From the NCBI RefSeq assembly GCF_005930495.1, contig NZ_SJEX01000003.1, positions 62,001 through 126,000 of the forward strand: a stretch of DNA of 64,000 nt, read 5' to 3'. This DNA comes from Modestobacter excelsi. Lineage in GTDB: Bacteria > Actinomycetota > Actinomycetes > Mycobacteriales > Geodermatophilaceae. The notes beneath the pieces are model-generated. The model did no database searches. It was not told where the DNA came from and worked only from the letters and a program-made list of their open reading frames with translations. Position numbers and translations under genes: made by a program. Below, piece after piece: positions 1 to 64,000 of this stretch (within the stretch, counting starts at the first letter, position 1; the number at the start of each line of letters is the position of its first letter).

Positions 1-2
1 CG

Positions 3-176
3 TCGGCCAAGCGCATCGACGCGCTGGCGATCTGCGTCTGGAACGAGATGGGCGTCGACGAGGTCCTCTCCCTCGACCTGTCCTACGCACCGCCGTTCGC
101 CCCGGTGTGGGACCCGGTCCTGATCACCGCGCGCAAGGCGCTGGAGGCCGTGGAGGCCGACGCCCGGCAGCTCTGA
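3..176 (+). CDS. C-terminus of FAD-dependent pyridine nucleotide-disulfide oxidoreductase (partial)
   Basis: Only the last 57 residues are in the window; the gene begins upstream. The frame reads through to a TGA with no internal stop. It contains the stretch DLSYAPPFAPVWDPVL, which is typical of the C-terminal dimerisation domain of CoA-disulfide reductase/NADH-oxidase-like flavoproteins. In this family that domain packs at the homodimer interface while the FAD and NAD(P)H domains lie upstream. Family assignment comes from this motif alone, and substrate cannot be told. The next gene starts about 80 bases downstream in the same direction. Confidence 0.75.
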   Translation, partial: SAKRIDALAICVWNEMGVDEVLSLDLSYAPPFAPVWDPVLITARKALEAVEADARQL

Positions 177-254
177 GCAGCGGCCGGCGATGAGTTCCGG
201 CCCGGGCGCGGGTCCGTCCTGGTGTCGCAGGACGCAGATCCTCCGGAGGACGCC

Positions 255-936
255 ATGACGACCACCCCGAGCACCCCGTCCACCGCGCTGCCCGGCCGCC
301 CACCCGTCGTCGACCGCGCCACCTGGCAGGCGGCCCGGGACGAGCTGCTGGTCCGGGAGAAGGCGCACACGCGCGAGGGCGACGCCCTCGCCGCGGCCCG
401 CCGCACCAGGGCCAGTGCGAGGGCTGCACCTTCAACGTCTGGCACATGCGGGACGCCGTCTACCTCAACGCCCGCGGGGTCTCCTCCGCCGTCCTGACCT
501 CGGGCCGGTGGAGGAGGTGGCGCCCTTCCGGGAGTTCATGGGCTACACCCAGCCCTGGTACTCGGTGCACGGCGTCGAGGCGTCGATCGCCACCGAGGAG
601 GGGCACATCGAGTGCTACCTGCGCGACGGCGACCGGGTGTTCCTCACCTACGCCACCACCGGCCGGGGCAACGAGCCGGCCGACGGGTCTCTCGGGCTGC
701 TCGACATGACCCCCTACGGACGCCGGGAGGCGTGGCAGGACGACCCCGAGGGCTGGCCCGAGCCACCGCAGGTGGGCGCGCCCGTCGGCGGGCACGGCGC
801 GCCGATCTGCTGGTACTGGCGCTCGGGTCCCGACGGCGCCGGCAGCTGGGGGCCGACCAGCCGGCCCGTGCCGCAGTGGACCCGCCCCGGCGCGACCCTC
901 GTGGAGACCCTCGGCCGGCAGGACCACCACCACTGA
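255..936 (+). pseudogene. Broken DUF899 (thioredoxin-like) gene
   Basis: ATG at 255 follows a GGAGGA at 245-250. The first 50 codons read like the N-terminus of DUF899 proteins (RPPVVDRATWQ, VREKAHTREGDALAAARR). The frame then changes: from about 404 the family sequence HQGQCEGCTFNVWHMRDAVY continues in a second frame, and from about 505 a third frame gives PVEEVAPFREFMGYTQPWYS through to the natural TGA at 936. Relative to the family, roughly 40-50 codons between the first and second blocks are missing, including the usual hydrophobic core strand. A one-base loss then explains the second shift. DUF899 proteins have a thioredoxin-like fold of unknown substrate. With an internal deletion plus two frame changes this copy should be inactive. 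A sequencing error could explain the one-base shift but not the deletion. Confidence 0.8.
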
Positions 937-1006
937 CCGGCCGCCGGCGGCGCGCGGCGGCGGCGTCCGCGTGCCAGGCTCGGGCGCACGACGACGGGGA
1001 GGCGAC

Positions 1007-1951
1007 GTGCAGGCAGTGGTCTACGAGCGCACCGGTGGCCCGGAGGTGCTCTCGCTCCGCGAGGTGCCCGACCCCGAGCCCGCCGACGGCGCGGTGCTGG
1101 TCGACGTCGCGGCCGTGGGCGTCAACTTCCGGGACGTCTACGAGCGGGAGGGGCGACCGCCGTACACGGCGAGCCCGCCGGCGGTGATCGGCGTCGAGGG
1201 CGCGGGGACGGTCGTGGGCACCGGCGAGCGGGTGGCCTGGCTGGACGTCCGCGGCAGCTACGCGCAGCGGGTGGCCGCGCCGCGGGCGAAGCTGGTGCCG
1301 GTGCCCGGCGGCGTCGACCTCGACGTCGCCGCGGCCGTGATGCTGCAGGGCTGCACCGCCCAGTACCTGGTCACCGACTCGTACCCCGTCGCCGAGGGGG
1401 ACTGGGCGGTGGTGCACAGCGCGGCCGGCGGGGTCGGGCTGCTGCTCACCCAGCTGGTGCGCGCCCGCGGAGGCCACGTCCTGGCCACCACCTCCACCGA
1501 GGACAAGGCCGAGCTGGCCCGCGCCGCCGGGGCCGACGAGGTGGTGGTCGGCTACGGCGGGTTCGCCGACCGGGTCCGCGAGCTGTCCGGCGGCGAGGGC
1601 GCCGCCGTCGTCTACGACGGCGTCGGCCGGACGACGTTCGACGCGGGCCTGACCGCGCTGCGACCGGGCGGCCGGATGATCGTCTACGGCGCCGCCAGCG
1701 GGCAGCCCGAACCGCTGGAGCTGCACCGGCTCGCCGGCGCCGGGTCGCTGTTCGTGCAGCGGCCCACGCTGGCCACCTACACCCGCACGCCCGAGCTGCT
1801 GCGCCGGCTGGCCGGTGCGGTGCTGGACACGGTCGCCGCCGGCCGGCTCGACGTCCGGATCGGTGCCCGGCTCCCGCTCGGGGAGGCGCGCCGCGGGCAC
1901 GAGGACCTCGAGGCCCGTCGCACCACCGGCAAGCTGCTCCTGCTGCCCTGA
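1007..1951 (+). CDS. Zinc-independent quinone oxidoreductase (MDR family)
   Basis: 314 residues, normal length for a quinone oxidoreductase of the medium-chain dehydrogenase/reductase superfamily, which reduces quinones or enones with NADPH in the cytosol. The N-terminal GroES-like catalytic domain (VGVNFRDVYEREG, IGVEGAGTV) is followed by a Rossmann domain with the nucleotide-binding motif AAGGVGLLLTQL and the C-terminal GEARRGHEDLEARRTTGKLLL signature. The structural-zinc cysteines of true alcohol dehydrogenases are absent. GTG at 1007 is preferred because GGGGAGG lies at 996-1002; a longer version from GTG 971 would add twelve low-complexity residues. Codirectional with the preceding gene, with no overlap. 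Confidence 0.9.
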   Translation: MQAVVYERTGGPEVLSLREVPDPEPADGAVLVDVAAVGVNFRDVYEREGRPPYTASPPAVIGVEGAGTVVGTGERVAWLDVRGSYAQRVAAPRAKLVPVPGGVDLDVAAAVMLQGCTAQYLVTDSYPVAEGDWAVVHSAAGGVGLLLTQLVRARGGHVLATTSTEDKAELARAAGADEVVVGYGGFADRVRELSGGEGAAVVYDGVGRTTFDAGLTALRPGGRMIVYGAASGQPEPLELHRLAGAGSLFVQRPTLATYTRTPELLRRLAGAVLDTVAAGRLDVRIGARLPLGEARRGHEDLEARRTTGKLLLLP

Positions 1952-2203
1952 TCCGCTGCTCCGGGGAGGCACGGTGGTGCGGGCGGTCCACGCCTAGCCG
2001 GGCGGGCCACGCAGCCGCCGGCCTGCAGAACAGCCTTCTCGGCGGCCGGCGCCGTCGCCCGCGACCGGCTGACCGGACGCGGGCGGGCCCGGGCCCGAGA
2101 GGACCAGGGTGTTCCACGGGCGCGACCACAGCCCGGGAGGACGAGCCTCGGGGCGCTGCCCGCCGGAGCGCGGGGACCACAGCACGTCCGTGGAGGTGCG
2201 TCC

Positions 2204-3118
2204 GTGACCACGCTGTTCCGGCGTCTGCACATGCCCCCGCTCGACGGGGCGACCGCCTGGCTCAACTCCGAGCCGCTGGACCCCGCCGGGCTGCGCGGGA
2301 AGGTCGTCCTGGTCGACTTCTGGACCCTGACCTGCATCAACTGGCTGCGCACCGAGCCCTGGGTCCGCACCTGGTCGCGGGCCTACCGGGACGACGGGCT
2401 GGTCGTGATCGGCGTGCACACCCCGGAGTTCGGCTTCGAGCACGACCTCGACCTCGTCCGCCGGGCGACGCGGGAGCGGGGGATCGACCACCCGGTCGCC
2501 GTCGACAACGGCTACCGGGTCTGGCGGGCCTTCGACAACCACTACTGGCCGGCGCTCTACTTCGTCGACACCGACGGCGTGGTCCGCGACCAGCACTTCG
2601 GTGAGGGCCGGTACGAGCAGTCCGAGCGCCGGCTCCAGCGGCTGCTCGGCATCGACCGGCCGTTCGTCGCCGTCGAGGGCGAGGGGGTGGAGGCGGCGGC
2701 CGACTGGGACCAGCTGCGCACACCCGAGACCTACCTGGGCGCCGAGCGCGGCGGGCGGCCCGACGCACCGGGCGAGCTGCCCCTCGGCCACTGGGCCCTC
2801 ACCGGGCGCTGGACGACCGAGCCGGAGGACGTCCTGCTCGACCAGGCCGGCGGCGGCATCAGCTTCCGCTTCTCCGCCCGGGACGCGCACCTGGTGCTGT
2901 CCTCGGCCGGTCCGGAGCCGATCCCCTTCCAGCTGCTCCTCGACGGCGAGGTCCCCGGCCGCTCGCACGGCGTCGACGTCGACGACCAGGGCAACGGCGT
3001 CCTGGACGGGGGCCGGCTGTACCAGCTGGTCCGCCAGGCCGGCGAGGTCCGCGAGCGCACGCTGACCCTCACCTTCTCCGGGGCCGGCGCCCGGGCCCAC
3101 GTCTTCACGTTCGGCTGA
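2204..3118 (+). CDS. Thioredoxin-fold (TlpA/DipZ-C-like) protein with one active-site Cys
   Basis: 304 residues from GTG 2204, with GGAGG at 2192-2196. The first about 150 residues form a redoxin/TlpA-type thioredoxin fold (VVLVDFWTLTCINW, VVIGVHTPEFGFEHD, PALYFVDTDGVVRDQ). The remainder resembles the beta-rich C-terminal domain that follows thioredoxin domains in DipZ-type proteins. The active-site position reads C44-I-N-W47, so only the first cysteine of a CXXC is present. A mixed-disulfide or peroxidatic role is therefore more likely than classical dithiol exchange. There is no signal peptide or membrane segment, so a cytoplasmic location is inferred. The partner is unknown. Confidence 0.85.
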   Translation: MTTLFRRLHMPPLDGATAWLNSEPLDPAGLRGKVVLVDFWTLTCINWLRTEPWVRTWSRAYRDDGLVVIGVHTPEFGFEHDLDLVRRATRERGIDHPVAVDNGYRVWRAFDNHYWPALYFVDTDGVVRDQHFGEGRYEQSERRLQRLLGIDRPFVAVEGEGVEAAADWDQLRTPETYLGAERGGRPDAPGELPLGHWALTGRWTTEPEDVLLDQAGGGISFRFSARDAHLVLSSAGPEPIPFQLLLDGEVPGRSHGVDVDDQGNGVLDGGRLYQLVRQAGEVRERTLTLTFSGAGARAHVFTFG

Positions 3119-3191
3119 GCTCGTCCCCGGGCGCCCCGACGGGCCCGGGTGCTGACCCGCCCGCACGACCCACACCGCCAGGAGGATGAGG

Positions 3192-4451
3192 ATGTCCACA
3201 CCCACCCGACCCACCTCGACCGGCACCGGCACCGGCACCGGCACCGTGCCCACGCCCCGCACGGAGGCCGACCCGGCCGCGGTCCGGCCCTTCCAGGTCC
3301 ACGTGCCGGAGGAGGAGCTCGCCGAGCTCCGCCGCCGCATCGCCGCGACGCGCTGGCCGACCCGGGAGCTGGTGGCGAACCGCTCCCAGGGTGTGCAGCT
3401 GGCGACGATGCAGGCGCTCGCGCGCTACTGGGCGACCGACTACGACCTCGGCAGGTGCGAGGCGCGGCTGAACGCGCTGCCGCAGTTCGTGACCGAGATC
3501 GACGGCGTGGACGTGCACTTCCTGCACGTGCGGTCGCGGCACGAGGACGCCCTGCCGCTGGTCATGACCCACGGCTGGCCCGGCTCGGTGGTCGAGATGC
3601 TCGACAGCGTCGGGCCGCTCACCGACCCGACCGCGCACGGCGGGCGCGCCGAGGACGCCTTCCACCTCGTGCTGCCGTCGCTGCCGGGCTACGGCTTCTC
3701 CAGCGAGCCGACCGAGCTCGGCTGGGACACCCCGCACGTGGCGCGGGCCTGGGCGGAGCTGATGCGCCGTCTCGGCTACACCCGCTACGTCGCCCAGGGC
3801 GGCGACGTCGGCGCCGGCGTCACCGACGCGATGGGCCGCCAGGCGCCCGAGGGCCTGATCGGCATCCACACCAACCTGCTGGTGACGGCGCTGGGCGGGC
3901 CGCAGCCGACGGACACCGAGGCCGAACGCGCGGCGGCCGACGCGCTGACCGTCTTCCGCGCCGACGGCTTCGCCTACTTCCTGGAACAGGCCACCCGCCC
4001 GCAGACCATCGGCTACGGCCTGCTGGACTCCCCGGTCGCCCTGGCCGCCTGGATGCTCGACCACGACACCGACGCCTACTACAAGATCGCCCGCGCCTTC
4101 GTCGACGAGCAGCCCTCGGGCAACCTCACCCGGGACCACGTGCTGGACAACATCACGCTGTACTGGCTCACCGGCACCGGCGCCTCGGCCGCCCGGTCGT
4201 ACTGGGACAACTACGGCGTCGCCGCGACCCAGGCCGCAGCGGGCCGCGTGGCCCCCGACGTCACGGTCCCGGTCGGCTTCACCACGTTCCCCGGCGAGAT
4301 CTGGCGGACCCCGCGCAGCTGGGCGGAGAAGGCGTACCCCACCCTCAGCTACTTCAACGAGGTCGACCGCGGCGGCCACTTCGCCGCCTGGGAGGAGCCC
4401 GAGCTGTTCGCCACCGAGCTGCGGGCGGCGTTCGGTCCGCTGCGGTCGTGA
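3192..4451 (+). CDS. Epoxide hydrolase family alpha/beta hydrolase (copy 1)
   Basis: 419 residues. It has the N-terminal epoxide hydrolase domain (VPEEELAELRRRIAATRWP) followed by the alpha/beta-hydrolase core of the juvenile-hormone/microsomal epoxide hydrolase type. The oxyanion motif HGWP begins at residue 127, the nucleophile is Asp205 in GGDVGA, and the catalytic His is about residue 396 in RGGHFAAWE. These enzymes open epoxides to diols through an ester on the Asp. The usual GGDWGA has Val here. ATG 3192 is chosen over 3186 because GGAGG at 3181-3185 leaves six bases to it and none to 3186. A tandem ACCGGC run codes a Thr-Gly repeat near the N-terminus. Convergent with a paralogue at 4561-5772. 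Confidence 0.92.
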   Translation: MSTPTRPTSTGTGTGTGTVPTPRTEADPAAVRPFQVHVPEEELAELRRRIAATRWPTRELVANRSQGVQLATMQALARYWATDYDLGRCEARLNALPQFVTEIDGVDVHFLHVRSRHEDALPLVMTHGWPGSVVEMLDSVGPLTDPTAHGGRAEDAFHLVLPSLPGYGFSSEPTELGWDTPHVARAWAELMRRLGYTRYVAQGGDVGAGVTDAMGRQAPEGLIGIHTNLLVTALGGPQPTDTEAERAAADALTVFRADGFAYFLEQATRPQTIGYGLLDSPVALAAWMLDHDTDAYYKIARAFVDEQPSGNLTRDHVLDNITLYWLTGTGASAARSYWDNYGVAATQAAAGRVAPDVTVPVGFTTFPGEIWRTPRSWAEKAYPTLSYFNEVDRGGHFAAWEEPELFATELRAAFGPLRS

Positions 4452-4472
4452 CCCCCGGCGGCTGAGCAGGGG

Positions 4473-4511
4473 ACCGGCGGCGCCAGGGAGGGAGTCCCCG
4501 GCGCCGCCGGT
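4473..4511. terminator. Bidirectional hairpin between convergent epoxide hydrolase genes
   Basis: Perfect 12-base arms ACCGGCGGCGCC (4473-4484) and GGCGCCGCCGGT (4500-4511) enclose a 15-base loop that itself can pair GGGA with TCCC. It lies in the 109 bases between two convergent stop codons, so a shared transcription terminator is the simplest reading. There is no long T tract on either side, as is common in actinobacteria. Confidence 0.7.
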
Positions 4512-4516
4512 TCGCC

Positions 4517-4567
4517 GATGCCCTGTTCAGCGCGATGCCCTGTTCAGCGCGATGCCCTGTTCAGCGC
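4517..4567. repeat. Three perfect tandem copies of a 17-base unit covering a stop codon
   Basis: GATGCCCTGTTCAGCGC is repeated exactly at 4517-4533, 4534-4550 and 4551-4567. The last copy contains the TGA (minus strand, 4563-4561) and the final codons of epoxide hydrolase copy 2. The tail of the gene has therefore been duplicated twice into the intergenic space without changing the protein. Replication slippage is the likely origin. Confidence 0.9.
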
Positions 4568-5772
4568 AGCGAGCGGAACGCGGCGCGGAGCTCCTCGGCG
4601 AACAGCTGGGGCTGCTCCCACGCCGCGAAGTGCCCGCCCCGGTCGACCTCGTGGTAGTAGACGAGGCCGGGGTAGGCCCGCTCGGCCCAGCTGCGCGGTG
4701 CCTGGTACTGCTCGCCCGGGAAGATCGTCATGGCCACCGGGAGGGTCACGCCCTTGGCGTCGAAGAAGCCGCCCCGGTACTCCCAGTACAGCCGGGACGC
4801 GGACACCCCGGTGTTCGTCAGCCAGTACAGGGTGATGTTGTCCAGCACCTCGTCGCGGGTGAGCTCGCCGGTGGCGCTCGTGGTGCGGTCCAGCGCAGCG
4901 ACGACGGCCGCGGCGGGCTGGTCGTCGGCGTCGTTGTGGTCCAGCAGCCAGGCGGCCAGGCCGACGGGTGAGTCGGCGATGCCGTACAGCGTCTGCGGCC
5001 GCGCCGCCATGTACTGGGCGTACTGCACCTGGCCGAAGGTCGCGACCAGCTGCTGGTAGGCGCGGCGTTCCTCGGCCGAGAGCCCGGCGGGCGGCGGGTC
5101 GCCCGCGGCCAGCGCCCGGTCGACGTCCGCCGGCACCGTGGCGGGCATGTTCGTGTGCACGGCGAGCAGCCCCTCGGGGGCCTGCAGGCCCATCTGGTCG
5201 ACGACGAAGGCACCCCAGTCGCCGCCCTGGGCGACGTAGCGGTCGTAGCCCAGCCGCTGCATCAGCTCGGCCCAGGCCCGGCCCATCCGCTCGGGCCCCC
5301 ACCCGGTGCTGGTCGGCTTGCCCGAGAACCCGTAACCGGGCATCGACGGGACCACCACGTGGAAGGCGTCCGCAGCCGTCCCACCGTGCGCCGTGGGATC
5401 GGTCAGCCGGTCGATGATCTTCAGCTGCTCGATGATCGAGCCGGGCCAGCCGTGGTTGACCACCAGCGGCAGCGCGTCGTCGTGGCGGGACCGGACGTGC
5501 AGGAAGTGGATGTCCAGTCCGTCGATGGACGTGACGAACTGCGGCAGCGCGTTGAGCCTGGACTCGCAGGCACGCCAGTCGTAGTCGGTCGCCCAGTGGC
5601 GGGCGAGGCGCTGCACCATGTCCAGCGGCACGCCCTGGGAGTGGTCGCGGACGGTCTCCCGGTCGGGCCAGTGGGTGGCCGCGATGCGCCGGCGGAGGTC
5701 CTGCAGGGCCTCGTCCGGCACGTCGACGGAGAAGGGGCGGATCCCTACTCCGGACTCCACGGTGGTGGTCAT
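4561..5772 (-). CDS. Epoxide hydrolase family alpha/beta hydrolase (copy 2)
   Basis: 403 residues, a close paralogue of the copy at 3192-4451 with the same domain order. The epoxide hydrolase N-terminal domain (VPDEALQDLRRRIAATHWP) is followed by HGWP at residue 107, nucleophile Asp185 in the canonical GGDWGA, and catalytic His381 in RGGHFAAWE. It should hydrolyse epoxides in the cytosol; the substrate is unknown. ATG 5772 is supported by AGGAGG nine bases upstream (complement of 5782-5787). An upstream in-frame start would add 18 arginine-rich residues. It lies 114 bases downstream of a codirectional LuxR-type regulator gene, which may control it or be cotranscribed. Confidence 0.92.
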   Translation of the reverse strand: MTTTVESGVGIRPFSVDVPDEALQDLRRRIAATHWPDRETVRDHSQGVPLDMVQRLARHWATDYDWRACESRLNALPQFVTSIDGLDIHFLHVRSRHDDALPLVVNHGWPGSIIEQLKIIDRLTDPTAHGGTAADAFHVVVPSMPGYGFSGKPTSTGWGPERMGRAWAELMQRLGYDRYVAQGGDWGAFVVDQMGLQAPEGLLAVHTNMPATVPADVDRALAAGDPPPAGLSAEERRAYQQLVATFGQVQYAQYMAARPQTLYGIADSPVGLAAWLLDHNDADDQPAAAVVAALDRTTSATGELTRDEVLDNITLYWLTNTGVSASRLYWEYRGGFFDAKGVTLPVAMTIFPGEQYQAPRSWAERAYPGLVYYHEVDRGGHFAAWEQPQLFAEELRAAFRSLR

Positions 5773-5886
5773 GACGACGTCCCTCCTGTGCGATCGGGTG
5801 CGTCCGCCCACGATCGCGCGGCCCACCCCCGGTCGAACCCGGGAGAGTCCCTGGTCCGCTGCCCGCGGCGCGGGCGGCCGGTGAGG

Positions 5887-8664
5887 TCAGCGGCCGGCGG
5901 CGTGGTGGTCGCCGGCCGGCAGTGACGTCCGCAGCTCCCGCCGGGTGCTGACGCCGAGCTTGCTGAACGTCTTGCGCAGGTGCCACTCCACCGTCCGGGG
6001 GCTGACGTACAGCGCGGCTCCGATCTCCGGGTTGGTGAGCCCCTGCGCCGCGAGCCTGGCGATGTGCGCCTCCTGGGCCGTGAGCGTCCCCGGGGCCTCC
6101 ACGGTGCGCCGGCGGACGGTCTCCCCGGTGGCCAGGAGCTCGTGCCGTGCGCGGTCCGCGAACGTCTCCAGCCCCATCGCCGACAGGGCCTCGTGGGCGG
6201 CCCGCAGCTGGGTGCGGGCCTCGACGCGCCGGCCCTCCCGCCGCAGCCACTCGCCGTGGAGCAGCTGGGCGCGGGCCAGCTCGACCCGGACCCCGGTGCG
6301 GCCGAGGCGCTCGACCGCCTCCCGGTGCAGGTCGTCCGCCGCCGTCCCGGTCCGCAGCAGGGCGGCACGGCTCGCCGCCACGCCCAGCGCCCAGTCGCTG
6401 CCGCTGGCGCGCGCCAGCCCGGAGAGCTGCTCCAGCGCGGCCGCTCCGGCGGCCGTGTCCCCGCTGCGCACCCCGGCCTCCACGAGCTCGGCCAGCGCCC
6501 ACTTCGGCGGACCCAGTTCCAGCGGGTCCGCCGCGGCCTCCTGTGCGGCGCGCAGCGCCTCCGCGTAGCGGCCCAGCCCGTTGCACAGGACGGCCCGGGC
6601 CCACTGGGCCATGTTCACCCCGACGCCCTCCCCGCGGGCGACGACGTCGTCCAGGCAGCGGCGCAGGACCGGCTCGGCCTGGTCGGCCCGGCCCTGGACG
6701 GCGAGCAGGCCCACCTCCCCGTAGCACACGAGACCGCTGCCGGTCACGTCGGTGGTCCACCGGCACTCCTGGACCAGTGACGTCGCTGCGGCCAGGTCGC
6801 CGGTGAACAGGTGCACGACCGTGCGGGTGTCCAGCGCCAGCGGGAGGGCGGCGAGGGCACCGGCCTGCCGGGTGAGCTGGAGGTGCCGCCGGGTCAGCAC
6901 GTCCCACGCGCCGTCGTCCCACAGGGAGGCGGCCGTGGCCGCCGCCAGCCAGGCGGAGCGGAGCGCCTCGTCGAGGGTCAGGTCCTCGCCGGCGAACGCG
7001 GTCACGGCCCGGCGCAACGGGGCGACCGCGGGCGCGTACCCCTCGGTGGACAGGACGACGAGGCCCGTGAGCAGGGCGTCGCGCTTGCGCGGCGAGGACG
7101 GTCGCGGCGCCGCCCGCGCCGCTCCGGCGACCTGCCGGGCGCCCGGGCCGGCGGCCAGCCGGCCGGCGAACAGCGCAGCGGTCAGCGCGTCGAGGTAGGT
7201 GTCCCGGGCGAGGTCGGCGTCGATCGGCTCCAGCCGCCGGGCGGCGGCCAGCAGCAGGGGGAGCGCCTCGTTGCCCCGGTCCTCGGCGAAGGACAGCTGC
7301 GCGCAGAGCAGCTCCAGCCGGGCCCGGTCCGCCTCGCCGAGCGGTCCGACCCGGGCTGTGGCCAGCGCGTCGGTGGCGGCGTCGAACGCGCCTGCGGCGA
7401 TGTCGGCCCCGGCGGCGTCGAGCGACCGCCGTGCCCGGGTCGCCGGGTCCGGCGTCAGTGCGGCGGACCAGCCGAGCAGGGCGGCCGCCGCGGCCAGCCC
7501 GCCGTGCGACTGGGCCCGGCCGGCCGAGTGCTGGAGCTCGGCGGCCACCGACTCGTCCGGACCGACCGCGGCGTGGGCGCGGTGCCAGGCGCGGCGGTCC
7601 GGGTCCAGGTCGGCGTCGGTGGCGTCGGCCAGCGCCCGGTGGACGGCTCGCCGGTCGTCGGGGGCGGCCGAGCGGTAGACCGTGGACCGGACGAGCGGGT
7701 GGCGGAAGCGGACCCGCTCGCGCAGCTCGACCAGCCCGGCGTTCTCTGCGGCCCCCACCGCGTCGGCGCCGAGGCCGAGCCGCTCGACGGCCCGCCACAG
7801 CAGCGGGACGTCGCCGACCGGTTCGGCGGCGGCGACGAGCAGGAGCTGCCGGGAGGGTGCCGGCAGCTCCTGCACCCGGCGCACGAACCCCCGCTCCAGG
7901 CGGTGCAGCAGCGGGGCCGGGGCGGCGGCGTCGCCGTCGCCGCCGAAGGCCAGTTCCGCCGCGGTGAGCCCGCGCGGCAGCTCGAGGAGGGCGAGCGGGT
8001 TGCCCTGGCTCTCGGCCACGATCCGGTCCCGCACCCGGGGGTCGAGGGCGCCGGTCACCGCCGTGTCCAGCAGCACCGCGGCGTCGGCGATCCGCAGCCC
8101 GGACAGCGTGCGGCTCGGCACGCCGGGGAACGGCGGTGCCGCCGCTCCGTCCCGCGCGGCCAGCACCAGCGCCACGGGGTCGGCCGCCAGTCGCCGGGCG
8201 ACGAACCCCAGCGTCTGCGACGACGCCTGGTCCAGCCACTGGGCGTCGTCCACCACGCAGACCAGCGGCCGGTCACCGGCCACCTCCGACAGCAGGGTGA
8301 GCACCGCCAGCCCGACCAGGAAACGGTCCGGTGCCGGTCCCGGCTGCAGCCCGAACGCCGTGCCGAGCGCCTGCTGCTGCGGGACGGGCAGCGCGCCCAG
8401 CCGGTCCAGGAACGGGGCGCAGAGCTGGTGCACCCCCGCGAAGGCGAGCTCCATCTCCGACTCGACACCGGCCGCTCGGGTCACCCGGCACCCCGTCGCC
8501 CGGTCCACCAGGAAGTCCAGCAGGGCCGTCTTGCCGATCCCCGGCCCACCCCGCAGCACCAGGACCTGGCTGCGGCCGGCCCGGGCCGCCGCGACCAGCT
8601 CGAGCAGTGCGTCGCAGTCGCCGCGCCGGCCCACCAGGCCCAGCCACGAGCCGGGGAAGGGCAT
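5887..8664 (-). CDS. LAL-type LuxR family transcriptional regulator
   Basis: 925 residues. The N-terminus is a STAND-type AAA ATPase with Walker A GGPGIGKTALLD around residues 39-50 and a Walker B-like PLVCVVDDAQWLD about 100 residues later. A long helical TPR-like middle follows. The protein ends in a LuxR helix-turn-helix (LTAQEAHIARLAAQGLTNPE, then YVSPRTVEWHLRKTFSKLG). Such regulators sense ligands through the large ATPase/TPR module and bind DNA through the last 65 residues. Start at ATG 8664 is chosen because the preceding 22 residues of the longest frame are not family-like. A weak GGTGAG precedes it. It is transcribed toward epoxide hydrolase copy 2, so that hydrolase is the obvious candidate target. 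Confidence 0.9.
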   Translation of the reverse strand: MPFPGSWLGLVGRRGDCDALLELVAAARAGRSQVLVLRGGPGIGKTALLDFLVDRATGCRVTRAAGVESEMELAFAGVHQLCAPFLDRLGALPVPQQQALGTAFGLQPGPAPDRFLVGLAVLTLLSEVAGDRPLVCVVDDAQWLDQASSQTLGFVARRLAADPVALVLAARDGAAAPPFPGVPSRTLSGLRIADAAVLLDTAVTGALDPRVRDRIVAESQGNPLALLELPRGLTAAELAFGGDGDAAAPAPLLHRLERGFVRRVQELPAPSRQLLLVAAAEPVGDVPLLWRAVERLGLGADAVGAAENAGLVELRERVRFRHPLVRSTVYRSAAPDDRRAVHRALADATDADLDPDRRAWHRAHAAVGPDESVAAELQHSAGRAQSHGGLAAAAALLGWSAALTPDPATRARRSLDAAGADIAAGAFDAATDALATARVGPLGEADRARLELLCAQLSFAEDRGNEALPLLLAAARRLEPIDADLARDTYLDALTAALFAGRLAAGPGARQVAGAARAAPRPSSPRKRDALLTGLVVLSTEGYAPAVAPLRRAVTAFAGEDLTLDEALRSAWLAAATAASLWDDGAWDVLTRRHLQLTRQAGALAALPLALDTRTVVHLFTGDLAAATSLVQECRWTTDVTGSGLVCYGEVGLLAVQGRADQAEPVLRRCLDDVVARGEGVGVNMAQWARAVLCNGLGRYAEALRAAQEAAADPLELGPPKWALAELVEAGVRSGDTAAGAAALEQLSGLARASGSDWALGVAASRAALLRTGTAADDLHREAVERLGRTGVRVELARAQLLHGEWLRREGRRVEARTQLRAAHEALSAMGLETFADRARHELLATGETVRRRTVEAPGTLTAQEAHIARLAAQGLTNPEIGAALYVSPRTVEWHLRKTFSKLGVSTRRELRTSLPAGDHHAAGR

Positions 8665-8885
8665 CTGCTCACCGCCTGAGGAGTCGGAGCCGCACCCGCG
8701 CGATCGCTCGACCAGCTGGTGCCCCTGCACCCCGCTGCACGCCGCCCCCAGTCCACACCCGGAGCACCCCCGCCGGGAAGGGGCCGGGAGACGGGCGCGC
8801 CCACCACGTCAGCGGGAGCGGCGGGTCGGCCGGGTCGAGGTGCTCCGCGTCGGCCGCTCGCGCTGGTCGGCGTGGTGCCCGGCGG

Positions 8886-9725
8886 TCAGGTCGTGCTGGC
8901 GTCCAGGTGCGTCCCCGCCCGGGTCTCGCTGCGCCGGCGGTGCCTGGCCGCGACCGTCAGGTACCCGCTGACCGCCAGGTAGTAGACCAGGTAGGCGAGT
9001 GACACGGCCACGACCAGCGGGTTCACCGACGGGTACTCGACCAGCAGCAGCGCGTACGTGCCGATCCACACGGCGGTGAGCACCAGGCTGAGGGACCGGA
9101 ACGCCTGCGTGCGGGAGGGGTAGAGGTAGCGCACCGGCACGAAGACCAGCACCGAGCAGACGACCAGGATGGTCGCGACGGTGACGCGGTCGAGGTCCAG
9201 CACGATGACGTAGAAGGCGACGACGTTCCAGTAGCTGGGGAAGCCCAGGAACGTGTGGTCGTCGGTCTTGGCGTCCACCCGGCAGAACTGGTAGCTGGAG
9301 GCCAGCAGCGGCAGCGCGGCCAGCACCCACCCGGGGGCACCGTCCGGCAGCGCCCCCGTCGTCCAGAGCAGGACGACCGGGGCGAACACGTAGGTGAGGT
9401 AGTCGACGATGTCGTCGAGCCGGGCGCCGTCGAACCAGGGGATCGTCTCCTTCACCCGCGCGGTGCGGGCCAGCATCCCGTCCGTGCCGTCGACGACGAG
9501 TGCCGCCAGGCCGATCCAGAGCGCGGTGATCGCGTCCCCGTCGAACGCGGCCAGCACGATGAGCAGGGCGAGCACGGAACCGCTCGCGGTGTAGAGGTGC
9601 ACGGCCATGCCGGCCAGACGCCGGCTCAAGGGGAACACCTGCGGCCAACCGCCTCTGTGGTCGGGGATCGTGGGCAGCCGGCCGCCCGGTGCGGGTGCCG
9701 TGTCCTGCACCCGAGACCTTTCCAC
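8886..9725 (-). CDS. pcs: Phosphatidylcholine synthase (CDP-alcohol phosphatidyltransferase)
   Basis: 279 residues with about eight hydrophobic segments. The CDP-alcohol phosphotransferase signature DG-x-DG-xx-AR...G-xxx-D-xxx-D is intact (DGTDGMLAR then GARLDDIVDYLTY). The residues after it (DYLTYVFAPVVLL) and the length match Pcs, which condenses CDP-diacylglycerol with choline to make phosphatidylcholine in the membrane, rather than PgsA or PssA. GTG 9725 is preferred because GGGGAGGGAG lies just upstream; the longer frame adds an arginine-rich leader. Divergent from a permease gene that could supply choline. The choline specificity is inferred from family resemblance. Confidence 0.8.
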   Translation of the reverse strand: MERSRVQDTAPAPGGRLPTIPDHRGGWPQVFPLSRRLAGMAVHLYTASGSVLALLIVLAAFDGDAITALWIGLAALVVDGTDGMLARTARVKETIPWFDGARLDDIVDYLTYVFAPVVLLWTTGALPDGAPGWVLAALPLLASSYQFCRVDAKTDDHTFLGFPSYWNVVAFYVIVLDLDRVTVATILVVCSVLVFVPVRYLYPSRTQAFRSLSLVLTAVWIGTYALLLVEYPSVNPLVVAVSLAYLVYYLAVSGYLTVAARHRRRSETRAGTHLDASTT

Positions 9726-9856
9726 GTCTCCCTCCCCGCGGCTCGATGGCGGGGCCGGGCGCGCCCGTCGGCACCACCCCGGCGGCTGCGAGTGGCAGCA
9801 GCGCCGTCGGCGGAGCACAGTGACCCGACTCCTTGCCTCTCGGACGTGGGCGGACC

Positions 9857-11383
9857 GTGGACAGATCGATCGAGCAGGACCGCGACCAGCACCTCGCGGA
9901 GTTCGGCTACAAGCAGGAGCTGGACCGCCGGATCGGCAGGTTCGCCAGCTTCGCCGCCGGGGTGAGCTACATCTCGATCCTGACCGGCACGTTCCAGCTG
10001 TTCTACTTCGGCTTCGGCGCGGGCGGCCCGGCCTACGTGTGGTCGTGGCCGCTGGTGTTCATCGGCCAGGTGACGGTGGCGCTGTGCTTCGCCGAGCTGG
10101 CCGCGCGGTACCCGATCGCCGGCTCGCTCTACAACTGGACCAAGCGGCTGGGCAGCCGGACCACGGCCTGGATGGCCGGCTGGATGATGCTCACCGCCTC
10201 GATCGTCACGCTGTCGGCGACCGTCCTCGCCTACCAGATCACGCTGCCGCAGCTGTGGTCGGGCTTCCAGGTGGTCGGGGACGGCACGGGCACCTACGAC
10301 GTGGCCGTCAACGCGGTGGTGCTGGGCAGCGCGCTGATCCTCTTCACGACCGTGGTCAACGCCTACGGGGTCCGGCTCATGGCCCGGATCAACAGCACCG
10401 GGGTCTTCATCGAGCTGGTCGCCGCCGTGCTGATCATCGTCATCCTCGCCGTGCACGCCAGCCGGGGCCCGCAGGAGGTCCTCACCGACACCGCCGGCCG
10501 CGGCGAGGGGCACCAGCTCGGCTACCTCGGGGCCTTCCTGGTCGCCGCGCTGGCCTCCGGCTACGTGATGTACGGCTTCGACACCGCCAGCTCGATGGGG
10601 GAGGAGACGGTCGACGCACGGCGCACGGCGCCCCGGGCGGTCCTCCGGGCGGTGACGGCGTCCTTCCTGCTGGGCGGGCTGATCCTTTTGTTCGGCCTCA
10701 TGTCGGTGGACGACCTGGAGGACCCGCAGCTGTCCTCCGCCACCGGCGGGCTGCAGTACGTGCTGCTGCAGGCGGCCGGGAACGGGCTGGGGAAGGCCTT
10801 CCTCGTGTGCATCGTCGTGGCCATCACGGTCTGCTGCCTGGCCGTGCACACCGCCACGATCCGGATGGCGTTCGCGATGGCCCGGGACAACAACCTGCCC
10901 TTCGCGGGGCGGCTGGCCCGCGTGGACCCGCGGCACAAGACGCCGGTCGTCCCCGCCGTCGTCATCGGCGTGCTGTCCATCTGCATCCTGCTGGTCAACG
11001 TCCGCCAGCCGCAGATCTTCACCACCCTCACCAGCATCGCCGTCGTGATGATCTACCTCGCCTACCTGCTGGTCACGGGCCCGATGCTGGTCAGCCGGCT
11101 GCGCGGTCGCTGGCCGCTGCCGGCCGAGCCGGACGGCGCGCGGCACTTCTCGCTGGGTCGCTGGGGGCTGCCGGTGAACGTGCTGGCCGTCCTGTGGGGC
11201 GCCGGCATGGCGCTCAACCTGGCCTGGCCCCGGCGCGAGGTCTACAACGCGACCGCGCCGTACCACTGGTACCTCCAGTGGGGTGCGTTCGTCTTCATCG
11301 GCGCGATCGCGCTGGTCGGGCTGGCGTACTACCTGCTCCGGCAGCGTCATCGCTCCGGCGTGCTGCCCGAGCACGCCGCCTGA
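9857..11383 (+). CDS. APC superfamily permease (amino acid/choline transporter type)
   Basis: About 508 residues with 12 predicted membrane segments. Features are the APC signature FAELAARYPIAGSLYNW after TM2 and a long conserved core with MYGFDTASSMGEE in the middle. The AGSLYNW-K motif points to the amino acid/choline transporter branch, which in yeast includes the choline permease Hnm1 and GABA permeases. Substrate cannot be read from sequence. GTG 9857 gives the family-like N-terminus; TTG 9833 is an alternative. Divergent from phosphatidylcholine synthase with about 130 bases between starts, suggesting joint control and possibly choline supply. Confidence 0.85.
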   Translation: MDRSIEQDRDQHLAEFGYKQELDRRIGRFASFAAGVSYISILTGTFQLFYFGFGAGGPAYVWSWPLVFIGQVTVALCFAELAARYPIAGSLYNWTKRLGSRTTAWMAGWMMLTASIVTLSATVLAYQITLPQLWSGFQVVGDGTGTYDVAVNAVVLGSALILFTTVVNAYGVRLMARINSTGVFIELVAAVLIIVILAVHASRGPQEVLTDTAGRGEGHQLGYLGAFLVAALASGYVMYGFDTASSMGEETVDARRTAPRAVLRAVTASFLLGGLILLFGLMSVDDLEDPQLSSATGGLQYVLLQAAGNGLGKAFLVCIVVAITVCCLAVHTATIRMAFAMARDNNLPFAGRLARVDPRHKTPVVPAVVIGVLSICILLVNVRQPQIFTTLTSIAVVMIYLAYLLVTGPMLVSRLRGRWPLPAEPDGARHFSLGRWGLPVNVLAVLWGAGMALNLAWPRREVYNATAPYHWYLQWGAFVFIGAIALVGLAYYLLRQRHRSGVLPEHAA

Positions 11384-11400
11384 GCACGCCGCCTGAGCAC
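11369..11400. repeat. 13-base tandem duplication spanning a stop codon
   Basis: GAGCACGCCGCCT occurs at 11369-11381 and 11382-11394, followed by a partial third copy GAGCAC. The permease stop TGA (11381-11383) straddles the first junction, so the duplicated part lies just outside the gene. This mirrors the triplicated 17-mer at 4517-4567. Confidence 0.85.
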
Positions 11401-11405
11401 AGCCG

Positions 11406-11936
11406 TCACCGCGGTGGCGTGTCCGTCGGGCCAGGGACCGGGGTGCCGGCCACGGACCCGGCCGACGCGACGTCGTCGTAGAGGAGGGCCATCCGGTCGA
11501 TGAACCAGGTCTTGCCGGCCGTCTCGACCGCGAGCCCGAACGCGACCATCCAGCCGTTCCGGACGACCAGACCCCGCACGATGAAGGGCACGCCCAGTGC
11601 GCTGAGGGCGGCGAGCACGTTCGGCGCGACCCGGTGCCGCCCGGGTACCGGCTCCTCGTCCCGCCGCGTCCAGTACGTCTCGCCCAGCACGCCCCGGGAC
11701 GCCCAGTGGTCCAGCGAGCCCGGAGGGGGGAAGACCCGGGGGTTGACCACGGTCCACGCGCCCACCAGCCCCACCGGGACGGCCGACCACCAGCCCAGCC
11801 GGTGGCGGGACCAGAGCGCCCCGACCAGCAGGGACGGGATGGGGATGCGGGTGTAGACGCTCCACGGGTTGGCGTGGCGTTGCCAGCTGTCGTCCTCGAG
11901 CCCGAACGCCTTCGCCAGCCTGGTGTCCACGGACAT
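11406..11936 (-). CDS. Conserved membrane protein (DUF6653-like)
   Basis: 176 residues from ATG 11936, which has a GGAGGA eight bases upstream. The N-terminus carries a conserved-looking WQRHANPWSVYTR motif, then two hydrophobic pairs (LLVGALWSRHRLGWW, VGLVGAWTVV and ALSALGVPFIVRG, WMVAFGLAVETAGKTWF). It is probably a small inner-membrane protein. The RHANPWS motif recalls the uncharacterised DUF6653 family. No function is known. Convergent with the permease, 22 bases apart. Confidence 0.75.
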   Translation of the reverse strand: MSVDTRLAKAFGLEDDSWQRHANPWSVYTRIPIPSLLVGALWSRHRLGWWSAVPVGLVGAWTVVNPRVFPPPGSLDHWASRGVLGETYWTRRDEEPVPGRHRVAPNVLAALSALGVPFIVRGLVVRNGWMVAFGLAVETAGKTWFIDRMALLYDDVASAGSVAGTPVPGPTDTPPR

Positions 11937-11962
11937 GTCGACGTCCTCCCTGCAGCCGTGGG

Positions 11963-12574
11963 TCAGCTCGGCGACTGGAGCCAGGGCTGGCGGAGGTCGA
12001 GGAAGGTCGTCCCGCCGACGCTCAGCTTGCCCATGTCCTCCATGGCGACCTGGAGTTCCCTCGGTGGCTCCTTGCGCTCGCCCTCGCGGGCCTCGGCCTC
12101 CGAGGTGAAGTAGAGGACCTGGGTCCACGCGCCGTCCGGGTGCCCGATCATGACGCTGCCCAGCACATCGGGCCGGAAGCCGGCCATCACGTCGGCGGGG
12201 ATCTGCGCCATGACCTCCTTCGCCCGGTCCAGGTCGGTCACCCGGCCCTGCATGACCTGGACGAAGCGGGCCTGGCCGGGGTCACCCTGCAGGTCGACGG
12301 TGACGTCCTCGCTGTCGCGGAAGTCGACGTCGCCGTCGAACAGGCGGCTGGTCTCCTGCCACCACCGGTCCTGCTCCGGCCGCCGGCCGTTGCGGTCGGC
12401 GGCCTCGGCGGACTCGAAGCGGGCGATCGCGATGAACGTCCCGTCGTCGGTGGTCCCGACCGTGCTGCCGAGCCAGCCGACCGCGTCCGGCGCGAGCTCC
12501 TGGACCCACCTGTCCAGGGCCGCCCGCACCCCGTCGGCGTCCGAGATCCGGCCCTGGACGACCTGAGCGAACAT
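11963..12574 (-). CDS. Tandem dimeric alpha/beta-barrel (ABM-like) protein
   Basis: 203 residues. Two related halves each begin with a similar strand (AQVVQGRISD near residue 3 and VQVMQGRVTD near residue 108). Each contains a helix and further strands (FIAIARFES; WTQVLYFTSEAEARE), the pattern of antibiotic-biosynthesis-monooxygenase-like dimeric barrels. A tandem pair makes a pseudo-dimer in one chain. Family members bind small ligands or act as cofactor-free oxygenases, but no catalytic residues can be assigned here. ATG 12574 has GGGAGG upstream and a possible -10 at 12622-12627. The 26-base gap to the next minus-strand gene suggests cotranscription. Confidence 0.8.
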   Translation of the reverse strand: MFAQVVQGRISDADGVRAALDRWVQELAPDAVGWLGSTVGTTDDGTFIAIARFESAEAADRNGRRPEQDRWWQETSRLFDGDVDFRDSEDVTVDLQGDPGQARFVQVMQGRVTDLDRAKEVMAQIPADVMAGFRPDVLGSVMIGHPDGAWTQVLYFTSEAEAREGERKEPPRELQVAMEDMGKLSVGGTTFLDLRQPWLQSPS

Positions 12575-12621
12575 GGTGCCCTCCCACCGAGCATCGAGTG
12601 TCCGATCCCCGTGGGGGACCG

Positions 12622-12627
12622 ACGCTA
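12622..12627 (-). promoter_or_regulatory. Possible -10 element TAGCGT
   Basis: The complement reads TAGCGT, fitting the actinobacterial TAnnnT -10 pattern, about 48 bases before the ATG at 12574. No convincing -35 hexamer is visible, so this is suggestive only. Confidence 0.3.
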
Positions 12628-14013
12628 CGACTGTCGGCGGACGCCGTCGACGGGTCCGTGCGCCCCGGGTGAGCCGGCCGGGTGCCGGACCGCCGGGAGC
12701 ACCTGCGGTGGCCGCTGCAGCGGATCGCCGCCGCCGGCGATGCGCAGCAGCGCCCGCAGCGCCGGGACCGCGCCGACCGGCTCGATCGCCGACGGTGAGG
12801 CGGCGGGGTGGTGCGCCGCGATCCGCACCCGCAGCGCGGCCGGGCGGGTGCGGAAGACGACCGGGGGAGTGAGCAGGGCGGCCTCGCCGTCGATGCCCGC
12901 CGGTACCGGACGGGTCGCCTCGACCCGGAGGTCGGTGGTGACCCACTGGCGCCACGGCCGGCGACGGCGCCGCGTCCCGCTGACCGGTGGGTCGAGCACG
13001 GTCACCCCGAGGAGGCCGTGGTCGACGGCGGGCCGGGTGCCCGCACCGGCGGCACCGGCGAGCCGGTACTGGTTGTTGCTGACCATGAGGACCGCCACCC
13101 CTCGCAGCGTGCGACCTCCCGGGGTGGTCCAGCGCAGGTCCTGCGAGGCCCCCGCCGGGACCTGCGAGGCCGCCACCGTGTCCAGCAGGGTCCGCAGCTT
13201 CGCGGCGCGGTAGCCCTGCTGCTGCACCGCCTCGGCGTAGACGCCCAGCGAGACGTTGTTGACGAAGACCCGGTCGTTGACCTCGGCCAGGTCCACCCGC
13301 CGCTCCCCGCCGTCGACGAACGCGTCGAGCGCGCCGACCACGTCGTCCCGGTCCACGCCGAGGTCCAGCGCGAAGTGGTTCCGCGTGCCGGCGGGGATGC
13401 ACGCGTAGGGCAGCCCGGCCTCGGCGGCGACGGCGGCCACCACGGCCTGCGAGCCGTCGCCGCCGGCCATGCCGAGGGCGTCCGCGCCGGCGTCGACGGC
13501 CGCGCGGGCCAGTGCCTCGAGGTCGGCCCCGGGACGCAGCTCCAGCACGTCGATGCCGCGATCCTGGGCGGCCGCGACGAGCCCGACCCGGCCCGCCCGG
13601 CCGTCGCCGGACCGCGGGTTCACCACGACCACCGGCCGCTGCGGTCGCGGTGCGGCGGGGAGGACGACGTCGGGCCGGAAGGCCGCCCGGGCGGCCGCGT
13701 GCCAGACCAGCGCGCCGAGGCCGAGCAGCAGCAGGCTGCGCCGGTACCCCTCGTCGCCCAGCACCAGGACCCCGCCCGCCAGGGCTGCACCGCCGACGGC
13801 GAGGCCGGCCAGGCGCGCCCAGCCCCGGCGCAGGACCCCCTCCCAGGCACCGGCCGCGACCAGGGCGGCGCACAGCAGCAGGAGCAGGCCACGCGGGAAG
13901 TCGTCGATCGCCACGGTGACGCCCAGCGCGAGCACCCACGCCGCGGCGGCGAGCGCCACGGCGGCGGTCGTGCGGCGCCAGCGCACCGGGGACCGGCGGC
14001 GCGGAGCGGACAT
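12625..14013 (-). CDS. Membrane-anchored diacylglycerol kinase-like lipid kinase
   Basis: 462 residues. The first about 110 residues contain four hydrophobic segments. A diacylglycerol kinase catalytic domain follows: VVVVNPRSGDGRAG is the N-terminal nucleotide-binding strand, then GMAGGDGSQAVV (the GGDG motif that binds the ATP phosphates), IPAGTRNHFALDLG and VFVNNVSLGVYAEAV. The enzyme phosphorylates a lipid alcohol at the membrane; whether diacylglycerol, sphingosine or an isoprenoid glycolipid is the substrate is unknown. Start ATG 14013 lies just before the first hydrophobic helix. It is 39 bases from the lipoprotein gene upstream, so the two may share a transcript. Confidence 0.87.
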   Translation of the reverse strand: MSAPRRRSPVRWRRTTAAVALAAAAWVLALGVTVAIDDFPRGLLLLLCAALVAAGAWEGVLRRGWARLAGLAVGGAALAGGVLVLGDEGYRRSLLLLGLGALVWHAAARAAFRPDVVLPAAPRPQRPVVVVNPRSGDGRAGRVGLVAAAQDRGIDVLELRPGADLEALARAAVDAGADALGMAGGDGSQAVVAAVAAEAGLPYACIPAGTRNHFALDLGVDRDDVVGALDAFVDGGERRVDLAEVNDRVFVNNVSLGVYAEAVQQQGYRAAKLRTLLDTVAASQVPAGASQDLRWTTPGGRTLRGVAVLMVSNNQYRLAGAAGAGTRPAVDHGLLGVTVLDPPVSGTRRRRRPWRQWVTTDLRVEATRPVPAGIDGEAALLTPPVVFRTRPAALRVRIAAHHPAASPSAIEPVGAVPALRALLRIAGGGDPLQRPPQVLPAVRHPAGSPGAHGPVDGVRRQS

Positions 14014-14052
14014 CGACGACCTCCTCGGTGCTGGCGCTGGGCGCAGGTCGCC

Positions 14053-14520
14053 TCAGCCGATGCCGCACTCGTCCTGGAGACGGGCGTCGACGCGGTCGGC
14101 CGCCGCGGACAGATCGCCCTCGGCGTCCTCGAGGGCGCCGAGCGTCGAGGGGTCGGCCAGGTCGACGTCGGCGATCGTGTCGGCCATGTGCTCCAGGCCG
14201 TCGGCCATCGTCTGCCAGTCGACGGCGATCGCGGCGGGCGGCTCGATCGCGCGCAGCTCCGCCGTCAGCCGACGGAAGGCCTCCGCGATCGACGGACCCT
14301 CGTCGAGCTCGGACACCGCCACGTCGACCCGGTCGTCGATGTCGGCTGCCTGGGCGCAGAAGTCCCCGCCGCCGGAGGACGCCGTCGCGGCGGACGTGCC
14401 CGCGGAGGCGTCCGACTGCGCATCCGTCCCCCCGCAGCCGGCGAGCAGCAGGACCACCCCCGACGCCGCGACGACGCAGGCGCGGCCGGCGGGCCGGTTC
14501 CCGTGCACCGTGCCGGACAT
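14053..14520 (-). CDS. Small secreted lipoprotein
   Basis: 155 residues. A signal peptide of about 30 residues ends in the lipobox LLLAGC, so the cysteine should be lipidated and the protein anchored outside the membrane. The mature part is acidic and helical (a D/E-rich stretch around ADIDDRVDVAVSELDEG) with two further cysteines, one near residue 55 and one near the C-terminus, which could form a disulfide. No domain is recognised. The start at ATG 14520 gives the best signal peptide. It may be cotranscribed with the downstream lipid kinase. Confidence 0.8.
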   Translation of the reverse strand: MSGTVHGNRPAGRACVVAASGVVLLLAGCGGTDAQSDASAGTSAATASSGGGDFCAQAADIDDRVDVAVSELDEGPSIAEAFRRLTAELRAIEPPAAIAVDWQTMADGLEHMADTIADVDLADPSTLGALEDAEGDLSAAADRVDARLQDECGIG

Positions 14521-14763
14521 GGCAGCCCCCAGGGCGGGTGATCGGACCGCTCGAGTGTCCACCCGGCCCGGTCGTCCCGACAGGGGTTCGGCCCGGGCTG
14601 CGGGTGTTGGACAGCGCCCCGGTCGTGGGGCATGGTCGTTGCCGTAGGGGAGTACCCCTCCGCGGAGCGTCGTCAGTACGGCCTGTCATCAGGCCCGGCG
14701 CATCCGGTCCGGCACCTCGCCGGGCGGGGGAGACCTGCCGACTTCGTGTTGGAGGCCTCCGCC

Positions 14764-15354
14764 ATGCCCATCGACCGTGCTCCCGATCCCACCACCGCTC
14801 CCGCCGTCGACCTCGCCGGGGACGACGGGTGGGTCACCCCGACCTGGGAGCAGGTCGTGCGGGACCACTCGTCGCGGGTGTACCGGCTGGCCTACCGGCT
14901 CTCGGGCAACCAGCAGGACGCCGAGGACCTCACCCAGGAGACGTTCGTTCGGGTGTTCCGGTCGCTGGCGGACTTCTCCCCGGGCACGTTCGAGGGCTGG
15001 CTGCACCGGATCACCACGAACCTGTTCCTGGACATGGTGCGGCGCCGGCAGCGGATCCGGTTCGACGCGCTGCCCGAGGACACCGAGCGGCTGCCGGGGA
15101 CGGCGCCCTCACCGGAGCAGGTGTACGCCGACACGCACCTGGACCCGCAGGTGCAGGCGGCGTTGGACGCGTTGTCCCCGGAGTTCCGGGTGGCGGTGGT
15201 GCTGTGTGACATCGAGGGCCTGACGTACGAGGAGATCTCGGCGACGCTGGGGATCAAGCTGGGCACGGTGCGCAGCCGGATCCACCGCGGCCGGGTGCAG
15301 CTGCGGGAGGCCCTGGCCCACCTCGCCCCCGGCCGGTCCGGCGCGGCCGCCTGA
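14764..15354 (+). CDS. sigE: ECF sigma factor, SigE-like
   Basis: 196 residues. Sigma-70 region 2 ([47 protein letters not shown]) and region 4 ([36 protein letters not shown]) are complete. The wording matches the actinobacterial SigE group, which responds to envelope stress and redirects RNA polymerase. ATG 14764 has GGAGG at 14751-14755. In many relatives an anti-sigma gene (RseA) follows sigE; here the next gene is sdhB on the other strand, so no anti-sigma is adjacent. I see no clear GGAAC-type autoregulatory promoter upstream. Confidence 0.9.
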
Positions 15355-15387
15355 CAGCAGCAGACCGCCCCGGGGCTGACCGGCGGC

Positions 15388-16143
15388 TCAGGACCGCGGC
15401 CGCCGCCGGATCGTGGAGCCCAGCCAGGTCAGCGGGTCGTACCGGCGGTCGGCCACCCGCTCCTTGAGCGGGATGATGCCGTTGTCGGTGAGGTGGATGC
15501 CCTCCGGGCACACCTCGCTGCAGCACTTGGTGATGTTGCAGTAGCCCAGGCCGAACTCCTCCTGGGCGGCGTCGCGGCGGTCGGCCACGTCCAGGGGGTG
15601 CATGTCGAGCTCGGCCAGCCGGATGAGGAAGCGCGGGCCGGCGAAGTTCCGCTTGTTCTCCTCGTGGTCCCGGATGACGTGGCAGGTGTCCTGGCAGAGC
15701 CAGCACTCGATGCACTTGCGGAACTCCTGCGAGCGCTCGACGTCCACCTGCTGCATCCGGTGGCTGCCGTCCTCCTCCCGCGGCCGAGGGACCAGCGCCG
15801 GGATCTGCGCAGCCTTCTCGTAGTTGTAGGACACGTCGGTGACGAGGTCGCGGATGACCGGGAAGGTCCGCAGCGGGGTGAGGGTGACCGTCTCGTCCTC
15901 GGTGAAGGTGCTCATCCGGGTCAGGCACATCAGCCGCGGCCGGCCGTTGACCTCGGCGCTGCAGGACCCGCACTTGCCGGCCTTGCAGTTCCAGCGGACG
16001 GCGAGGTCGCCGGCCTGGGTGGCCTGCAGCCGGTGGACGATGTCGAGCACCACCTCGCCCTCGTTGACCTCCACGGTGAAGGTCTGCAGCTCTCCACCGG
16101 TCGCGTCGCCGCGCCAGACCCGGAACGTGGCGTCGTAGCTCAT
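15388..16143 (-). CDS. sdhB: Succinate dehydrogenase iron-sulfur subunit
   Basis: 251 residues. The N-terminal plant-type ferredoxin fold has the 2Fe-2S ligands in CKAGKCGSC plus a later Cys (LMC). The C-terminal domain has CIECWLCQDTCHV and CCSEVCPEG for the 4Fe-4S and 3Fe-4S clusters. It carries electrons from the flavoprotein subunit to quinone at the membrane. It is the last gene of a minus-strand operon (small protein, SdhC, SdhA, SdhB), 13 bases after sdhA. Sequence style and gene order resemble mycobacterial Sdh1 rather than the SdhCDAB type. Confidence 0.95.
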   Translation of the reverse strand: MSYDATFRVWRGDATGGELQTFTVEVNEGEVVLDIVHRLQATQAGDLAVRWNCKAGKCGSCSAEVNGRPRLMCLTRMSTFTEDETVTLTPLRTFPVIRDLVTDVSYNYEKAAQIPALVPRPREEDGSHRMQQVDVERSQEFRKCIECWLCQDTCHVIRDHEENKRNFAGPRFLIRLAELDMHPLDVADRRDAAQEEFGLGYCNITKCCSEVCPEGIHLTDNGIIPLKERVADRRYDPLTWLGSTIRRRPRS

Positions 16144-16156
16144 GCGCGTACCCCTG

Positions 16157-17953
16157 TCACGACTCGAAGATCTCGGCGAGGTCCCCGGGCATCTGCGGGA
16201 GCGGCTGCCGGGACACCTGCACCTCGTCGGAGCCCGGCGGGAGGGTGAGGACGAGGTTGACCCGGGCCCAGTCGTCGTCCGCGCCGGGGAAGTCGTCGCG
16301 GGTGTGGCCGCCCCGGCTCTCCTCGCGCTCCAGCGCCGCGCGGGCGATGCACTCGCTGACCACCAGCAGGTGCGGCAGGTCCAGGGCCAGGTGCCAGCCG
16401 GGGTTGTACTGCCGGTGCCCCTCGACGGAGAGGTTCGCGACCCGCTCCTTGAGGACGGCGATCCGCTCCAGCGCCTGCTCCATCTCCGCGCGGGTGCGGA
16501 TGATGCCGACCAGGTCGTGCATCGTCGTCTGCAGGTCGTGCTGGACGGCGTAGGGGTTCTCCCCGCCGTCCCGGTCGAACGGCGCGAGCGCCGCGGCGGC
16601 CGCGTCGGCCAGCTCCGCGTCGGCGATCTCCGTCCGGGCGCCGGTCAGCTTTGCCGCGTGCTCGGCGGCGGCGAGCCCGGCACGCCGGCCGAACACGAGC
16701 AGGTCCGACAGCGAGTTGCCGCCGAGCCGGTTGGAGCCGTGCATGCCGCCGGCCACCTCCCCGGCCGCGAAGAGGCCGGGGAGCCGGGCCTTCTGGGTGT
16801 CGGGGTCGACCTCGACGCCGCCCATCACGTAGTGGCAGGTGGGCCCGATCTCCATGGCCTCGCGGGTGATGTCGACGTCGGCCAGCTCCTTGAACTGGTG
16901 GTACATCGAGGGCAGCCGCTTCCGGATGTACTCCGCCGGCCGGCGCGAGGCGATGTCGAGCCACACCCCGCCGTGGTCGGTCCCGCGGCCGGCCTTGACC
17001 TCGCTGTTGATCGCCCGCGCGACCTCGTCGCGGGGGAGGAGCTCGGGAGGGCGCCGGTTGTTCTTCTTGTCCTCGTACCAGCGGTCGGCCTCCTCCTCGC
17101 TCTCCGCGGTCTCCTTGCGGAAGAAGTCGGGGATGTAGTCGAACATGAACCGGTTGCCGGCGGAGTTCTTCAGGATCCCGCCGTCGCCGCGGACGCTCTC
17201 GGTGACCAGCAGCCCGCGCACCGATGGCGGCCACACCATGCCGGTCGGGTGGAACTGGACGAACTCCATGTTGACCAGCGAGGCGCCGGCCTGCAGCGCC
17301 AGGGAGTGCCCGTCGCCGGTGTACTCCCAGGAGTTGGAGGTGACCTTGTAGGCCTTGCCGATCCCGCCGGTGGCCAGCACCACCGAGGGCGCCTGCCAGG
17401 CGACGAACCGGCCGGACTCCCGCCAGTAGCCGAAGGCGCCGGTGACGCCGTCCCCACCGTGGAGCAGCCGGGTCACCGTGCACTCCATGTACACGTCGAT
17501 GCCGAGGGCGACGGTGCGCTGCTGCAGGGTGCGGATCAGCTCGAGCCCGGTGCGGTCGCCGACGTGGGCGAGACGGGCGTAGCGGTGCCCGCCGAAGTCC
17601 CGCTGGCTGATCAGGCCGTCCGGCGTCCGGTCGAACAGCGCTCCCCAGTCCTCCAGCTCCAGCACCCGGTCGGGCGCCTCCTGGGCGTGCAGCTGCGCCA
17701 TCCGCCAGTGGTTGAGCATCTTCCCGCCGCGCATGGTGTCCCGGAAGTGCACGCGCCAGTTGTCGTCGGGCCAGGTGTTGCCCATGGCCGCGGCGATGCC
17801 GCCCTCGGCCATGACGGTGTGCGCCTTGCCGAGCAACGACTTGCAGACCACGGCGGTGCGCGCGCCGCTCTGCTGGGCCTCGATGGCCGCCCGCAGGCCG
17901 GCGCCGCCGGCCCCGACGACGACGACGTCGTACTCGTGCCTCTCGAGCTCCAT
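16157..17953 (-). CDS. sdhA: Succinate dehydrogenase flavoprotein subunit
   Basis: 598 residues. The N-terminal FAD-binding motif is VVVVGAGGAGLRAAIEA. The His of GKAHTVMAEGGIAA is the expected covalent FAD attachment site. VQFHPTGMV and the SNRLGGNSLSDLLVFGRRAG signature of succinate dehydrogenase/fumarate reductase flavoproteins are present. It oxidises succinate to fumarate in the citric acid cycle, or the reverse. The start ATG at 17953 overlaps the stop of the membrane-subunit gene (TGATG), implying translational coupling. Confidence 0.96.
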   Translation of the reverse strand: MELERHEYDVVVVGAGGAGLRAAIEAQQSGARTAVVCKSLLGKAHTVMAEGGIAAAMGNTWPDDNWRVHFRDTMRGGKMLNHWRMAQLHAQEAPDRVLELEDWGALFDRTPDGLISQRDFGGHRYARLAHVGDRTGLELIRTLQQRTVALGIDVYMECTVTRLLHGGDGVTGAFGYWRESGRFVAWQAPSVVLATGGIGKAYKVTSNSWEYTGDGHSLALQAGASLVNMEFVQFHPTGMVWPPSVRGLLVTESVRGDGGILKNSAGNRFMFDYIPDFFRKETAESEEEADRWYEDKKNNRRPPELLPRDEVARAINSEVKAGRGTDHGGVWLDIASRRPAEYIRKRLPSMYHQFKELADVDITREAMEIGPTCHYVMGGVEVDPDTQKARLPGLFAAGEVAGGMHGSNRLGGNSLSDLLVFGRRAGLAAAEHAAKLTGARTEIADAELADAAAAALAPFDRDGGENPYAVQHDLQTTMHDLVGIIRTRAEMEQALERIAVLKERVANLSVEGHRQYNPGWHLALDLPHLLVVSECIARAALEREESRGGHTRDDFPGADDDWARVNLVLTLPPGSDEVQVSRQPLPQMPGDLAEIFES

Positions 17954-18783
17954 CAGAAGAACCTCAGGTCCGAGATCGTGTCGGTGGCGAGCAGGAGGAC
18001 GTAGAAGTCGGCGAAGGCGACGGTGAACAGCGACGCCCAGGCGAACTGCATGTGCCGCGCGTTGAGCTTCGACACCAGGGTCCAGGCCCGGTAGCGCAGC
18101 GGGTGCCGGGAGAAGGAGTTGATCCGGCCCCCGACGATGTGCCGGCACGAGTGGCAGGACAGCGAGTACAGCGCCAGCAGGACGGCGTTGACCAGCAGGA
18201 CCACCGTCCCCAGGCCCATGTGACCCCAGGCGCCGGTCTCGTCCCGGAACGCCAGGACGGCGTCGTAGAAGAGGATCACGTTGATGACCAGCGCCGCGTA
18301 GAGCGCGTACCGGTGGATGTTCTGGCCCAGCAGCGGCAGCCGGGTCTCCCCGGTGTAGCGGCGGTGCGGCTCGGCGACCGCGCAGGCCGGCGGTGACAGC
18401 CAGAACGACCGGTAGTAGGCCTTCCGGTAGTAGTAGCAGGTCAGCCGGATGCCGAGCGGGAAGACCAGGATGTAGAGGGCGGGGGAGATCCAGGTCGGGC
18501 CGGTGAACAGCTCCGGGAAGGTGTCGCCCTCGCACCGCGTGGTGAGGCACGGCGAGTAGAAGGGGGAGATGTAGGGCTCGGCGAAGTAGTGCGCGTCCTG
18601 GAAGGCGCGGAACGTCGCGTAGACGATGAACAGCAGCAGGGCGACGGCGGTCACCAGCGGCTGCAGCCACCACCGGTCGGTGCGCAGGGTGCGTGCCGCG
18701 ATGGTCGCCCGGCGGGGAGCGGCCATCCCGTTCCCGGCTCCCGGGGAGACCGCCCCGGTGCCGCGTGGGGCGGTGGTGGTCAC
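17953..18783 (-). CDS. sdhC: Succinate dehydrogenase membrane anchor (cytochrome b subunit)
   Basis: 276 residues with about five membrane helices (for example LQPLVTAVALLLFIVYATF, YALYAALVINVILFYDAV, MGLGTVVLLVNAVLLAL). Histidines in or near the helices (QNIHRYALY, CHSCRH) are candidates for haem ligation. It anchors the complex and carries the quinone site. This single large anchor, rather than SdhC plus SdhD, fits the Sdh1-type enzyme. GTG 18783 overlaps the stop of the preceding small gene (GTGA), so it is probably translated by coupling. ATG 18729 is an in-frame alternative. Confidence 0.88.
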   Translation of the reverse strand: MTTTAPRGTGAVSPGAGNGMAAPRRATIAARTLRTDRWWLQPLVTAVALLLFIVYATFRAFQDAHYFAEPYISPFYSPCLTTRCEGDTFPELFTGPTWISPALYILVFPLGIRLTCYYYRKAYYRSFWLSPPACAVAEPHRRYTGETRLPLLGQNIHRYALYAALVINVILFYDAVLAFRDETGAWGHMGLGTVVLLVNAVLLALYSLSCHSCRHIVGGRINSFSRHPLRYRAWTLVSKLNARHMQFAWASLFTVAFADFYVLLLATDTISDLRFF

Positions 18784-19031
18784 CGCACCGTGCGGCCGGC
18801 CCCGCCCCAGCCCTCGTCGTCCCCGTCGCCGTAGACGCCCGCGAAGGGCTCGCGTGCCGCGTAGGGCTGGGCGCCGCACAGCAGGGTCAGGTCCTCGCGC
18901 ACCCGGGTGACGTCGCCCCGCAGCCGCCGGGCGTCCACGGTGTCGCCGAAGTGCCTGCTGACCGGTGCACATGCCTGCTCGAAGGCGTCGAGCGCCTGCC
19001 GAGCCGCCGCCACGTCCTGCTCCAGGGACAT
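18780..19031 (-). CDS. Small conserved protein leading the sdh operon
   Basis: 83 residues from ATG 19031 with GGAGG five bases upstream. The first 55 residues look helical (DVAAARQALDAFEQACAPVS, ARRLRGDVTRVREDLTLLC). The tail is Gly/Asp-rich. No domain is recognised. Its stop overlaps the GTG of sdhC, so it is made together with the complex. Mycobacterial Sdh1 operons also begin with a short hypothetical gene (Rv0250c position), and this may be its counterpart. That is inference from gene order, not from sequence identity. It could be an assembly or accessory factor. Confidence 0.75.
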   Translation of the reverse strand: MSLEQDVAAARQALDAFEQACAPVSRHFGDTVDARRLRGDVTRVREDLTLLCGAQPYAAREPFAGVYGDGDDEGWGGAGRTVR

Positions 19032-19044
19032 CGCTGCCTCCACG

Positions 19045-19495
19045 TCACTGCTGACGCCGCCGAGATGGTGGGAGGCAGTCGACCACGGACGCCGGGTCGG
19101 GGAAAGAGGCTCCGGCGCGGCAGTTGCGGCCCGCGAGGTGCCTGCAGCCGGACGCCGGGGTCGGCGTGCTGGAACCAGGCGTCCTCCACCTCGGTCCGGT
19201 CCAGGGGGTTGCCCGGGTCCACCGGGTACGACCTCGGGGCGCTGTCCACCGGAGCCGCGGCGAGCGCCTGCCCGGCCAGCGCTCACAGGCGGTCCCGGAG
19301 AAGCCCGCTGTCGGCGATCGCCTCCTCATCCGCCGCGCTCCCTGGAGGACCCCGAAGGGCTCGCGGAGGTGGTCCGACCGGGCGGCCAGGGCCCGTCCCA
19401 CCACCAGGCGCGCGACGATCGCGGCGAGCATGACGCCGGTGGGGGTGTTCCAACGCGGAGAACACCGAGGCCCGCTCCCCGGCGTCGTCCTGCGG
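19045..19495 (-). pseudogene. Degraded coding remnants
   Basis: No intact gene fits this stretch, but protein-like segments appear in shifting frames. Near 19495-19300 they are ERASVFSALEH, then VMLAAIVARLVVGRALAARS and LREPFGVLQG, then ADEEAIADSGLLRDRL ending in a stop at 19283. Between 19249 and 19045, DRTEVEDAWFQHADPGVRL is continued in another frame by CRHLAGRNCRAGASFPDPAS to a TGA at 19045. Two short genes that each lost frame would explain this. No family can be named. Confidence 0.35.
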
Positions 19496-20125
19496 CTACG
19501 CCGGCGACCGGCTGCTGGGCACCCGGGCGGTGGGCGCCACGGGGAGCACCTCGACGGCCGGCGACCCGGTGGGGAGCAGGGCGGCGGCGAGCGCCGCAGC
19601 CAGCGTCGCGCGGAGCGCCTCGTCACGCCGCGGCCGGGGGAGCTCCCGCAGCGCCAGGATCGACAGCTCCATCCGCCGGCGCCCGGCTCCGTACCGGTGC
19701 AGGGTGTCCAGCCGACGGGCCAGGCCGGCCAGCCGCCCGGTGTTGGTGACCAGGTCGTACCTCCGCTCGGCCCCGCGCAGGAGCCGGCGCAGCCGGGCCG
19801 GGTCACCGGCCGCCGCGGAGGCGGCACGCACGGTGGCGCGGATGACGGCGGCGGTCCGGCGGGCGTCCGGGGTGGCCCCCGTCTCCGCCAGCAGCGGCGC
19901 GAAACGGGCCAGCAGCGGGCGGCCGGCGTCGGTGGAGGCGTCGTTCACCAGCCGCGCGACGGTGGCGACCGTGGGGTCGGTGCAGGACGGGTGGTCGTTG
20001 AACGTCGTCCCGGCGAGGACGGAGACGTACTCCATCAGGCAGGCGCCGTCCTCCGGCGACAGATGGGCACCCGCCCGGAGCTGCGGGAGACCCTCGGGTG
20101 CGGAGCGGGCATCGGACGGCTGCAT
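19496..20125 (-). CDS. Hypothetical protein
   Basis: 209 residues from ATG 20125. The middle reads MEYVSVLAGTTFNDHPSC and TVATVARLVNDASTDAGRPL, followed by a predominantly helical, Arg/Ala-rich region with LVTNTGRLAGLARRLDTLH. There is no signal peptide or membrane helix. I do not recognise a family. Codon use (strong G/C at third positions) and absence of stops support coding. The C-terminal 15 residues run into degraded sequence, so the natural 3' end may have been altered. Confidence 0.6.
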   Translation of the reverse strand: MQPSDARSAPEGLPQLRAGAHLSPEDGACLMEYVSVLAGTTFNDHPSCTDPTVATVARLVNDASTDAGRPLLARFAPLLAETGATPDARRTAAVIRATVRAASAAAGDPARLRRLLRGAERRYDLVTNTGRLAGLARRLDTLHRYGAGRRRMELSILALRELPRPRRDEALRATLAAALAAALLPTGSPAVEVLPVAPTARVPSSRSPA

Positions 20126-20676
20126 GGCGGGACCACCCCTCGGTCGGTGGACGACGGTGTCCGGTCCGGCGCCGCAGCCCTCGCTGCGACGTCGCGACCG
20201 GGCCCCCTGACTGTCACCTGTCCCGACCGCTGCCGCCTCCCCGAGCAGGATGAGCCGTGTCCGGGACCGGCTCGAGGCCGTCACGGCCGGGGGCGTTGCG
20301 GGGTCGTCCCCGCGAGGTGGTGCCCGTCCCTCCGGTGGCTCCTACGGTCGCGTCGCGGCGGGGAACACCCAGGACGGTCACCCCGCACCTCCTGCTGGTC
20401 GCGGCCTTCCTGGTCCTGGAGGTCAACGTGGTGACGTCCGCGCTGGTCCTCTGGGAGCTGGACGGCGGCGGCCCGGCCGGGCGCATCGTCGACCCGGCGC
20501 CGTTCCCGGACTCGAGTTCCCGCAGACGGGCACCGAGGGCCTGGTCGAACCGGGTCCACCACCACCGTCGGCTGCCGGGGGTGCGGGCCGACGCGACGTA
20601 GGAGACGGGTTCGGAGTCGCCCGATCCCGGCGCCGGAGGCCGTTGTCCACGGGGGTCATGGGGGCGATGCTGGTTC
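20126..20676. other. 551-base region without a confident gene
   Basis: Between a minus-strand hypothetical gene and the acyl-CoA dehydrogenase. A plus-strand frame at 20257-20601 (GTG start) contains one hydrophobic stretch, LLLVAAFLVLEVNVV, that could span a membrane. Its flanks are low-complexity and I see no ribosome binding site, so I do not call it. The region must hold the divergent promoters. Confidence 0.4.
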
Positions 20677-22623
20677 ATGGCGTCGAACCCGTCGTACGAA
20701 CAGTCGAAGCAGGTCGCCGAAGCGAGCCGTGAGACCGACTGGACCAAGCCGTCGTTCGGCAAGGAGCTCTTCCTCGGCAACTTCCGCCTCGACCTGATCC
20801 ACCCCCAGCCCGAGCTGGATCCGGCGGCGGTGGAGAAGGGGGAGGCGTTCCTCGACCGCCTCCGCACCTTCCTCACCGAGCGCGTGGACCCACGGCAGAT
20901 CGAGCGCGAGGCGAAGATCCCCCAGGACGTCGTCCAGGGGCTCAAGGACCTGGGTGCGCTGGGCATGAAGATCCCGGTCGAGCACGGCGGGCTCGGACTC
21001 AGCCAGGTCTACTACAACAAGGCGCTGGCCATGGCCGGCACCTGGCACTCGGCGATCTCAGTGCTGCTGTCCGCGCACCAGTCGATCGGCTTGCCGGAAC
21101 CGTTGCGCCTCTTCGGCTCCGAGGCGCAGAAGCGCGAGTGGCTGCCCAAGCTCGCCACGGACTCCATCTCGGCGTTCCTGCTCACCGAGCCGGACGTCGG
21201 CTCCGACCCGGCGCGGATGAGCACGACTGCGGTGCCGACCGAGGACGGCACCGGTTACCGGATCAACGGCAGGAAGCTGTGGGCGACCAACGGCGTGGTC
21301 GCCGACGTGGTCGTGGTCATGGCCGTCGTCCCGAGGTCCGAGGGCCACAAGGGCGGCATCACCGCCTTCCTCTGCCCGTACGACCGCCCGGGCATCACGG
21401 TCGAGCACCGCAACCAGTTCATGGGGCTCAAGGGCATCGAGAACTCGGTGACGCGGTTCGACGACGTGTTCGTGCCCAACGAGGACGTCATCGGCGGTGA
21501 GGGGAAGGGGCTGCGGATCGCCCTCACCACGCTGAACACCGGCCGCCTGTCGCTGCCGGCGATCTGCCTGGCGATGGCCAAGTACTCGCTCAAGATCGCG
21601 CGCGAGTGGTCGACCGAGCGCCAGCAGTGGGGCCAGCCGATCGGCCGGCACGACCCCATCGCGCAGAAGCTCGCCTGGCTGGCGGGCACGGCGTTCGGGC
21701 TCGAGGCGATGCTCGACGTGTCCAGCCGGCTGGCCGACGACAAGCGCAACGACATCCGCATCGAGGCCGCGCTCGCCAAGCTCTACGGCTCGGAACTCGG
21801 CTGGACCGCCGTCGACGAGATGGTCCAGGTCCGCGGCGGCCGCGGATTCGAGACCGCAGAGTCGCTCGCCCAGCGCGGGGAGAAGCCCGTGCCTGCCGAG
21901 CAGATGCTGCGCGACATGCGCATCAACCGCATCTTCGAGGGCTCGACGGAGATCATGCACCTGCTGATCGCCCGTGAAGCCGTCGACCAGCACCTGCAGG
22001 TCGCGGGGGACGTGCTGCTCGCCGGCACCGGCCTGGCCGGCAAGGCGAAGGCCGCCGCGAAGGCGGGGGCGTTCTACGCGCGGTGGTTCCCGACGCTGAC
22101 GACAGGCGCCGGTCAACGTCCCGGCTCCTTCGCGGAGTTCGGCGACCTGGCCAGGCACCTGCGCTACGCCGAGCGCCACTCGCGCAAGCTCGCGCGCTCC
22201 ACCTTCTACGCGATGGGCCGCTACCAGGCACGCCTCGAGCGGGAGGGCCGGCTGCTCGGCCGGATCGTCGACATCGGCGCAGAGCTCTACGGGATCGCGT
22301 GCGCGTGCGTCTACGCGCAGACCGTCGCCCGGGAAGACCCGGATCGCAGGCAGTCGGTGGTCGAACTGGCCGACCTGTTCTGCGGCCAGGCCCGCCGTCG
22401 CGCCGACCGGCTGTTCGCCGAGCTGTGGGCCAACGACGACGACGCCCAGTACCGGATCGCACAGGACGTGCTCGCCAGCCGCTACGACTGGTTCGAGCAG
22501 GACGTGCTCGACCCCGCGGGGAACGGCCCGATGATGCCGGCGCCCGCACCGCCGGCCGGCCCGCAGGTCGGGGACCCGGTGGCCGCGGCCGCGCCCAGGG
22601 AGGAGGCCACGGTCGCGCAGTAG
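20677..22623 (+). CDS. Acyl-CoA dehydrogenase, long VLCAD-like type
   Basis: 648 residues, well above the usual about 380, because an about 170-residue helical C-terminal extension follows the catalytic core as in VLCAD/ACAD9-type enzymes. Core signatures are FLLTEPDVGSDPARM and LKGIENSV. The catalytic Glu sits in RIFEGSTEIMHLLIAREA, the loop that carries Glu376 in MCAD. The enzyme makes the trans-2-enoyl-CoA in beta-oxidation using FAD. The start ATG at 20677 lacks a strong Shine-Dalgarno sequence. The surrounding genes do not form a beta-oxidation operon. Convergent with a small hypothetical gene three bases away. Confidence 0.93.
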   Translation: MASNPSYEQSKQVAEASRETDWTKPSFGKELFLGNFRLDLIHPQPELDPAAVEKGEAFLDRLRTFLTERVDPRQIEREAKIPQDVVQGLKDLGALGMKIPVEHGGLGLSQVYYNKALAMAGTWHSAISVLLSAHQSIGLPEPLRLFGSEAQKREWLPKLATDSISAFLLTEPDVGSDPARMSTTAVPTEDGTGYRINGRKLWATNGVVADVVVVMAVVPRSEGHKGGITAFLCPYDRPGITVEHRNQFMGLKGIENSVTRFDDVFVPNEDVIGGEGKGLRIALTTLNTGRLSLPAICLAMAKYSLKIAREWSTERQQWGQPIGRHDPIAQKLAWLAGTAFGLEAMLDVSSRLADDKRNDIRIEAALAKLYGSELGWTAVDEMVQVRGGRGFETAESLAQRGEKPVPAEQMLRDMRINRIFEGSTEIMHLLIAREAVDQHLQVAGDVLLAGTGLAGKAKAAAKAGAFYARWFPTLTTGAGQRPGSFAEFGDLARHLRYAERHSRKLARSTFYAMGRYQARLEREGRLLGRIVDIGAELYGIACACVYAQTVAREDPDRRQSVVELADLFCGQARRRADRLFAELWANDDDAQYRIAQDVLASRYDWFEQDVLDPAGNGPMMPAPAPPAGPQVGDPVAAAAPREEATVAQ

Positions 22624-22626
22624 GGG

Positions 22627-22974
22627 TCAGCCGGGGGCGTCCGCGGGACCGTGCGGGCCCCGCTCGTCGTCCTCGGGCCGCGCTGCCGGAGGCCGCGGGT
22701 CCGTGCGCTCCAGTCGCTGACGGATCGCCGCGACGTTGAGCGCCAGGTCCTCGAGGGCCTCGACGGCGCGCGTGCCGAGCGCGAACGTGAGGTTCTCGCG
22801 CTGCTGCTCGGCGCTGGGCTCGCGGTCGCCCTGCGACATCGCGGAGCGCTGGTGTGGACGACGCGTCGCCTCCGCCCACGGTTCGTCACCGCTGCCCGGA
22901 CTGCTGAACAGCTCGCGCAGCATCCGCTGGGCCGCCTCGAGGAACTCGCCCGGGTCAGGTCGGTTGCTCGCCAT
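22627..22974 (-). CDS. Small hypothetical protein
   Basis: 115 residues from ATG 22974, preceded by GAGGAGG eight bases upstream. A helical segment FLEAAQRMLRELF opens the protein and a second, LTFALGTRAVEALEDLALNV, lies in the middle. The C-terminus is acidic and proline-rich. No family is recognised. Overlaps nothing; convergent with the acyl-CoA dehydrogenase. The strong ribosome binding site and coding-like composition support it. Confidence 0.65.
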   Translation of the reverse strand: MASNRPDPGEFLEAAQRMLRELFSSPGSGDEPWAEATRRPHQRSAMSQGDREPSAEQQRENLTFALGTRAVEALEDLALNVAAIRQRLERTDPRPPAARPEDDERGPHGPADAPG

Positions 22975-23232
22975 CCGTTCGCCTCCTCGTCCACGTCGAG
23001 CATGGCACTGGCACGAGCGTCGGGCGACCGATGGGACCGCGCCGCGAAACGGTCACCTGGCCGGCGACGGGTGCCGAGCACCGCGAGCGCGTGCAGCGCC
23101 TCCGAGGGCGTCCGTGACGGCGGCGGCCAACCGGATCGGGGACCGGTCGGCATCGGTCGTCAGTGACGCTGCTCGCCCCGGTGCCGGCCGACGAGGCGGC
23201 GAGACCATCCGGCGGGCGCGCTCGGGCTACGC

Positions 23233-24495
23233 TCAGTTCGGCTTCGTCGGCGACCCACGCAGCTCCCCGGGCGGAGACGCGGGTGGTTCCTCCCCGAGAT
23301 CCCCCACCGGCGGAGCCTGGGGACCGGCTGCATCCTGCGCCACGCGGCGGGTGTCCGCAGCGTGGTCGTCCTCGCCCCCCGTCTGCGGCGAGCGGGTCGC
23401 CGTCGCCAGGTCGACCCGGGCCGCCACCAGCTCGGCCCGGACCGCCGCCGCCTCGGCCACTGCCCGGTCGCGGGCCTCCTCCGCCCGCAGGCGGTCGCGC
23501 CGGCTCTCCTCGGCCTGGCGCTCGGCACGCTCCGCGCGGGCCTCCTGCACCCGGGCCCGTTCCGTGGCGTCCTCGGCTCGGGCGTTCGCCGCCTGCACCC
23601 GGCCCGCCGCGGCCGTGGTCTCCAGCCGGACCGCCGCCTCGGCCTGCTCGGCACGGCCGACCGCCCGCGCCGCGTCGGCCCGGGTGCTCTCGGCCTCTGC
23701 GCGGGCCGCGCGTTCGGCTTCCAGCGCCCGGTCCCGCGCCGCCTCGGCAGCCGTCGCCCGGTCCTGCGCCGAGCGGGCGTCGGCGAGCGCGTGGTCCCGT
23801 GCCTCCTCCGCCCGGGCTGTCTCGCTGCGGGCGGACCCGGCGTCGCGCACCGCCGCGGCCCGGCGTCGCTCGGCCTCCTGCCGCGCCTCCTCGGCCTGAC
23901 GCGCGGCGGCTCCGGCAGCGTCGGCGGTGGCGCGCGCCTGCCGCGCCTCTTCCTCGGCGGCCTCAGCGGCCTCCCGCGCGCCGGCGGCCTGCTCCTGGGC
24001 GGCGGCCGCCTCCTCCCGGGCGCCGGCCGCGTCGGCGTCGGCCCGCGCCGCCGCCTCGAGCGCCTCACGCGTCGCGGTCTCGGCCACCGCCCGGATCCGG
24101 TCGGCGAGGGAGGCCCGCTGCTCGGCCTCGGCGATCTCACGGCGCGCGTCGGTGCGGATCGCCGCCCGCTCGACCTCCAGCAGCTCCGCGTCGGCGGCCC
24201 GGGTGAGCACCTCCCGGGCGCGGCCCACCTGCTCCTCGATCGCCGTCAGGGTCTGCCGGAACCGGTCGGCGGCCTCGGTCAGGGTCTCCGCGGTGGGTCC
24301 TCCCGGCCGCGGCGCAGCGGGCCGCTCCGACGCGGCGGAGGAGCGGACGGCGGCCTCCGCCCGGCGGGCGGCGAAGGCGGTCGTGCGGTTGTGGTCCGGG
24401 CGCGGGCAGTACGAGGACCGCCCTCCGGTGGGGGGCGGCGGAGCCACCGGCCGGTCACAGCTCGGATAGGCGCACGTCGCCGTGCCAGCGGTCAT
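23233..24495 (-). CDS. Zinc-finger protein with long coiled coil
   Basis: 420 residues. The N-terminus has a likely zinc site C8-x4-C13 ... C30-x4-H35 (CAYPSCDRPV and SYCPRPDHN). From about residue 75 to 365 the sequence is an almost uninterrupted Ala/Glu/Arg-rich heptad array (AEQRASLADRIRAVAETATR, ARQAEEARQEAERRRAA), predicting an about 290-residue coiled coil. The C-terminus is disordered and proline-rich. It is divergent from a tyrosine recombinase, with 117 bases and two palindromes between them. The architecture recalls DNA-organising or partition-type accessory proteins such as KfrA in general shape only; no homology is claimed. A role with the recombinase is inferred from position. 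Confidence 0.8.
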   Translation of the reverse strand: MTAGTATCAYPSCDRPVAPPPPTGGRSSYCPRPDHNRTTAFAARRAEAAVRSSAASERPAAPRPGGPTAETLTEAADRFRQTLTAIEEQVGRAREVLTRAADAELLEVERAAIRTDARREIAEAEQRASLADRIRAVAETATREALEAAARADADAAGAREEAAAAQEQAAGAREAAEAAEEEARQARATADAAGAAARQAEEARQEAERRRAAAVRDAGSARSETARAEEARDHALADARSAQDRATAAEAARDRALEAERAARAEAESTRADAARAVGRAEQAEAAVRLETTAAAGRVQAANARAEDATERARVQEARAERAERQAEESRRDRLRAEEARDRAVAEAAAVRAELVAARVDLATATRSPQTGGEDDHAADTRRVAQDAAGPQAPPVGDLGEEPPASPPGELRGSPTKPN

Positions 24496-24512
24496 GAGGT
24501 CCAGTCTGCGCT

Positions 24513-24555
24513 CGTTCGTGCGTTCAATCCGATCGACACGACGAACGAACGAACG
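24513..24555. promoter_or_regulatory. 13-base-arm inverted repeat (possible operator)
   Basis: CGTTCGTGCGTTC (24513-24525) and GAACGAACGAACG (24543-24555) pair at 12 of 13 positions around a 17-base spacer. The right arm is itself a run of GAAC repeats. It lies directly upstream of the coiled-coil gene start (24495) and 58 bases before the recombinase ATG, as expected of an operator in a divergent control region. Confidence 0.55.
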
Positions 24556-24579
24556 TGGAACCCTGGGAGGGCGGACGGC

Positions 24580-24603
24580 ATGAGCGGGCTGCGCACTCCA
24601 TAA
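24580..24603 (+). other. Seven-codon mini-ORF before the recombinase
   Basis: GGGAGGG at 24565-24571 is an excellent ribosome binding site, but it serves ATG 24580, whose frame (MSGLRTP) ends at TAA 24601-24603. That frame is the same as the recombinase frame beginning at ATG 24613, ten bases further on. The TAA lies inside the inverted repeat at 24595-24619. It could be a leader peptide with reinitiation, or a natural start that was interrupted. Confidence 0.5.
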
Positions 24604-24619
24604 TCAACTGTTATGGAGT
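24595..24619. promoter_or_regulatory. Perfect 9-7-9 palindrome at the recombinase start
   Basis: ACTCCATAA (24595-24603), spacer TCAACTG, TTATGGAGT (24611-24619). The right arm contains the ATG of the tyrosine recombinase. Its size and layout resemble a tyrosine-recombinase core site (two arms round a 6-8 base crossover region). It is the most A/T-rich short patch nearby. CATAAT at 24599-24604 is also a good -10 placed for a leaderless start at 24613. Both readings are inference. Confidence 0.55.
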
Positions 24620-25647
24620 CCTCCCGACCGCTCGTCCCGACGTCCGGTGCAGCCGCCGCCGAGGTGTCAGCGGGGGCCGCGGGCGGCGACGGGGGACTGG
24701 TGCTGCCCGGGGACGTCGAGTCGGTGGGGCGGTACCTCACCGCGGCCAAGGCCGAGTCGACGCGGAAGGCCTACGACGCGGACTTCCGTGCGTGGTCGAC
24801 GTGGGCCCGGCAGCGCGGGTTCAGCCCGCTGCCGGCGGCCGACGCCGCGGTCGCGGCCTACCTCGCCGCGCTCAGCGACGCCGGCGCCAGCCCGCGCACC
24901 GTCGCCCGGCGGCTGTCCGGCATCGGGCACGCGCACCGGGAGGCCGGGCACCCCAGTCCCACCGAGCACCCCGGCACCCGGGAGGTCCTCCGCGGCATCC
25001 GCCGCACGGCCGCGCGCGGTGGCCGTCGTCCGAAGAAGGCCCGGGCGGTCGACACCCAGACGATCCGGGCGCTCGTCGAGGACCTCCCGGACGGGGTGGC
25101 CGGGACGCGCGACCGGGCCCTGATCCTGACCTCCTTCGCGCTGGGGCTGCGGGCCTCGGACGCCTGCGGGCTGGACGTGGCCGACCTGGCCCCGGCCGGG
25201 CACGGTGGCCTCGACGTCACCGTCCGCTGGTCGAAGACCGACCAGGAGGGCGCCGGGGAGGTGCTGGCGCTGGCGCCCGGCACGCGGGCGCAGACCTGCC
25301 CGGTGCGGGCGCTGCAGGCGTGGGTGGACGCGGCGGGTCTGGCGGCGATGCCCGGGCCGCTGTTCCGCAGCGTCGGGCGGGGAGCGCAGCCCCGGATCGG
25401 CCGGACGCGGATGGCCAGGTCGTCGGTCCGGCTGGTCCTGCGCCGGGCCGCCGCGAACGCCGGCGTCCCGCTGGACGGGCTCAGCCCGCACAGCCTGCGG
25501 CGGGCGTTCGCGACCGAGGGCTACAAGGCCGGGGTCAGCGAGCGCGAGCTGGCCCGGACGGGCCGGTGGGCGTCGGTGACCACCCTGCGGGGGTACGACG
25601 CCAGCAGCCGCTGGGCGGCTCCGGCGTCCGCCCGGCTCGGCCTCTGA
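24613..25647 (+). CDS. Tyrosine recombinase/integrase
   Basis: 344 residues. The N-terminal SAM-like core-binding domain spans about residues 35-125 (YLTAAKAESTRKAYDADFRA). The C-terminal catalytic domain has all key residues: Arg in GLRASDACGLD, Lys in RWSKTDQEG, the HxxR box as SPHSLRRAF, Trp in GRWAS where many have His, and the Tyr nucleophile in LRGYDASS. It should cut and rejoin DNA at paired inverted sites. It is not next to phage, transposon or tRNA genes. The first 35 residues are Ala/Gly-rich. No ribosome binding site precedes ATG 24613, so leaderless or coupled translation is likely. Divergent from a zinc-finger/coiled-coil gene. Confidence 0.92.
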   Translation: MESSRPLVPTSGAAAAEVSAGAAGGDGGLVLPGDVESVGRYLTAAKAESTRKAYDADFRAWSTWARQRGFSPLPAADAAVAAYLAALSDAGASPRTVARRLSGIGHAHREAGHPSPTEHPGTREVLRGIRRTAARGGRRPKKARAVDTQTIRALVEDLPDGVAGTRDRALILTSFALGLRASDACGLDVADLAPAGHGGLDVTVRWSKTDQEGAGEVLALAPGTRAQTCPVRALQAWVDAAGLAAMPGPLFRSVGRGAQPRIGRTRMARSSVRLVLRRAAANAGVPLDGLSPHSLRRAFATEGYKAGVSERELARTGRWASVTTLRGYDASSRWAAPASARLGL

Positions 25648-25821
25648 GCGGCGCCGGGTCGAGCCGGGGCGGGTGTGCGGCGCACCAGGTCGCGAGCCGT
25701 GGCAGGGAGCCTTTACAGCCGCCTGGTGCGAGCGGAGCATCGACCGCCCGGTGCGGTCCGGTGACCGGCTGGGTGCCTCCGGCCCGAGGGGCGGGCCAGG
25801 CGAGCGCCACCGGAGGTCGTG

Positions 25822-26820
25822 ATGCGGAAGCCCTCGCACTCCCTCGTGCCTTCTCGTCGTTCGGTGCTGGTCCTCGTCGCTGCGGTGACCGGCGGCCTGG
25901 TGCTCGCACCGTCGCCTGCCGCGGCGGACCCGCCCGCAGCCGTCGAGCAGGAGCTCATCGTGTTCGGTGGGGAGACCGAGGCCGGTACGCAGCTGTGGAC
26001 CGTGCGGCCCGACGGCACGCACGCGCAGCAGATCACGCACGTGGACGGAGATGCCGTCAACCCGGACTGGTCCCCGGACGGGCGCAGCCTCGTCTTCGAG
26101 TGGGCCCTGCCCGACGACGCGGGCGCACAACTCGCGGTCGTCGACGCAGACGGCGGGGACCTGCGCGTCCTGCCGGTCACCCGGCCGGACTGTGTCGACG
26201 CGAACCCGGCATTCACCGCAGACGGCCGGCGAGTGGTCTACCTCAACGACTGCCCGACGGAAGCCGCGCTGTACTCGCGTCCCGTCGACGGGAGTGGTGG
26301 ACCGCAACGCATCACCGCACCCGGCCCCGACGGCTACGACGAACCGAACCCCTCTCCCGACGGTCGGCTGCTGTCCTACATCCGGGTCGAGAACCGCGTC
26401 GAGTACCAGCAGGCGCTGACGGTCAGCCGGATCGACGGCACGGGGCCACGCGACCTGCTCCCGCCGTCCGAGGACGTGGCGGTCAAGACCGGCTGGTCCC
26501 CCGACAGCTCACATGTCGTGCTCACCACGGACGCCAACCAGATCGGTGATGCCCCGCTGGAGGCCAACGTCGCCACCATCGCGGTCGATGGCGGCGACCT
26601 GAGGTACCTGACCCACTACTCCGGAGGCGACCTGAGCGCCTTCGCGGGGTCGTACTCCCCGGACGGGCGCTGGATCGCCTTCCGGCTGCAGGACAACGCC
26701 ACCGGCGAGTCGGGGCTCTGGCGGATGCGGCCCGACGGGACACAGCGCAGCCTGGTCTTCAGCCGCGAGGGGCTGCGTCCGCGGTTCATCGACTGGGGAG
26801 GAACCCCATGCCCGTGGTGA
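25822..26820 (+). CDS. Secreted TolB-like WD40/PD40 beta-propeller
   Basis: 332 residues. A signal peptide (RRSVLVLVAAVTGGLVLAP, cleavage after PAAA near residue 37) leads to repeated PD40 blades. Each has a variant of the NPxWSPDGRxLxF motif: VNPDWSPDGRSLVFEW, ANPAFTADGRRVVYLN, EPNPSPDGRLLSYI, AGSYSPDGRWIAF. Such propellers bind partner proteins or peptides outside the membrane. There is no catalytic domain. ATG 25822 (or the adjacent GTG 25819) follows GGAGG at 25812-25816. Convergent with the YihY gene. Confidence 0.88.
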   Translation: MRKPSHSLVPSRRSVLVLVAAVTGGLVLAPSPAAADPPAAVEQELIVFGGETEAGTQLWTVRPDGTHAQQITHVDGDAVNPDWSPDGRSLVFEWALPDDAGAQLAVVDADGGDLRVLPVTRPDCVDANPAFTADGRRVVYLNDCPTEAALYSRPVDGSGGPQRITAPGPDGYDEPNPSPDGRLLSYIRVENRVEYQQALTVSRIDGTGPRDLLPPSEDVAVKTGWSPDSSHVVLTTDANQIGDAPLEANVATIAVDGGDLRYLTHYSGGDLSAFAGSYSPDGRWIAFRLQDNATGESGLWRMRPDGTQRSLVFSREGLRPRFIDWGGTPCPW

Positions 26821-26827
26821 GGGGAGG

Positions 26828-27817
26828 TCAGCCCTCGCCCGGGTAGGGCGGCGCGCTGTCCGCGACGACCGCCCCGCGCTCACCCAGCGGCTGCTCGGGC
26901 CCGACCGTCGAGTCGCGGGTGGTCTCCCGTTCGGCCTCGGCGTTGACCACCGCGCCCGCGATGACCAGGAACACGGTGGCCCACAGCCAGAACATGCTGA
27001 TCGCGACGCCCGCGAGGCCTCCGTACGTCGACTGGTAGTTGCCCAGCCGCTCGACGTAGGCGAAGAACCCGAGCGTGGTGGCCAGCCACAGCAGCGTCGC
27101 GACGGCCGAGCCGCCGGTGATCCACCGCCAGCGGGCCCCCTTGCGATCGGGGCCCCACCGGTACAGCACGGCGAGCACCGCGGTCATGACGCCGGCGAGG
27201 CACAGCCAGGCGAGCACGGGCGCGAGCGTGCGGACCACGCCGGGAGCCCCGGACAGCGATCCCGAGAGGGCGCCGGCCGCGGTGACCAGGGCACCCAGGA
27301 CCACGGCGCCACCGAGGACGAACAGGAGAGCGAGCCCGCTGCGACGGAGGAAGCCCCGGGTCTCCTTCTCGTGGTAGGCGAGGGTCAGCCCGTCGATCAG
27401 GTAGGTCATGGCGGTCGTCGCCGTGTAGAGCGCGACCACCAGCCCGGTGAGCCCGCTCCAGGTGTGCACCTGGGTGGATGCGGTCGTGATCGTCGTGAGC
27501 TGATCGGCCACCATCGGCCGGAGCTCGGTGGGCAGCATCCTGGTCACCCGGGACAGCTGCTGGAGCGCCTGCTCGGGGGTGTTGACCGCGCCGTAGACCG
27601 AGATCGCCGTCACCAGCACCGGCGCGATGGACAGGATCGCGAAGAACGCGACACCCGCGCTCTGCACCATGAGCCGGTCGCTGACCACGTGCACCAGCAC
27701 CCGCCGGAGGACGCGGCGCCAGCCCGCGGCGGAGATCTTCTGCGGCGAGTCGGCGTCACTGGCCTGCGGACGTCGTCCTGTCCGCGTCGCGCGCTCGTCT
27801 CCGGGAGCCCACGTCAT
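26828..27817 (-). CDS. YihY/RBN family membrane protein
   Basis: 329 residues with six predicted membrane helices. Family motifs are VQSAGVAFFAILSIAPVLV in the first helix, and YGGLAGVAISMFWLW with a VNAEAERET tail near the end. The family was once called ribonuclease BN, but members are polytopic membrane proteins of unsettled transport or lipid-related function. The N-terminal about 40 and C-terminal about 30 residues are charged and cytoplasmic. The start region is divergent from drrA with about 240 bases between. Confidence 0.9.
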   Translation of the reverse strand: MTWAPGDERATRTGRRPQASDADSPQKISAAGWRRVLRRVLVHVVSDRLMVQSAGVAFFAILSIAPVLVTAISVYGAVNTPEQALQQLSRVTRMLPTELRPMVADQLTTITTASTQVHTWSGLTGLVVALYTATTAMTYLIDGLTLAYHEKETRGFLRRSGLALLFVLGGAVVLGALVTAAGALSGSLSGAPGVVRTLAPVLAWLCLAGVMTAVLAVLYRWGPDRKGARWRWITGGSAVATLLWLATTLGFFAYVERLGNYQSTYGGLAGVAISMFWLWATVFLVIAGAVVNAEAERETTRDSTVGPEQPLGERGAVVADSAPPYPGEG

Positions 27818-28055
27818 GGCTCATCTCACCTGGGGCCGGTGGCGGTCGCAATACGGCTCTCCGCGCACCGGTGGTGAGCCGCCCGCCGTCGTCGTCATGG
27901 CGCGTCAGGACGCGGATCCGGATCGGGATCCCGCGGCCGGGATCACCCGCCGGGTGCGATGAGCCCGGGAGGTCGCCGGCGTCCGATGACTCCAGGGTCG
28001 ACCGCCGGTCAGACCTTGCACAGACGGCCGTGCCGGACCCGAGGTGAGGAAGCCG

Positions 28056-29045
28056 ATGAGCACACAGACCGCACTCGCGATCGACGCGCGCGGGCTCGGG
28101 AAGTCCTTCGGGGAGACCCGCGCCGTCGACGGGGTGGACCTCGCCGTGCCGGCCGGTGCCATCTACGGGGTGCTGGGCCCCAACGGTGCGGGCAAGACCA
28201 CCACCATCCGGATGCTGGCCACGCTGATCCCGCCGGATGCGGGGAGCGCCCGTGTCCTGGGGCACGACGTCGTGTCCGAGGCCGCGACGGTCCGCGAGCT
28301 GGTCAGCCTGACCGGCCAGCTCGCCTCGGTCGACGAGGAGCTCACCGGCCGGGAGAACCTCCGGTTGCTCGGCCGTCTCCTCGGCTACCCGCGTGCCGCC
28401 GCCAAGGACCGTGCGGACGAGCTGCTCGACGCCTTCGACATCGCCGAGGCCGGCGGCAAGCTGGTCAAGCACTACTCGGGCGGCATGCGCCGCCGGCTCG
28501 ACATCGCGGCGAGCATCGTGGTGACCCCCCGGCTGATGTTCCTCGACGAGCCGACCACCGGGCTGGACCCGCGCTCCCGCAACCAGGTCTGGGAGATCGC
28601 CCGGGCGCTGGTGGCCGAGGGGACGACGATCCTGCTCTGCACCCAGTACCTGGAGGAGGCCGACCAGCTCGCCGACGGCATCGCCGTGATCGACCGGGGC
28701 CGGGTCATCGCCGAGGGCACTCCCGCGGACCTCAAGGCCTCGGTCGGCACCGGCTCCCTGTACCTGCGGCTGCTCCACCCCGGGCAGCGCGCCGAGGCCG
28801 CTCAGCTGCTGGAGCGGACGGTGGGCCCGGTGGTGCTGGAGCCGGAACCAGCGGCCCTGTCGGCCACCGGAGCGGACGCCGGACGGGCGGCGATCGCCGT
28901 CGCCGAGCTCTCCCGTGCGGGCTTCCCGCTGGTGCACTTCTCCCTGCAGCAACCCAGCCTCGACGAGGTCTTCCTCGCGCTCACCGGCCACGCGGCGGAG
29001 GAGACGTCCCCGCTCTCCGACGACCTGCAGGAGCACCTGTCATGA
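28056..29045 (+). CDS. drrA: Daunorubicin-resistance-type ABC transporter ATP-binding protein
   Basis: 329 residues. Walker A is [14 protein letters not shown], the signature loop is [15 protein letters not shown] and Walker B is [15 protein letters not shown]. The C-terminal about 90-residue extension is typical of DrrA-type ATPases. It powers export of hydrophobic compounds through the DrrB channel. ATG 28056 is preferred to the GTG at 28044 because GAGG lies between them at proper spacing. The stop overlaps the ATG of the permease gene (ATGA), so the two are translationally coupled. Substrate is unknown. Confidence 0.93.
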
Positions 29046-29878
29046 CCGCCACCACGACGGCGCCCGGCTCCGCAGACACCGCAGCGGTGCGCCGGGCCAT
29101 CTCGTCCACCCCTCGGCCCACCCGGCCCGGGCCGCTGTCGGCCGCGCTGACCTTCGGCTGGCGGGGCATGCTGAAGGTCAAGCACGTGCCCGAGCAGCTG
29201 CTCGACGTCACCGTCACGCCGGTGATGTTCCTGCTGATGTTCACGTACCTGTTCGGCGGCGCGATCGCCGGCTCCACCAGCGCCTACCTGGACTACACGC
29301 TCCCGGGCCTGCTCGTGATGTCGGTGTTGTTCACGACCGTGTACTCCGGGGTCTCCCTGAACACCGATCTGACGAAGGGGGTCGTCGACCGCTTCCGCAC
29401 CCTGCCGATCTGGCGGCCGGCGCCGCTGCTGGGCTCGCTGCTCGGCGACAGCGTCCGTTACGTGATCGCCGGCACGGTGATCATCGTCGTCGGCGTCGCA
29501 CTGGGTTTCCGGCCCGACGGCGGCGTCCTCGGGGCGGTCGCGGCGCTGGGACTGGTCGTCGCCTTCTCGTTCGGCCTGTCCTGGGTCTTCTCGGTCCTCG
29601 GCCTGCTCATGCGGTCACCGAACGCGGTGATGAACGCCGGGTTCATGGCGATCTTCCCGCTGACGTTCCTGTCCAACGTCTTCGTCGACCCCGCCACGCT
29701 GCCGGGCCCGCTCGAGGCCTTCGTCGACGTCAACCCGATCTCCGTCCTGGCCACCGCCTCGCGGTCGCTGATGGCCGGTGCGCCCGACGGCACGGCGATC
29801 GTCGTCTCCCTGGCGGTGGCGGCCGGGCTGGCCGCGGTGTTCCTGCCGCTCACCACGCGGCTGTACCGCAGCCGCTGA
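29042..29878 (+). CDS. drrB: ABC-2 type transporter permease, DrrB-like
   Basis: 278 residues with six membrane helices characteristic of ABC-2 permeases ([76 protein letters not shown]). It carries the conserved [20 protein letters not shown] segment seen in DrrB. An N-terminal Thr/Pro-rich tail of about 30 residues precedes the amphipathic helix. It forms the channel for the DrrA ATPase encoded by the overlapping upstream gene. Confidence 0.93.
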
Positions 29879-29888
29879 GTCCTGGTGC

Positions 29889-29916
29889 CACCCTGCTCGG
29901 CACGCAGCAGGGCGGT
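29889..29916. terminator. Hairpin between convergent genes
   Basis: CCACCCTGCT (29889-29898) and AGCAGGGCGG (29907-29916) pair with one mismatch around an eight-base loop. It lies in the 37-base gap between the drrB stop and the stop of the transglycosylase gene, and is a plausible shared terminator. Confidence 0.5.
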
Positions 29917-30977
29917 CAGCGGCTGCCCTCCTCGGCGATCAGCTCGGCGACCTCCGCGGGCATCTCCGAGCAGTCGTCGTCGGAGTCCGGCTGGTCCTCG
30001 GCGAGGCCCTCGACGCCGGCGTCCTCGACCGGCTGGAAGCCCTTCTCCGCGATGTGCCGGGGCACGCGGGCCTGCGCGTTGAGGACGTGCGAGCGCGACA
30101 GCCAGCCGAGGCCGTCGTCCACCTCGAAGTCCAGCCCGCCGCCGGGTGCCCGCTGGACGTGACCGGGGGAGGGCAGCAGCCCGACCAGCTGGACGGCCTG
30201 GTCGACCGTCAGCGTGGACGGCGGTGTGTCGAAGTAGTACCAGCTGGCCGTGCAGATGCCGTAGACGCGCGGGCCGAGCTGCGCGTGGTCCACGTACAGC
30301 TCCAGCATGCGGCGGTCGTCGACCACCAGTGCCAGCTCCACCGACAGGCCGGCCTCGACCGCCTTGCGCCAGGCGCTCATCCCCTGGTTGAGGAAGAGGT
30401 TCTTCGCCACCTGCTGCGGGATGGTCGACCCGGACGGGTCCTCCTCGCCGCGGAGGTGCGCCTCGGCGCGGCCGTACAGCTCGTCCCAGGTGAACGCTCC
30501 CTCGCGGTAGGGAAGGGGCTGGTCCTCGTGCGCGATGACGGCGGCGAGGAAGTTGCGCGACACGTGCTCGACCGGCACCGACTGCTGGATGGCCCCCTGG
30601 CTGTTGGCCAGCATGAACGCCGTCGTCGGCGGGTCGATCCAGCGCAGCGACAGCAGCACCACGGCCTGCACGAGGAAGGTGACCGCCAGCAGCCGGAGCA
30701 CCCGTCGGGGCAGCCGGCGGCGCTCCCGACGCCTCGGCTCGTCCGCGGGCGGGGCCTGGCCCCTGCGCCGCCAGGTGTCCCGGCGACCGCGCTCGCGCGC
30801 AGGCGTAGCCGACGGCTCGGCCCAGGGGTCGGCCGGCGGAGCGGGTGCGCCGCCGTGCCGGGGGAGCTCGTCGCCGGCAACCGGCCGCGCCATCCGCCGG
30901 GTGGACGTCCGATCCGTCCCCTGCTGCCCGGGCGGGTCGTCGTCGGGCGAGCGGCGGCGGTGCGACGCGAAGGGCAT
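29916..30977 (-). CDS. Monofunctional peptidoglycan transglycosylase (GT51)
   Basis: 353 residues. An about 90-residue Arg/Pro-rich cytoplasmic tail and one membrane helix (VLRLLAVTFLVQAVVLLSL) precede a GT51 domain. The catalytic Glu lies in VIAHEDQPL, and the hallmark GSTIPQQVAKNLFL and the helix after it are intact, followed by ELYVDHAQLGPRVYGI. No transpeptidase domain follows, so it only polymerises lipid II. The usual FxxHxGhD segment after the catalytic Glu is replaced by LPYREGAFTWDEL, a divergent form. The acidic C-terminus is unusual. Confidence 0.85.
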   Translation of the reverse strand: MPFASHRRRSPDDDPPGQQGTDRTSTRRMARPVAGDELPRHGGAPAPPADPWAEPSATPARERGRRDTWRRRGQAPPADEPRRRERRRLPRRVLRLLAVTFLVQAVVLLSLRWIDPPTTAFMLANSQGAIQQSVPVEHVSRNFLAAVIAHEDQPLPYREGAFTWDELYGRAEAHLRGEEDPSGSTIPQQVAKNLFLNQGMSAWRKAVEAGLSVELALVVDDRRMLELYVDHAQLGPRVYGICTASWYYFDTPPSTLTVDQAVQLVGLLPSPGHVQRAPGGGLDFEVDDGLGWLSRSHVLNAQARVPRHIAEKGFQPVEDAGVEGLAEDQPDSDDDCSEMPAEVAELIAEEGSR

Positions 30978-31131
30978 GCGGTGCTGTCCTCCCGGGACCG
31001 ACGGACCGGGTCCCAGGCTACGAGAGACCCGGCGGAGATCCGGTCACCGGGCCGGGTGCGTCGTGGACGGACCGGGTGCCTGCGCGCGCCGCCCCGACGA
31101 GCCGGCCCGGGGCGGCCCGCGCGCCCCGGTG

Positions 31132-33261
31132 TCACGAGCGGGCCGGTGCCCCCGACCCGCTCGTGACCGGAGCGGTGCCCTCGGCGGGTGCGCCGGGTCC
31201 GTCGGGCCGCTGCGCGAGTGCGCTGGGCCACCACATGTGCCGGCCGACGTCGAGGGTGAGGGAGGTGACGAGCACCGAGCGCACGACCACCGTGTCGAGC
31301 AGCACCCCCAGGGCGACGGCGATGCCCAGCTGCGTCAGGAAGGTCAGCGGCAGCGTGCCGAGCACCGCGAAGGTCGCTGCGAGCACCAGGCCGGCCGAGG
31401 TGATGACGCCGCCGGTGGCCGCCAGGCCGATCAGTGCGGCCCGACGGGTGCCGTGGTCGGCCGCCTCCTCCCGCACCCGGGTCATCAGGAAGATGTTGTA
31501 GTCGATGCCCAGGGCGACGAGGAACACGAAGACGAACAGCGGGAACGAGCTGTCCGTTGCGGTGACCCCGATCGTCCACTCGAACACCAGGGCGCTCAGC
31601 CCCAGCGCCGCGCCGTAGGACAGCACCACCGTGGCGATCAGGATCACCGGGGCCACCAGCGCCCGCAGCAGCAGGCCCAGCACCACCAGGACCACCAGCA
31701 TGATCAGCGGGATGACCACGAGGTCGTCCCGCTGGGAGGCTTCCTGGACGTCGAGGTTCAGCGCGGTGTTCCCGCCGACGAGCGCCTCGCCGTCACCTGC
31801 GTCGTCCAGCGTCGTCCGCAGCCGCTCGATGGTGGCGTACGCGGCCGGGCTGTCGAAGGGGTCGGCCAGCGCGGCCTCGACCAGGGCCTGGCCGCCGGAG
31901 ACCTGCGGCTCCCCGGTCTCGGCGATGCCGTCGGTCGCGGCCACCGTGTCGGACACCTCTGCGGCCGAGCCGGCCGAGGTCACCACGTAGACGGAGTTGC
32001 CCGCGGCGGCCGGGAAGTGATCGGCGGCCACCGCTTCCCCCTGGATCGACTCCGGCGTGCCCCGGAAGCTCTCCGCCTGGGTCAGCCCGCTGGGGGAGAG
32101 GAGGAACACCCCGGCGCAGGCCACCAGGAGCAGCGCGCTGGTGACGACCCAGGTCGCGCGCGGTCGCGGGCGGATCCGGGCGCCCACCCGGGCCCAGATC
32201 CCGGTCGCGGTCGGCTCGGCGCTGCCGAAGGTCGGGCGCACCGGCCAGAAGACCCAGCGGCCGCAGATGACCAGCAGCGCGGGGAGCAGCGTCATGAGCA
32301 CCATGAGGGTGACCGCGACGCCGATCGCGGCGACCGGCCCCAGCCCGGCGGTCGAGTTCATCTCCGCGAAGACCAGGCACAGCATGCCGAGGGCGACGGT
32401 GCCGCCGCTGGCCAGCACCGCCGGCCCGGCCCGGTGCACGGCCTCGGTCATGGCCTCGTGCCGATCGGTGTGCAGCCGCAGCTCCTCCCGGTACCGCGCG
32501 ATCAGGAGGAGGGCGTAGTCGGTGCCGGCGCCGACGACCAGCACGGTGAGGATGCTCGCGCTCTGCGCGTTGACGGTCAGGTCGGCGTGGCGGGCCAGCA
32601 GGTAGATGACGGCCTGCGAGGTGACCAGGGCGATGACCGCCGAGAAGATCGGCAGCACCCAGAGCACCGGGCTGCGGTAGGTGAACAGCAGGATGACGAT
32701 GACCACGCCCAGGGCCGCGAACAGCAGGGTGCCGTCGATCCCCTGGAAGGCCTCCGCCGAGTCGGCGGCGCTGCCCGCGGGGCCGGTCACGTAGGCAGCC
32801 AGGCCCTCCCGGCCGTCCGATGCCTCGGCCCGGATCCCGTCGACGACCGGGGCGATCCGCTCCCAGCCGTCGGCACCCACGTTGAGCGGCACGATCAGCT
32901 GGACGGCCTCGCCGTCCTCGGCGGGGACGGGGCCGACCACGGTGCCGTCGAGCTCCGCCAGCTCCCCGAAGAGCCGGACGTCCTCCTCGATGGCCGCGGT
33001 GTCGGCAGCGGTGAGGCCTCCGTCGCGCTCGTAGACCACGACGGCTGGGATGATGTCGGGGTCCGAGCCGAGCTCGGTCTGCAGCTGCAGGGCACGGGTC
33101 GACTCCGCGTCCGCCGGCAGCCACGCCGCGATGTCGTTCACCTGCTCGTCGGTGAGCCTGCCCGCCAGCGGGGCCGCGAGGGCGGCCACCAGCAGCCAGA
33201 AGACGAGCACCACCCACTTGAGGCGTGGATGGCTGACGCGCGAGGCGAACGACCTGCCCAT
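31132..33261 (-). CDS. MMPL family RND-type transporter
   Basis: 709 residues in two homologous halves, each with one leading helix, a large extracytoplasmic domain and five further helices. Characteristic stretches are VLVVGAGTDYALLLIARYRE in the first half and VFLVALGIDYNIFLMTRVRE in the second; the paired Asp-Tyr motifs are the proton-relay residues of MMPL proteins. It exports lipids or hydrophobic metabolites using the proton gradient. ATG 33261 begins the cytoplasmic amphipathic helix. A -10-like TAGCGT lies about 60 bases upstream. No lipid biosynthesis genes are adjacent, so cargo is unknown. Confidence 0.93.
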   Translation of the reverse strand: MGRSFASRVSHPRLKWVVLVFWLLVAALAAPLAGRLTDEQVNDIAAWLPADAESTRALQLQTELGSDPDIIPAVVVYERDGGLTAADTAAIEEDVRLFGELAELDGTVVGPVPAEDGEAVQLIVPLNVGADGWERIAPVVDGIRAEASDGREGLAAYVTGPAGSAADSAEAFQGIDGTLLFAALGVVIVILLFTYRSPVLWVLPIFSAVIALVTSQAVIYLLARHADLTVNAQSASILTVLVVGAGTDYALLLIARYREELRLHTDRHEAMTEAVHRAGPAVLASGGTVALGMLCLVFAEMNSTAGLGPVAAIGVAVTLMVLMTLLPALLVICGRWVFWPVRPTFGSAEPTATGIWARVGARIRPRPRATWVVTSALLLVACAGVFLLSPSGLTQAESFRGTPESIQGEAVAADHFPAAAGNSVYVVTSAGSAAEVSDTVAATDGIAETGEPQVSGGQALVEAALADPFDSPAAYATIERLRTTLDDAGDGEALVGGNTALNLDVQEASQRDDLVVIPLIMLVVLVVLGLLLRALVAPVILIATVVLSYGAALGLSALVFEWTIGVTATDSSFPLFVFVFLVALGIDYNIFLMTRVREEAADHGTRRAALIGLAATGGVITSAGLVLAATFAVLGTLPLTFLTQLGIAVALGVLLDTVVVRSVLVTSLTLDVGRHMWWPSALAQRPDGPGAPAEGTAPVTSGSGAPARS

Positions 33262-33671
33262 GGTGCCCTCTCAGGATCCCCGGGCCGGCAGACCCGGACG
33301 GCGACGGGTGCGGCGGCGACGCTAGCGAGACCCGGCAGTCTCGTCACCGCCTTTTCCGCGGACGGGTGGAGCGCTCTCACGACCGTCCCGCGGACCGTTC
33401 GCGGGTGACCGTCCCCTCGCCGGGCGTGACCGGTCAGCGGGTGGCCGCTCGAGGAGCCTGCCGCACGGGCACGGCCCCGGGGTTCACCCGGGGCGGGTGG
33501 TTCCGCAGGCACTGCCGGCGCCGAGGCCGGCATCGCCGGACGAGGGGCTGAGCCGAGCGCAAGGGACCTTCGGCCGTGTCCGCTGGGCCGCCGCGCCCCT
33601 AGCGTCGGCCGCGCAGTCCGTGCGCTCCCGGACGGCGGGTGCGCGCCCACCGAGTGGACGAGGGAGCAGTC
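33262..33671. other. 410-base divergent promoter region
   Basis: No gene seen. TAGCGT occurs on the minus strand (complement of 33319-33324) upstream of the MMPL gene and on the plus strand (33600-33605) upstream of the FAD oxidase. These are possible -10 elements facing outward. The rest is G/C-rich without clear repeats. Confidence 0.4.
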
Positions 33672-35072
33672 ATGACCCAGGCACTGTCGACCCTGGCCGA
33701 TCGGGTCACCGGCACGGTCATCCGTCCGGGGCACCCCGAGTACGAGGAGGCGCGGCGGGTCTACAACGGGATGATCGACGCCCGGCCCGCGGCGATCGTC
33801 CGCTGCGCGACGGAGGAGGACGTGGTCGCCGTGGTGCGGCTGGCGGCCGAGCAGCGGATGGACCTCGCCGTCCGCGGCGGTGGGCACAGCGTGCCCGGGT
33901 TCGGCACCGCGGACGGGGCTGTCGTCGCGGACCTCTCGCCGATGCAGGCGGTGGAGGTCGACGACGCCCAGCGGACCGCGACCGCCGGCGGTGGCACCAC
34001 GTGGGGCCGGTTCAACGACGTCACCGCTGCCCACGGGCTGGCCACCACCGGCGGCATCATCGCGAGCACCGGCATCGCCGGGCTGACCCTCGGGGGAGGC
34101 ATCGGCTACCTCGGCCGGGCGTACGGGCTCTCCTGCGACAACCTGCTGTCGGCGCGGGTGGTCACCGCCGACGGCAGCCGGCTGACGGCCAACGCGGACG
34201 AGCACCCCGACCTGTTCTGGGCGCTGCGTGGCGGCGGCGGCAACTTCGGCGTCGTCACCGACTTCACCTACCGCCTGCACCCGGTCGGCGAGCTGCTGGT
34301 CGGGCTCATGTTCTTCGAGCTGACCGACGGCCCGGCCGTCTTCCGGTTCTTCGACGAGATGCTGGACGAGGCGCCCCGGGAGTACGGCGGGTACCCGGCC
34401 ATCCACCTGGCCCCGCCGCTGCCGTTCATCCCGGAGGAGCGCGTCGGTCAGCCGTTCGCGGTGGTCGTCTCCCCCTGGACCGGGGACCCGGCCGAGGGGC
34501 AGCGCTTCTACGACCGGTTCCGCCAGGTGGCCACACCGGCGGCCGAGATGGTGGCGCCCATGCCGTACCCGGCGCTGAACGCGCTGTTCGACCCCCTGCT
34601 GCCGCCCGGCCTGCAGCACTACTGGAAGAACGCCTGGGTCACCGAGCTCAGCGACGACCTGATCGCGGCGCACATGGAGGTGGGTGGCCGGATGCCGGCG
34701 ATCACCTGCGCCATGCACATGTACGCGATGGACGGCGCGGTGCAGGACGTGCCCTCGGATGCCACCGCGTTCGGGCACCGCGACGCCCGGTACGTCATCA
34801 ACATCGCCGGCATGTGGCCCGACCCGGCGGAGAACGAGGCCAACACCGCCTGGGTGCGCGACTACTACGCGGCGATCGCGCCGCACACCCAGACGGGGGG
34901 CTACGTCAACTTCGCCTCGGCCGACGACCAGCAGAAGGCGCCGGACAACTACGGCGCCAACCACCAGCGGCTGACCGAGGTCAAGCGCCGCTACGACCCG
35001 ACGAACCTCTTCCACCTCAACCAGAACATCGAGCCCTCGCCGGTGCCGCCGCCGAGGAGGACCCCGGGCTGA
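33672..35072 (+). CDS. FAD-linked oxidase (berberine-bridge-like)
   Basis: 466 residues. The PCMH-type FAD domain has RGGGHSVPGFG, whose His is the expected covalent 8-alpha-histidyl attachment site. TLGGGIGYLGRAYGLSCDNL follows. The position of the second, 6-S-cysteinyl link of bicovalent family members (just before GGG) has no Cys (ASTGIAGLTLGGG), so monocovalent flavin is predicted. The C-terminal BBE motif is RRYDPTNLFHLNQNI. Family members oxidise sugars, alcohols or alkaloid-like compounds with oxygen. ATG 33672 follows GAGGGAGC; an upstream GTG at 33639 lacks one. Confidence 0.9.
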   Translation: MTQALSTLADRVTGTVIRPGHPEYEEARRVYNGMIDARPAAIVRCATEEDVVAVVRLAAEQRMDLAVRGGGHSVPGFGTADGAVVADLSPMQAVEVDDAQRTATAGGGTTWGRFNDVTAAHGLATTGGIIASTGIAGLTLGGGIGYLGRAYGLSCDNLLSARVVTADGSRLTANADEHPDLFWALRGGGGNFGVVTDFTYRLHPVGELLVGLMFFELTDGPAVFRFFDEMLDEAPREYGGYPAIHLAPPLPFIPEERVGQPFAVVVSPWTGDPAEGQRFYDRFRQVATPAAEMVAPMPYPALNALFDPLLPPGLQHYWKNAWVTELSDDLIAAHMEVGGRMPAITCAMHMYAMDGAVQDVPSDATAFGHRDARYVINIAGMWPDPAENEANTAWVRDYYAAIAPHTQTGGYVNFASADDQQKAPDNYGANHQRLTEVKRRYDPTNLFHLNQNIEPSPVPPPRRTPG

Positions 35073-35194
35073 CCGGAGAGGGCGTCCGGCACCGCGGGAC
35101 CGGGCGCCGTCGGAGGCCGCGCTCCCGCCGCCGGCAGCTGGACGGCGACCCGGAGGTCGCCGGCGGGGCGCGGGACGATGCTCAGGGACCCCGA

Positions 35195-35323
35195 GTGCAC
35201 CCGGGTGATGCTGGCGACGATCGCAACGAGCCCTGGGACTACGAACTGCACCCCGACGCGGTCGAGCACGGCTGCCCGCCGCTGTACGCCGACCCCACCG
35301 AGGACCCGCGGATGCACCGCTGA
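35195..35323 (+). CDS. Possible 42-residue acidic microprotein
   Basis: A short frame from GTG 35195 to TGA 35323 reads NEPWDYELHPDAVEHGCPPL then YADPTEDPRMHR. Its composition is protein-like: W, Y, D, E and H are frequent, unlike the Arg/Ala/Pro-rich noise of the other frames here. No ribosome binding site is clear and the true start could be elsewhere. No family is recognised. It ends seven bases from the stop of a convergent small gene. Confidence 0.4.
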   Translation: MHPGDAGDDRNEPWDYELHPDAVEHGCPPLYADPTEDPRMHR

Positions 35324-35330
35324 CCGGCGC

Positions 35331-35552
35331 TCACGGCCCGGGTGGACCCGGGTGCCGGAGGACCTCCTGGATGGCCTCGATCCAGTACTGGGTGATGCGC
35401 CCGCGGGCGCGGGCCAGGTAGCGGCCGGCCAGGTCCACCCGGCGGCCGGCCCGGACGTCGGCCAGGAAACGGCGGACGAGGTCCTCCTCGGCCCGGCTGC
35501 CCGAGGCCACCGGTTCGGGCGTCCCGGCGGCTCGGTCCGTCGTCCCGGTCAT
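35331..35552 (-). CDS. Small hypothetical protein downstream of azoreductase
   Basis: 73 residues from ATG 35552, 20 bases after the azoreductase stop, so probably cotranscribed. A helical core (EEDLVRRFLADVRAGRRVDL, ARGRITQYWIEAIQEVLRHP) follows a Thr/Pro-rich leader. The opening LVRRFLADV resembles the first helix of SnoaL-like proteins, but the rest of that fold is missing. I do not assign a family. The ribosome binding site is weak. Confidence 0.55.
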   Translation of the reverse strand: MTGTTDRAAGTPEPVASGSRAEEDLVRRFLADVRAGRRVDLAGRYLARARGRITQYWIEAIQEVLRHPGPPGP

Positions 35553-35572
35553 CCGTGCGGCGCTCGCGCGGG

Positions 35573-36199
35573 TCAGAACTTCGCGGCGGTCTCGCGCGCG
35601 ACCTCGTGCGCCCGGACCCGGGCTGCATCGGCGTCGGCGGTCGCCAGGTCCGGGCGGAAGTGGACCTCGTCGACCTCGCGGACACCGGCCCAGTGCAGCC
35701 AGTCCCGCATGTACGTCGCCTGGAAGTCCGAGCCGAAGGACGCCGGCCGGCCCGGTCCGTACACGGCGCTGGTCAGGACCAGGGCGGCCTTCTTGCCGGT
35801 CAGCAACCCGGTGTAGCCCGAGGCAGGGTCGAACCCGAAGACCATGCCCGGTTGGCTGACCACGTCGATGAACTGCTTGAGGACGTACGGGATGCCGGCG
35901 TTCCACATCGGCACGCTGAACAGGTAGCGGTCGTAGGAGTCGAAGCGCTCGAACGTGGCCCGGGCGCGCGCCCAGGCCTCCGCCTCGGCACCCGCAGGCG
36001 TGCCGCCACCGAAGATCGTCATCTTGGCGGCCGCCGCGGACGGACCGAACTCCGGCAGGGTGCCGTCCCACAGGTCGAAGGTGTCGACGGTGTCCCACGG
36101 GTGCAGCTCCCGGTAGGTGTCGAGGAAGGTCGTGGCCAGCGCGAGGGACTCGGACCGAGCGCCACGCGGGGACGCGGAGACGTGCAGCAGACGGGGCAT
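35573..36199 (-). CDS. azoR: FMN-dependent NADH-azoreductase family protein
   Basis: 208 residues with a flavodoxin-like fold. The FMN phosphate loop is SASPRGARSESLAL and the flavin-contacting segment is FSVPMWNAGIPYVLKQFIDV (the PMWNxxIP motif of AzoR). Such homodimeric enzymes reduce quinones and azo compounds with NAD(P)H in the cytosol and commonly respond to thiol or electrophile stress. ATG 36199 is 146 bases from the divergent AfsR-type regulator start, making that regulator a candidate controller. Confidence 0.92.
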   Translation of the reverse strand: MPRLLHVSASPRGARSESLALATTFLDTYRELHPWDTVDTFDLWDGTLPEFGPSAAAAKMTIFGGGTPAGAEAEAWARARATFERFDSYDRYLFSVPMWNAGIPYVLKQFIDVVSQPGMVFGFDPASGYTGLLTGKKAALVLTSAVYGPGRPASFGSDFQATYMRDWLHWAGVREVDEVHFRPDLATADADAARVRAHEVARETAAKF

Positions 36200-36344
36200 G
36201 AGGACTCCAGGGCGACAGCTCCGACGTGGCCGGGTGCCACGTCCGGGAGGACTGTCGCGGCGGGCTCTGTCATCCCGCTGTCACGCGGCTGGGCGGTAAC
36301 CTGCGGCTGCCCGTCGCCCGTCCTGCCCACCAGGAGGCCGGTCC

Positions 36345-39341
36345 GTGAACCTCCTGGTGCTCGGCCCGCTCGAGGTCTGGCGCGACGGGGTGAGCCTGGC
36401 GGTGCGGCGGGGGCGGCCGCGCCGGCTGCTGCTGTCGCTGGTCCTGCGCCGCGGCGGAGCCGTTCCCCAGGACACGCTGATCGACCAGCTCTGGGGTGAC
36501 GAGCCGCCGGTCAACGCGGAGAACGCGCTGCAGGTCCTGGTCTCCTACCTGCGCCGGGCCGTCGGCGGGGACGACCTCCGGATCGAGCGGGTGCTCGCGG
36601 GGTACCGGCTGGTGGTCGCGCCCGACTCGGTCGACATGGTCCGTGCCGAGGCACTCGTCGCGACGGCGACGGCGACGGACGTCCCGCCGCTGGAGCGGCT
36701 GTCCTCGGCCTCCGCGGCGCTCGCGTTGTGGCGCGGGCCTGCGCTCAGCGAGGCCAGGGACGACTCGTTCGCCCAGGGCGACATCAGCCGGCTGGAGGAG
36801 CTGCGGCTGCTGGCCTGGGAGGCCCGCGCCGAGGCGCTCCTCGCGGTCGGCCGTCACGTCGAGGCCCTGCCCGAGCTCAGTCAACTGGTGCACGAGCACC
36901 CGTTCCGCGAGCGGCTCCACGGTTCCCTGGCGGTCGCCCTCTACCGGTCGGGCCGGCAGGCCGAGGCGCTCGCCGCACTGGAGGCAGCCCGGACCACGCT
37001 GGCCGACGAGCTGGGACTCGACCTCAGCCGCGACCTCCAGGAGCTCGAGCACCGCATCCTGCGCCAGGACCGCGCACTGGAGGTCGCCCCGCACGACCGG
37101 GCGGCGCCCACCGCCGAGCACCTGGACAGCGCGCCGGCGAGGCAGGCCCGGGTGGCGGCGGACCCGACCACGACCGTCGGGGCCGTCCCGCCGTCCCTGA
37201 CCTCGCTGGTCGGGCGGGAGGAGCAGGTGGCCGCCGTGGCCGGCCTGCTCGACCGGGCGAGGGTGGTGACGCTCACCGGCCCCGGTGGTGCCGGGAAGAC
37301 CCGGCTCGCCGCGGAGTCCGCCCGGCGGCGCCGGGAGCAGGTCTGGTGGGTCGACCTGTCCGCGGCCACCGACCGCACCGCCGTCGTCGACGGGGTGACG
37401 GCCGCGGCCGGTGCGGTCCTGACCTCCGACGAGGACCCGGTCGCCGCCCTCGCCCGGTGGGTGGGGGACCGGGACGCGCTGCTGGTGCTGGACACCTGCG
37501 AGCACGTGGTGGCCCCGGCGGAGGAGCTGGTCACCGCGCTCGTCATCGGCTGCCCCCGGCTGCGGGTCCTGGCCACGAGCCGCCGGCCGCTGGGCGTGGC
37601 CGGTGAGCTGACCTGGCCGGTCCCGCCGTTGTCCCTCCCGCCGCCGGACGAGGACGGCCTGGGACCGGTCCGGGCGTCGCACGCGGTCCAGCTGTTCTGT
37701 GCACGTGCTGCCACCGCGCGACCGGGCTTCGTGCTCTCCGAGGGCAACGCCGCCGCGGTCGCCACGGTGTGCCGCCTGCTGGACGGCCTGCCGCTCGCGA
37801 TCGAGCTGGCGGCCGGGCACGCGGCTGCCCTCAGCCCCGCCAAGACCGCCGAGCTGCTGGCCGACCGGCTCCGCCTGGACGGACCGGGTCAGGGACGGCA
37901 CGCCGGACTGCGGGCCACCATCGACTGGAGCTACGGGCTGCTCTCGGCCGGTGAGGCCCTGTTCCTCGACCGGCTGTCGGTCTTCCGCGGGCCCTTCGTG
38001 ATCGATGCCGCGGTCGAGGTCGCCGGCGCAGGACTGGAGGACGACGGGCTCACGCTGCTGCTCAGCCTGGTCCGGCAGTCGCTGGTCGCCGTGGCGGAGG
38101 ACGACCACTTCCGGCTGCTGGACACCATCCGGGCCCGCGCGTCGGCCCGGCTGGCCGCCCGCCCGCAGGAGGAGCTGACCACCCGGGACCGGCATGCACG
38201 GTGGTTCCGGCAGTTCGCCGAGGAGGCCGACCGCACCATCCGCGGGGCCGACCAGGCGGGCTGGCTCACCGAGCTGCGGAACGTGTCGGCCGACCTCCGG
38301 GCGGCCCTGGCCCACTGCCTGACCGGTGCGCGCCCCCTGGCGTCGCTGGGCGCCACGATGGTCTGCTCGCTGTCCTGGTTCTGGTCCTTCGAGGGCTCCT
38401 TCGCCGAGGCACGCCGGTGGATCGACGAGGCGACGGCGGCCGGGCCCCACGACCCGCTGACCACGGCACGGCTGCAGCTGGCCGCCGGGATGCACGCGGA
38501 GTCCGTCGGCGACCTGGACACCGCCGAGCACGAGTGCACCCGTGCCGCAGCTGCCTTCGCCGAGCTGGGCGACGAGCCGGGCGAGGCGCGGAGCCTGCTG
38601 CACCTGGGCACCGTCCGGTGGGCGCGCGGGCGCCTGCCCGAGGCGGCCGCGGCGCAGGACCGCTCCATCGCGCTCTTCCGGTCGCAGCGGCACGACGCCG
38701 GCGCGGGCCTGGGGCTGGTGCTCCGCGCCCGGACCGCCCTGGACGCGGGGGACCCGGCGCGGGCCCGCGACGTCCTGGCCGAGGCGCAGCACGTGGTGCA
38801 GCGGTCCGGCGACCAGCACCTGGTCGGCCTGCGACTCGAGCAGCACGCGCGGGTCGGCCTCGACGCAGGTGACCTGACCGGGGCGGAGTCGTCGGCCCGG
38901 GCGAGCCTGGAGGTCTTCGAGCAGGTCGGCTACCCCGAGGGCATCGGCGCCGCCCTGCAGACCCTCGGACGGGTGCACCTGGCCCAGGGCGACCCGCTGG
39001 CGGCGCAGTCCTGCTACCTCCAGGCGACCGAGCAGGCGCTGCGGATGGCGCACCGGCCCGCGGTGGTCGAGGGCGTGGAACTGCTCGCCGAGGCGGCGGC
39101 GGTCCGGCACGAGGCCGCCCTCGCCGCCCGGTTGCTCGGCCACGCCCAGCAGCTGCGGCTGGACGCGCGGCTGGACCGGACGACCGGCCAGCAACGGCGC
39201 CTGGACGCCTGGCGCCACCTCCTCGGCCCGGCGCCCGGAGCGGAGCTGGGAACGGCGGAGGCCGCCGGTCGGCACGCGACCACCGAGGAGCTGCTCGCCC
39301 AGCTGAGGGACGTCTGCGGGTACCAGGCCCGGGTCTCCTGA
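36345..39341 (+). CDS. AfsR/SARP-type regulator with BTAD and NB-ARC ATPase domains
   Basis: 998 residues. In order: an OmpR-type winged helix (LGPLEVWRDGVSLAVRRG to about residue 95), a bacterial transcriptional activation domain (about 100-250, AWEARAEALLAVGRHVEAL), an NB-ARC-like ATPase (Walker A LTGPGGAGKTRLA near residue 310, then LLVLDTCEHV and the PLAIELAAGHAAALS motif) and C-terminal TPR-like helices. SARP-type proteins bind direct repeats and activate secondary-metabolism or stress genes. GTG 36345 has AGGAGG at 36331-36336. TAACCT at 36296-36301 could be its -10. Divergent from azoR. Confidence 0.92.
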   Translation: MNLLVLGPLEVWRDGVSLAVRRGRPRRLLLSLVLRRGGAVPQDTLIDQLWGDEPPVNAENALQVLVSYLRRAVGGDDLRIERVLAGYRLVVAPDSVDMVRAEALVATATATDVPPLERLSSASAALALWRGPALSEARDDSFAQGDISRLEELRLLAWEARAEALLAVGRHVEALPELSQLVHEHPFRERLHGSLAVALYRSGRQAEALAALEAARTTLADELGLDLSRDLQELEHRILRQDRALEVAPHDRAAPTAEHLDSAPARQARVAADPTTTVGAVPPSLTSLVGREEQVAAVAGLLDRARVVTLTGPGGAGKTRLAAESARRRREQVWWVDLSAATDRTAVVDGVTAAAGAVLTSDEDPVAALARWVGDRDALLVLDTCEHVVAPAEELVTALVIGCPRLRVLATSRRPLGVAGELTWPVPPLSLPPPDEDGLGPVRASHAVQLFCARAATARPGFVLSEGNAAAVATVCRLLDGLPLAIELAAGHAAALSPAKTAELLADRLRLDGPGQGRHAGLRATIDWSYGLLSAGEALFLDRLSVFRGPFVIDAAVEVAGAGLEDDGLTLLLSLVRQSLVAVAEDDHFRLLDTIRARASARLAARPQEELTTRDRHARWFRQFAEEADRTIRGADQAGWLTELRNVSADLRAALAHCLTGARPLASLGATMVCSLSWFWSFEGSFAEARRWIDEATAAGPHDPLTTARLQLAAGMHAESVGDLDTAEHECTRAAAAFAELGDEPGEARSLLHLGTVRWARGRLPEAAAAQDRSIALFRSQRHDAGAGLGLVLRARTALDAGDPARARDVLAEAQHVVQRSGDQHLVGLRLEQHARVGLDAGDLTGAESSARASLEVFEQVGYPEGIGAALQTLGRVHLAQGDPLAAQSCYLQATEQALRMAHRPAVVEGVELLAEAAAVRHEAALAARLLGHAQQLRLDARLDRTTGQQRRLDAWRHLLGPAPGAELGTAEAAGRHATTEELLAQLRDVCGYQARVS

Positions 39342-39393
39342 GGCGGGCGGCCCGCGGGCGCGACAGCGCTCCGACGGTCCCGCGACAGGCAGG

Positions 39394-39978
39394 CCGGACT
39401 ACGCCCGCTACGTCACCACGGACCAGTTCCTCGTCAGCCACCTGGTCGCCAGCATCGGCGGTGCGGCGCTGGCGGTCCTCGGGGTCGTCTCCGCCACGAC
39501 CTTCCTGGTCCGCGGTCGCGCCCGGCGCGGGGCGCTGGCCGGGATGGTGCTCACCGTGGTCGCGGCGGTCTCCCTGTCCGCGGCCTTCGGCAGTGCGGCG
39601 TTCGTGCAGCCCGGCGTCGGCCGGGCGTACCTGAGCGGGCTCCCGGGCGCCGAGGCGCTGAACGCGGACACGGCCTACCGGGACGCGCTGACGGCCACCA
39701 GCGGCGCATCGGTCCTCGTCTTGACCGTCGCCGCGATCACGTTCGGGACGGCGGTCGCCCGCACCGCGCCGGGCCTCCGTTGGGCCGGCATCGGCTACGC
39801 CGTCACGCTCCCGCTGTCCGCCGTCAGCGGCATGGCCGGGATCGGCGCCGGGACGCAGCCGGCGGCCGGAGTCCTCGTCGCCGTCGCGACCGCCGTCCTG
39901 GCCCGCCGCCTCCCCGCCGTTCCGGGCGGATCCGGCCGGCCCCTCGGCGTCACGGTCGGGTCCGCCCGCGCGAGCTGA
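39394..39978 (+). pseudogene. Four-helix membrane protein lacking a start codon
   Basis: From about 39394 the frame reads PDYARYVTTDQFLVSHLVAS then IGGAALAVLGVVSATTFLV, plainly coding. No ATG, GTG or TTG precedes it in frame back to the upstream stop. The first in-frame start is ATG 39544, inside what should be the second helix. Expected starts one or two codons before PDY read GGC AGG. Either the start was lost by mutation or a shortened protein (144 residues, three helices) is made from 39544. No named family is assigned. Convergent with the SnoaL-like gene. Confidence 0.5.
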
Positions 39979-39999
39979 CGACCACGGCTCCGGGGACGG

Positions 40000-40389
40000 T
40001 CAGCCGGTGGCGGCCCGCCCCCGGAGCTGGCGGCGGCGGTCGTCGTCGTCCTCCAGGCCCCACCAGTCGACGATGCGGCCGTCGCGGACGGTGAACCAGT
40101 AGACCTCCCGCACGTCCCGGAACGCGCGGCCGGTCGGCGGCCGGTCCCGCCACGGCCCGGTCTGCGTGCCCGAGCAGCGGAAGTGCCCCACCACCGTGTC
40201 GCCCTCCCCGACGAGGGCGACGGTCTCCATCGCCACGTCGGGGAAGGCGGTCCGGAACGGCGCCACCCAGTCCTTCGCGGCCTGCGCGATCCCGGGCGCG
40301 TACAGCTGGTCGACCGCGTCGAGGTCACCGCCGTTGATCACCTCGGCGACGGCGCGGGCCACCAGCTCCTTGTTGTCGGCCACGCTCAT
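40000..40389 (-). CDS. SnoaL-like ester cyclase family protein
   Basis: 129 residues, a complete NTF2-like cone fold. The N-terminal helix is NKELVARAVAEVINGGDLDA, then DQLYAPGI, a central FRTAFPDVAMETVALVGEGD and strands TVVGHFRCSGTQTG and FTVRDGRIVDWWGLED. SnoaL-like proteins include polyketide cyclases, but most members in genomes are uncharacterised small-molecule binders or hydrolases. ATG 40389 with GGGGA upstream is preferred to GTG 40410. Ends 21 bases from a convergent gene. Confidence 0.88.
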   Translation of the reverse strand: MSVADNKELVARAVAEVINGGDLDAVDQLYAPGIAQAAKDWVAPFRTAFPDVAMETVALVGEGDTVVGHFRCSGTQTGPWRDRPPTGRAFRDVREVYWFTVRDGRIVDWWGLEDDDDRRRQLRGRAATG

Positions 40390-40530
40390 CGCGGTCGTCC
40401 CCGCGTCCACGGCGGGCAGGCGGAGGTGTCAGGGGCGGTCAGGGGCACGTCCATGCCGGAGACGATAAGCGGGTATCCCGGCACGGATCAGCGTCTCGTG
40501 CACGCGGTGCGGTGGTGGGAGCATCGGGTC

Positions 40531-43203
40531 GTGGGGGCGGACGTGGCCGACCAGCCCACCGGAGCCGGGCCCGACCCACCCGCAGCTCCGGCCCTCCCGT
40601 GCGGCACGGTGACGTTCCTCTTCACCGACATCGCGGGCTCGACGAGGCTGGTCCGGGAAGACCAGGCCGCCTACGCGATCGCGCTGGAGGAGCACCGGCG
40701 ACTGCTGAGGGCCACGTTCACCGGGTTCGGTGGCCGGGAGGTCGACACCCAGGGCGACTCCTTCTTCGTGGTCTTCCCGACTGCTGCCCGGGCGGTGGCC
40801 GCGGGCGCACAGGCGCAGCGGGCGCTGGCGGCGTACCGGTGGCCGGACGGCATCCGGCTGCTGGTGCGGATGGGCCTGCACACCGGGGAGGCAACCCCCG
40901 TCGGGGACAGCTTCGTGGGTCTCGCCGTCCACCAGGCGGCCCGGATCGCGGCGTCCGCGCACGGCGGCCAGGTGTTGCTCTCGGCGACGACAGCGGCCCT
41001 CGTCGGCGAGGAGCTCCCGGCCGGCACCGCCCTGCACCGCCTCGGCGGGCACCGGCTGAAGGACTTCCCGCGGCCCGTGACGCTGTACCAGCTGGACATC
41101 GACGGGCTCCCCACCGCCTTCCCGGCCCTGCGCAGCCTCGGCCGCTCGCCGATGCTGTTGGACCCCACCGGGCAGCTGCTGGGCCGGGAGGGCGACATCG
41201 CTGCGCTGGCCTCACTGCTGTCGCAGGCGCAGACGCGGATGGTCACCGTCACGGGCCCGGGCGGGATCGGCAAGACGAGCCTCGCGCTGCAGACCGCCCG
41301 GACGATCGCTGCCGGGTTCCCCGGTGGGGTCGTGCTCGTACCGCTCACCGCGGTCGCGGATGCCGGGCTGGTGCTCGGCACGGTCGCCGAGGCGGTCGGG
41401 GCGCCACGCGAACTGGGGATCGACCTGGTGGACGCGATCAGCGCGACCCTGGCGCAGGACAGGACGTTGCTGGTCCTGGACAACTTCGAGCACGTGGTGG
41501 CGGCCGGCCCGGGGATCGCTGCGCTCCTGGCCGCGGCCCCGGCGGCGGTGGCACTGGTGACGAGCCGTCGAGCGCTGCGGCTGCGGTCGGAGCGGCAGTA
41601 CCCCTTGGCGCCGCTGGGCGAGCGCGCCGCGGTCGACCTGTTCGCCGCTCGGGCCGCCGCGGTGCGGCCCGGGTTCTCCGTCGACGCCACCAACGAGGCC
41701 GCCGTGACCGAGCTCTGCCGGCGCCTCGACGGGCTGCCGCTGGCGATCGAGCTGGCCGCGGCCCGGACGCGGCTGCTGCCGCCGGCGGCGCTGCTGGCCC
41801 GACTGGGTGAACGGCTGGACGTGCTCGGTGGCCCGGTCGACCTGCCGGAGCGGCAGCGCACGCTGCGGGCCACGATGGACTGGAGCTTTGGCCTGCTGGG
41901 ACCGCACGAGCAGGCGGTCTTCGTCCGGCTCGCCGCGTTCTCGGGCGGGTGGACACCGGACGCTGCCGACGCCGTGTGCGGCCGGCCCGGGGAGCCCGAC
42001 GTGCTCGGCGCCCTGTCGGTCCTGCTGGACGCCAGCCTGCTGGTCGAACCCGACGCTGCCGACAGCGAACCGCGGTTCGACATGCTCGAGACGGTCCGGA
42101 CCTACGCGGTCGAGAAGCTGACCGCCTCCGCCGACCGACCGGAGACCGAACGCCGCCACACCGACTGGGTGCTGTCGATGACCGAGCCGTTGCCGCGCGT
42201 CGGCCGCCGCGAGTTCGCGGACCTGCTCGCCCGGCTGGACGCCGACCGGGCCAACCTCCGCGCGGCGCTGCAGCGCGCCGTCGACGCCCTCGACGTGGAC
42301 ACGTTCGCGCGGCTCCTGCGGAGTGCCTCGCCCTACCTCTCGAGACGGGACGGCGAGCGGGAGACCGCTGGGTGGTTGGACCAGATGCTGTCCCGGGCGA
42401 CCGGCGCTCCTGAGGACCTGCGTGGTCGGCTGCTGGTCCTCCGCGCGCTCCTCGCGGGCCTCCTCGGCCACGAGACCGAGGTGCGCCCGTTCCTGGACGA
42501 GGGCCGGCGGTTCCTCCCGGACGATCCCGAGCACGCCTACGACCAGGGAATCGCGGCCTATGCGGGGGTCTTCGCCGCCATGGCCGACGGCTGCGTGGAC
42601 GAGGCCTCCCGTTCCGTGGAGGAGGCCGCGCGGCGCTGGGCCGCGATCGGCCGGGAGAGCGGGGTCGGTTTCACGGTGCTGCTGCGGGCGCACCTCGCGG
42701 TGCTCCGAGGCGACCTCGCCGCCGCGGAGCAGCACTACGGGGAGGCGGTCGAGATCGCCGGCCGCCTGGGCGACGAGGCGCTGCTCGGCCAGGCGCTGAG
42801 CCTGTGGGGCCTCGTGCTGCTGACCCGGGGCGACCTCACCGGGGGGCGACGGGCGGTCCTCGACGCCGCGGCGGCCAACCGCGGCAGCGGCCAGCCGTCC
42901 CGCGTCGCCGCCTCGCTCGAGGGGCTGGCGGCGCTGGCCCTGGCCGATGGCCGGCCGGCCGTGGCGGCACGGGCGCTGGCCGCGGCGGATCAGGCTCGCC
43001 GCCGCGTCGCCACGATGCTCTTCCCCGCGGTTGCGCCGCTCGTGGAGGACCTCGGTGCGCGGGCGCGCGAGCAGCTGGGCGAGCCGGCCCACGCGGCTGC
43101 GTCGGAGGAGGGGCGGCGGTGGCCGCTGCTGGAGGCACTGGACCGGACGCTGGCGGAGGCTGGCCGGCCACCGGAGACCCAGTCGAGGCAGGAGACTCGA
43201 TGA
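40531..43203 (+). CDS. Class III cyclase-domain/NB-ARC ATPase regulator
   Basis: About 890 residues. The N-terminal nucleotide-cyclase homology domain (TFLFTDIAGSTRLVRE, DTQGDSFFVVFPTA, GLHTGEATPVGDSFVG) keeps both metal-binding Asp residues. The purine-specifying Lys is not evident (EVDTQGD), and the transition-state Asn position has His (VHQAARI), so cyclase activity is doubtful. A STAND ATPase follows (Walker A VTGPGGIGKTSLA, TLLVLDNFEHV, PLAIELAAART) and about 350 residues of TPR-like helices; there is no DNA-binding domain. GTG 40531 with GGGAG upstream is the likely start. Its stop overlaps the methyltransferase ATG. Confidence 0.87.
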   Translation: MGADVADQPTGAGPDPPAAPALPCGTVTFLFTDIAGSTRLVREDQAAYAIALEEHRRLLRATFTGFGGREVDTQGDSFFVVFPTAARAVAAGAQAQRALAAYRWPDGIRLLVRMGLHTGEATPVGDSFVGLAVHQAARIAASAHGGQVLLSATTAALVGEELPAGTALHRLGGHRLKDFPRPVTLYQLDIDGLPTAFPALRSLGRSPMLLDPTGQLLGREGDIAALASLLSQAQTRMVTVTGPGGIGKTSLALQTARTIAAGFPGGVVLVPLTAVADAGLVLGTVAEAVGAPRELGIDLVDAISATLAQDRTLLVLDNFEHVVAAGPGIAALLAAAPAAVALVTSRRALRLRSERQYPLAPLGERAAVDLFAARAAAVRPGFSVDATNEAAVTELCRRLDGLPLAIELAAARTRLLPPAALLARLGERLDVLGGPVDLPERQRTLRATMDWSFGLLGPHEQAVFVRLAAFSGGWTPDAADAVCGRPGEPDVLGALSVLLDASLLVEPDAADSEPRFDMLETVRTYAVEKLTASADRPETERRHTDWVLSMTEPLPRVGRREFADLLARLDADRANLRAALQRAVDALDVDTFARLLRSASPYLSRRDGERETAGWLDQMLSRATGAPEDLRGRLLVLRALLAGLLGHETEVRPFLDEGRRFLPDDPEHAYDQGIAAYAGVFAAMADGCVDEASRSVEEAARRWAAIGRESGVGFTVLLRAHLAVLRGDLAAAEQHYGEAVEIAGRLGDEALLGQALSLWGLVLLTRGDLTGGRRAVLDAAAANRGSGQPSRVAASLEGLAALALADGRPAVAARALAAADQARRRVATMLFPAVAPLVEDLGARAREQLGEPAHAAASEEGRRWPLLEALDRTLAEAGRPPETQSRQETR

Positions 43204-44015
43204 CCGGGGAAGAGCGCGCGCACGGGGTCACGCCCGGCCTGTGCCGGGACTACGCCACGCGGACCGCCGACCACCAGGCCGCCTTCCTGCAGCCGTACCT
43301 GCGGCCAGGAGTGCGGCTGCTGGACATCGGCTCCGGGCCGGGCAGCATCACGGTGGGTCTCGCCCGGGCCGTGGCGCCCGGGCCGGTCACCGGGGTGGAC
43401 CACGACCGGCGCAGCGTGGAGGAGGCGCGGGAGCGGGCCGCGGTCGCAGGGCTCCCCGATGTGACCTTCCACGAGGCCGACGTCCGTGCACTGCCCCTCC
43501 CCGACGCGAGCTTCGACGTCGCGTTCGAGAACAACGTCTTCCTGCACCTGGCCGATGACGCGCTGACCGCCGCGCGCGAGGCGCACCGGGTCCTCGTCCC
43601 CGGCGGCCTGCTCGCTGCTCGCGACGTCGACGCCGGATCGGTGGTGTGGGGGCAGGCGAGCGCTGCACTCCAGGAGTTCGACCGGCTCTTCGCGCGCTGG
43701 CACCAGAGCCGGGGGACCGACCTCAGGCTGGGACGGCGGCTCCCGGCGATCCTCCGGAGCGCCGGTTTCACGGTCATCGGGGTGAGCGTGTCGGCGGACA
43801 CGAAGTGGCGTCCGGAGGACGTGCGGCTCCACGGGGAGGCGATGGTCCAGTTGATCGACGGCCCGTTCGGCGCGGACGTCGTCGAGCGGCAGTGGGCCGA
43901 CGTCCCGGCGACGGCGCGGCTGCGCGACGGTGTGGCGGAGTGGATGCGCCACCCCGATGCCTTCTTCGCCAACGTGCACGTCGAGGTCGTCGGGCGGCGT
44001 CCGGCCACCGCATGA
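43200..44015 (+). CDS. SAM-dependent methyltransferase
   Basis: 271 residues. The Rossmann-fold class I signature LLDIGSGPGSITVGLA is near residue 42, followed by the acidic loop TGVDHDRRSV, the adenine-contacting FHEADVRALPLPD and post-motif FDVAFENNVFLHL. The overall pattern matches UbiE/Coq5-like small-molecule methyltransferases. ATG 43200 overlaps the previous stop (ATGA), so it is translated by coupling to the cyclase/ATPase regulator. That is an unusual operon partner, suggesting the regulator governs or senses the methylation product. The substrate is unknown. Confidence 0.9.
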   Translation: MTGEERAHGVTPGLCRDYATRTADHQAAFLQPYLRPGVRLLDIGSGPGSITVGLARAVAPGPVTGVDHDRRSVEEARERAAVAGLPDVTFHEADVRALPLPDASFDVAFENNVFLHLADDALTAAREAHRVLVPGGLLAARDVDAGSVVWGQASAALQEFDRLFARWHQSRGTDLRLGRRLPAILRSAGFTVIGVSVSADTKWRPEDVRLHGEAMVQLIDGPFGADVVERQWADVPATARLRDGVAEWMRHPDAFFANVHVEVVGRRPATA

Positions 44016-44018
44016 CAC

Positions 44019-46520
44019 CTAGACGTACTGCGACCTGCGCAGCCAGCTGAAGGCGACCCAGCCGGGCAGTGTCGGCAGCCAGAACGTCGCGATGCGGTAG
44101 AGGAAGACGGCCGGGACGGCGATGGTGTGGTCCATCCCCCCGGCGACCAGCCCCGCGATGACGGCGGCCTCCAGCGCGCCGAGGCCACCGGGGGTGGGCG
44201 CTGCGGCCGCGACGGCCGCGCCGACGAGGTAGACGGCGCCCACGGTGGCGAAGCTGAGCTCCCCGCCGAAGGCCCGGGTCGACAGGTAGACGCACGTGAT
44301 GTAGCTGAGCGTCACCACGGCCGAGCCGCCGAGCAGCAGCGCGAGCTTGCCGGGGCTGCGCAGGGCGTGCCCGGACCCGTGGACCGAACGGCGCAGCAGG
44401 GGGAGCAGCCGGACCGCGACGAGCCGGCGGACGGCCGGGACGGCGAACATGACGGCGGCCAGGACGACCACCGCCGAGGCGCCCCACACGAGGACCTCGG
44501 GGTTCGGCAGCCGGATGGCGCCGACGACGGACCGGCCGGCCCAGAGCGCGAAGGTGAGCAGCAGGAACACGTGCACGACGACCCCGGCCACGGTGTCCAG
44601 GCCGACCCCCGAGGTGGCCACCGCCACGTCGACGCCGCTCTTCTGCAGGTAGCGCACGTTCAGTGCCATCCCGCCGAGGCCGGCCGGTGCCAGTTTGCTC
44701 GCGAACGAGGAGGCGAGCTGGGTGACCAGGGTCGGTGCCAGACGCAGCCGGTCCGGGACCGCCCCGAGGATGCTCACCGCGGCGCCTCCGTAGCTCAGCG
44801 CGGACATCCCCAGGATGAGCGGTGCCCAGGACCAGTCCGCCCCGCGCACCCGGTCGACGATGCCCGGCACGTCGCCCAGCTGGGGGACGAGGACGTACGT
44901 GACGGCGGCCAGCACCGCGATCGTCACGACGGTCCGGGGGCCGATCCTGTCCAGGTGCTCGAGCTCCGGCTCCGGGACCCCGGACCGGGCCGACACCGCT
45001 GCGCGGACCTGCCCGACCAGGTCCCCCCGGTGCTTGAGCGCCTCCCTCGTCGCGCCGCTGAACGTGTCCGGTTGCAGCCGTGGCAGCGAGGCGGCCACCG
45101 CCCCGGTCCCGAGCTCGGCGACCGCGGCGTCGACGACGGGGTCGACACCGACGTCCAACGCCAGCGCGACGAGGAGCTGGGCGACGTCGGCGTCGAGGAG
45201 CGCCTGACCCGCAGCGACCTCGCTGAAGCCGAAGTCGATGAGCCAGGGGTCCCCCGCCGCGTCGAGGAGGACGTTGGCCCGCCGCAGGTCGCGGTGGGCG
45301 ATGCGGTGCCGGCGCAGGAGGGCCACCTGGTGCCAGATCCCCCGCAGGACCGGCACCGTGACCGCCTCGTCCGGCACCCGGTCCAGGGTCGTGCCGTCGA
45401 TGCGGTCGTAGGACAGCACGATGGAGTCGCGTCCCACCGCGGCGACGGCCCGCAGCCGCGGAGTCCGGGCACCGACGTCGCGGGCCATCAGCGAGACCAG
45501 CGCCTCGTGCTCCACGGTGCGGCGCAGCGAGGAGAACGGCCGCTCGTCCCCGACGTTCTTCAGCCGGATGAACCGGTACGCGCGGAACAGCAGGTCCGCG
45601 GCCCGCTGCTCGGCGTCGAGGACCTTGGCGAACACCCGGCTCCCGTCGTCCAGGGTCGCGAAGTAGGGAACGGAGCCGCGGGCGTCGACCGCGGCTGGTT
45701 CCAGCTCGACCAGCGGCAGCCCACTGCTGGTCAGGGCCGCGGCGATGGCGGCCCGTGTCGGCCGGGAGCTGGGACGACCGAACAGCAGCAGGGTCGCCGA
45801 GCCCACCGCTCCGCCCAGGACGAGTGCGACGGCCAGGGTGGCCGGGAGGGCCACCGGTACCGCCAGCCGCAGCAGCGTGAGCACGGCGAGCACCACGACC
45901 CCTGCCCGGCGCCACCGCCGGCACACGAACGGGGCGAGCACCACGAACGACGCGGCGGTCACCGCCAGGCCGGCCACGGTCAGCGTGCCGTCGGCGCCGC
46001 CCCAGGCGCCGTCGCGGGGCAGCACGTCGGCGGTCCCGCGGTCGAGCAACCAGTCGACCCCCCGCACGGCCGACGCCGCGAGGATCCCGCTCACGGCCAG
46101 GTAGCCGAACAGCCGGTAGCGGCGGAGCACGAGCGGGGTGACCCATGCCGCGGTCAGGGACGCGAACAACAGCAGGAGCAGTGCCCCGACCAGGACGCGT
46201 TCCACCGTCGACGTCCTGGACCGCTGGGCGAGGTCGTCCTCGAGCGACAGCAGCCCGTCGCGCGACCAGGTGGCCAGGGCGACGACGAGCAGGGTGGTGA
46301 GGAGGAGCACGACGGTGCGCAGCACGTCGCTGGGGGAGCGGTCGTAGCCGGTGACCTCCTCCTGGAAGCGGGCCCCGGGATCGGCCACGACGACGGGCCG
46401 GGCCGCGACGAGGCTCGGGTCGTCCACCGGTGGGCCGTCAGGCGCGTCGCGCGGGGGACCCGATGGCGCGGGTCCGCGGGCCGGAGCGCTCGGACGTGGC
46501 GACTCACGCGGTCGTCCCAT
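44019..46520 (-). CDS. Kinase-like domain fused to LPG-synthase-type flippase domain
   Basis: 833 residues. The N-terminal about 250 residues carry seven or so hydrophobic segments. About 270-470 is an ABC1/aminoglycoside-kinase-like domain with Lys in RVFAKVLDAE, catalytic loop IAHRDLRRANVLLD and metal motif WLIDFGFSE. From about 540 on there is a polytopic domain of the lysylphosphatidylglycerol synthase/AglD transmembrane type (KLAPAGLGGMALNVRYLQKS, AAAPTPGGLGALEAAVIAGL). Such domains flip or transport lipids. The catalytic loop is intact, so lipid or protein phosphorylation is possible. ATG 46520 follows GGAGGGAG. Convergent with the methyltransferase. Confidence 0.85.
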   Translation of the reverse strand: MGRPRESPRPSAPARGPAPSGPPRDAPDGPPVDDPSLVAARPVVVADPGARFQEEVTGYDRSPSDVLRTVVLLLTTLLVVALATWSRDGLLSLEDDLAQRSRTSTVERVLVGALLLLLFASLTAAWVTPLVLRRYRLFGYLAVSGILAASAVRGVDWLLDRGTADVLPRDGAWGGADGTLTVAGLAVTAASFVVLAPFVCRRWRRAGVVVLAVLTLLRLAVPVALPATLAVALVLGGAVGSATLLLFGRPSSRPTRAAIAAALTSSGLPLVELEPAAVDARGSVPYFATLDDGSRVFAKVLDAEQRAADLLFRAYRFIRLKNVGDERPFSSLRRTVEHEALVSLMARDVGARTPRLRAVAAVGRDSIVLSYDRIDGTTLDRVPDEAVTVPVLRGIWHQVALLRRHRIAHRDLRRANVLLDAAGDPWLIDFGFSEVAAGQALLDADVAQLLVALALDVGVDPVVDAAVAELGTGAVAASLPRLQPDTFSGATREALKHRGDLVGQVRAAVSARSGVPEPELEHLDRIGPRTVVTIAVLAAVTYVLVPQLGDVPGIVDRVRGADWSWAPLILGMSALSYGGAAVSILGAVPDRLRLAPTLVTQLASSFASKLAPAGLGGMALNVRYLQKSGVDVAVATSGVGLDTVAGVVVHVFLLLTFALWAGRSVVGAIRLPNPEVLVWGASAVVVLAAVMFAVPAVRRLVAVRLLPLLRRSVHGSGHALRSPGKLALLLGGSAVVTLSYITCVYLSTRAFGGELSFATVGAVYLVGAAVAAAAPTPGGLGALEAAVIAGLVAGGMDHTIAVPAVFLYRIATFWLPTLPGWVAFSWLRRSQYV

Positions 46521-46695
46521 GGGTCCGACTCCCTCCACGGACACATCGGTCCTCGGGCCATCCGGCGTCGACGCCCGGACGCCCATCGAAGCAGGTCCCG
46601 GGCCGGTCCAGAGCCGTCCGAGGCCTGCGGGTCACCGGCCGCCGGACCACGAGAGGGCGCCACCGGAAGGGTTCCGGCCGGTCCGGATGCGGTGC

Positions 46696-46701
46696 TAGCG
46701 T
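46696..46701 (+). promoter_or_regulatory. Possible -10 TAGCGT for a leaderless transcript
   Basis: TAGCGT fits TAnnnT and ends nine bases before GTG 46711, which has no Shine-Dalgarno sequence. That spacing would place the transcript start at or next to the start codon, a common actinobacterial arrangement. Confidence 0.4.
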
Positions 46702-46710
46702 CCCGGCGCA

Positions 46711-47625
46711 GTGGACGGGGACCGCGGCGCGACGACGACGAACGGCGCCCCCACGGCCGAGCACCTGAGCGGCTACCGCGCGGCGGTCGACGCGGTCGTG
46801 CAGCACCTCGGGGGTCTGCCGGCCGGCCAGGCGCCCCCGGCGGGTGCGGTGCTGGCGGTCGCCGCCGACCTACCGGCGGTGCGCGTCCTCCTGGACCGCC
46901 TGCCGGAGGGCGCGGAGGGCGCACTCGCGCGGATCGAACGCGACGTGCTCGCCTTCCGGTCCAGCGCCCGCTCCAACGCCTCGACACCGGCGACCCTGCT
47001 CAAGATCCTCCTGCTGCACCAGGTGGACGTCGTCTGGTGGTCCTCGGTCGCGCCCTTCCCCGATGACCGTGCCGTCCTGGGCTCTCCGGAGCTGACCTCC
47101 CTGCGCCTGCTCCAGCAGCAGCACCGCCTGCCCTTCTCCTTCCGGGTCGGTGCGACGGGGCTGGCCGGTCGCGCCCGGAACTACGCGGTCCGCCGGTGCG
47201 CGCCCGGCCGTGAGCCGCAGTCCTCCGGCTTGAGCTTCCCGCTGGCGCGACCGGCGATGATCGGTCTGCTGACCGAGATCGCGACGTCCTTCGCCCAGGC
47301 CGCTGGAGGATGGAGCCGGGGCCTGTGGGTGAACTGCATCGTGCGCAGCAACCAGGGCCAGCAGCGGCTCAGGGACCTCGGCTACTCCGCCTTCCTCCCC
47401 AGCGCGCACTGCGTCGGGTACGCCGCGGACCTCGAGATGACCTGGCTCCGCCGCAACGGGGTCGCCGCACCGCTGCAGCAGGTCCTGACCGGCTACCGGG
47501 ACGCGGGGGTGCTCAACGTGATCGACGAGGGCCAGGCCTGGCACCTGTGCCTCAACCCGGCATGGGTGGGCCGGTACGAGGCCGCGGCCCAGCCCCTGCT
47601 GACCGCGGTCGGTCAGGCGCGCTGA
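46711..47625 (+). CDS. Putative M15-like zinc peptidase-related protein
   Basis: 304 residues from GTG 46711. The C-terminal half contains LPSAHCVGYAADLEMTW, matching the SxHxxGxAxD zinc motif of M15 peptidases with H233 and D240 as ligands. AWHLCLNP follows with H278 as a possible third ligand. The catalytic acid usually sits closer to that last His than E273 does here, so activity is uncertain. M15 and related enzymes cut D-Ala or other peptidoglycan peptide bonds. There is no signal peptide, which is odd for a wall enzyme. The TGATG overlap with the downstream AsnB-type gene indicates coupled synthesis. The N-terminal about 100 residues are unassigned. Confidence 0.6.
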   Translation: MDGDRGATTTNGAPTAEHLSGYRAAVDAVVQHLGGLPAGQAPPAGAVLAVAADLPAVRVLLDRLPEGAEGALARIERDVLAFRSSARSNASTPATLLKILLLHQVDVVWWSSVAPFPDDRAVLGSPELTSLRLLQQQHRLPFSFRVGATGLAGRARNYAVRRCAPGREPQSSGLSFPLARPAMIGLLTEIATSFAQAAGGWSRGLWVNCIVRSNQGQQRLRDLGYSAFLPSAHCVGYAADLEMTWLRRNGVAAPLQQVLTGYRDAGVLNVIDEGQAWHLCLNPAWVGRYEAAAQPLLTAVGQAR

Positions 47626-49238
47626 TGTGCGGGATCGCCGTGCTCCTCGGCCCGGGCGCCGCGAGCCGGCGTGCGGTGTTCGACACGATGCTGGCCGCCG
47701 TGTCCGCCCGCGGTGAGGTCGACGAGGTCCTGTGCGACGAGGAGGCCCTGCTCGGCACCGCCCGGCTGCGCATCGTGGACCGGGACCGGGCCGTCCAGCC
47801 GTGGACGTCCGGTGACGGCAGGTGGGCGCTGACCTTCAACGGTGAGGTGTTCAACCACGCCGAGCTGCGTGCCCGGCTGCACGCGGACGGCCGCCGCACC
47901 CGGTCGACCAGTGACACGGAGGTCGTCCTGGAGGCCGTCCTCGCCTGGGGGGAGGACGCGCTGAGGCACATGCGCGGCGAGTTCGCCTTCGCCGTCGTCG
48001 AGCGCGGCACCCGCCGGGTGTTCCTGGCCCGCGACCCGGCCGGGGTCAAACCCCTGTACTGGGCGAGCGCGGCCGGACGCCTGCACATCGCCTCGGAGAT
48101 CAAGGCCCTGGTGCCGCTCGGCACCGAGGTCCACGAGGTCCCGCCCGGGCACTGCGGCTGGGCCGATCCGGACACGGCCCCGGACCTGCACCCCTACGTC
48201 GACCTGTACCGCCTGGGCGAGGGGCGGCCGGTCCTCGCCGACGTGGAGGAAGCCGCAGCCGCGCTCCGGGAGACCTTCACCGACGCCGTCCGGATCCGGG
48301 TGGACACCGACCTGCGCGTCGGTGTCGTGCTCTCCGGCGGGCTGGACAGCTCCCTCACCCTGGTGGAGGTCCGCGCGCTGCACCCGGACTGCGTCGCCTT
48401 CACCGTGGGGGTCGAGGGCAGTGCGGACCTGGCGTACGCCCGACGGCTCACCGCCGATCTCGGGGTGGAGCACGTCGTGGTCCCCGTCCGACCCCGCGAG
48501 CTGCGGCGTCGCGACGTCCGTGAGGCGATGAGGGTCTCGGAGCTCACCGAGTACGGGGACATCATCAACGCCGTCGTCTCCCAGCGCCTCTTCGCCGCCG
48601 TGCACGAGGCCGGCGTCAAGGTGGTGCTGACCGGGGACGGGTCGGACGAGCTGTTCGGGGGCTACGAGATGTACCGCCGGATCGCCCCGGAGGACGCCCG
48701 CCGGCTCTTCCTGCACAAGATCCGCTACCTGAGCCACACCGAGCTCCAGCGGGTGGACCGGACCTCGATGAGCCACCGGGTCGAGGCCCGGGTGCCGTTC
48801 CTCGACCTGGCGATGCTCGACCTCGCGATGCGCATACCGCAGGAGCTCAAGCAGCGGGACGGCTACGAGAAGTGGATCCTGCGGCACGCCTTCTCCGATG
48901 TCCTCCCCGGCTACGTGACGGCGCGGCACAAGGACCCGATGTCGCACTCCAGCGGGCTCCACGAACGGATCCGCCTGTTCCGGCCGCTGTTCCCGGCCAT
49001 GTACCGCAGCCACGGGTACCAGTGCTTCGCACCGCTGCAGCGCGACTTCTCCGAGGTCCTCAAGGACCACGGCTACGACCTGGACGCCGCCGTGGCAGCA
49101 GCCCGGCCCGCCCGGGACCTCACGCTCGCCGAACATGGCCGGGACTTCGCCGGGGCCGTCCGCTGGAACCTCACCGACCTGGTCCGCCGCCGCGGAGCGG
49201 CTCTTCCTCCGGGCCTTCCCGAGGCGGCACCGGGCTAG
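47625..49238 (+). CDS. asnB: AsnB-type glutamine-dependent amidotransferase
   Basis: 537 residues. Cys2 (MCGIAVLL) is the class II glutaminase nucleophile, with FNGEVFNHAELRARL, RGEFAFAVV and the glutamine-binding residues following. The synthetase domain has the PPi loop VVLSGGLDSSLTL and TGDGSDELFGGYEMYRR. It resembles asparagine synthase B but is shorter than E. coli AsnB by about 17 residues. Actinobacterial homologues also include LtsA-like enzymes that amidate peptidoglycan. Coupling to an M15-like protein gene makes a wall or peptide substrate worth considering. The start ATG overlaps the upstream stop. Confidence 0.9.
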   Translation: MCGIAVLLGPGAASRRAVFDTMLAAVSARGEVDEVLCDEEALLGTARLRIVDRDRAVQPWTSGDGRWALTFNGEVFNHAELRARLHADGRRTRSTSDTEVVLEAVLAWGEDALRHMRGEFAFAVVERGTRRVFLARDPAGVKPLYWASAAGRLHIASEIKALVPLGTEVHEVPPGHCGWADPDTAPDLHPYVDLYRLGEGRPVLADVEEAAAALRETFTDAVRIRVDTDLRVGVVLSGGLDSSLTLVEVRALHPDCVAFTVGVEGSADLAYARRLTADLGVEHVVVPVRPRELRRRDVREAMRVSELTEYGDIINAVVSQRLFAAVHEAGVKVVLTGDGSDELFGGYEMYRRIAPEDARRLFLHKIRYLSHTELQRVDRTSMSHRVEARVPFLDLAMLDLAMRIPQELKQRDGYEKWILRHAFSDVLPGYVTARHKDPMSHSSGLHERIRLFRPLFPAMYRSHGYQCFAPLQRDFSEVLKDHGYDLDAAVAAARPARDLTLAEHGRDFAGAVRWNLTDLVRRRGAALPPGLPEAAPG

Positions 49239-49308
49239 CAGGCCGGGCTCCCGGCGAGCACGGGTCGGCGTGCTTGCCTCGACGGCACCGGAGCGGGACG
49301 CTGCTGCC

Positions 49309-50580
49309 GTGCAGGTCCCGCTGACCGCCGAGGACCGGACGATCCTCGCCCTGGAAGGGCCGCACCTCGTTGGGCACACGGCCACGGTGGTCCACCTGCC
49401 GGACGGCGCGCCCGGTCTCGAGGAGCTCCGCGAGGCGGTCAGCCACCGGCTGCCCGGGGCTCCGCGGCTGACCTGGCGGCTGGGCGGCACGGCCGGGGAG
49501 CCGGCGTGGTGCCCGGACGGGACGCTGGACGTGGCGGCGCACGTCCGGTCGGCCACCCCGGCCGCCCCGCTGGACCCGGCCGGGCTGCGCAAGGAGCTGG
49601 CCCGGCTGTTCGGTGAGCACCTCGACCGGACCCGGCCGCTGTGGCGGATGGACCTCGTCGGCCCGTTGGCAGCTGGTGGAGCGGTCCTGGTGTGGCGGGT
49701 CCACCACGCGCTGGCCGACGGCGGCACGGTGATGCGGCTGGCCGACGGCGTGCTGTGGGACCCGGCGCCGGAGACCGGCGGGCGCAGCACCGGGGCCGCC
49801 CGGCCGGGGACGTCCGCGGCCGACCTCCACCGGCCCTCGCTGGCCGGCGTGCTGACCGGGGAGCTCGTCCCCGGCCTGCGGCGCTCCCCGTTCGACGCGG
49901 CCATCGGCCGCGAGCGGGACGTCGCCCTCGCCACCGCACCGGTGTCCGCCCTGCGCGAGGCCGCCCGCGGGGTCGCCGGCGCGACGGTGAACGACGCCGT
50001 GCTCGCGGTGGTGGCCGGTGCGCTGCGCCGGTGGCTGGAGCACCGGCACGGACCGCTGTCCGGGCTGCGGGTCAAGGTGCCGGTGACCCTGCACCACGAC
50101 GGCGACCAGGCCGGGAACCGCGATTCCTGGTTCCGGGTCGACCTGCCGGTGGACGAGCCGGACCCTCTGGCACGGCTGGCGGCCGTCCGCCGGGAGACGG
50201 CCCAGCGCAAGGCCCGCCACGACGCCGAGCAGCTCGACGAGCTGATGGCCCGGATGGCCCGCCACTCGCCGCGGCTGGCGGAGTGGTCGCAGCGACTGCA
50301 GCGCAGTGGGCGGTCCTTCGCACTCAACGTGTCCAACGTGCGCGGTCCCGACCGGCCGGTCACCGTGCTGGGCGCGCCCGTCGCCGCCGTCCAGCCCCTG
50401 GTGGAGGTCGCCGAGCACCACGCGCTGCGGGTGGCGGTGCTGTCCGTCGGCGACCGGCTGGGTTTCGGACTGGTCGCGGACCCCTCGGTCGTCGGGGAGC
50501 TCGACGTGCTGGCCGGCGCCGTGGAGGAGGCGGCCACCGAACTGCAGCTCGCCGGACAGGAGGACGCGCTTCCGGGCTGA
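49309..50580 (+). CDS. WS/DGAT-family acyltransferase
   Basis: 423 residues. The N-terminus PLTAEDRTILALEG is typical of wax ester synthase/diacylglycerol acyltransferases. The catalytic motif HHxxxDG is intact as VHHALADGGTVMRL. The second conserved block SFALNVSNVRGPDRPV (NVxGP region) is near residue 340. These enzymes transfer acyl-CoA chains to alcohols or diacylglycerol at the membrane surface. GTG 49309 gives the family-like start, though GTG 49270 is possible. It lies 70 bases after the amidotransferase, codirectional, so it may belong to the same transcript. Confidence 0.88.
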   Translation: MQVPLTAEDRTILALEGPHLVGHTATVVHLPDGAPGLEELREAVSHRLPGAPRLTWRLGGTAGEPAWCPDGTLDVAAHVRSATPAAPLDPAGLRKELARLFGEHLDRTRPLWRMDLVGPLAAGGAVLVWRVHHALADGGTVMRLADGVLWDPAPETGGRSTGAARPGTSAADLHRPSLAGVLTGELVPGLRRSPFDAAIGRERDVALATAPVSALREAARGVAGATVNDAVLAVVAGALRRWLEHRHGPLSGLRVKVPVTLHHDGDQAGNRDSWFRVDLPVDEPDPLARLAAVRRETAQRKARHDAEQLDELMARMARHSPRLAEWSQRLQRSGRSFALNVSNVRGPDRPVTVLGAPVAAVQPLVEVAEHHALRVAVLSVGDRLGFGLVADPSVVGELDVLAGAVEEAATELQLAGQEDALPG

Positions 50581-50601
50581 GTCCTGGAGGCGGTGACCGC
50601 G

Positions 50602-51261
50602 TCAGCCGAGCTGCCAGAACCCACCGACCAACCCCAGGCCCTCCAGGACGGCCTGGTTCTGCTCGCGGGAGTGGGGCGTCCACCCAGGGTCGAGGCGGTC
50701 GCCCCACCAGCCCCGCGCAAGGGCGTTCAGCGTGGTCACGGGCAGCATCGCCCCGGGGGACCGGGAGCCCAGCCAGCGGTCGACGTGCTCCTCCGACCGG
50801 AAGAGGTTCATCGTGCTCTAGGTGAAGGCGATGTCGTCCCACCACCGCTGCGCAGGGACCAGGCAGTGGAAGACGAGGGACGGCTGGTCCAGGTGCTGGC
50901 CCTGGACGGTGATCGCAAGTGGCTCACCGCAATCGGGGCAGGACGCCCGGACCTGCCCGTCGGTGTCCAGCGCAGCGCAGATCCCGAAGGCGTCCCAGGC
51001 GCAGTTCGCGTACCACCAGCGGCCGTGGGCCAGCACCCGGTACGCCGTGGGGACGGCGGAGAAGGGGTTGGCCATGCGGATCTCCGTCCCCTCGGCGTCG
51101 AGGACGAGGGCGTGGCCGTCGTGCAGACGGCGCCATCCCGCCAGCACGTCGACGGCCGTCGAGCCCGTCGAGGCGGCGACCTCCTCCGCCGACGGCGCCC
51201 GACCGAGGGCGACGAACATGCCGTAGGTCGTGTTGCGCAGGGAGACGTCGGCGGGGTCCAT
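50602..51261 (-). pseudogene. MerB-like organomercurial lyase gene split by an in-frame amber codon
   Basis: From ATG 51261 the frame encodes an alkylmercury-lyase-like protein. NCAWDAFGICAALD holds the C-x-x-D pair equivalent to MerB C96/D99, and VFHCLVPAQRWWDDIAF holds the C159 equivalent. At 50820-50818 the frame meets TAG. It then continues without any shift as STMNLFRSEEHVDRWL to a natural stop at 50602. In family members the TAG position is usually Cys (FTCSTM), so a TGC to TAG change is likely. The protein would end at residue 147 of about 219. An independent start at ATG 50811 could give a 69-residue fragment. Inactivation, readthrough or a sequencing error are the options. Confidence 0.75.
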
Positions 51262-51521
51262 GCGCGGAGTGTGGCCCCGCTGCCGGCCCACCGGGAACGG
51301 GTCGGGAGCCCCTCGGGTCCGTGGCCCGATGCCGGCTCGGTGCCACCCCTGCCCGTTCCCGGCCCCTCACTGTCCGCAGTCACCCGGCCGGGCGGGTGCA
51401 CCGGCTCGCCCGGCACGGCGGGCGCGCCGCTCCACCTCCGCACGGGGAGCGGGGCCGGTGGGACGCTCGGGTCAGGACGGGAACCGTTCCGTCCGGTCCG
51501 GAGAGGGCGCGGTGGTCGCCG

Positions 51522-52139
51522 ATGTCCATGTCGTGGAGCGACCCTGGGAGAGCGGTGTCCCGGGGCCGCACGGTGGTCGCCCTGGCCTGCCTCCTGCTGC
51601 CCGGGTGCGCCGCTGCGCAGCAGACCGGTGCGGCGCCTCCTCCGACGGCCGCAGCAGTCGACTGGCTGAACACGACCTACCAGGTGACCTGTGACGGCAT
51701 CGTCCCCGGTGGCTTCCCCGCGACCGTGGTCGACGGCAGCGCGCGGGTCCCCGCCGACGACACCCGCCCGCCGCACTACGACCACTACGACGTCCGGGTC
51801 ACGGCCACGGCGAGCGGTGACGTGGACGGCGATGGTGCGCCCGACTCCGTCGTCGCGCTGGACTGCTCGCCGCAGCCGTCCAACGGCATCGTGCAGGAGG
51901 TGCAGGTCTTCTCCTCGACCGGTCGCCCGCTGGGCACCCTGCCCAGCCCGCGCACGATGGCGGAGGCCATGCAACTGCCACCGGTGTACGACCGGGCGGG
52001 GCTGTCGGTCCAGGACGGCGAGATCGTCGCGGCGATGACGGCCTACGGGCCGGACGACTACCACGCCAGCGGCCCCTCCGTGCCCCTCACCGTGCGCTGG
52101 CGCCTCGACCGACAGGAGTTCGTGCGGGTCTCGCCGTGA
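51522..52139 (+). CDS. Secreted, probably lipid-anchored protein
   Basis: 205 residues. The signal peptide (GRTVVALACLLLPGCAAAQ) ends in a lipobox-like LLPGC with Pro at -2, slightly off consensus. The mature protein is acidic. GDVDGDGAPDSVVALDCSP resembles an FG-GAP/EF-hand-like calcium-binding repeat, and CDGIVPGGF near the N-terminus plus that later Cys could pair. No enzyme motif is seen. ATG 51522 has GGAGAGG about 20 bases upstream, a little far. No operon partner is evident. Confidence 0.75.
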   Translation: MSMSWSDPGRAVSRGRTVVALACLLLPGCAAAQQTGAAPPPTAAAVDWLNTTYQVTCDGIVPGGFPATVVDGSARVPADDTRPPHYDHYDVRVTATASGDVDGDGAPDSVVALDCSPQPSNGIVQEVQVFSSTGRPLGTLPSPRTMAEAMQLPPVYDRAGLSVQDGEIVAAMTAYGPDDYHASGPSVPLTVRWRLDRQEFVRVSP

Positions 52140-52485
52140 CCATGGCCGTGCCCGCGGTCCGCTGAGGTGGCTCCCGCCGTGTCTCACGGGGAGTCGGGAC
52201 GCTTGCGCCGTGAGCGACGCCTCGCCACCGCCGGATGCCGGGGCGGGATGGGCTCCGGTCGGGGCAGCAGGACCGCTTCTCCGGGGAGCGTGGCCGGACC
52301 ATCCTGATCCGGTACCCGGGACGTCGTCGGTCACCGGGTACCCGGGACGGCCTTCCGGACCGCGCGCACCGCCGGAGCGGCTGGTGTCGTCGACGCCGCT
52401 CGGGTCTGCCCCGGAGCGAGGCACTGACATGTCGGTCCGTGGCGGGCACCGGCAACCGGGGCCCGCCGTCGAGGGGGTGCAGGTC
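52140..52485. other. 346-base region with a 13-base direct repeat
   Basis: GGTACCCGGGACG occurs exactly at 52311-52323 and 52337-52349, a 26-base period (about 2.5 helical turns), upstream of the gene at 52486. This could be a regulator's direct-repeat binding site. In-frame starts at 52210 and 52429 would extend that gene through here, but the added residues do not look family-like. Confidence 0.4.
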
Positions 52486-52950
52486 ATGCTGGGCGACAAA
52501 CTGGGTGAGTCCTCGGGCAGGTTCACCGCGATCCGGGTCCTGCCGACCGAGGGGGCGCAGGTCTGGCTGGAGGTGTCCTTCCAGGGCCGGGGACAGCTGC
52601 TGGGCCAGGAGATCAACGACACCGGCACGTACCGGCAGACGATCCGGCCCGAAGGAGTGCTGTACGGCGAGGGGCACGTGCTGATGATGTCGCCGACGGG
52701 CGACGTCGCCGACTGGGTGGGCGGTGGGGTCGGTCGTCCGACCGGCCCCGGCTACCAGGCCAGCTTCGGCGTCACCGGCTCGTTCCTCTCGGCCACCGGC
52801 ATGCTGGCCGCGGTGACCGAGGTCGCCGACGTCATCGAGTACGAGGTCGAGGAGGACGGCAGCTACCACTGGACCATGTGGGCGTGGACCGGTTCCGGGG
52901 TCCCCGCCGCCCAGCGCTCCACGCAGGGCGCCATGGCCTCCGGCGGGTAG
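52486..52950 (+). CDS. Conserved uncharacterised cytosolic protein
   Basis: 154 residues from ATG 52486 (GAGGGGG upstream). The sequence is rich in short beta strands (AQVWLEVSFQGRGQLLG, GVLYGEGHVLMMSPTGD, VADVIEYEVEEDGSYHWTMW), suggesting a closed beta structure. The opening LGDKLGESSGRFTAIRVLP looks like a small uncharacterised actinobacterial family with LGxxxGExxGKxTxxRVLP. No signal peptide or catalytic residues are evident. Confidence 0.7.
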   Translation: MLGDKLGESSGRFTAIRVLPTEGAQVWLEVSFQGRGQLLGQEINDTGTYRQTIRPEGVLYGEGHVLMMSPTGDVADWVGGGVGRPTGPGYQASFGVTGSFLSATGMLAAVTEVADVIEYEVEEDGSYHWTMWAWTGSGVPAAQRSTQGAMASGG

Positions 52951-53130
52951 CCGTCGTCAGCCCGATCGGCGGCCCGGTGCGGGATGCACGCACGTCGTCG
53001 TGCGCAGCCGGGCCCCGGTCGGTGCCCTGCGACGCCGAGGGCAACGCCGCCCCGGACGACGCACGCTCAGCTCCGGGCGGGCGGCGACGGGACCTGCGCC
53101 CGCCGGGCCGGCTCGGTCTGCACCGCCCGA

Positions 53131-53196
53131 GCCGCCGTCCGGTCCGACGAGGTGACCGTCGAGCGAGATGCCCATGGCACAGGGCACGCTGCGCAC
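53131..53196 (-). pseudogene. Truncated start of a RibD-C/DHFR-like reductase gene
   Basis: GTG 53196 with GGAGGA just upstream begins a frame reading RSVPCAMGISLDGHLVGPDG. This matches the N-terminal strand and loop (ISLDGxxxGPD) of dihydrofolate-reductase-like RibD C-terminal proteins. After about 22 codons the similarity stops and low-complexity sequence follows. It appears to be the 5' stub of a deleted gene. The rest of the 52951-53330 gap shows nothing recognisable. Confidence 0.4.
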
Positions 53197-53330
53197 CGAG
53201 GTCCTCCGCGGTGACGGGGGTCCTCCCGCCTGTGCCGGCCGCGAGCGTGCCTCGTCAGTGCGGAGCTGGTCGGCCGTCGGGGTCGGTGCCCGGCGGGTCC
53301 GTGTGCCGCTGCCGGTCGTGGGAGAGGTAC

Positions 53331-54917
53331 TCACCGACCAACTGCTCGGCGGCCGAGGAGGTGGGTGGACGAGCCCGTGATCGCCGAGAGGAAGTGGGGC
53401 CCGCTCAGGGTGGCGAGCTCGGTGTCCTCGACGGCACGCACGGTCGCCGTCCGCGGCACCGCCCGGAGCAGCGCGATCTCGCCGAAGGCCTCGCCGGGAC
53501 CCATCCGGCGGATCTCTCGGTCGTCGTCGAGGACGGCCACCCGGCCGGACTGGATGACGTAGAACCCGTCGCCGGGGTCACCCTGCCGGAACACGTCGGT
53601 CTGCGCCGGGACACGTGACCTGTCCAGCCGCTGCGCCAGGCTCTCGATGACCGGGACGGGCAGGAGCCGGAACATGCCGACCCGGCGCAGCAGCACGATC
53701 CGGTCCTTCCGCACGCCGATGTCCGCATCGATCGCCCGGAGGCCGGCCCAGCGCGCCATGACCACCACCGGGAGGATGCCGCCGGTGACGACGAGCGCAG
53801 CGGTGTCGCCCAGCACAGCGAGGAGGAACGGGATCGCCAGCGAGCCGAGCGCCACCGCGAGCGAGAAGACCGCCTCGGTCAGGGCGAGCACGCGAGCCAG
53901 CGTCTGATCGGGGACGAGCCGCTGCAGCAGCGTGAACCCGGTGACGTCGACGAGCGCGTTGGCGGCGCCGATGACCACGAAGGCGCCGACTGCCACGGGG
54001 CTGCCCGTCAGCAGGCCGATGAGGACGATCGGCACACCCCACAGCGCGATCCCGGCACCGAAGAGCGTGCCGAGCCGGGCGCTCCCCGCGGCGCCGATCG
54101 ACGCCATCGCCGCCGCGAACCCGCCGACCCCGAACGCCGCCCAGAGGACCCCGACCCCCGGGCGGCCCAGGTCGGTGACCTGCACGGCCACCACCACGGC
54201 CAGCACGGTGAGCGCGCCGCGGACCAGGCACTGCGCGCCGCCCAGCACGATGACCTCGAGCGCCCGGCGGCGTCGGCGCAGCTCGCGCAGGCCCTCGACC
54301 ACGTCGGCGACCACCCCGACCCGGCCGGCCGGCCCGTCGGACGCGGTGCGGCGGGGCGACTCGTACCGCAGCCCGGCAGCGAGCACGCCGGCGGCACCGG
54401 CGAGCAGGGCCACCGCGGCGAACGCGGCCGCCGGGTCGTACGCCGCAAGCAGCGCGGCGGCGGCGAGGGGGCCGGCCAGCCCCGCCGCCCCGTCGAGGAT
54501 GGCCCGGACCGCGTTCACCCCGGTCAGCTCGTCGGGGGTGGTGCACAGGGTGGGGAACAGGGCGGCGAGGACCGGCCGGTAGGCGGCATGGCAGACCGTC
54601 GACAGGGTCAGCAACGTGTAGACCACGGCCGGCTGTGCGGCGGCCACCGCCGCTCCCGCTGCGGTGGCCGCACGGAGCGTGCACGCGATGACGAGCAGTC
54701 GGCGGCGCGAGACGCGGTCGGCCAGCGCGCCCAGCCAGGGGAGCGCCACCGTCGCCGGCAGCACTCGCAGGAACCCGACCAGGCCCACGCCGGCCGCGCC
54801 GTTCTCGTCGAAGGCGTACACCGTCATCGCGGAGAGGAAGAGGAACTCGCCGGTCCAGGCCAGCAGCGACGACAGCTGCGCGAGCCGGAGGTTGCGGTTG
54901 CGGGTGACCGATCGGCG
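53331..54917 (-). CDS. MFS transporter with C-terminal cyclic-nucleotide-binding domain
   Basis: The frame is open from 54917 and encodes NRNLRLAQLSSLLAWTGEFL, the first helix of an MFS domain, then about 11 more helices (PWLGALADRVSRRRLLVIAC is the loop 2-3 motif). The last about 120 residues are a cNMP-binding domain (VFRQGDPGDGFYVIQSGRVA, FGEIALLRAVPRTATVRA) with the Glu and Arg that hold cyclic nucleotides. There is no start codon before the first helix: the only ATG (54827) would remove it. The upstream cyclase-like frame joins it by a +1 shift at about 54902-54904. It is either the 3' part of a fusion gene or a truncated gene. Confidence 0.75.
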   Translation of the reverse strand, partial: RRSVTRNRNLRLAQLSSLLAWTGEFLFLSAMTVYAFDENGAAGVGLVGFLRVLPATVALPWLGALADRVSRRRLLVIACTLRAATAAGAAVAAAQPAVVYTLLTLSTVCHAAYRPVLAALFPTLCTTPDELTGVNAVRAILDGAAGLAGPLAAAALLAAYDPAAAFAAVALLAGAAGVLAAGLRYESPRRTASDGPAGRVGVVADVVEGLRELRRRRRALEVIVLGGAQCLVRGALTVLAVVVAVQVTDLGRPGVGVLWAAFGVGGFAAAMASIGAAGSARLGTLFGAGIALWGVPIVLIGLLTGSPVAVGAFVVIGAANALVDVTGFTLLQRLVPDQTLARVLALTEAVFSLAVALGSLAIPFLLAVLGDTAALVVTGGILPVVVMARWAGLRAIDADIGVRKDRIVLLRRVGMFRLLPVPVIESLAQRLDRSRVPAQTDVFRQGDPGDGFYVIQSGRVAVLDDDREIRRMGPGEAFGEIALLRAVPRTATVRAVEDTELATLSGPHFLSAITGSSTHLLGRRAVGR

Positions 54918-55518
54918 TCAGCGGCGTGGACATGTCCTGGACGTCGACGTAGAAGGTCTGCACCCGGCCGATGTCCTCGAGGTCCTGGGCGATCTCGTGG
55001 ACGACCAGCTCGGTGGAGGTGGTGCCACCGTTCCGGAAGAGGTCGTCGGAGACCAGGAGGTACTCCGGCACCGTGACGGCGTTCTTGAGCAGCCGGTGGA
55101 CGTAGATCACGTCCAGGCCGACGAGCTTCTTCCGGTGCCGGATCGTCTGAGTCGCGACGTCCCCGACGTGCGCGACGAACTTCAGCTTCAGGGCGCTGGT
55201 CTTCGTGCAGCTCTGGCAGGGGCACATGTTGAGCTCGACGAGCCGGCGCTGCGTGTGGAAGGCACGGTGCATCTCGACGGCTGCCCGGGTGACGGCGGCG
55301 AGCGTCGCGGCTCCGTCCAGCCCGTCGGCGTCCCGGGAGAGGAAGGCCGCATCGCCCTCGATCTCGATGAGGTCGAAGTCGCGCGCGGCACCGACGATCT
55401 TGTCCAGCAGGCGTCTCGTGACCGCCTCCGCGTGCCCGAGCATGCTGCGGTGGAACTGCATGTACTCCGTGTAGCCGCCGATGTCGGCGATGAGGAGCAG
55501 GGCACGCCGGGTCGCCAT
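54905..55518 (-). CDS. DUF2652 (cyclase-like) domain protein
   Basis: About 200 residues from ATG 55518. It opens with LLLIADIGGYTEYMQFHRSM, which parallels the FTDIxGF start of class III cyclases, and has FDLIEIEGDAAFLS, CPCQSCTKTS with a Cys cluster, and VGLDVIYVHRLLKN, all typical of DUF2652. The family is cyclase-like in fold and of unknown activity. After VDVQDMSTPLTPIGH the frame has no stop for more than 400 codons but stops resembling any protein. The sensible continuation is in the MFS frame, one base over. A single DUF2652-MFS-cNMP chain of about 730 residues broken by an extra C is therefore likely. Confidence 0.75.
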
Positions 55519-55837
55519 GGGCGGACATCAACGGGATGCGGGGGCTGCGGAGTCGTCTGCGTGAGCGCGGGCTGGAGCCGTGATCGGATCCGTGCAGGTC
55601 GACGGCGTATCGGTGGAGTTCGGTCGACGGCGGTGCTGCCGTGGCCCACGTCACTGCTAGCAAAACGCTTGCTTCCGCTAGCAGTGGGCATACAGACTGA
55701 TGTGGGTCTCCGGACCGACGCACGCTCGATACCGGCACTGCGATGTCGATCGGTCCAGCGAGAGGCCGAGACGATCCACACCCCCCAGGCAGCCGATCCA
55801 GCGACGCTGCCCGCCGTCCATGAGAGGCCAGGTCCAC
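55519..55837. other. 319-base divergent control region
   Basis: It lies between the DUF2652 gene and the collagen-like gene, with no coding sequence seen. It contains the palindrome at 55652-55686, described separately, and A/T-rich bases (GCAAAACGCTTGC) that stand out in this G/C-rich window. Confidence 0.5.
55652..55686. promoter_or_regulatory. Nested palindrome upstream of the collagen-like gene
   Basis: CACTGCTAGC (55652-55661) and GCTAGCAGTG (55677-55686) are perfect 10-base arms about a 15-base centre. That centre contributes to a second, nested hairpin, AGCAA-AACGC-TTGCT (55660-55674). Each arm also carries the palindrome GCTAGC. It sits 152 bases before ATG 55838 and is a likely operator or transcript structure in the divergent region. 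Confidence 0.6.
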
Positions 55838-56824
55838 ATGGCACAGTCGAAGACCACCACGAACACCGAGACCGTCGACGTCCCCGTCGACGTTGCCGTC
55901 GCGGAGGGCGACCGCGGCCCCAAGGGCCCGACCGGTCCCGTCGGCGCTCCGGGCGAGCCCGGTGACAAGGGGCCCCGCGGCCCGGTCGGCGCGGCGGGCG
56001 AGCCCGGCGAGAAGGGGCCCCGCGGCCCGGTCGGTGCCGTCGGCAAGCCGGGCGACACCGGCCCGACCGGTCCTGTCGGCCCGGTGGGCAAGCAGGGCGA
56101 CACCGGCCCGACCGGTCCGGTCGGCCCGGTCGGTGAGCGCGGCCCCAAGGGTCCGATCGGTCTGCCGGGCGAGCAGGGGCCGCAGGGCGACAAGGGCCTG
56201 CAGGGCCCCGAGGGCGCGACCGGCCCGCAGGGTGAGCAGGGCCTCCCCGGCTCGACCGGTCGGCCCGGCGAGGCCGGTCCGCAGGGCCAGCCCGGGTTGC
56301 GCGGCGAGCAGGGTCAGCAGGGTCCCGCCGGCGAGCGGGGCCTGCCCGGCGAGCAGGGGCCGGTGGGCGAGCAGGGCCTTCGGGGCGCCCAGGGTCAGCG
56401 TGGCGTGATCGGGGAGACCGGCGAGCAGGGCCTGCGCGGTCTGCAGGGCCTGCAGGGCGTGCTCGGTGAGCAGGGCGAGTCCGGCGTCCGCGGCCTCCAG
56501 GGGCCGCAGGGCGTCCAGGGCCAGCCCGGCCCGGCCGGCCCGGTCGGTCTGCCCGGCGTGCAGGGTCCGCAGGGGGCCTCCGGTCCCGCCTGGCTCCACC
56601 AGCCCAGCACCGCCGAGCTCGCGGCCAAGGTCAAGCACGCGGCGCTGGACCTCTCGCCGCGCACCCTGCTCGACCCGCGGGTCGGGGTCCGGTACCTGAC
56701 GACGCTGACATCGCGGCTGGTCAAGCTGCAGGGCGGGCTGTTCCTGCGCGCCATCGTCGACACCGAGGCCGGGGGCGACGAGCAGACGGTCGCCGACCGG
56801 TCCAACGTGCGCTCCATCGCCTGA
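55838..56824 (+). CDS. Collagen-like Gly-X-Y repeat protein
   Basis: 328 residues. Residues 1-23 form a short Thr/Val-rich head. Residues 24-251 are 76 uninterrupted Gly-X-Y triplets (for example [16 protein letters not shown]), rich in GPV, GEQ, GLQ and GEP with many K/D and E/R charge pairs that can stabilise a triple helix without hydroxyproline. A 77-residue tail ([40 protein letters not shown]) looks helical and may be the trimerisation or anchoring domain. No signal peptide, LPXTG or lipobox is seen, so the route to the surface, if any, is unknown. ATG 55838 is weakly preceded by GAGAGG. A strong hairpin follows. Confidence 0.93.
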
Positions 56825-56840
56825 CAGCACTGAAGGCATG

Positions 56841-56880
56841 AAGGGCGCCTCGTACCGCTGAGTCGGTACGGGGCGCCCTT
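56841..56880 (+). terminator. Strong terminator hairpin after the collagen-like gene
   Basis: AAGGGCGCC-T-CGTACCG (56841-56857) pairs with CGGTACG-G-GGCGCCCTT (56864-56880): 17 base pairs with a single T-G wobble and a six-base loop. It lies 17 bases after the stop of the collagen-like gene. There is no T tract beyond TT. Confidence 0.85.
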
Positions 56881-56909
56881 CGCCGTCCGGGCAGGTCTAC
56901 CCTTCGTCG

Positions 56910-58145
56910 GTGCGCTCTGCCGGGGTCCGCATGGCGGGGCGGAACAGGTCCCCGGCTGGACCACGGGTGCTCATCCCGATCCTGGTGCTGGCAGCAGGGG
57001 TGGCCCAGGGCTTCGGGCGCTTCGGGTACGCGCTGCTCCTGCCGGCCGTCAACGCCGACCTCGTGCACTCCTACACCCTCGCTGGGCTGCTCGGCACGCT
57101 GAACCTGACCGCGTACCTCGGTGGAGCCCTGCTCGTCAGCCTCACCGCCGGCCGCACGGCACCGGCGACGTCGGTACGACTGGGCCTGTTGTCCACCACG
57201 ACCGGGGTGTCGGTCCTCGCGCTGGCGCCGTCCGTGCCGGTCCTGGTGGCGGGGATGGTGCTGGCCGGGTTCGGCGGGGCGCTGATCTGGGTGCCGGCCC
57301 CCGGCATCGCCGGCTCCGCCGTCCCCGTCGCCCGGCGCGGCCTCGCCATCGGGCTGACCGGCAGCGGCGTCGGCCTCGGGGTGGTCGCCAGCAGCGGCCT
57401 GACCGCCGTCGTCCACGCCGTCGCCGGCCCCGACGCCTGGCGCCCGGTGTGGGGGATCGAGGCGGTGGTCTCCGCGCTCGTCGCCGTGGCAGCGGCGCGC
57501 TGGCTGCGCCCGGCGGTCTTCCCGGTCTCCGGCCCGGTGCGCGTGTCCGCGCTGCGGGCGGTGCCCGGCTGGATCGGCTCGACGCTCTCCTACGGCGGCT
57601 ACGGACTGGCGATCGCGATCTACATGACCTTCCTGGTCGCCGCGTACGAGGACGACGCCGGCTTCAGCTCCGGGCACGCCTCGGCGGTGTTCGCCCTCAC
57701 CGGGGTGTGCATCACGGCCGGCGGGATCCTGCTCGGACGCTGGTCGGACGCCGTGGGGAGGCGGGCGGCCATGATGTGGGCCTACGCGGGCATGACCGTG
57801 GCGATCCTGCTCGTCCCGGTCGGCGCCGAGCCGTGGGCGGCGTTCTCCGCCCTGCTGTTCGGTCTGGCGATGTCCGGGGCACCGGCGGTGCTCGCCGCCC
57901 ACCTCGCCGACACGCTCGACCCCCGCCGGTTCGCCGCGGCGTTCGGGGCGGTCACCCTCGTCTTCGGGCTGGCCCAGCTGGTGGGTCCCCAGCTCGGCGG
58001 GTGGATCGCCGACCGCACGGGCAGCTTCTCGACCGCGTTCCTGGTCGCTGCTGCCGCCGCGCTCGGGGCGGCTGTCGCGTCCGCCACGCTGCCCCGGAGG
58101 GGCACCGCCGCCCCCTCCCTCGGGACGGCGCCCGAGGCGTCCTGA
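56910..58145 (+). CDS. MFS transporter, YbfB/YjiJ type
   Basis: 411 residues with 12 membrane helices. The opening helix GVAQGFGRFGYALLLPAV carries the GxGRFGYxLxLPxM motif of YbfB/YjiJ-type MFS proteins. GRWSDAVGRRAAMMW is the loop 8-9 motif and QLGGWIADRTGSFSTAF the final segment. It probably exports a small organic compound; the substrate is unknown. The start GTG 56910 lacks a strong ribosome binding site and ATG 56931 is an alternative. It follows the hairpin at 56841-56880, so it should have its own promoter. Confidence 0.88.
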   Translation: MRSAGVRMAGRNRSPAGPRVLIPILVLAAGVAQGFGRFGYALLLPAVNADLVHSYTLAGLLGTLNLTAYLGGALLVSLTAGRTAPATSVRLGLLSTTTGVSVLALAPSVPVLVAGMVLAGFGGALIWVPAPGIAGSAVPVARRGLAIGLTGSGVGLGVVASSGLTAVVHAVAGPDAWRPVWGIEAVVSALVAVAAARWLRPAVFPVSGPVRVSALRAVPGWIGSTLSYGGYGLAIAIYMTFLVAAYEDDAGFSSGHASAVFALTGVCITAGGILLGRWSDAVGRRAAMMWAYAGMTVAILLVPVGAEPWAAFSALLFGLAMSGAPAVLAAHLADTLDPRRFAAAFGAVTLVFGLAQLVGPQLGGWIADRTGSFSTAFLVAAAAALGAAVASATLPRRGTAAPSLGTAPEAS

Positions 58146-58309
58146 CCGTCGTCGTGCCGCGCAACCCGGTCCCGCACCGTCCGCGTTTGCCAGCGCGCCG
58201 GATCCGCAGGATGCTTCCCCGCACCCGATACCGGAGCAGGCGGCGCCGAGAGGAACGCCGGCTCCGGTCCCGGACCGAGGCGTGCGCGCCCTCTCCAGAG
58301 GAGGACCCC

Positions 58310-59125
58310 GTGACAGACACCCAGGAGCAGACGGCCAGGACCGGCGACAAGCTGCTCGGCCGGGTGGCCTTCGTGACCGGGGGGACCCGGGGGATCGGTG
58401 CCGCCATCTGCCGCAGTCTCGCCGCGCAGGGCGCCGAGATCGCGGCCGGCTACAGCGGGAACCAGGAGGCGGCCGAGAAGTTCGCCCAGGACACCACCGT
58501 CACCCACCCCGACAGCAAGGTGTCGCTCCACCGTGGTGACATCGGTTCGGCGGACGACTGCCGGCGGTGTGTCGCCGAGGTCATCGACCAGCACGGCCGG
58601 TTGGACATCCTGGTCAACAACGCCGGGATCACCGTCGACCGGACGGTGGCCAAGATGGGCGACACCGACTGGAGCCGGGTGATCGACGTCAACCTGTCCG
58701 GCGCCTTCTACCTGTCGCAGGCCGCGCTGGCGCACATGCTGGAGCGGGGCAGCGGGCGGATCGTGATGATCTCGTCGGTGATCGGCGAGACGGGTGGGAT
58801 CGGGCAGGTCAACTACGCCTCGGCCAAGTCGGGGCTGTTCGGGCTGACCAAGACCCTCGCCCGGGAAGCCGCCATGCAGCTGCAGCGCGCGGGCGCCACC
58901 GACGGCATCGGCATCACCGTCAACGCCGTGACCCCGGGCTACACCGCCACCGAGATGCTGGACGCCGTACCGGACAAGGTGCTCGCCGGGTTGCGGGCGA
59001 AGATCCCGCTCGGCCGGCTCGGGCAGCCGGAAGAGGTCGCCCGGGTCGTGCACTTCCTCGCCGCCGACGCCTCGTCCTACATCACCGGCCAGGTGTGGGG
59101 GGTCAACGGCGGCCTGGACATGTAG
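58310..59125 (+). CDS. phbB: Acetoacetyl-CoA reductase-type short-chain dehydrogenase
   Basis: 271 residues. The NADPH-binding motif is FVTGGTRGIGAAICRSL, then the NNAG motif (ILVNNAGITVDRTVAKM), the catalytic Ser in VMISSVIGE and YxxxK in NYASAKSGLFG. The phrase DRTVAKM and the Gly-rich tail match PhaB/PhbB, which reduces acetoacetyl-CoA to (R)-3-hydroxybutyryl-CoA, although FabG-like activity is possible. An insertion around LQRAGATDGIG is unusual. GTG 58310 has GAGGAGGA at 58301-58304 and just upstream. It is 55 bases before the giant carboxylase gene, so they probably form an operon. Confidence 0.88.
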   Translation: MTDTQEQTARTGDKLLGRVAFVTGGTRGIGAAICRSLAAQGAEIAAGYSGNQEAAEKFAQDTTVTHPDSKVSLHRGDIGSADDCRRCVAEVIDQHGRLDILVNNAGITVDRTVAKMGDTDWSRVIDVNLSGAFYLSQAALAHMLERGSGRIVMISSVIGETGGIGQVNYASAKSGLFGLTKTLAREAAMQLQRAGATDGIGITVNAVTPGYTATEMLDAVPDKVLAGLRAKIPLGRLGQPEEVARVVHFLAADASSYITGQVWGVNGGLDM

Positions 59126-59180
59126 AGCCCGGCCGCACGCCCGTCGACGACGGAAGACCACCGAGAGGGAGAGGTGCCGG

Positions 59181-62100
59181 GTGTTCGACCGCATCGCCGT
59201 GATCAACCGGGGCGAGCCGGCCATGCGGCTGACCCGTGCCGTCCGCGAGCTCAACGCCGAGCACGGATCGCGCACCCGGGTCATCGCCCTGCACACCGAG
59301 GCCGAGCGCCGGGCGACGTTCGTCCGCGCCGCCGACGAGGGCGTGCTGCTGCGCGAGACGGGGGCCGGCAACCCCTACCTCGACCACGACGAGCTCGCCC
59401 GGGCGCTGCGGGCCAGCCGCGCCGACGCCGCCTGGGTGGGCTGGGGTTTCGTCGCCGAGGACCCGGCGTTCGCCGAGCTGTGCGCCTCGCTGGGGGTCGC
59501 CTTCATCGGGCCGCCACCCGAGGCCATGCGGCTCCTCGGCGCGAAGATCGAGGCCAAGGTGCTCGCGGAGCAGGCCGGCGTGCCGGTCGCGCCGTGGAGC
59601 GGCGGCCCGGTGGAGGGCGTTGAGGACGGCCGCCGGCACGCGGCGGTCATCGGCTACCCGCTCATCGTCAAGTCCCGGAGCGGCGGCGGCGGCCGGGGCA
59701 TCCGGATCGTCCGGTCCGAGGCCGAGCTGGAGGAGGCGCTCACCCGCACGCAGGCGGAGGCGGGGCGCACCTTCGGCGACCCGACCGTCTTCATGGAGCG
59801 CCTGGTGGAGGGTGGTCGGCACGTCGAGGTGCAGGTCATCGCCGATCAGCACGGCACGGCGTGGGCGCTCGGGGTCCGCGACTGCTCGGTGCAGCGGCGC
59901 AACCAGAAGGTCCTGGAGGAGTCCAGCTCGCCGGCCCTCAGCCCGGAGCAGGACCGGTCGCTGCGGGAGTCCTCCATCGAGCTGGTGAAGGCGGCCGGCT
60001 ACGTCGGCGCGGGCACCGTCGAGTTCCTGTACCAGCCGCAGGAGGAGCTGTTCACCTTCCTCGAGGTGAACACGCGGCTGCAGGTGGAGCACCCCGTCAC
60101 CGAGGAGACCACCGGCCTGGACATCGTGAAGCTGCAGCTGCACGTCGCCGCCGGCGGCCGGCTCGAGGGCGACCCACCTGCACCGTCCGGCCACGCGATC
60201 GAGGCCCGGCTCAACGCGGAGGACGCCGAACAGGGCTTCGCGCCCGCCCCCGGCCGGGTCGTGCTCATGCGGCTGCCGACCGGCCCAGGCGTCCGGGTGG
60301 ACACCGGGATCGGCGTCGGTGACGTCATCCCGCCGCTCTACGACTCCATGATCGCCAAGGTCATCGCCTGGGGCCGGGACCGGCCCGAGGCGCTCGCCCG
60401 CCTCCGCTGCGCCCTGCGGGAGACCACCGTCGTGCTGCGCGGGGGCACCACCACGAAGTCCTTCCTGCTCGACCTGCTGGACCGGCCCGAGGTGGCGGAG
60501 GGGACCGCCGACACCGGCTGGCTGGACCGCACGGGCGCCGGGAGCCGCGTCGAGACCGCCGGCGACGCCTGGCTGGCCCTGGTCCGGGTGGCCATCGACG
60601 TCGCGGACGCGGAGGAGGCCCGCGAGCTGACCGCCTTCCTCGCCTCCGCGCGGGGCGGCCGGCCGCGGGCCCCGCACGAGGTGGGCCGGGTCGTGGAGCT
60701 GGGGTACCGGGGCCAGGCGTACCGGCTGAGCGTGGCGAGGGTGGGGCCCGACCGCTACCGGGTCGAGCTCGACGACCGGTCCGTGGACGTGGACGTGGAC
60801 CGGCTGAGCGAGCTGGAGAGCCGGCTGACGGTGGGGGAAGACCGGTTCTCGGTCGTCGCGGTCCAGGGCACCGGTTCCCACCTCGTCGAGGTCGACGGCG
60901 TCACCCACCGGATCTCCACCGACGTGGGCGGGGTGGTGCGCGCCCCGGCACCCGCGGTCGTCGTGGCCGTGCGGGTGTCCGCCGGCCAGGAGGTCGAGGC
61001 AGGCCAGACGCTCCTCGTGCTGGAGAGCATGAAGATGGAGACGGCGGTCCGGGCACCGTTCGCCGGCCGGGTCCGGGAGGTCCGCGCCGCCGCCAACGCC
61101 CAGGTCGACGCCGGCGCCCCGCTGCTCGTCGTCGAGCAGGCCGGCGGCGACGTCGAGGAGGCGTCCGGCGAGCGGATCGCCCTGCCGGAGAGCTCGGGCA
61201 CGGCCGCCGGCGGTCCCCGGGACCGGGCGCTGTCGCTGCTGGCGGCGCTCCGGTCGCTGATCACCGGGTACGACATCGGTGCGGGCCACGGCAAGGACCT
61301 CGTGGCGGCATACCGCAGTGCCCGGACCGAGCTCCCGCCGGACGATCCGGAGCTGCTGCACGCCGAGCTGGCAGGTCTCACCACGTTCGCGGACCTGTGC
61401 GACCTGTCCCGCAACCGCCCGGCCAGCGAGGAGGAGGAGGCCGACCAGCAGGTCCACAGCCCCCGCGAGCACTTCCACGCCTACCTGCACTCCCTCGACG
61501 TGGAGCGGGAGGCGCTGCCGGAGAGCTTCCGCGGACGGCTGCGCCGGGCGCTCGCCCACTACGGCGTCGGCGAGGACCTCGAGCCGGGTCCGGCCCTCCA
61601 GGCCGCGGTGTACCGGGTCTTCCTGGCCCAGCAGCGCATCGGCGACCAGCTGCCCGCCGTCCTCGCGCTCCTCGACCGCTGGCTGACGGTCGGCCTCCCG
61701 CCGTCGGATGCCGCACGGTCGGAGATCGCCGAGGTGCTCGACCGGCTCATCGGCGCGACGCAGCTGCGCTACCCGTCGGTGGGTGACCTCGCCCGGGCGG
61801 TGCGGTACCGCTACTTCGAGGAGCCGGTGGTCCAGCGGGCCCGCCAGGAGGTGCTGGACGAGGCGGAGCGGCTGCTGACCGAGCTCGACGACGCCGACGC
61901 GCGCGGGGGCACCAGCGACGACGTGGCCCGGATCGAGGCGCTGGTCGCCAGCCCCGAGCCGTTGATCCGGCTGCTGGCCCAGCGCTTCGTCCGCCCGACG
62001 AGCAAGCCGGACCCCATCGTGGAGGTCCTCACCCGCCGCTACTACCGCAGCCGCAGCCTGCAGGACGTCCGGTCGTCCCTGCTCGACGGGCACTCAGCGG

Positions 62101-64000
62101 TGACCGCGGACTACGACCTGCGCGGCACGCGGCTGCACCTGCTCGCCCTGATGGCGAAGGCGGCGGACCTCCCCACCGCGCTGTCCGGGGTCCGGCGGCT
62201 GGCGGCCGACGTGACCGACCCGCAGACCCTCCTCGTGGACCTCTACCTGTCCTGGCCGGACCGCCCGGCCGACCCGGACGAGATGGCCGCGGAGCTGCAG
62301 CGGCTGCTCGCCGACGTGGCGTCGATGCCGTCGATCCGCCGGGTGACGGTCACCGTGACCACGCCGGACGGCGACGTCGACGCGGTCACCTTCCGTCCGT
62401 CCCCGGACGGTCTCGCCGAGGAGCGGATCATCCGCGGGATGCACCCGCTGACCGCCCAGCGACTCGACCTCTGGCGGCTGAAGGACTTCGAGGGGCAGCG
62501 TCTGCCCTCCGCCGAGGACACCTACCTGCTGCACGTCGTCGCCAAGGACAACCCGAACGACGAGCGCCTGATCGCCATGGCCGAAGTGCGGGACCTGACG
62601 CCGCTCCGCGACGAGGCGGGGGAGATCGTCGGCTTCCCGACCATCGAGCGGCTGCTGACCTCTTGCCTCGACGGGCTCCGGCAGGGGCAGTCGCAGCGCC
62701 GGGCGAGACGGCCGCTGGCGAACAACCGGATCCACCTGTACGCGTGGCCGTCGATCGAGGTGCCGCTGTCCGAGGTGGCCACCTTCGCCCGGCTGTCCGC
62801 GCCGCTCACGGTCGGCTCCGGTGTCGACCAGATCGTGCTGCTGGCGCGGCTGCAGGACGAGGCGGGCGGTCTGCCGCGCGAGGTGGCCCTGCGCTTCTCC
62901 TACCGGCCGGGCACCGGCGTCCAGATGCAGGTCACCGACCGGCCGACCGAGCCCCTGCGCGTCCTGGACGACTACACCGAGAAGGTGCTGAGCTCGCGCG
63001 CCCGGGGTGCGGTCTACCCGTACGAGCTCGCCCCGCTGCTGGCCGGTCCCGACGGCACGTTCGTGGAGCACGACCTCGACGAGCAGGGCCGCCTGGCGCC
63101 CGTCGACCGGCCGGCCGGGCGCAACACGGCCGGGATCATCGCCGGCGTCGTCAGCACGCCCACCAAGCGCTACCCGGAGGGCATGACCCGGGTGATCCTC
63201 TTCGGCGACCCCACCAAGGCGCTGGGCACCGTGGCCGAGCCGGAGTGCGCGCGCGTCGTCGCCGCCCTCGACCTCGCCGAGGAGCGCGGCATCCCGGTCG
63301 AGTGGTTCGCGCTGTCCTCCGGGGCGCGCATCTCGATGGACAGCGGCACCGAGAACATGGACTGGGTCTCCCGGGCCCTGCGCCGCATCATCACGTTCAC
63401 CCAGGCCGGCGGTGAGATCAACGTCGTCGTCGCCGGGATCAACGTGGGGGCGCAGCCGTACTGGAACGCCGAGGCCACGATGCTCATGCACACCAAGGGC
63501 ATCCTGGTCATGACGCCGGACAGCGCGATGGTGCTCACCGGCAAGCACTCGCTGGACTACTCCGGCGGGGTGTCGGCCGAGGACAACTTCGGGATCGGCG
63601 GCTACGACCGGGTGATGGGCCCGAACGGGCAGGCCCAGTACTGGGCACCGAACCTGACGGCGGCCTGCGAGCTGCTGTTCCAGCACTACGAGCACGCCTA
63701 CGTGGCACCGGGCGAACGCTGGGCGCGGCCGGCGGAGACCGACGACCCGCGCGAGCGCGACGTGCGGTCCTTCCCGCACCAGCACCCGTCCAGCGACTTC
63801 ACCACGGTCGGTGACATCTTCTCGGCCACCGCGAACCCCGAACGGAAGAAGCCCTTCGACATCCGCACCCTCATGCACGCCGTCAGCGACCAGGACCACC
63901 CCGTCCTGGAGCGGTGGGCCGGCATGGCCGAGGCCGACACGTCGGTCGTCCTCGACGCGCACCTGGGGGGACACCCGGTCGAGCTGATCGGGATCGAGTC
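59181..64000 (+). CDS. Single-chain multidomain acyl-CoA carboxylase (partial)
   Basis: 1606 codons are present and the gene continues past the window. In order: biotin carboxylase (residues about 1-450; VINRGEPAMRL, ATP-grasp SRSGGGGRGIRIVR, FLEVNTRLQVEHPVTEE), a biotinyl domain with LVLESMKMETA (biotin Lys at about 618), an about 500-residue central helical region, and a carboxyltransferase domain starting near residue 1300 (AGIIAGVVSTPTKRYPEG, NVGAQPYWNAEATMLM). The layout resembles eukaryotic-type ACC rather than the split AccA3/AccD complexes of actinobacteria. It makes malonyl-CoA or a homologue; the acyl substrate is unknown. GTG 59181 has GGGAGAGG upstream. Probably an operon with phbB. 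Confidence 0.92.
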   Translation, partial: MFDRIAVINRGEPAMRLTRAVRELNAEHGSRTRVIALHTEAERRATFVRAADEGVLLRETGAGNPYLDHDELARALRASRADAAWVGWGFVAEDPAFAELCASLGVAFIGPPPEAMRLLGAKIEAKVLAEQAGVPVAPWSGGPVEGVEDGRRHAAVIGYPLIVKSRSGGGGRGIRIVRSEAELEEALTRTQAEAGRTFGDPTVFMERLVEGGRHVEVQVIADQHGTAWALGVRDCSVQRRNQKVLEESSSPALSPEQDRSLRESSIELVKAAGYVGAGTVEFLYQPQEELFTFLEVNTRLQVEHPVTEETTGLDIVKLQLHVAAGGRLEGDPPAPSGHAIEARLNAEDAEQGFAPAPGRVVLMRLPTGPGVRVDTGIGVGDVIPPLYDSMIAKVIAWGRDRPEALARLRCALRETTVVLRGGTTTKSFLLDLLDRPEVAEGTADTGWLDRTGAGSRVETAGDAWLALVRVAIDVADAEEARELTAFLASARGGRPRAPHEVGRVVELGYRGQAYRLSVARVGPDRYRVELDDRSVDVDVDRLSELESRLTVGEDRFSVVAVQGTGSHLVEVDGVTHRISTDVGGVVRAPAPAVVVAVRVSAGQEVEAGQTLLVLESMKMETAVRAPFAGRVREVRAAANAQVDAGAPLLVVEQAGGDVEEASGERIALPESSGTAAGGPRDRALSLLAALRSLITGYDIGAGHGKDLVAAYRSARTELPPDDPELLHAELAGLTTFADLCDLSRNRPASEEEEADQQVHSPREHFHAYLHSLDVEREALPESFRGRLRRALAHYGVGEDLEPGPALQAAVYRVFLAQQRIGDQLPAVLALLDRWLTVGLPPSDAARSEIAEVLDRLIGATQLRYPSVGDLARAVRYRYFEEPVVQRARQEVLDEAERLLTELDDADARGGTSDDVARIEALVASPEPLIRLLAQRFVRPTSKPDPIVEVLTRRYYRSRSLQDVRSSLLDGHSAVTADYDLRGTRLHLLALMAKAADLPTALSGVRRLAADVTDPQTLLVDLYLSWPDRPADPDEMAAELQRLLADVASMPSIRRVTVTVTTPDGDVDAVTFRPSPDGLAEERIIRGMHPLTAQRLDLWRLKDFEGQRLPSAEDTYLLHVVAKDNPNDERLIAMAEVRDLTPLRDEAGEIVGFPTIERLLTSCLDGLRQGQSQRRARRPLANNRIHLYAWPSIEVPLSEVATFARLSAPLTVGSGVDQIVLLARLQDEAGGLPREVALRFSYRPGTGVQMQVTDRPTEPLRVLDDYTEKVLSSRARGAVYPYELAPLLAGPDGTFVEHDLDEQGRLAPVDRPAGRNTAGIIAGVVSTPTKRYPEGMTRVILFGDPTKALGTVAEPECARVVAALDLAEERGIPVEWFALSSGARISMDSGTENMDWVSRALRRIITFTQAGGEINVVVAGINVGAQPYWNAEATMLMHTKGILVMTPDSAMVLTGKHSLDYSGGVSAEDNFGIGGYDRVMGPNGQAQYWAPNLTAACELLFQHYEHAYVAPGERWARPAETDDPRERDVRSFPHQHPSSDFTTVGDIFSATANPERKKPFDIRTLMHAVSDQDHPVLERWAGMAEADTSVVLDAHLGGHPVELIGIE

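Follow-up and report, generated by a model that had tools for sequence, protein, structure and literature searches.

A Cre-type tyrosine recombinase gene of the actinobacterial family Geodermatophilaceae is joined, at its very start, to a palindrome with the layout of a recombinase core site. The proposal of an earlier note on this DNA, that the start of the gene contains such a site, is supported: the palindrome is conserved in all 18 genomes in which a close ortholog of the recombinase was found. On balance, we regard the locus as probably a chromosomal, mostly vertically inherited module of the Cre/lox type that represses itself and is additional to the XerCD/dif system. Its features, given as positions in the window (i.e. 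the whole 64-kb stretch of DNA that was analysed), are as follows:

23233–24495, minus strand: divergent partner gene, its product with an N-terminal zinc-finger-like motif (CxYPxC...YCxxPDHN) and a long tail
about 23400–25660, no strand: conserved two-gene module, delimited by comparing 20 kb of the window with 20 other regions (blastn)
24509–24555, no strand: second inverted repeat, made of GTTCG/CGAAC units, between the two genes and nearer the divergent start
24595–24619, no strand: palindromic core-like site, ACTCCATAA-TCAACTG-TTATGGAGT (left arm 24595–24603, centre 24604–24610, right arm 24611–24619)
24599–24604, plus strand: CATAAT, a −10-like hexamer read from the sequence as a probable leaderless promoter, ending 8 nt before the ATG
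24613–25647, plus strand: Cre-type tyrosine recombinase, 344 aa (Pfam PF00589 and PF02899)

The perfect 9-base arms around a 7-base centre, first described in the earlier note, are confirmed, as is the position of the recombinase ATG (24613–24615) inside the right arm. Because the left arm holds TAA, an in-frame stop upstream of the recombinase at 19/19 orthologous sites, the reading frame opens within the palindrome. By itself, the palindrome is weak evidence, a repeat of this size not being rare by chance: the window has six perfect inverted repeats with arms of at least 9 and a centre of 6–8 bases, and block shuffles (n = 10) have one to nine each. Repeats with arms of at most 50% G+C number two of these six (the palindrome at 24595 and another at 60049) and none in the 10 shuffles. 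It is conservation across relatives that sets the palindrome above chance; an accidental origin, which the shuffle counts would allow for one sequence, is ruled out by the family-wide conservation of the arms. The 64-kb window contains no tRNA gene, in line with the earlier remark that none is near, and an RNA family at the locus was rejected, with no Rfam match at gathering score in 20000–30000.

We searched 112 genomes of the family for CTCCATAA-N7-TTATGGAG, allowing up to two mismatches. Matches were found in 21 genomes, 18 with perfect arms and three (G067, G068, and G032) solely with two mismatches; these strays are excluded from the count of 18. The perfect-arm genomes, here termed clade A, carry 19 copies, each over the start codon of a recombinase ortholog. 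The metagenome bin with two copies (G011, loci L068 and L069) has recombinase starts with differing 7-base centres, TGTTCTT and TGTTCTG, and may possibly contain two strains. A protein search of 59 relatives and of 26 genomes from the genus of G026 found close orthologs in 11 of the former (besides distant matches) and in seven of the latter, and all genomes with a close ortholog by this search fall among the 18.

Across the 19 loci, all 16 arm columns are invariant and the 7-base centre takes eight forms; none of 73 flanking columns is invariant, a figure that excludes the three to four columns touching the arms, which are partly conserved and likewise never invariant. Invariant arms with a variable centre form the pattern that would be expected of a site bound by two protomers with a free centre. 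Coding constraint is not a ready explanation for the right arm, since the residues that follow MES, MEF, or MER vary strongly among the orthologs. The outer bases CTC and GAG pair in 19/19 loci, with GAG never replaced by GAA.

The recombinase has a Phage_integrase domain (PF00589, above cut-off) and a SAM-like N-terminal domain (PF02899). The full catalytic set claimed for it earlier is present (R180, K208, H293, R296, W319, and Y328): an alignment of 85 sequences shows no variation at R180, K208, H293, and R296 and very little at Y328, and one of 17 sequences shows none at W319. The R-K-H-R-[H/W]-Y set and the catalytic domain together place the protein, as far as its sequence indicates, in the tyrosine recombinase (integrase) superfamily. 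Values of dN/dS of 0.07–0.13 in seven pairs, with the variable N-terminus excluded, point to strong purifying selection. The protein is neither XerD nor XerC proper (57 bits against a cut-off of 329.6 and 47.8 against 335.15, respectively) nor a member of NF001399 (66.2 bits against 279). Among solved structures, its best relatives are those of Cre. The AF2 model built from the 85-sequence alignment, which replaced a poor one from 17 sequences (pLDDT 64), has a mean pLDDT of 90.2; its top Foldseek match is Cre (E 1.9e-13, probability 1.00), and the best 33 Foldseek rows are all Cre or the Cre derivative Tre. Compared with Cre (VIA), the model gives Z 27.2 over 297–299 residues at an rmsd of 2.6–2.7, a better fit than to XerA, the integron integrase, XerH, or lambda integrase; the integron integrase IntI (2a3v), for instance, is a lower match at Z 18.5. 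The predicted fold is that of a Cre-like two-domain recombinase.

A sister clade (clade B) of 14 Geodermatophilus genomes encodes a homolog with 78–100% identity to the G026 protein and about 60% identity to the window recombinase. The window palindrome is absent from all 14 genomes (arm-pattern search, up to two mismatches); in ten of them, a different inverted repeat of 10-7-10 layout, placed by eye and with 6–9 of 10 pairs, lies between the two genes. Its commonest form is CTTCCGAGAA-GCACCTA-TTCTGCGAAG, its centre is about 10 bases farther from the ATG than the clade-A centre, and in five of the ten genomes the ATG follows the right arm by 2 nt (by eye). The remaining four genomes (G099, G104, G105, and G107) have an insert between site and recombinase, and their repeat is weak (5/10 pairs). 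In G099, G104, and G107 (loci L254, L258, and L263), an endonuclease VII-like gene forms the insert (the match to PF02945 was tested for G104), and in G105 (L261) a remnant does; two loci that at first seemed to be without a site, L109 and L112, are of a type that has the insert between site and gene. In the insert-bearing loci, the recombinase seems to use a new start of its own, and the site beside the endonuclease VII-like insert rather resembles the usual clade-B site in reverse complement. An inverted-repeat site near the gene is thus present in 18/18 clade-A and 10/14 clade-B genomes and weak in the other 4/14, and the inverted repeat with a 6–8-base centre near the gene that marks Cre/lox-type systems appears to be present.

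How these parts would work together can be outlined conditionally. The palindrome is likely the recombinase's own target: one tyrosine recombinase would recognise it as a core site, with one protomer on each 8–9-base arm and crossover in the 7-base centre. The bound recombinase should also shut off its own gene, because the site lies over the gene's likely leaderless promoter and start codon. The substrate would be another copy of the same DNA (sister chromosome or chromosome dimer) or a matching site on an incoming replicon, rather than an inverting or excising segment, since there is one site per genome. Such a site would be tolerable in a start codon because recombination between identical sites restores both genes.

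The promoter itself is suggested by position. A leaderless promoter has a −10 of the form TAnnnT; in clade A, CATAAT is fixed at 19/19 sites, and TACTCT or TATTCT takes this position, again 8 nt from the ATG, in five sister-clade loci (by eye). A scan of 24400–25800 found neither a sigma-70 consensus promoter nor an intrinsic terminator. The palindrome, then, likely overlaps a leaderless promoter. Autorepression at such an overlap has a precedent in intS of prophage KplE1, the promoter of which overlaps attL and for which negative autoregulation has been demonstrated (PMC2951348). In that system, mutation of the core site reportedly left repression unaltered, so the repressing contact there is not the core (PMC2951348). 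The recombination region thus overlaps the integrase promoter in both cases; in contrast to the window locus, which has one palindromic core in a window free of tRNA genes, the KplE1 attachment site adjoins a tRNA gene and is served by a directionality factor, with a core that is not needed for repression.

Repression could also be all that is left of the site's function. That the recombinase binds the palindrome solely as an operator, with no recombination taking place there today, is a minority reading that we nevertheless take seriously. It accords with the single site per genome in those checked, with the lack of any exchange seen at the site, with the overlap of site and likely promoter, and with the presence, among the lower fold matches of the model, of SroF, YopR, and MrpR, integrase-fold proteins that are named as repressors or regulators of phages. 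An operator, however, would not explain why the catalytic positions are conserved across 85 sequences in a recombinase under such strong purifying selection, and it has no need of a centre of equal length, seven bases, in both clades.

The gene had been described as solitary, which is wrong: the divergent gene at 23233–24495 accompanies it and is readable at 18/19 clade-A sites and at 9/9 clade-B loci examined. The long tail of the partner protein is Ala/Glu/Arg-rich and has the look of a coiled coil (by eye). The protein has no family in Pfam, PHROGs, or NCBIfam, and, with no match in the plasmid collection, a plasmid home was rejected. Beyond about 23400–25660, neighbours differ in most of the 20 compared regions. 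The next gene on the recombinase side, TolB-like as named by eye (25819–26820), stands between the recombinase and a YihY-like gene; by blastn, G007 covers the corresponding stretch, which G006 and G008 lack. In our preferred reading of the locus, the zinc-finger-like partner would be a regulator or an accessory factor.

That partner is the most obvious candidate if the palindrome is instead the operator of another DNA-binding protein, a reading to which we give little credence. The divergent gene does adjoin the site wherever it is readable, the two genes having a common intergenic region. Yet it has a different inverted repeat nearer its own start (24509–24555), with similar repeats in L003, L005, L006, and L012 (by eye), and this repeat is possibly the divergent gene's operator. 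Furthermore, lox-like repeats are found near recombinase relatives outside the family, and the partner is without a match in the plasmid collection. In the sister clade, GGATG/CATCC units are found where the window has CGAAC/GTTCG (by eye).

The earlier note had itself offered the alternative that the site is simply the −10 of a leaderless promoter. One part of this stands, in that a −10-like hexamer does overlap the site; the hexamer alone is insufficient, because it leaves unexplained the outer paired bases, the invariant arms with their variable centre, and the different repeat of the sister clade. In its fuller form, this alternative takes the palindrome as incidental, a −10 (CATAAT) and a conserved start (ATGGAGTC) that merely look palindromic together. 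The exact 8-nt spacing at the 19 clade-A sites and the five sister-clade loci read by eye is what speaks for it. Nevertheless, CTC and GAG belong to neither the −10 nor the start codon and still pair throughout, and the sister clade keeps its own inverted repeat at its more distant position. Moreover, the −10 is at the left arm in clade A and extends over centre and right arm in the sister clade; since it occupies different parts of the site in the two clades, the inverted repeat is not merely a by-product of the promoter. We consider an incidental palindrome very improbable.

The number of sites bears on what kind of recombination could occur. The genome of origin (5.26 Mb in 178 contigs) has the full 25-base site once (up to three mismatches), and a 15-base core (up to one mismatch) occurs once in each of eight clade-A genomes, this one included. 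Two observations had been named earlier as counting against a recombinase site, namely, absence of the palindrome from orthologous loci and its absence elsewhere; the palindrome is in fact present in the orthologous loci, and it is indeed found nowhere else in the genomes checked. The two genes flanking the site have a largely common history. Recombinase and divergent-protein distances correlate (r 0.66, with 0 of 2000 permutations as high), and trees of the genes on either side are broadly congruent, with the main groups common to both; these comparisons cover 17 of the 19 loci, two being omitted for having too little of the partner gene. The exchange of everything upstream of the coding frame, which the earlier note had envisaged, is not seen in these 17 loci. 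Since members of the two genera are intermingled in both trees, the module may to some extent have been transferred between them.

A start-codon module for inversion, integration, or capture, as the note had proposed, is accordingly unsupported and highly unlikely: the architecture of the site would suit it, and archaeal SSV-type integrases do hold a site inside their own gene, but there is no second core in the genome of origin or in the eight genomes searched, the trees of the two sides broadly agree, and no recombinase relative is present in the examined stretches of 12 phage-collection contigs that have the arm pattern. A phage source of the site was rejected on the same 12 contigs; for the partner protein, that search gave one trivial match of 14 residues.

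The module coexists with the standard chromosome-resolution machinery. Each genome in two overlapping sets (19 and 26 genomes) yielded a single dif, and 14/14 genomes searched yielded two XerCD-type genes, of which one passes the curated 279-bit cut-off and the other, at 262–277 bits, falls below it; with these present in all genomes searched, a sole Xer system of the XerS/XerH type was rejected. Module and dif share a contig in 16 of 32 module-bearing genomes, about 77–306 kb apart, and the recombinase gene points towards dif in all 16. Requiring a common contig selects for short distances, a bias that only the five single-contig genomes escape: 214 kb in G008, 91 kb in G020, 273 kb in G103, 259 kb in G104, and, from a rounded genome size, about 304 kb in G099. 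As a yardstick, we sought the YihY-like neighbour gene in 19 module-bearing genomes. It lies about 170–430 kb from dif in the eight genomes with both on one contig, beside the module and on another contig than dif in three, and on another contig than both dif and module in two (G101 and G119); six genomes have no ortholog. Because this neighbour is placed similarly, conserved macrosynteny may explain much of the module's location, and proximity to the terminus is weakened as a sign of function.

More distant relatives also tend to have a repeat near the gene. For 133 relatives, found in other bacteria and on phage-collection contigs, we counted inverted repeats with a left arm ending in ATAA, ACAA, GATA, or AGAA, in 250-base bins (112–133 per bin). 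Of these lox-like repeats, 16 and 8 fall in the two bins flanking the gene start and 17 in the 24 other bins combined, with at most five in any one of the latter; the motif was picked after a first look and some loci are near-identical, so this is an enrichment rather than a clean test. At 20 of 23 closely inspected distant loci, the repeat ends 8–60 bases ahead of a plausible start. Among six plasmid relatives, two (from Komagataeibacter and Roseomonas) have a lox-like repeat by score, at most about 85 bases upstream, that of Alicyclobacillus curvatus has an imperfect one by eye, and in three none was found. The Frankia relatives have no clear inverted repeat (by eye). Their TATCGT at 7 or 8 nt before an ATG in five loci (by eye) was considered as support and dropped, because the frame begun by that ATG, where read on, is short, stops at the next start, and is not the recombinase frame; as read by eye, L116, L117, and L130 seem to have a short frame, its ATG just after a −10-like hexamer, that overlaps the recombinase start through TGA/GTG. 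A site over the start codon thus appears to be a feature of this clade, and a site near the gene appears commoner. Systems by which plasmids and phage-plasmids resolve multimers are the probable ancestors of the module, which would now work next to the host XerCD/dif.

Modules of a recombinase with its site are already known. The loxP site has 13-base arms around an 8-base centre in an inverted-repeat layout near the recombinase gene. Cre/loxP of phage P1 is alike in offering the closest solved fold, a single recombinase, and an inverted-repeat site near the recombinase gene. It is unlike in that the window recombinase is 21–25% identical to the Cre structures and chromosomal, with a site over the start codon, shorter conserved arms (8–9 against 13 bases), and a 7- rather than 8-base centre. 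The actinobacterial dif, which is served by XerCD, has a similar core (ATAA-TCgACa-TTATG against ATAA-TCaACtg-TTATG in the window), but a 6-base centre, other outer arms, and a separate locus. XerS/difSL and XerH/difH each consist of one recombinase with its site adjacent or near, as a module, with difSL at the terminus (PMC5357621; PMC2731167). The window locus is alike in its single recombinase with its own site close by; those systems replace XerCD, whereas the window module coexists with XerCD-type genes and dif, 77–306 kb from dif where measurable. Another single-recombinase system is XerL of Legionellales (PMC9765430). The recombination site of archaeal SSV-type 'suicidal' integrases lies within their own gene (PMC8371274); their gene is split on integration, whereas the window gene would be restored by recombination between identical sites. 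In the open-licence literature, we found no chromosomal module under purifying selection beside XerCD/dif with a probable core site doubling as promoter and start codon of its gene.

Functionally, the module may resolve chromosomes, trap plasmids, or only regulate itself. More speculatively, and with less than even confidence, we suggest that this Cre-type system of the Geodermatophilaceae, existing besides XerCD/dif, cuts DNA where its own gene has its leaderless promoter and start codon, that its expression would be switched directly whenever sister chromosomes synapse or exchange strands there, in the part of the chromosome closer to the terminus, and that two lineages re-specified site and enzyme together. 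The locus offers a natural set of close recombinases with matched, diverging sites in which recombinase/site co-evolution can be studied, and new recombinase tools acting on short sites might be derived from it. For the family, the recombinase/site pairing, unchanged in close relatives, suggests a self-controlled recombination system beyond the standard one.
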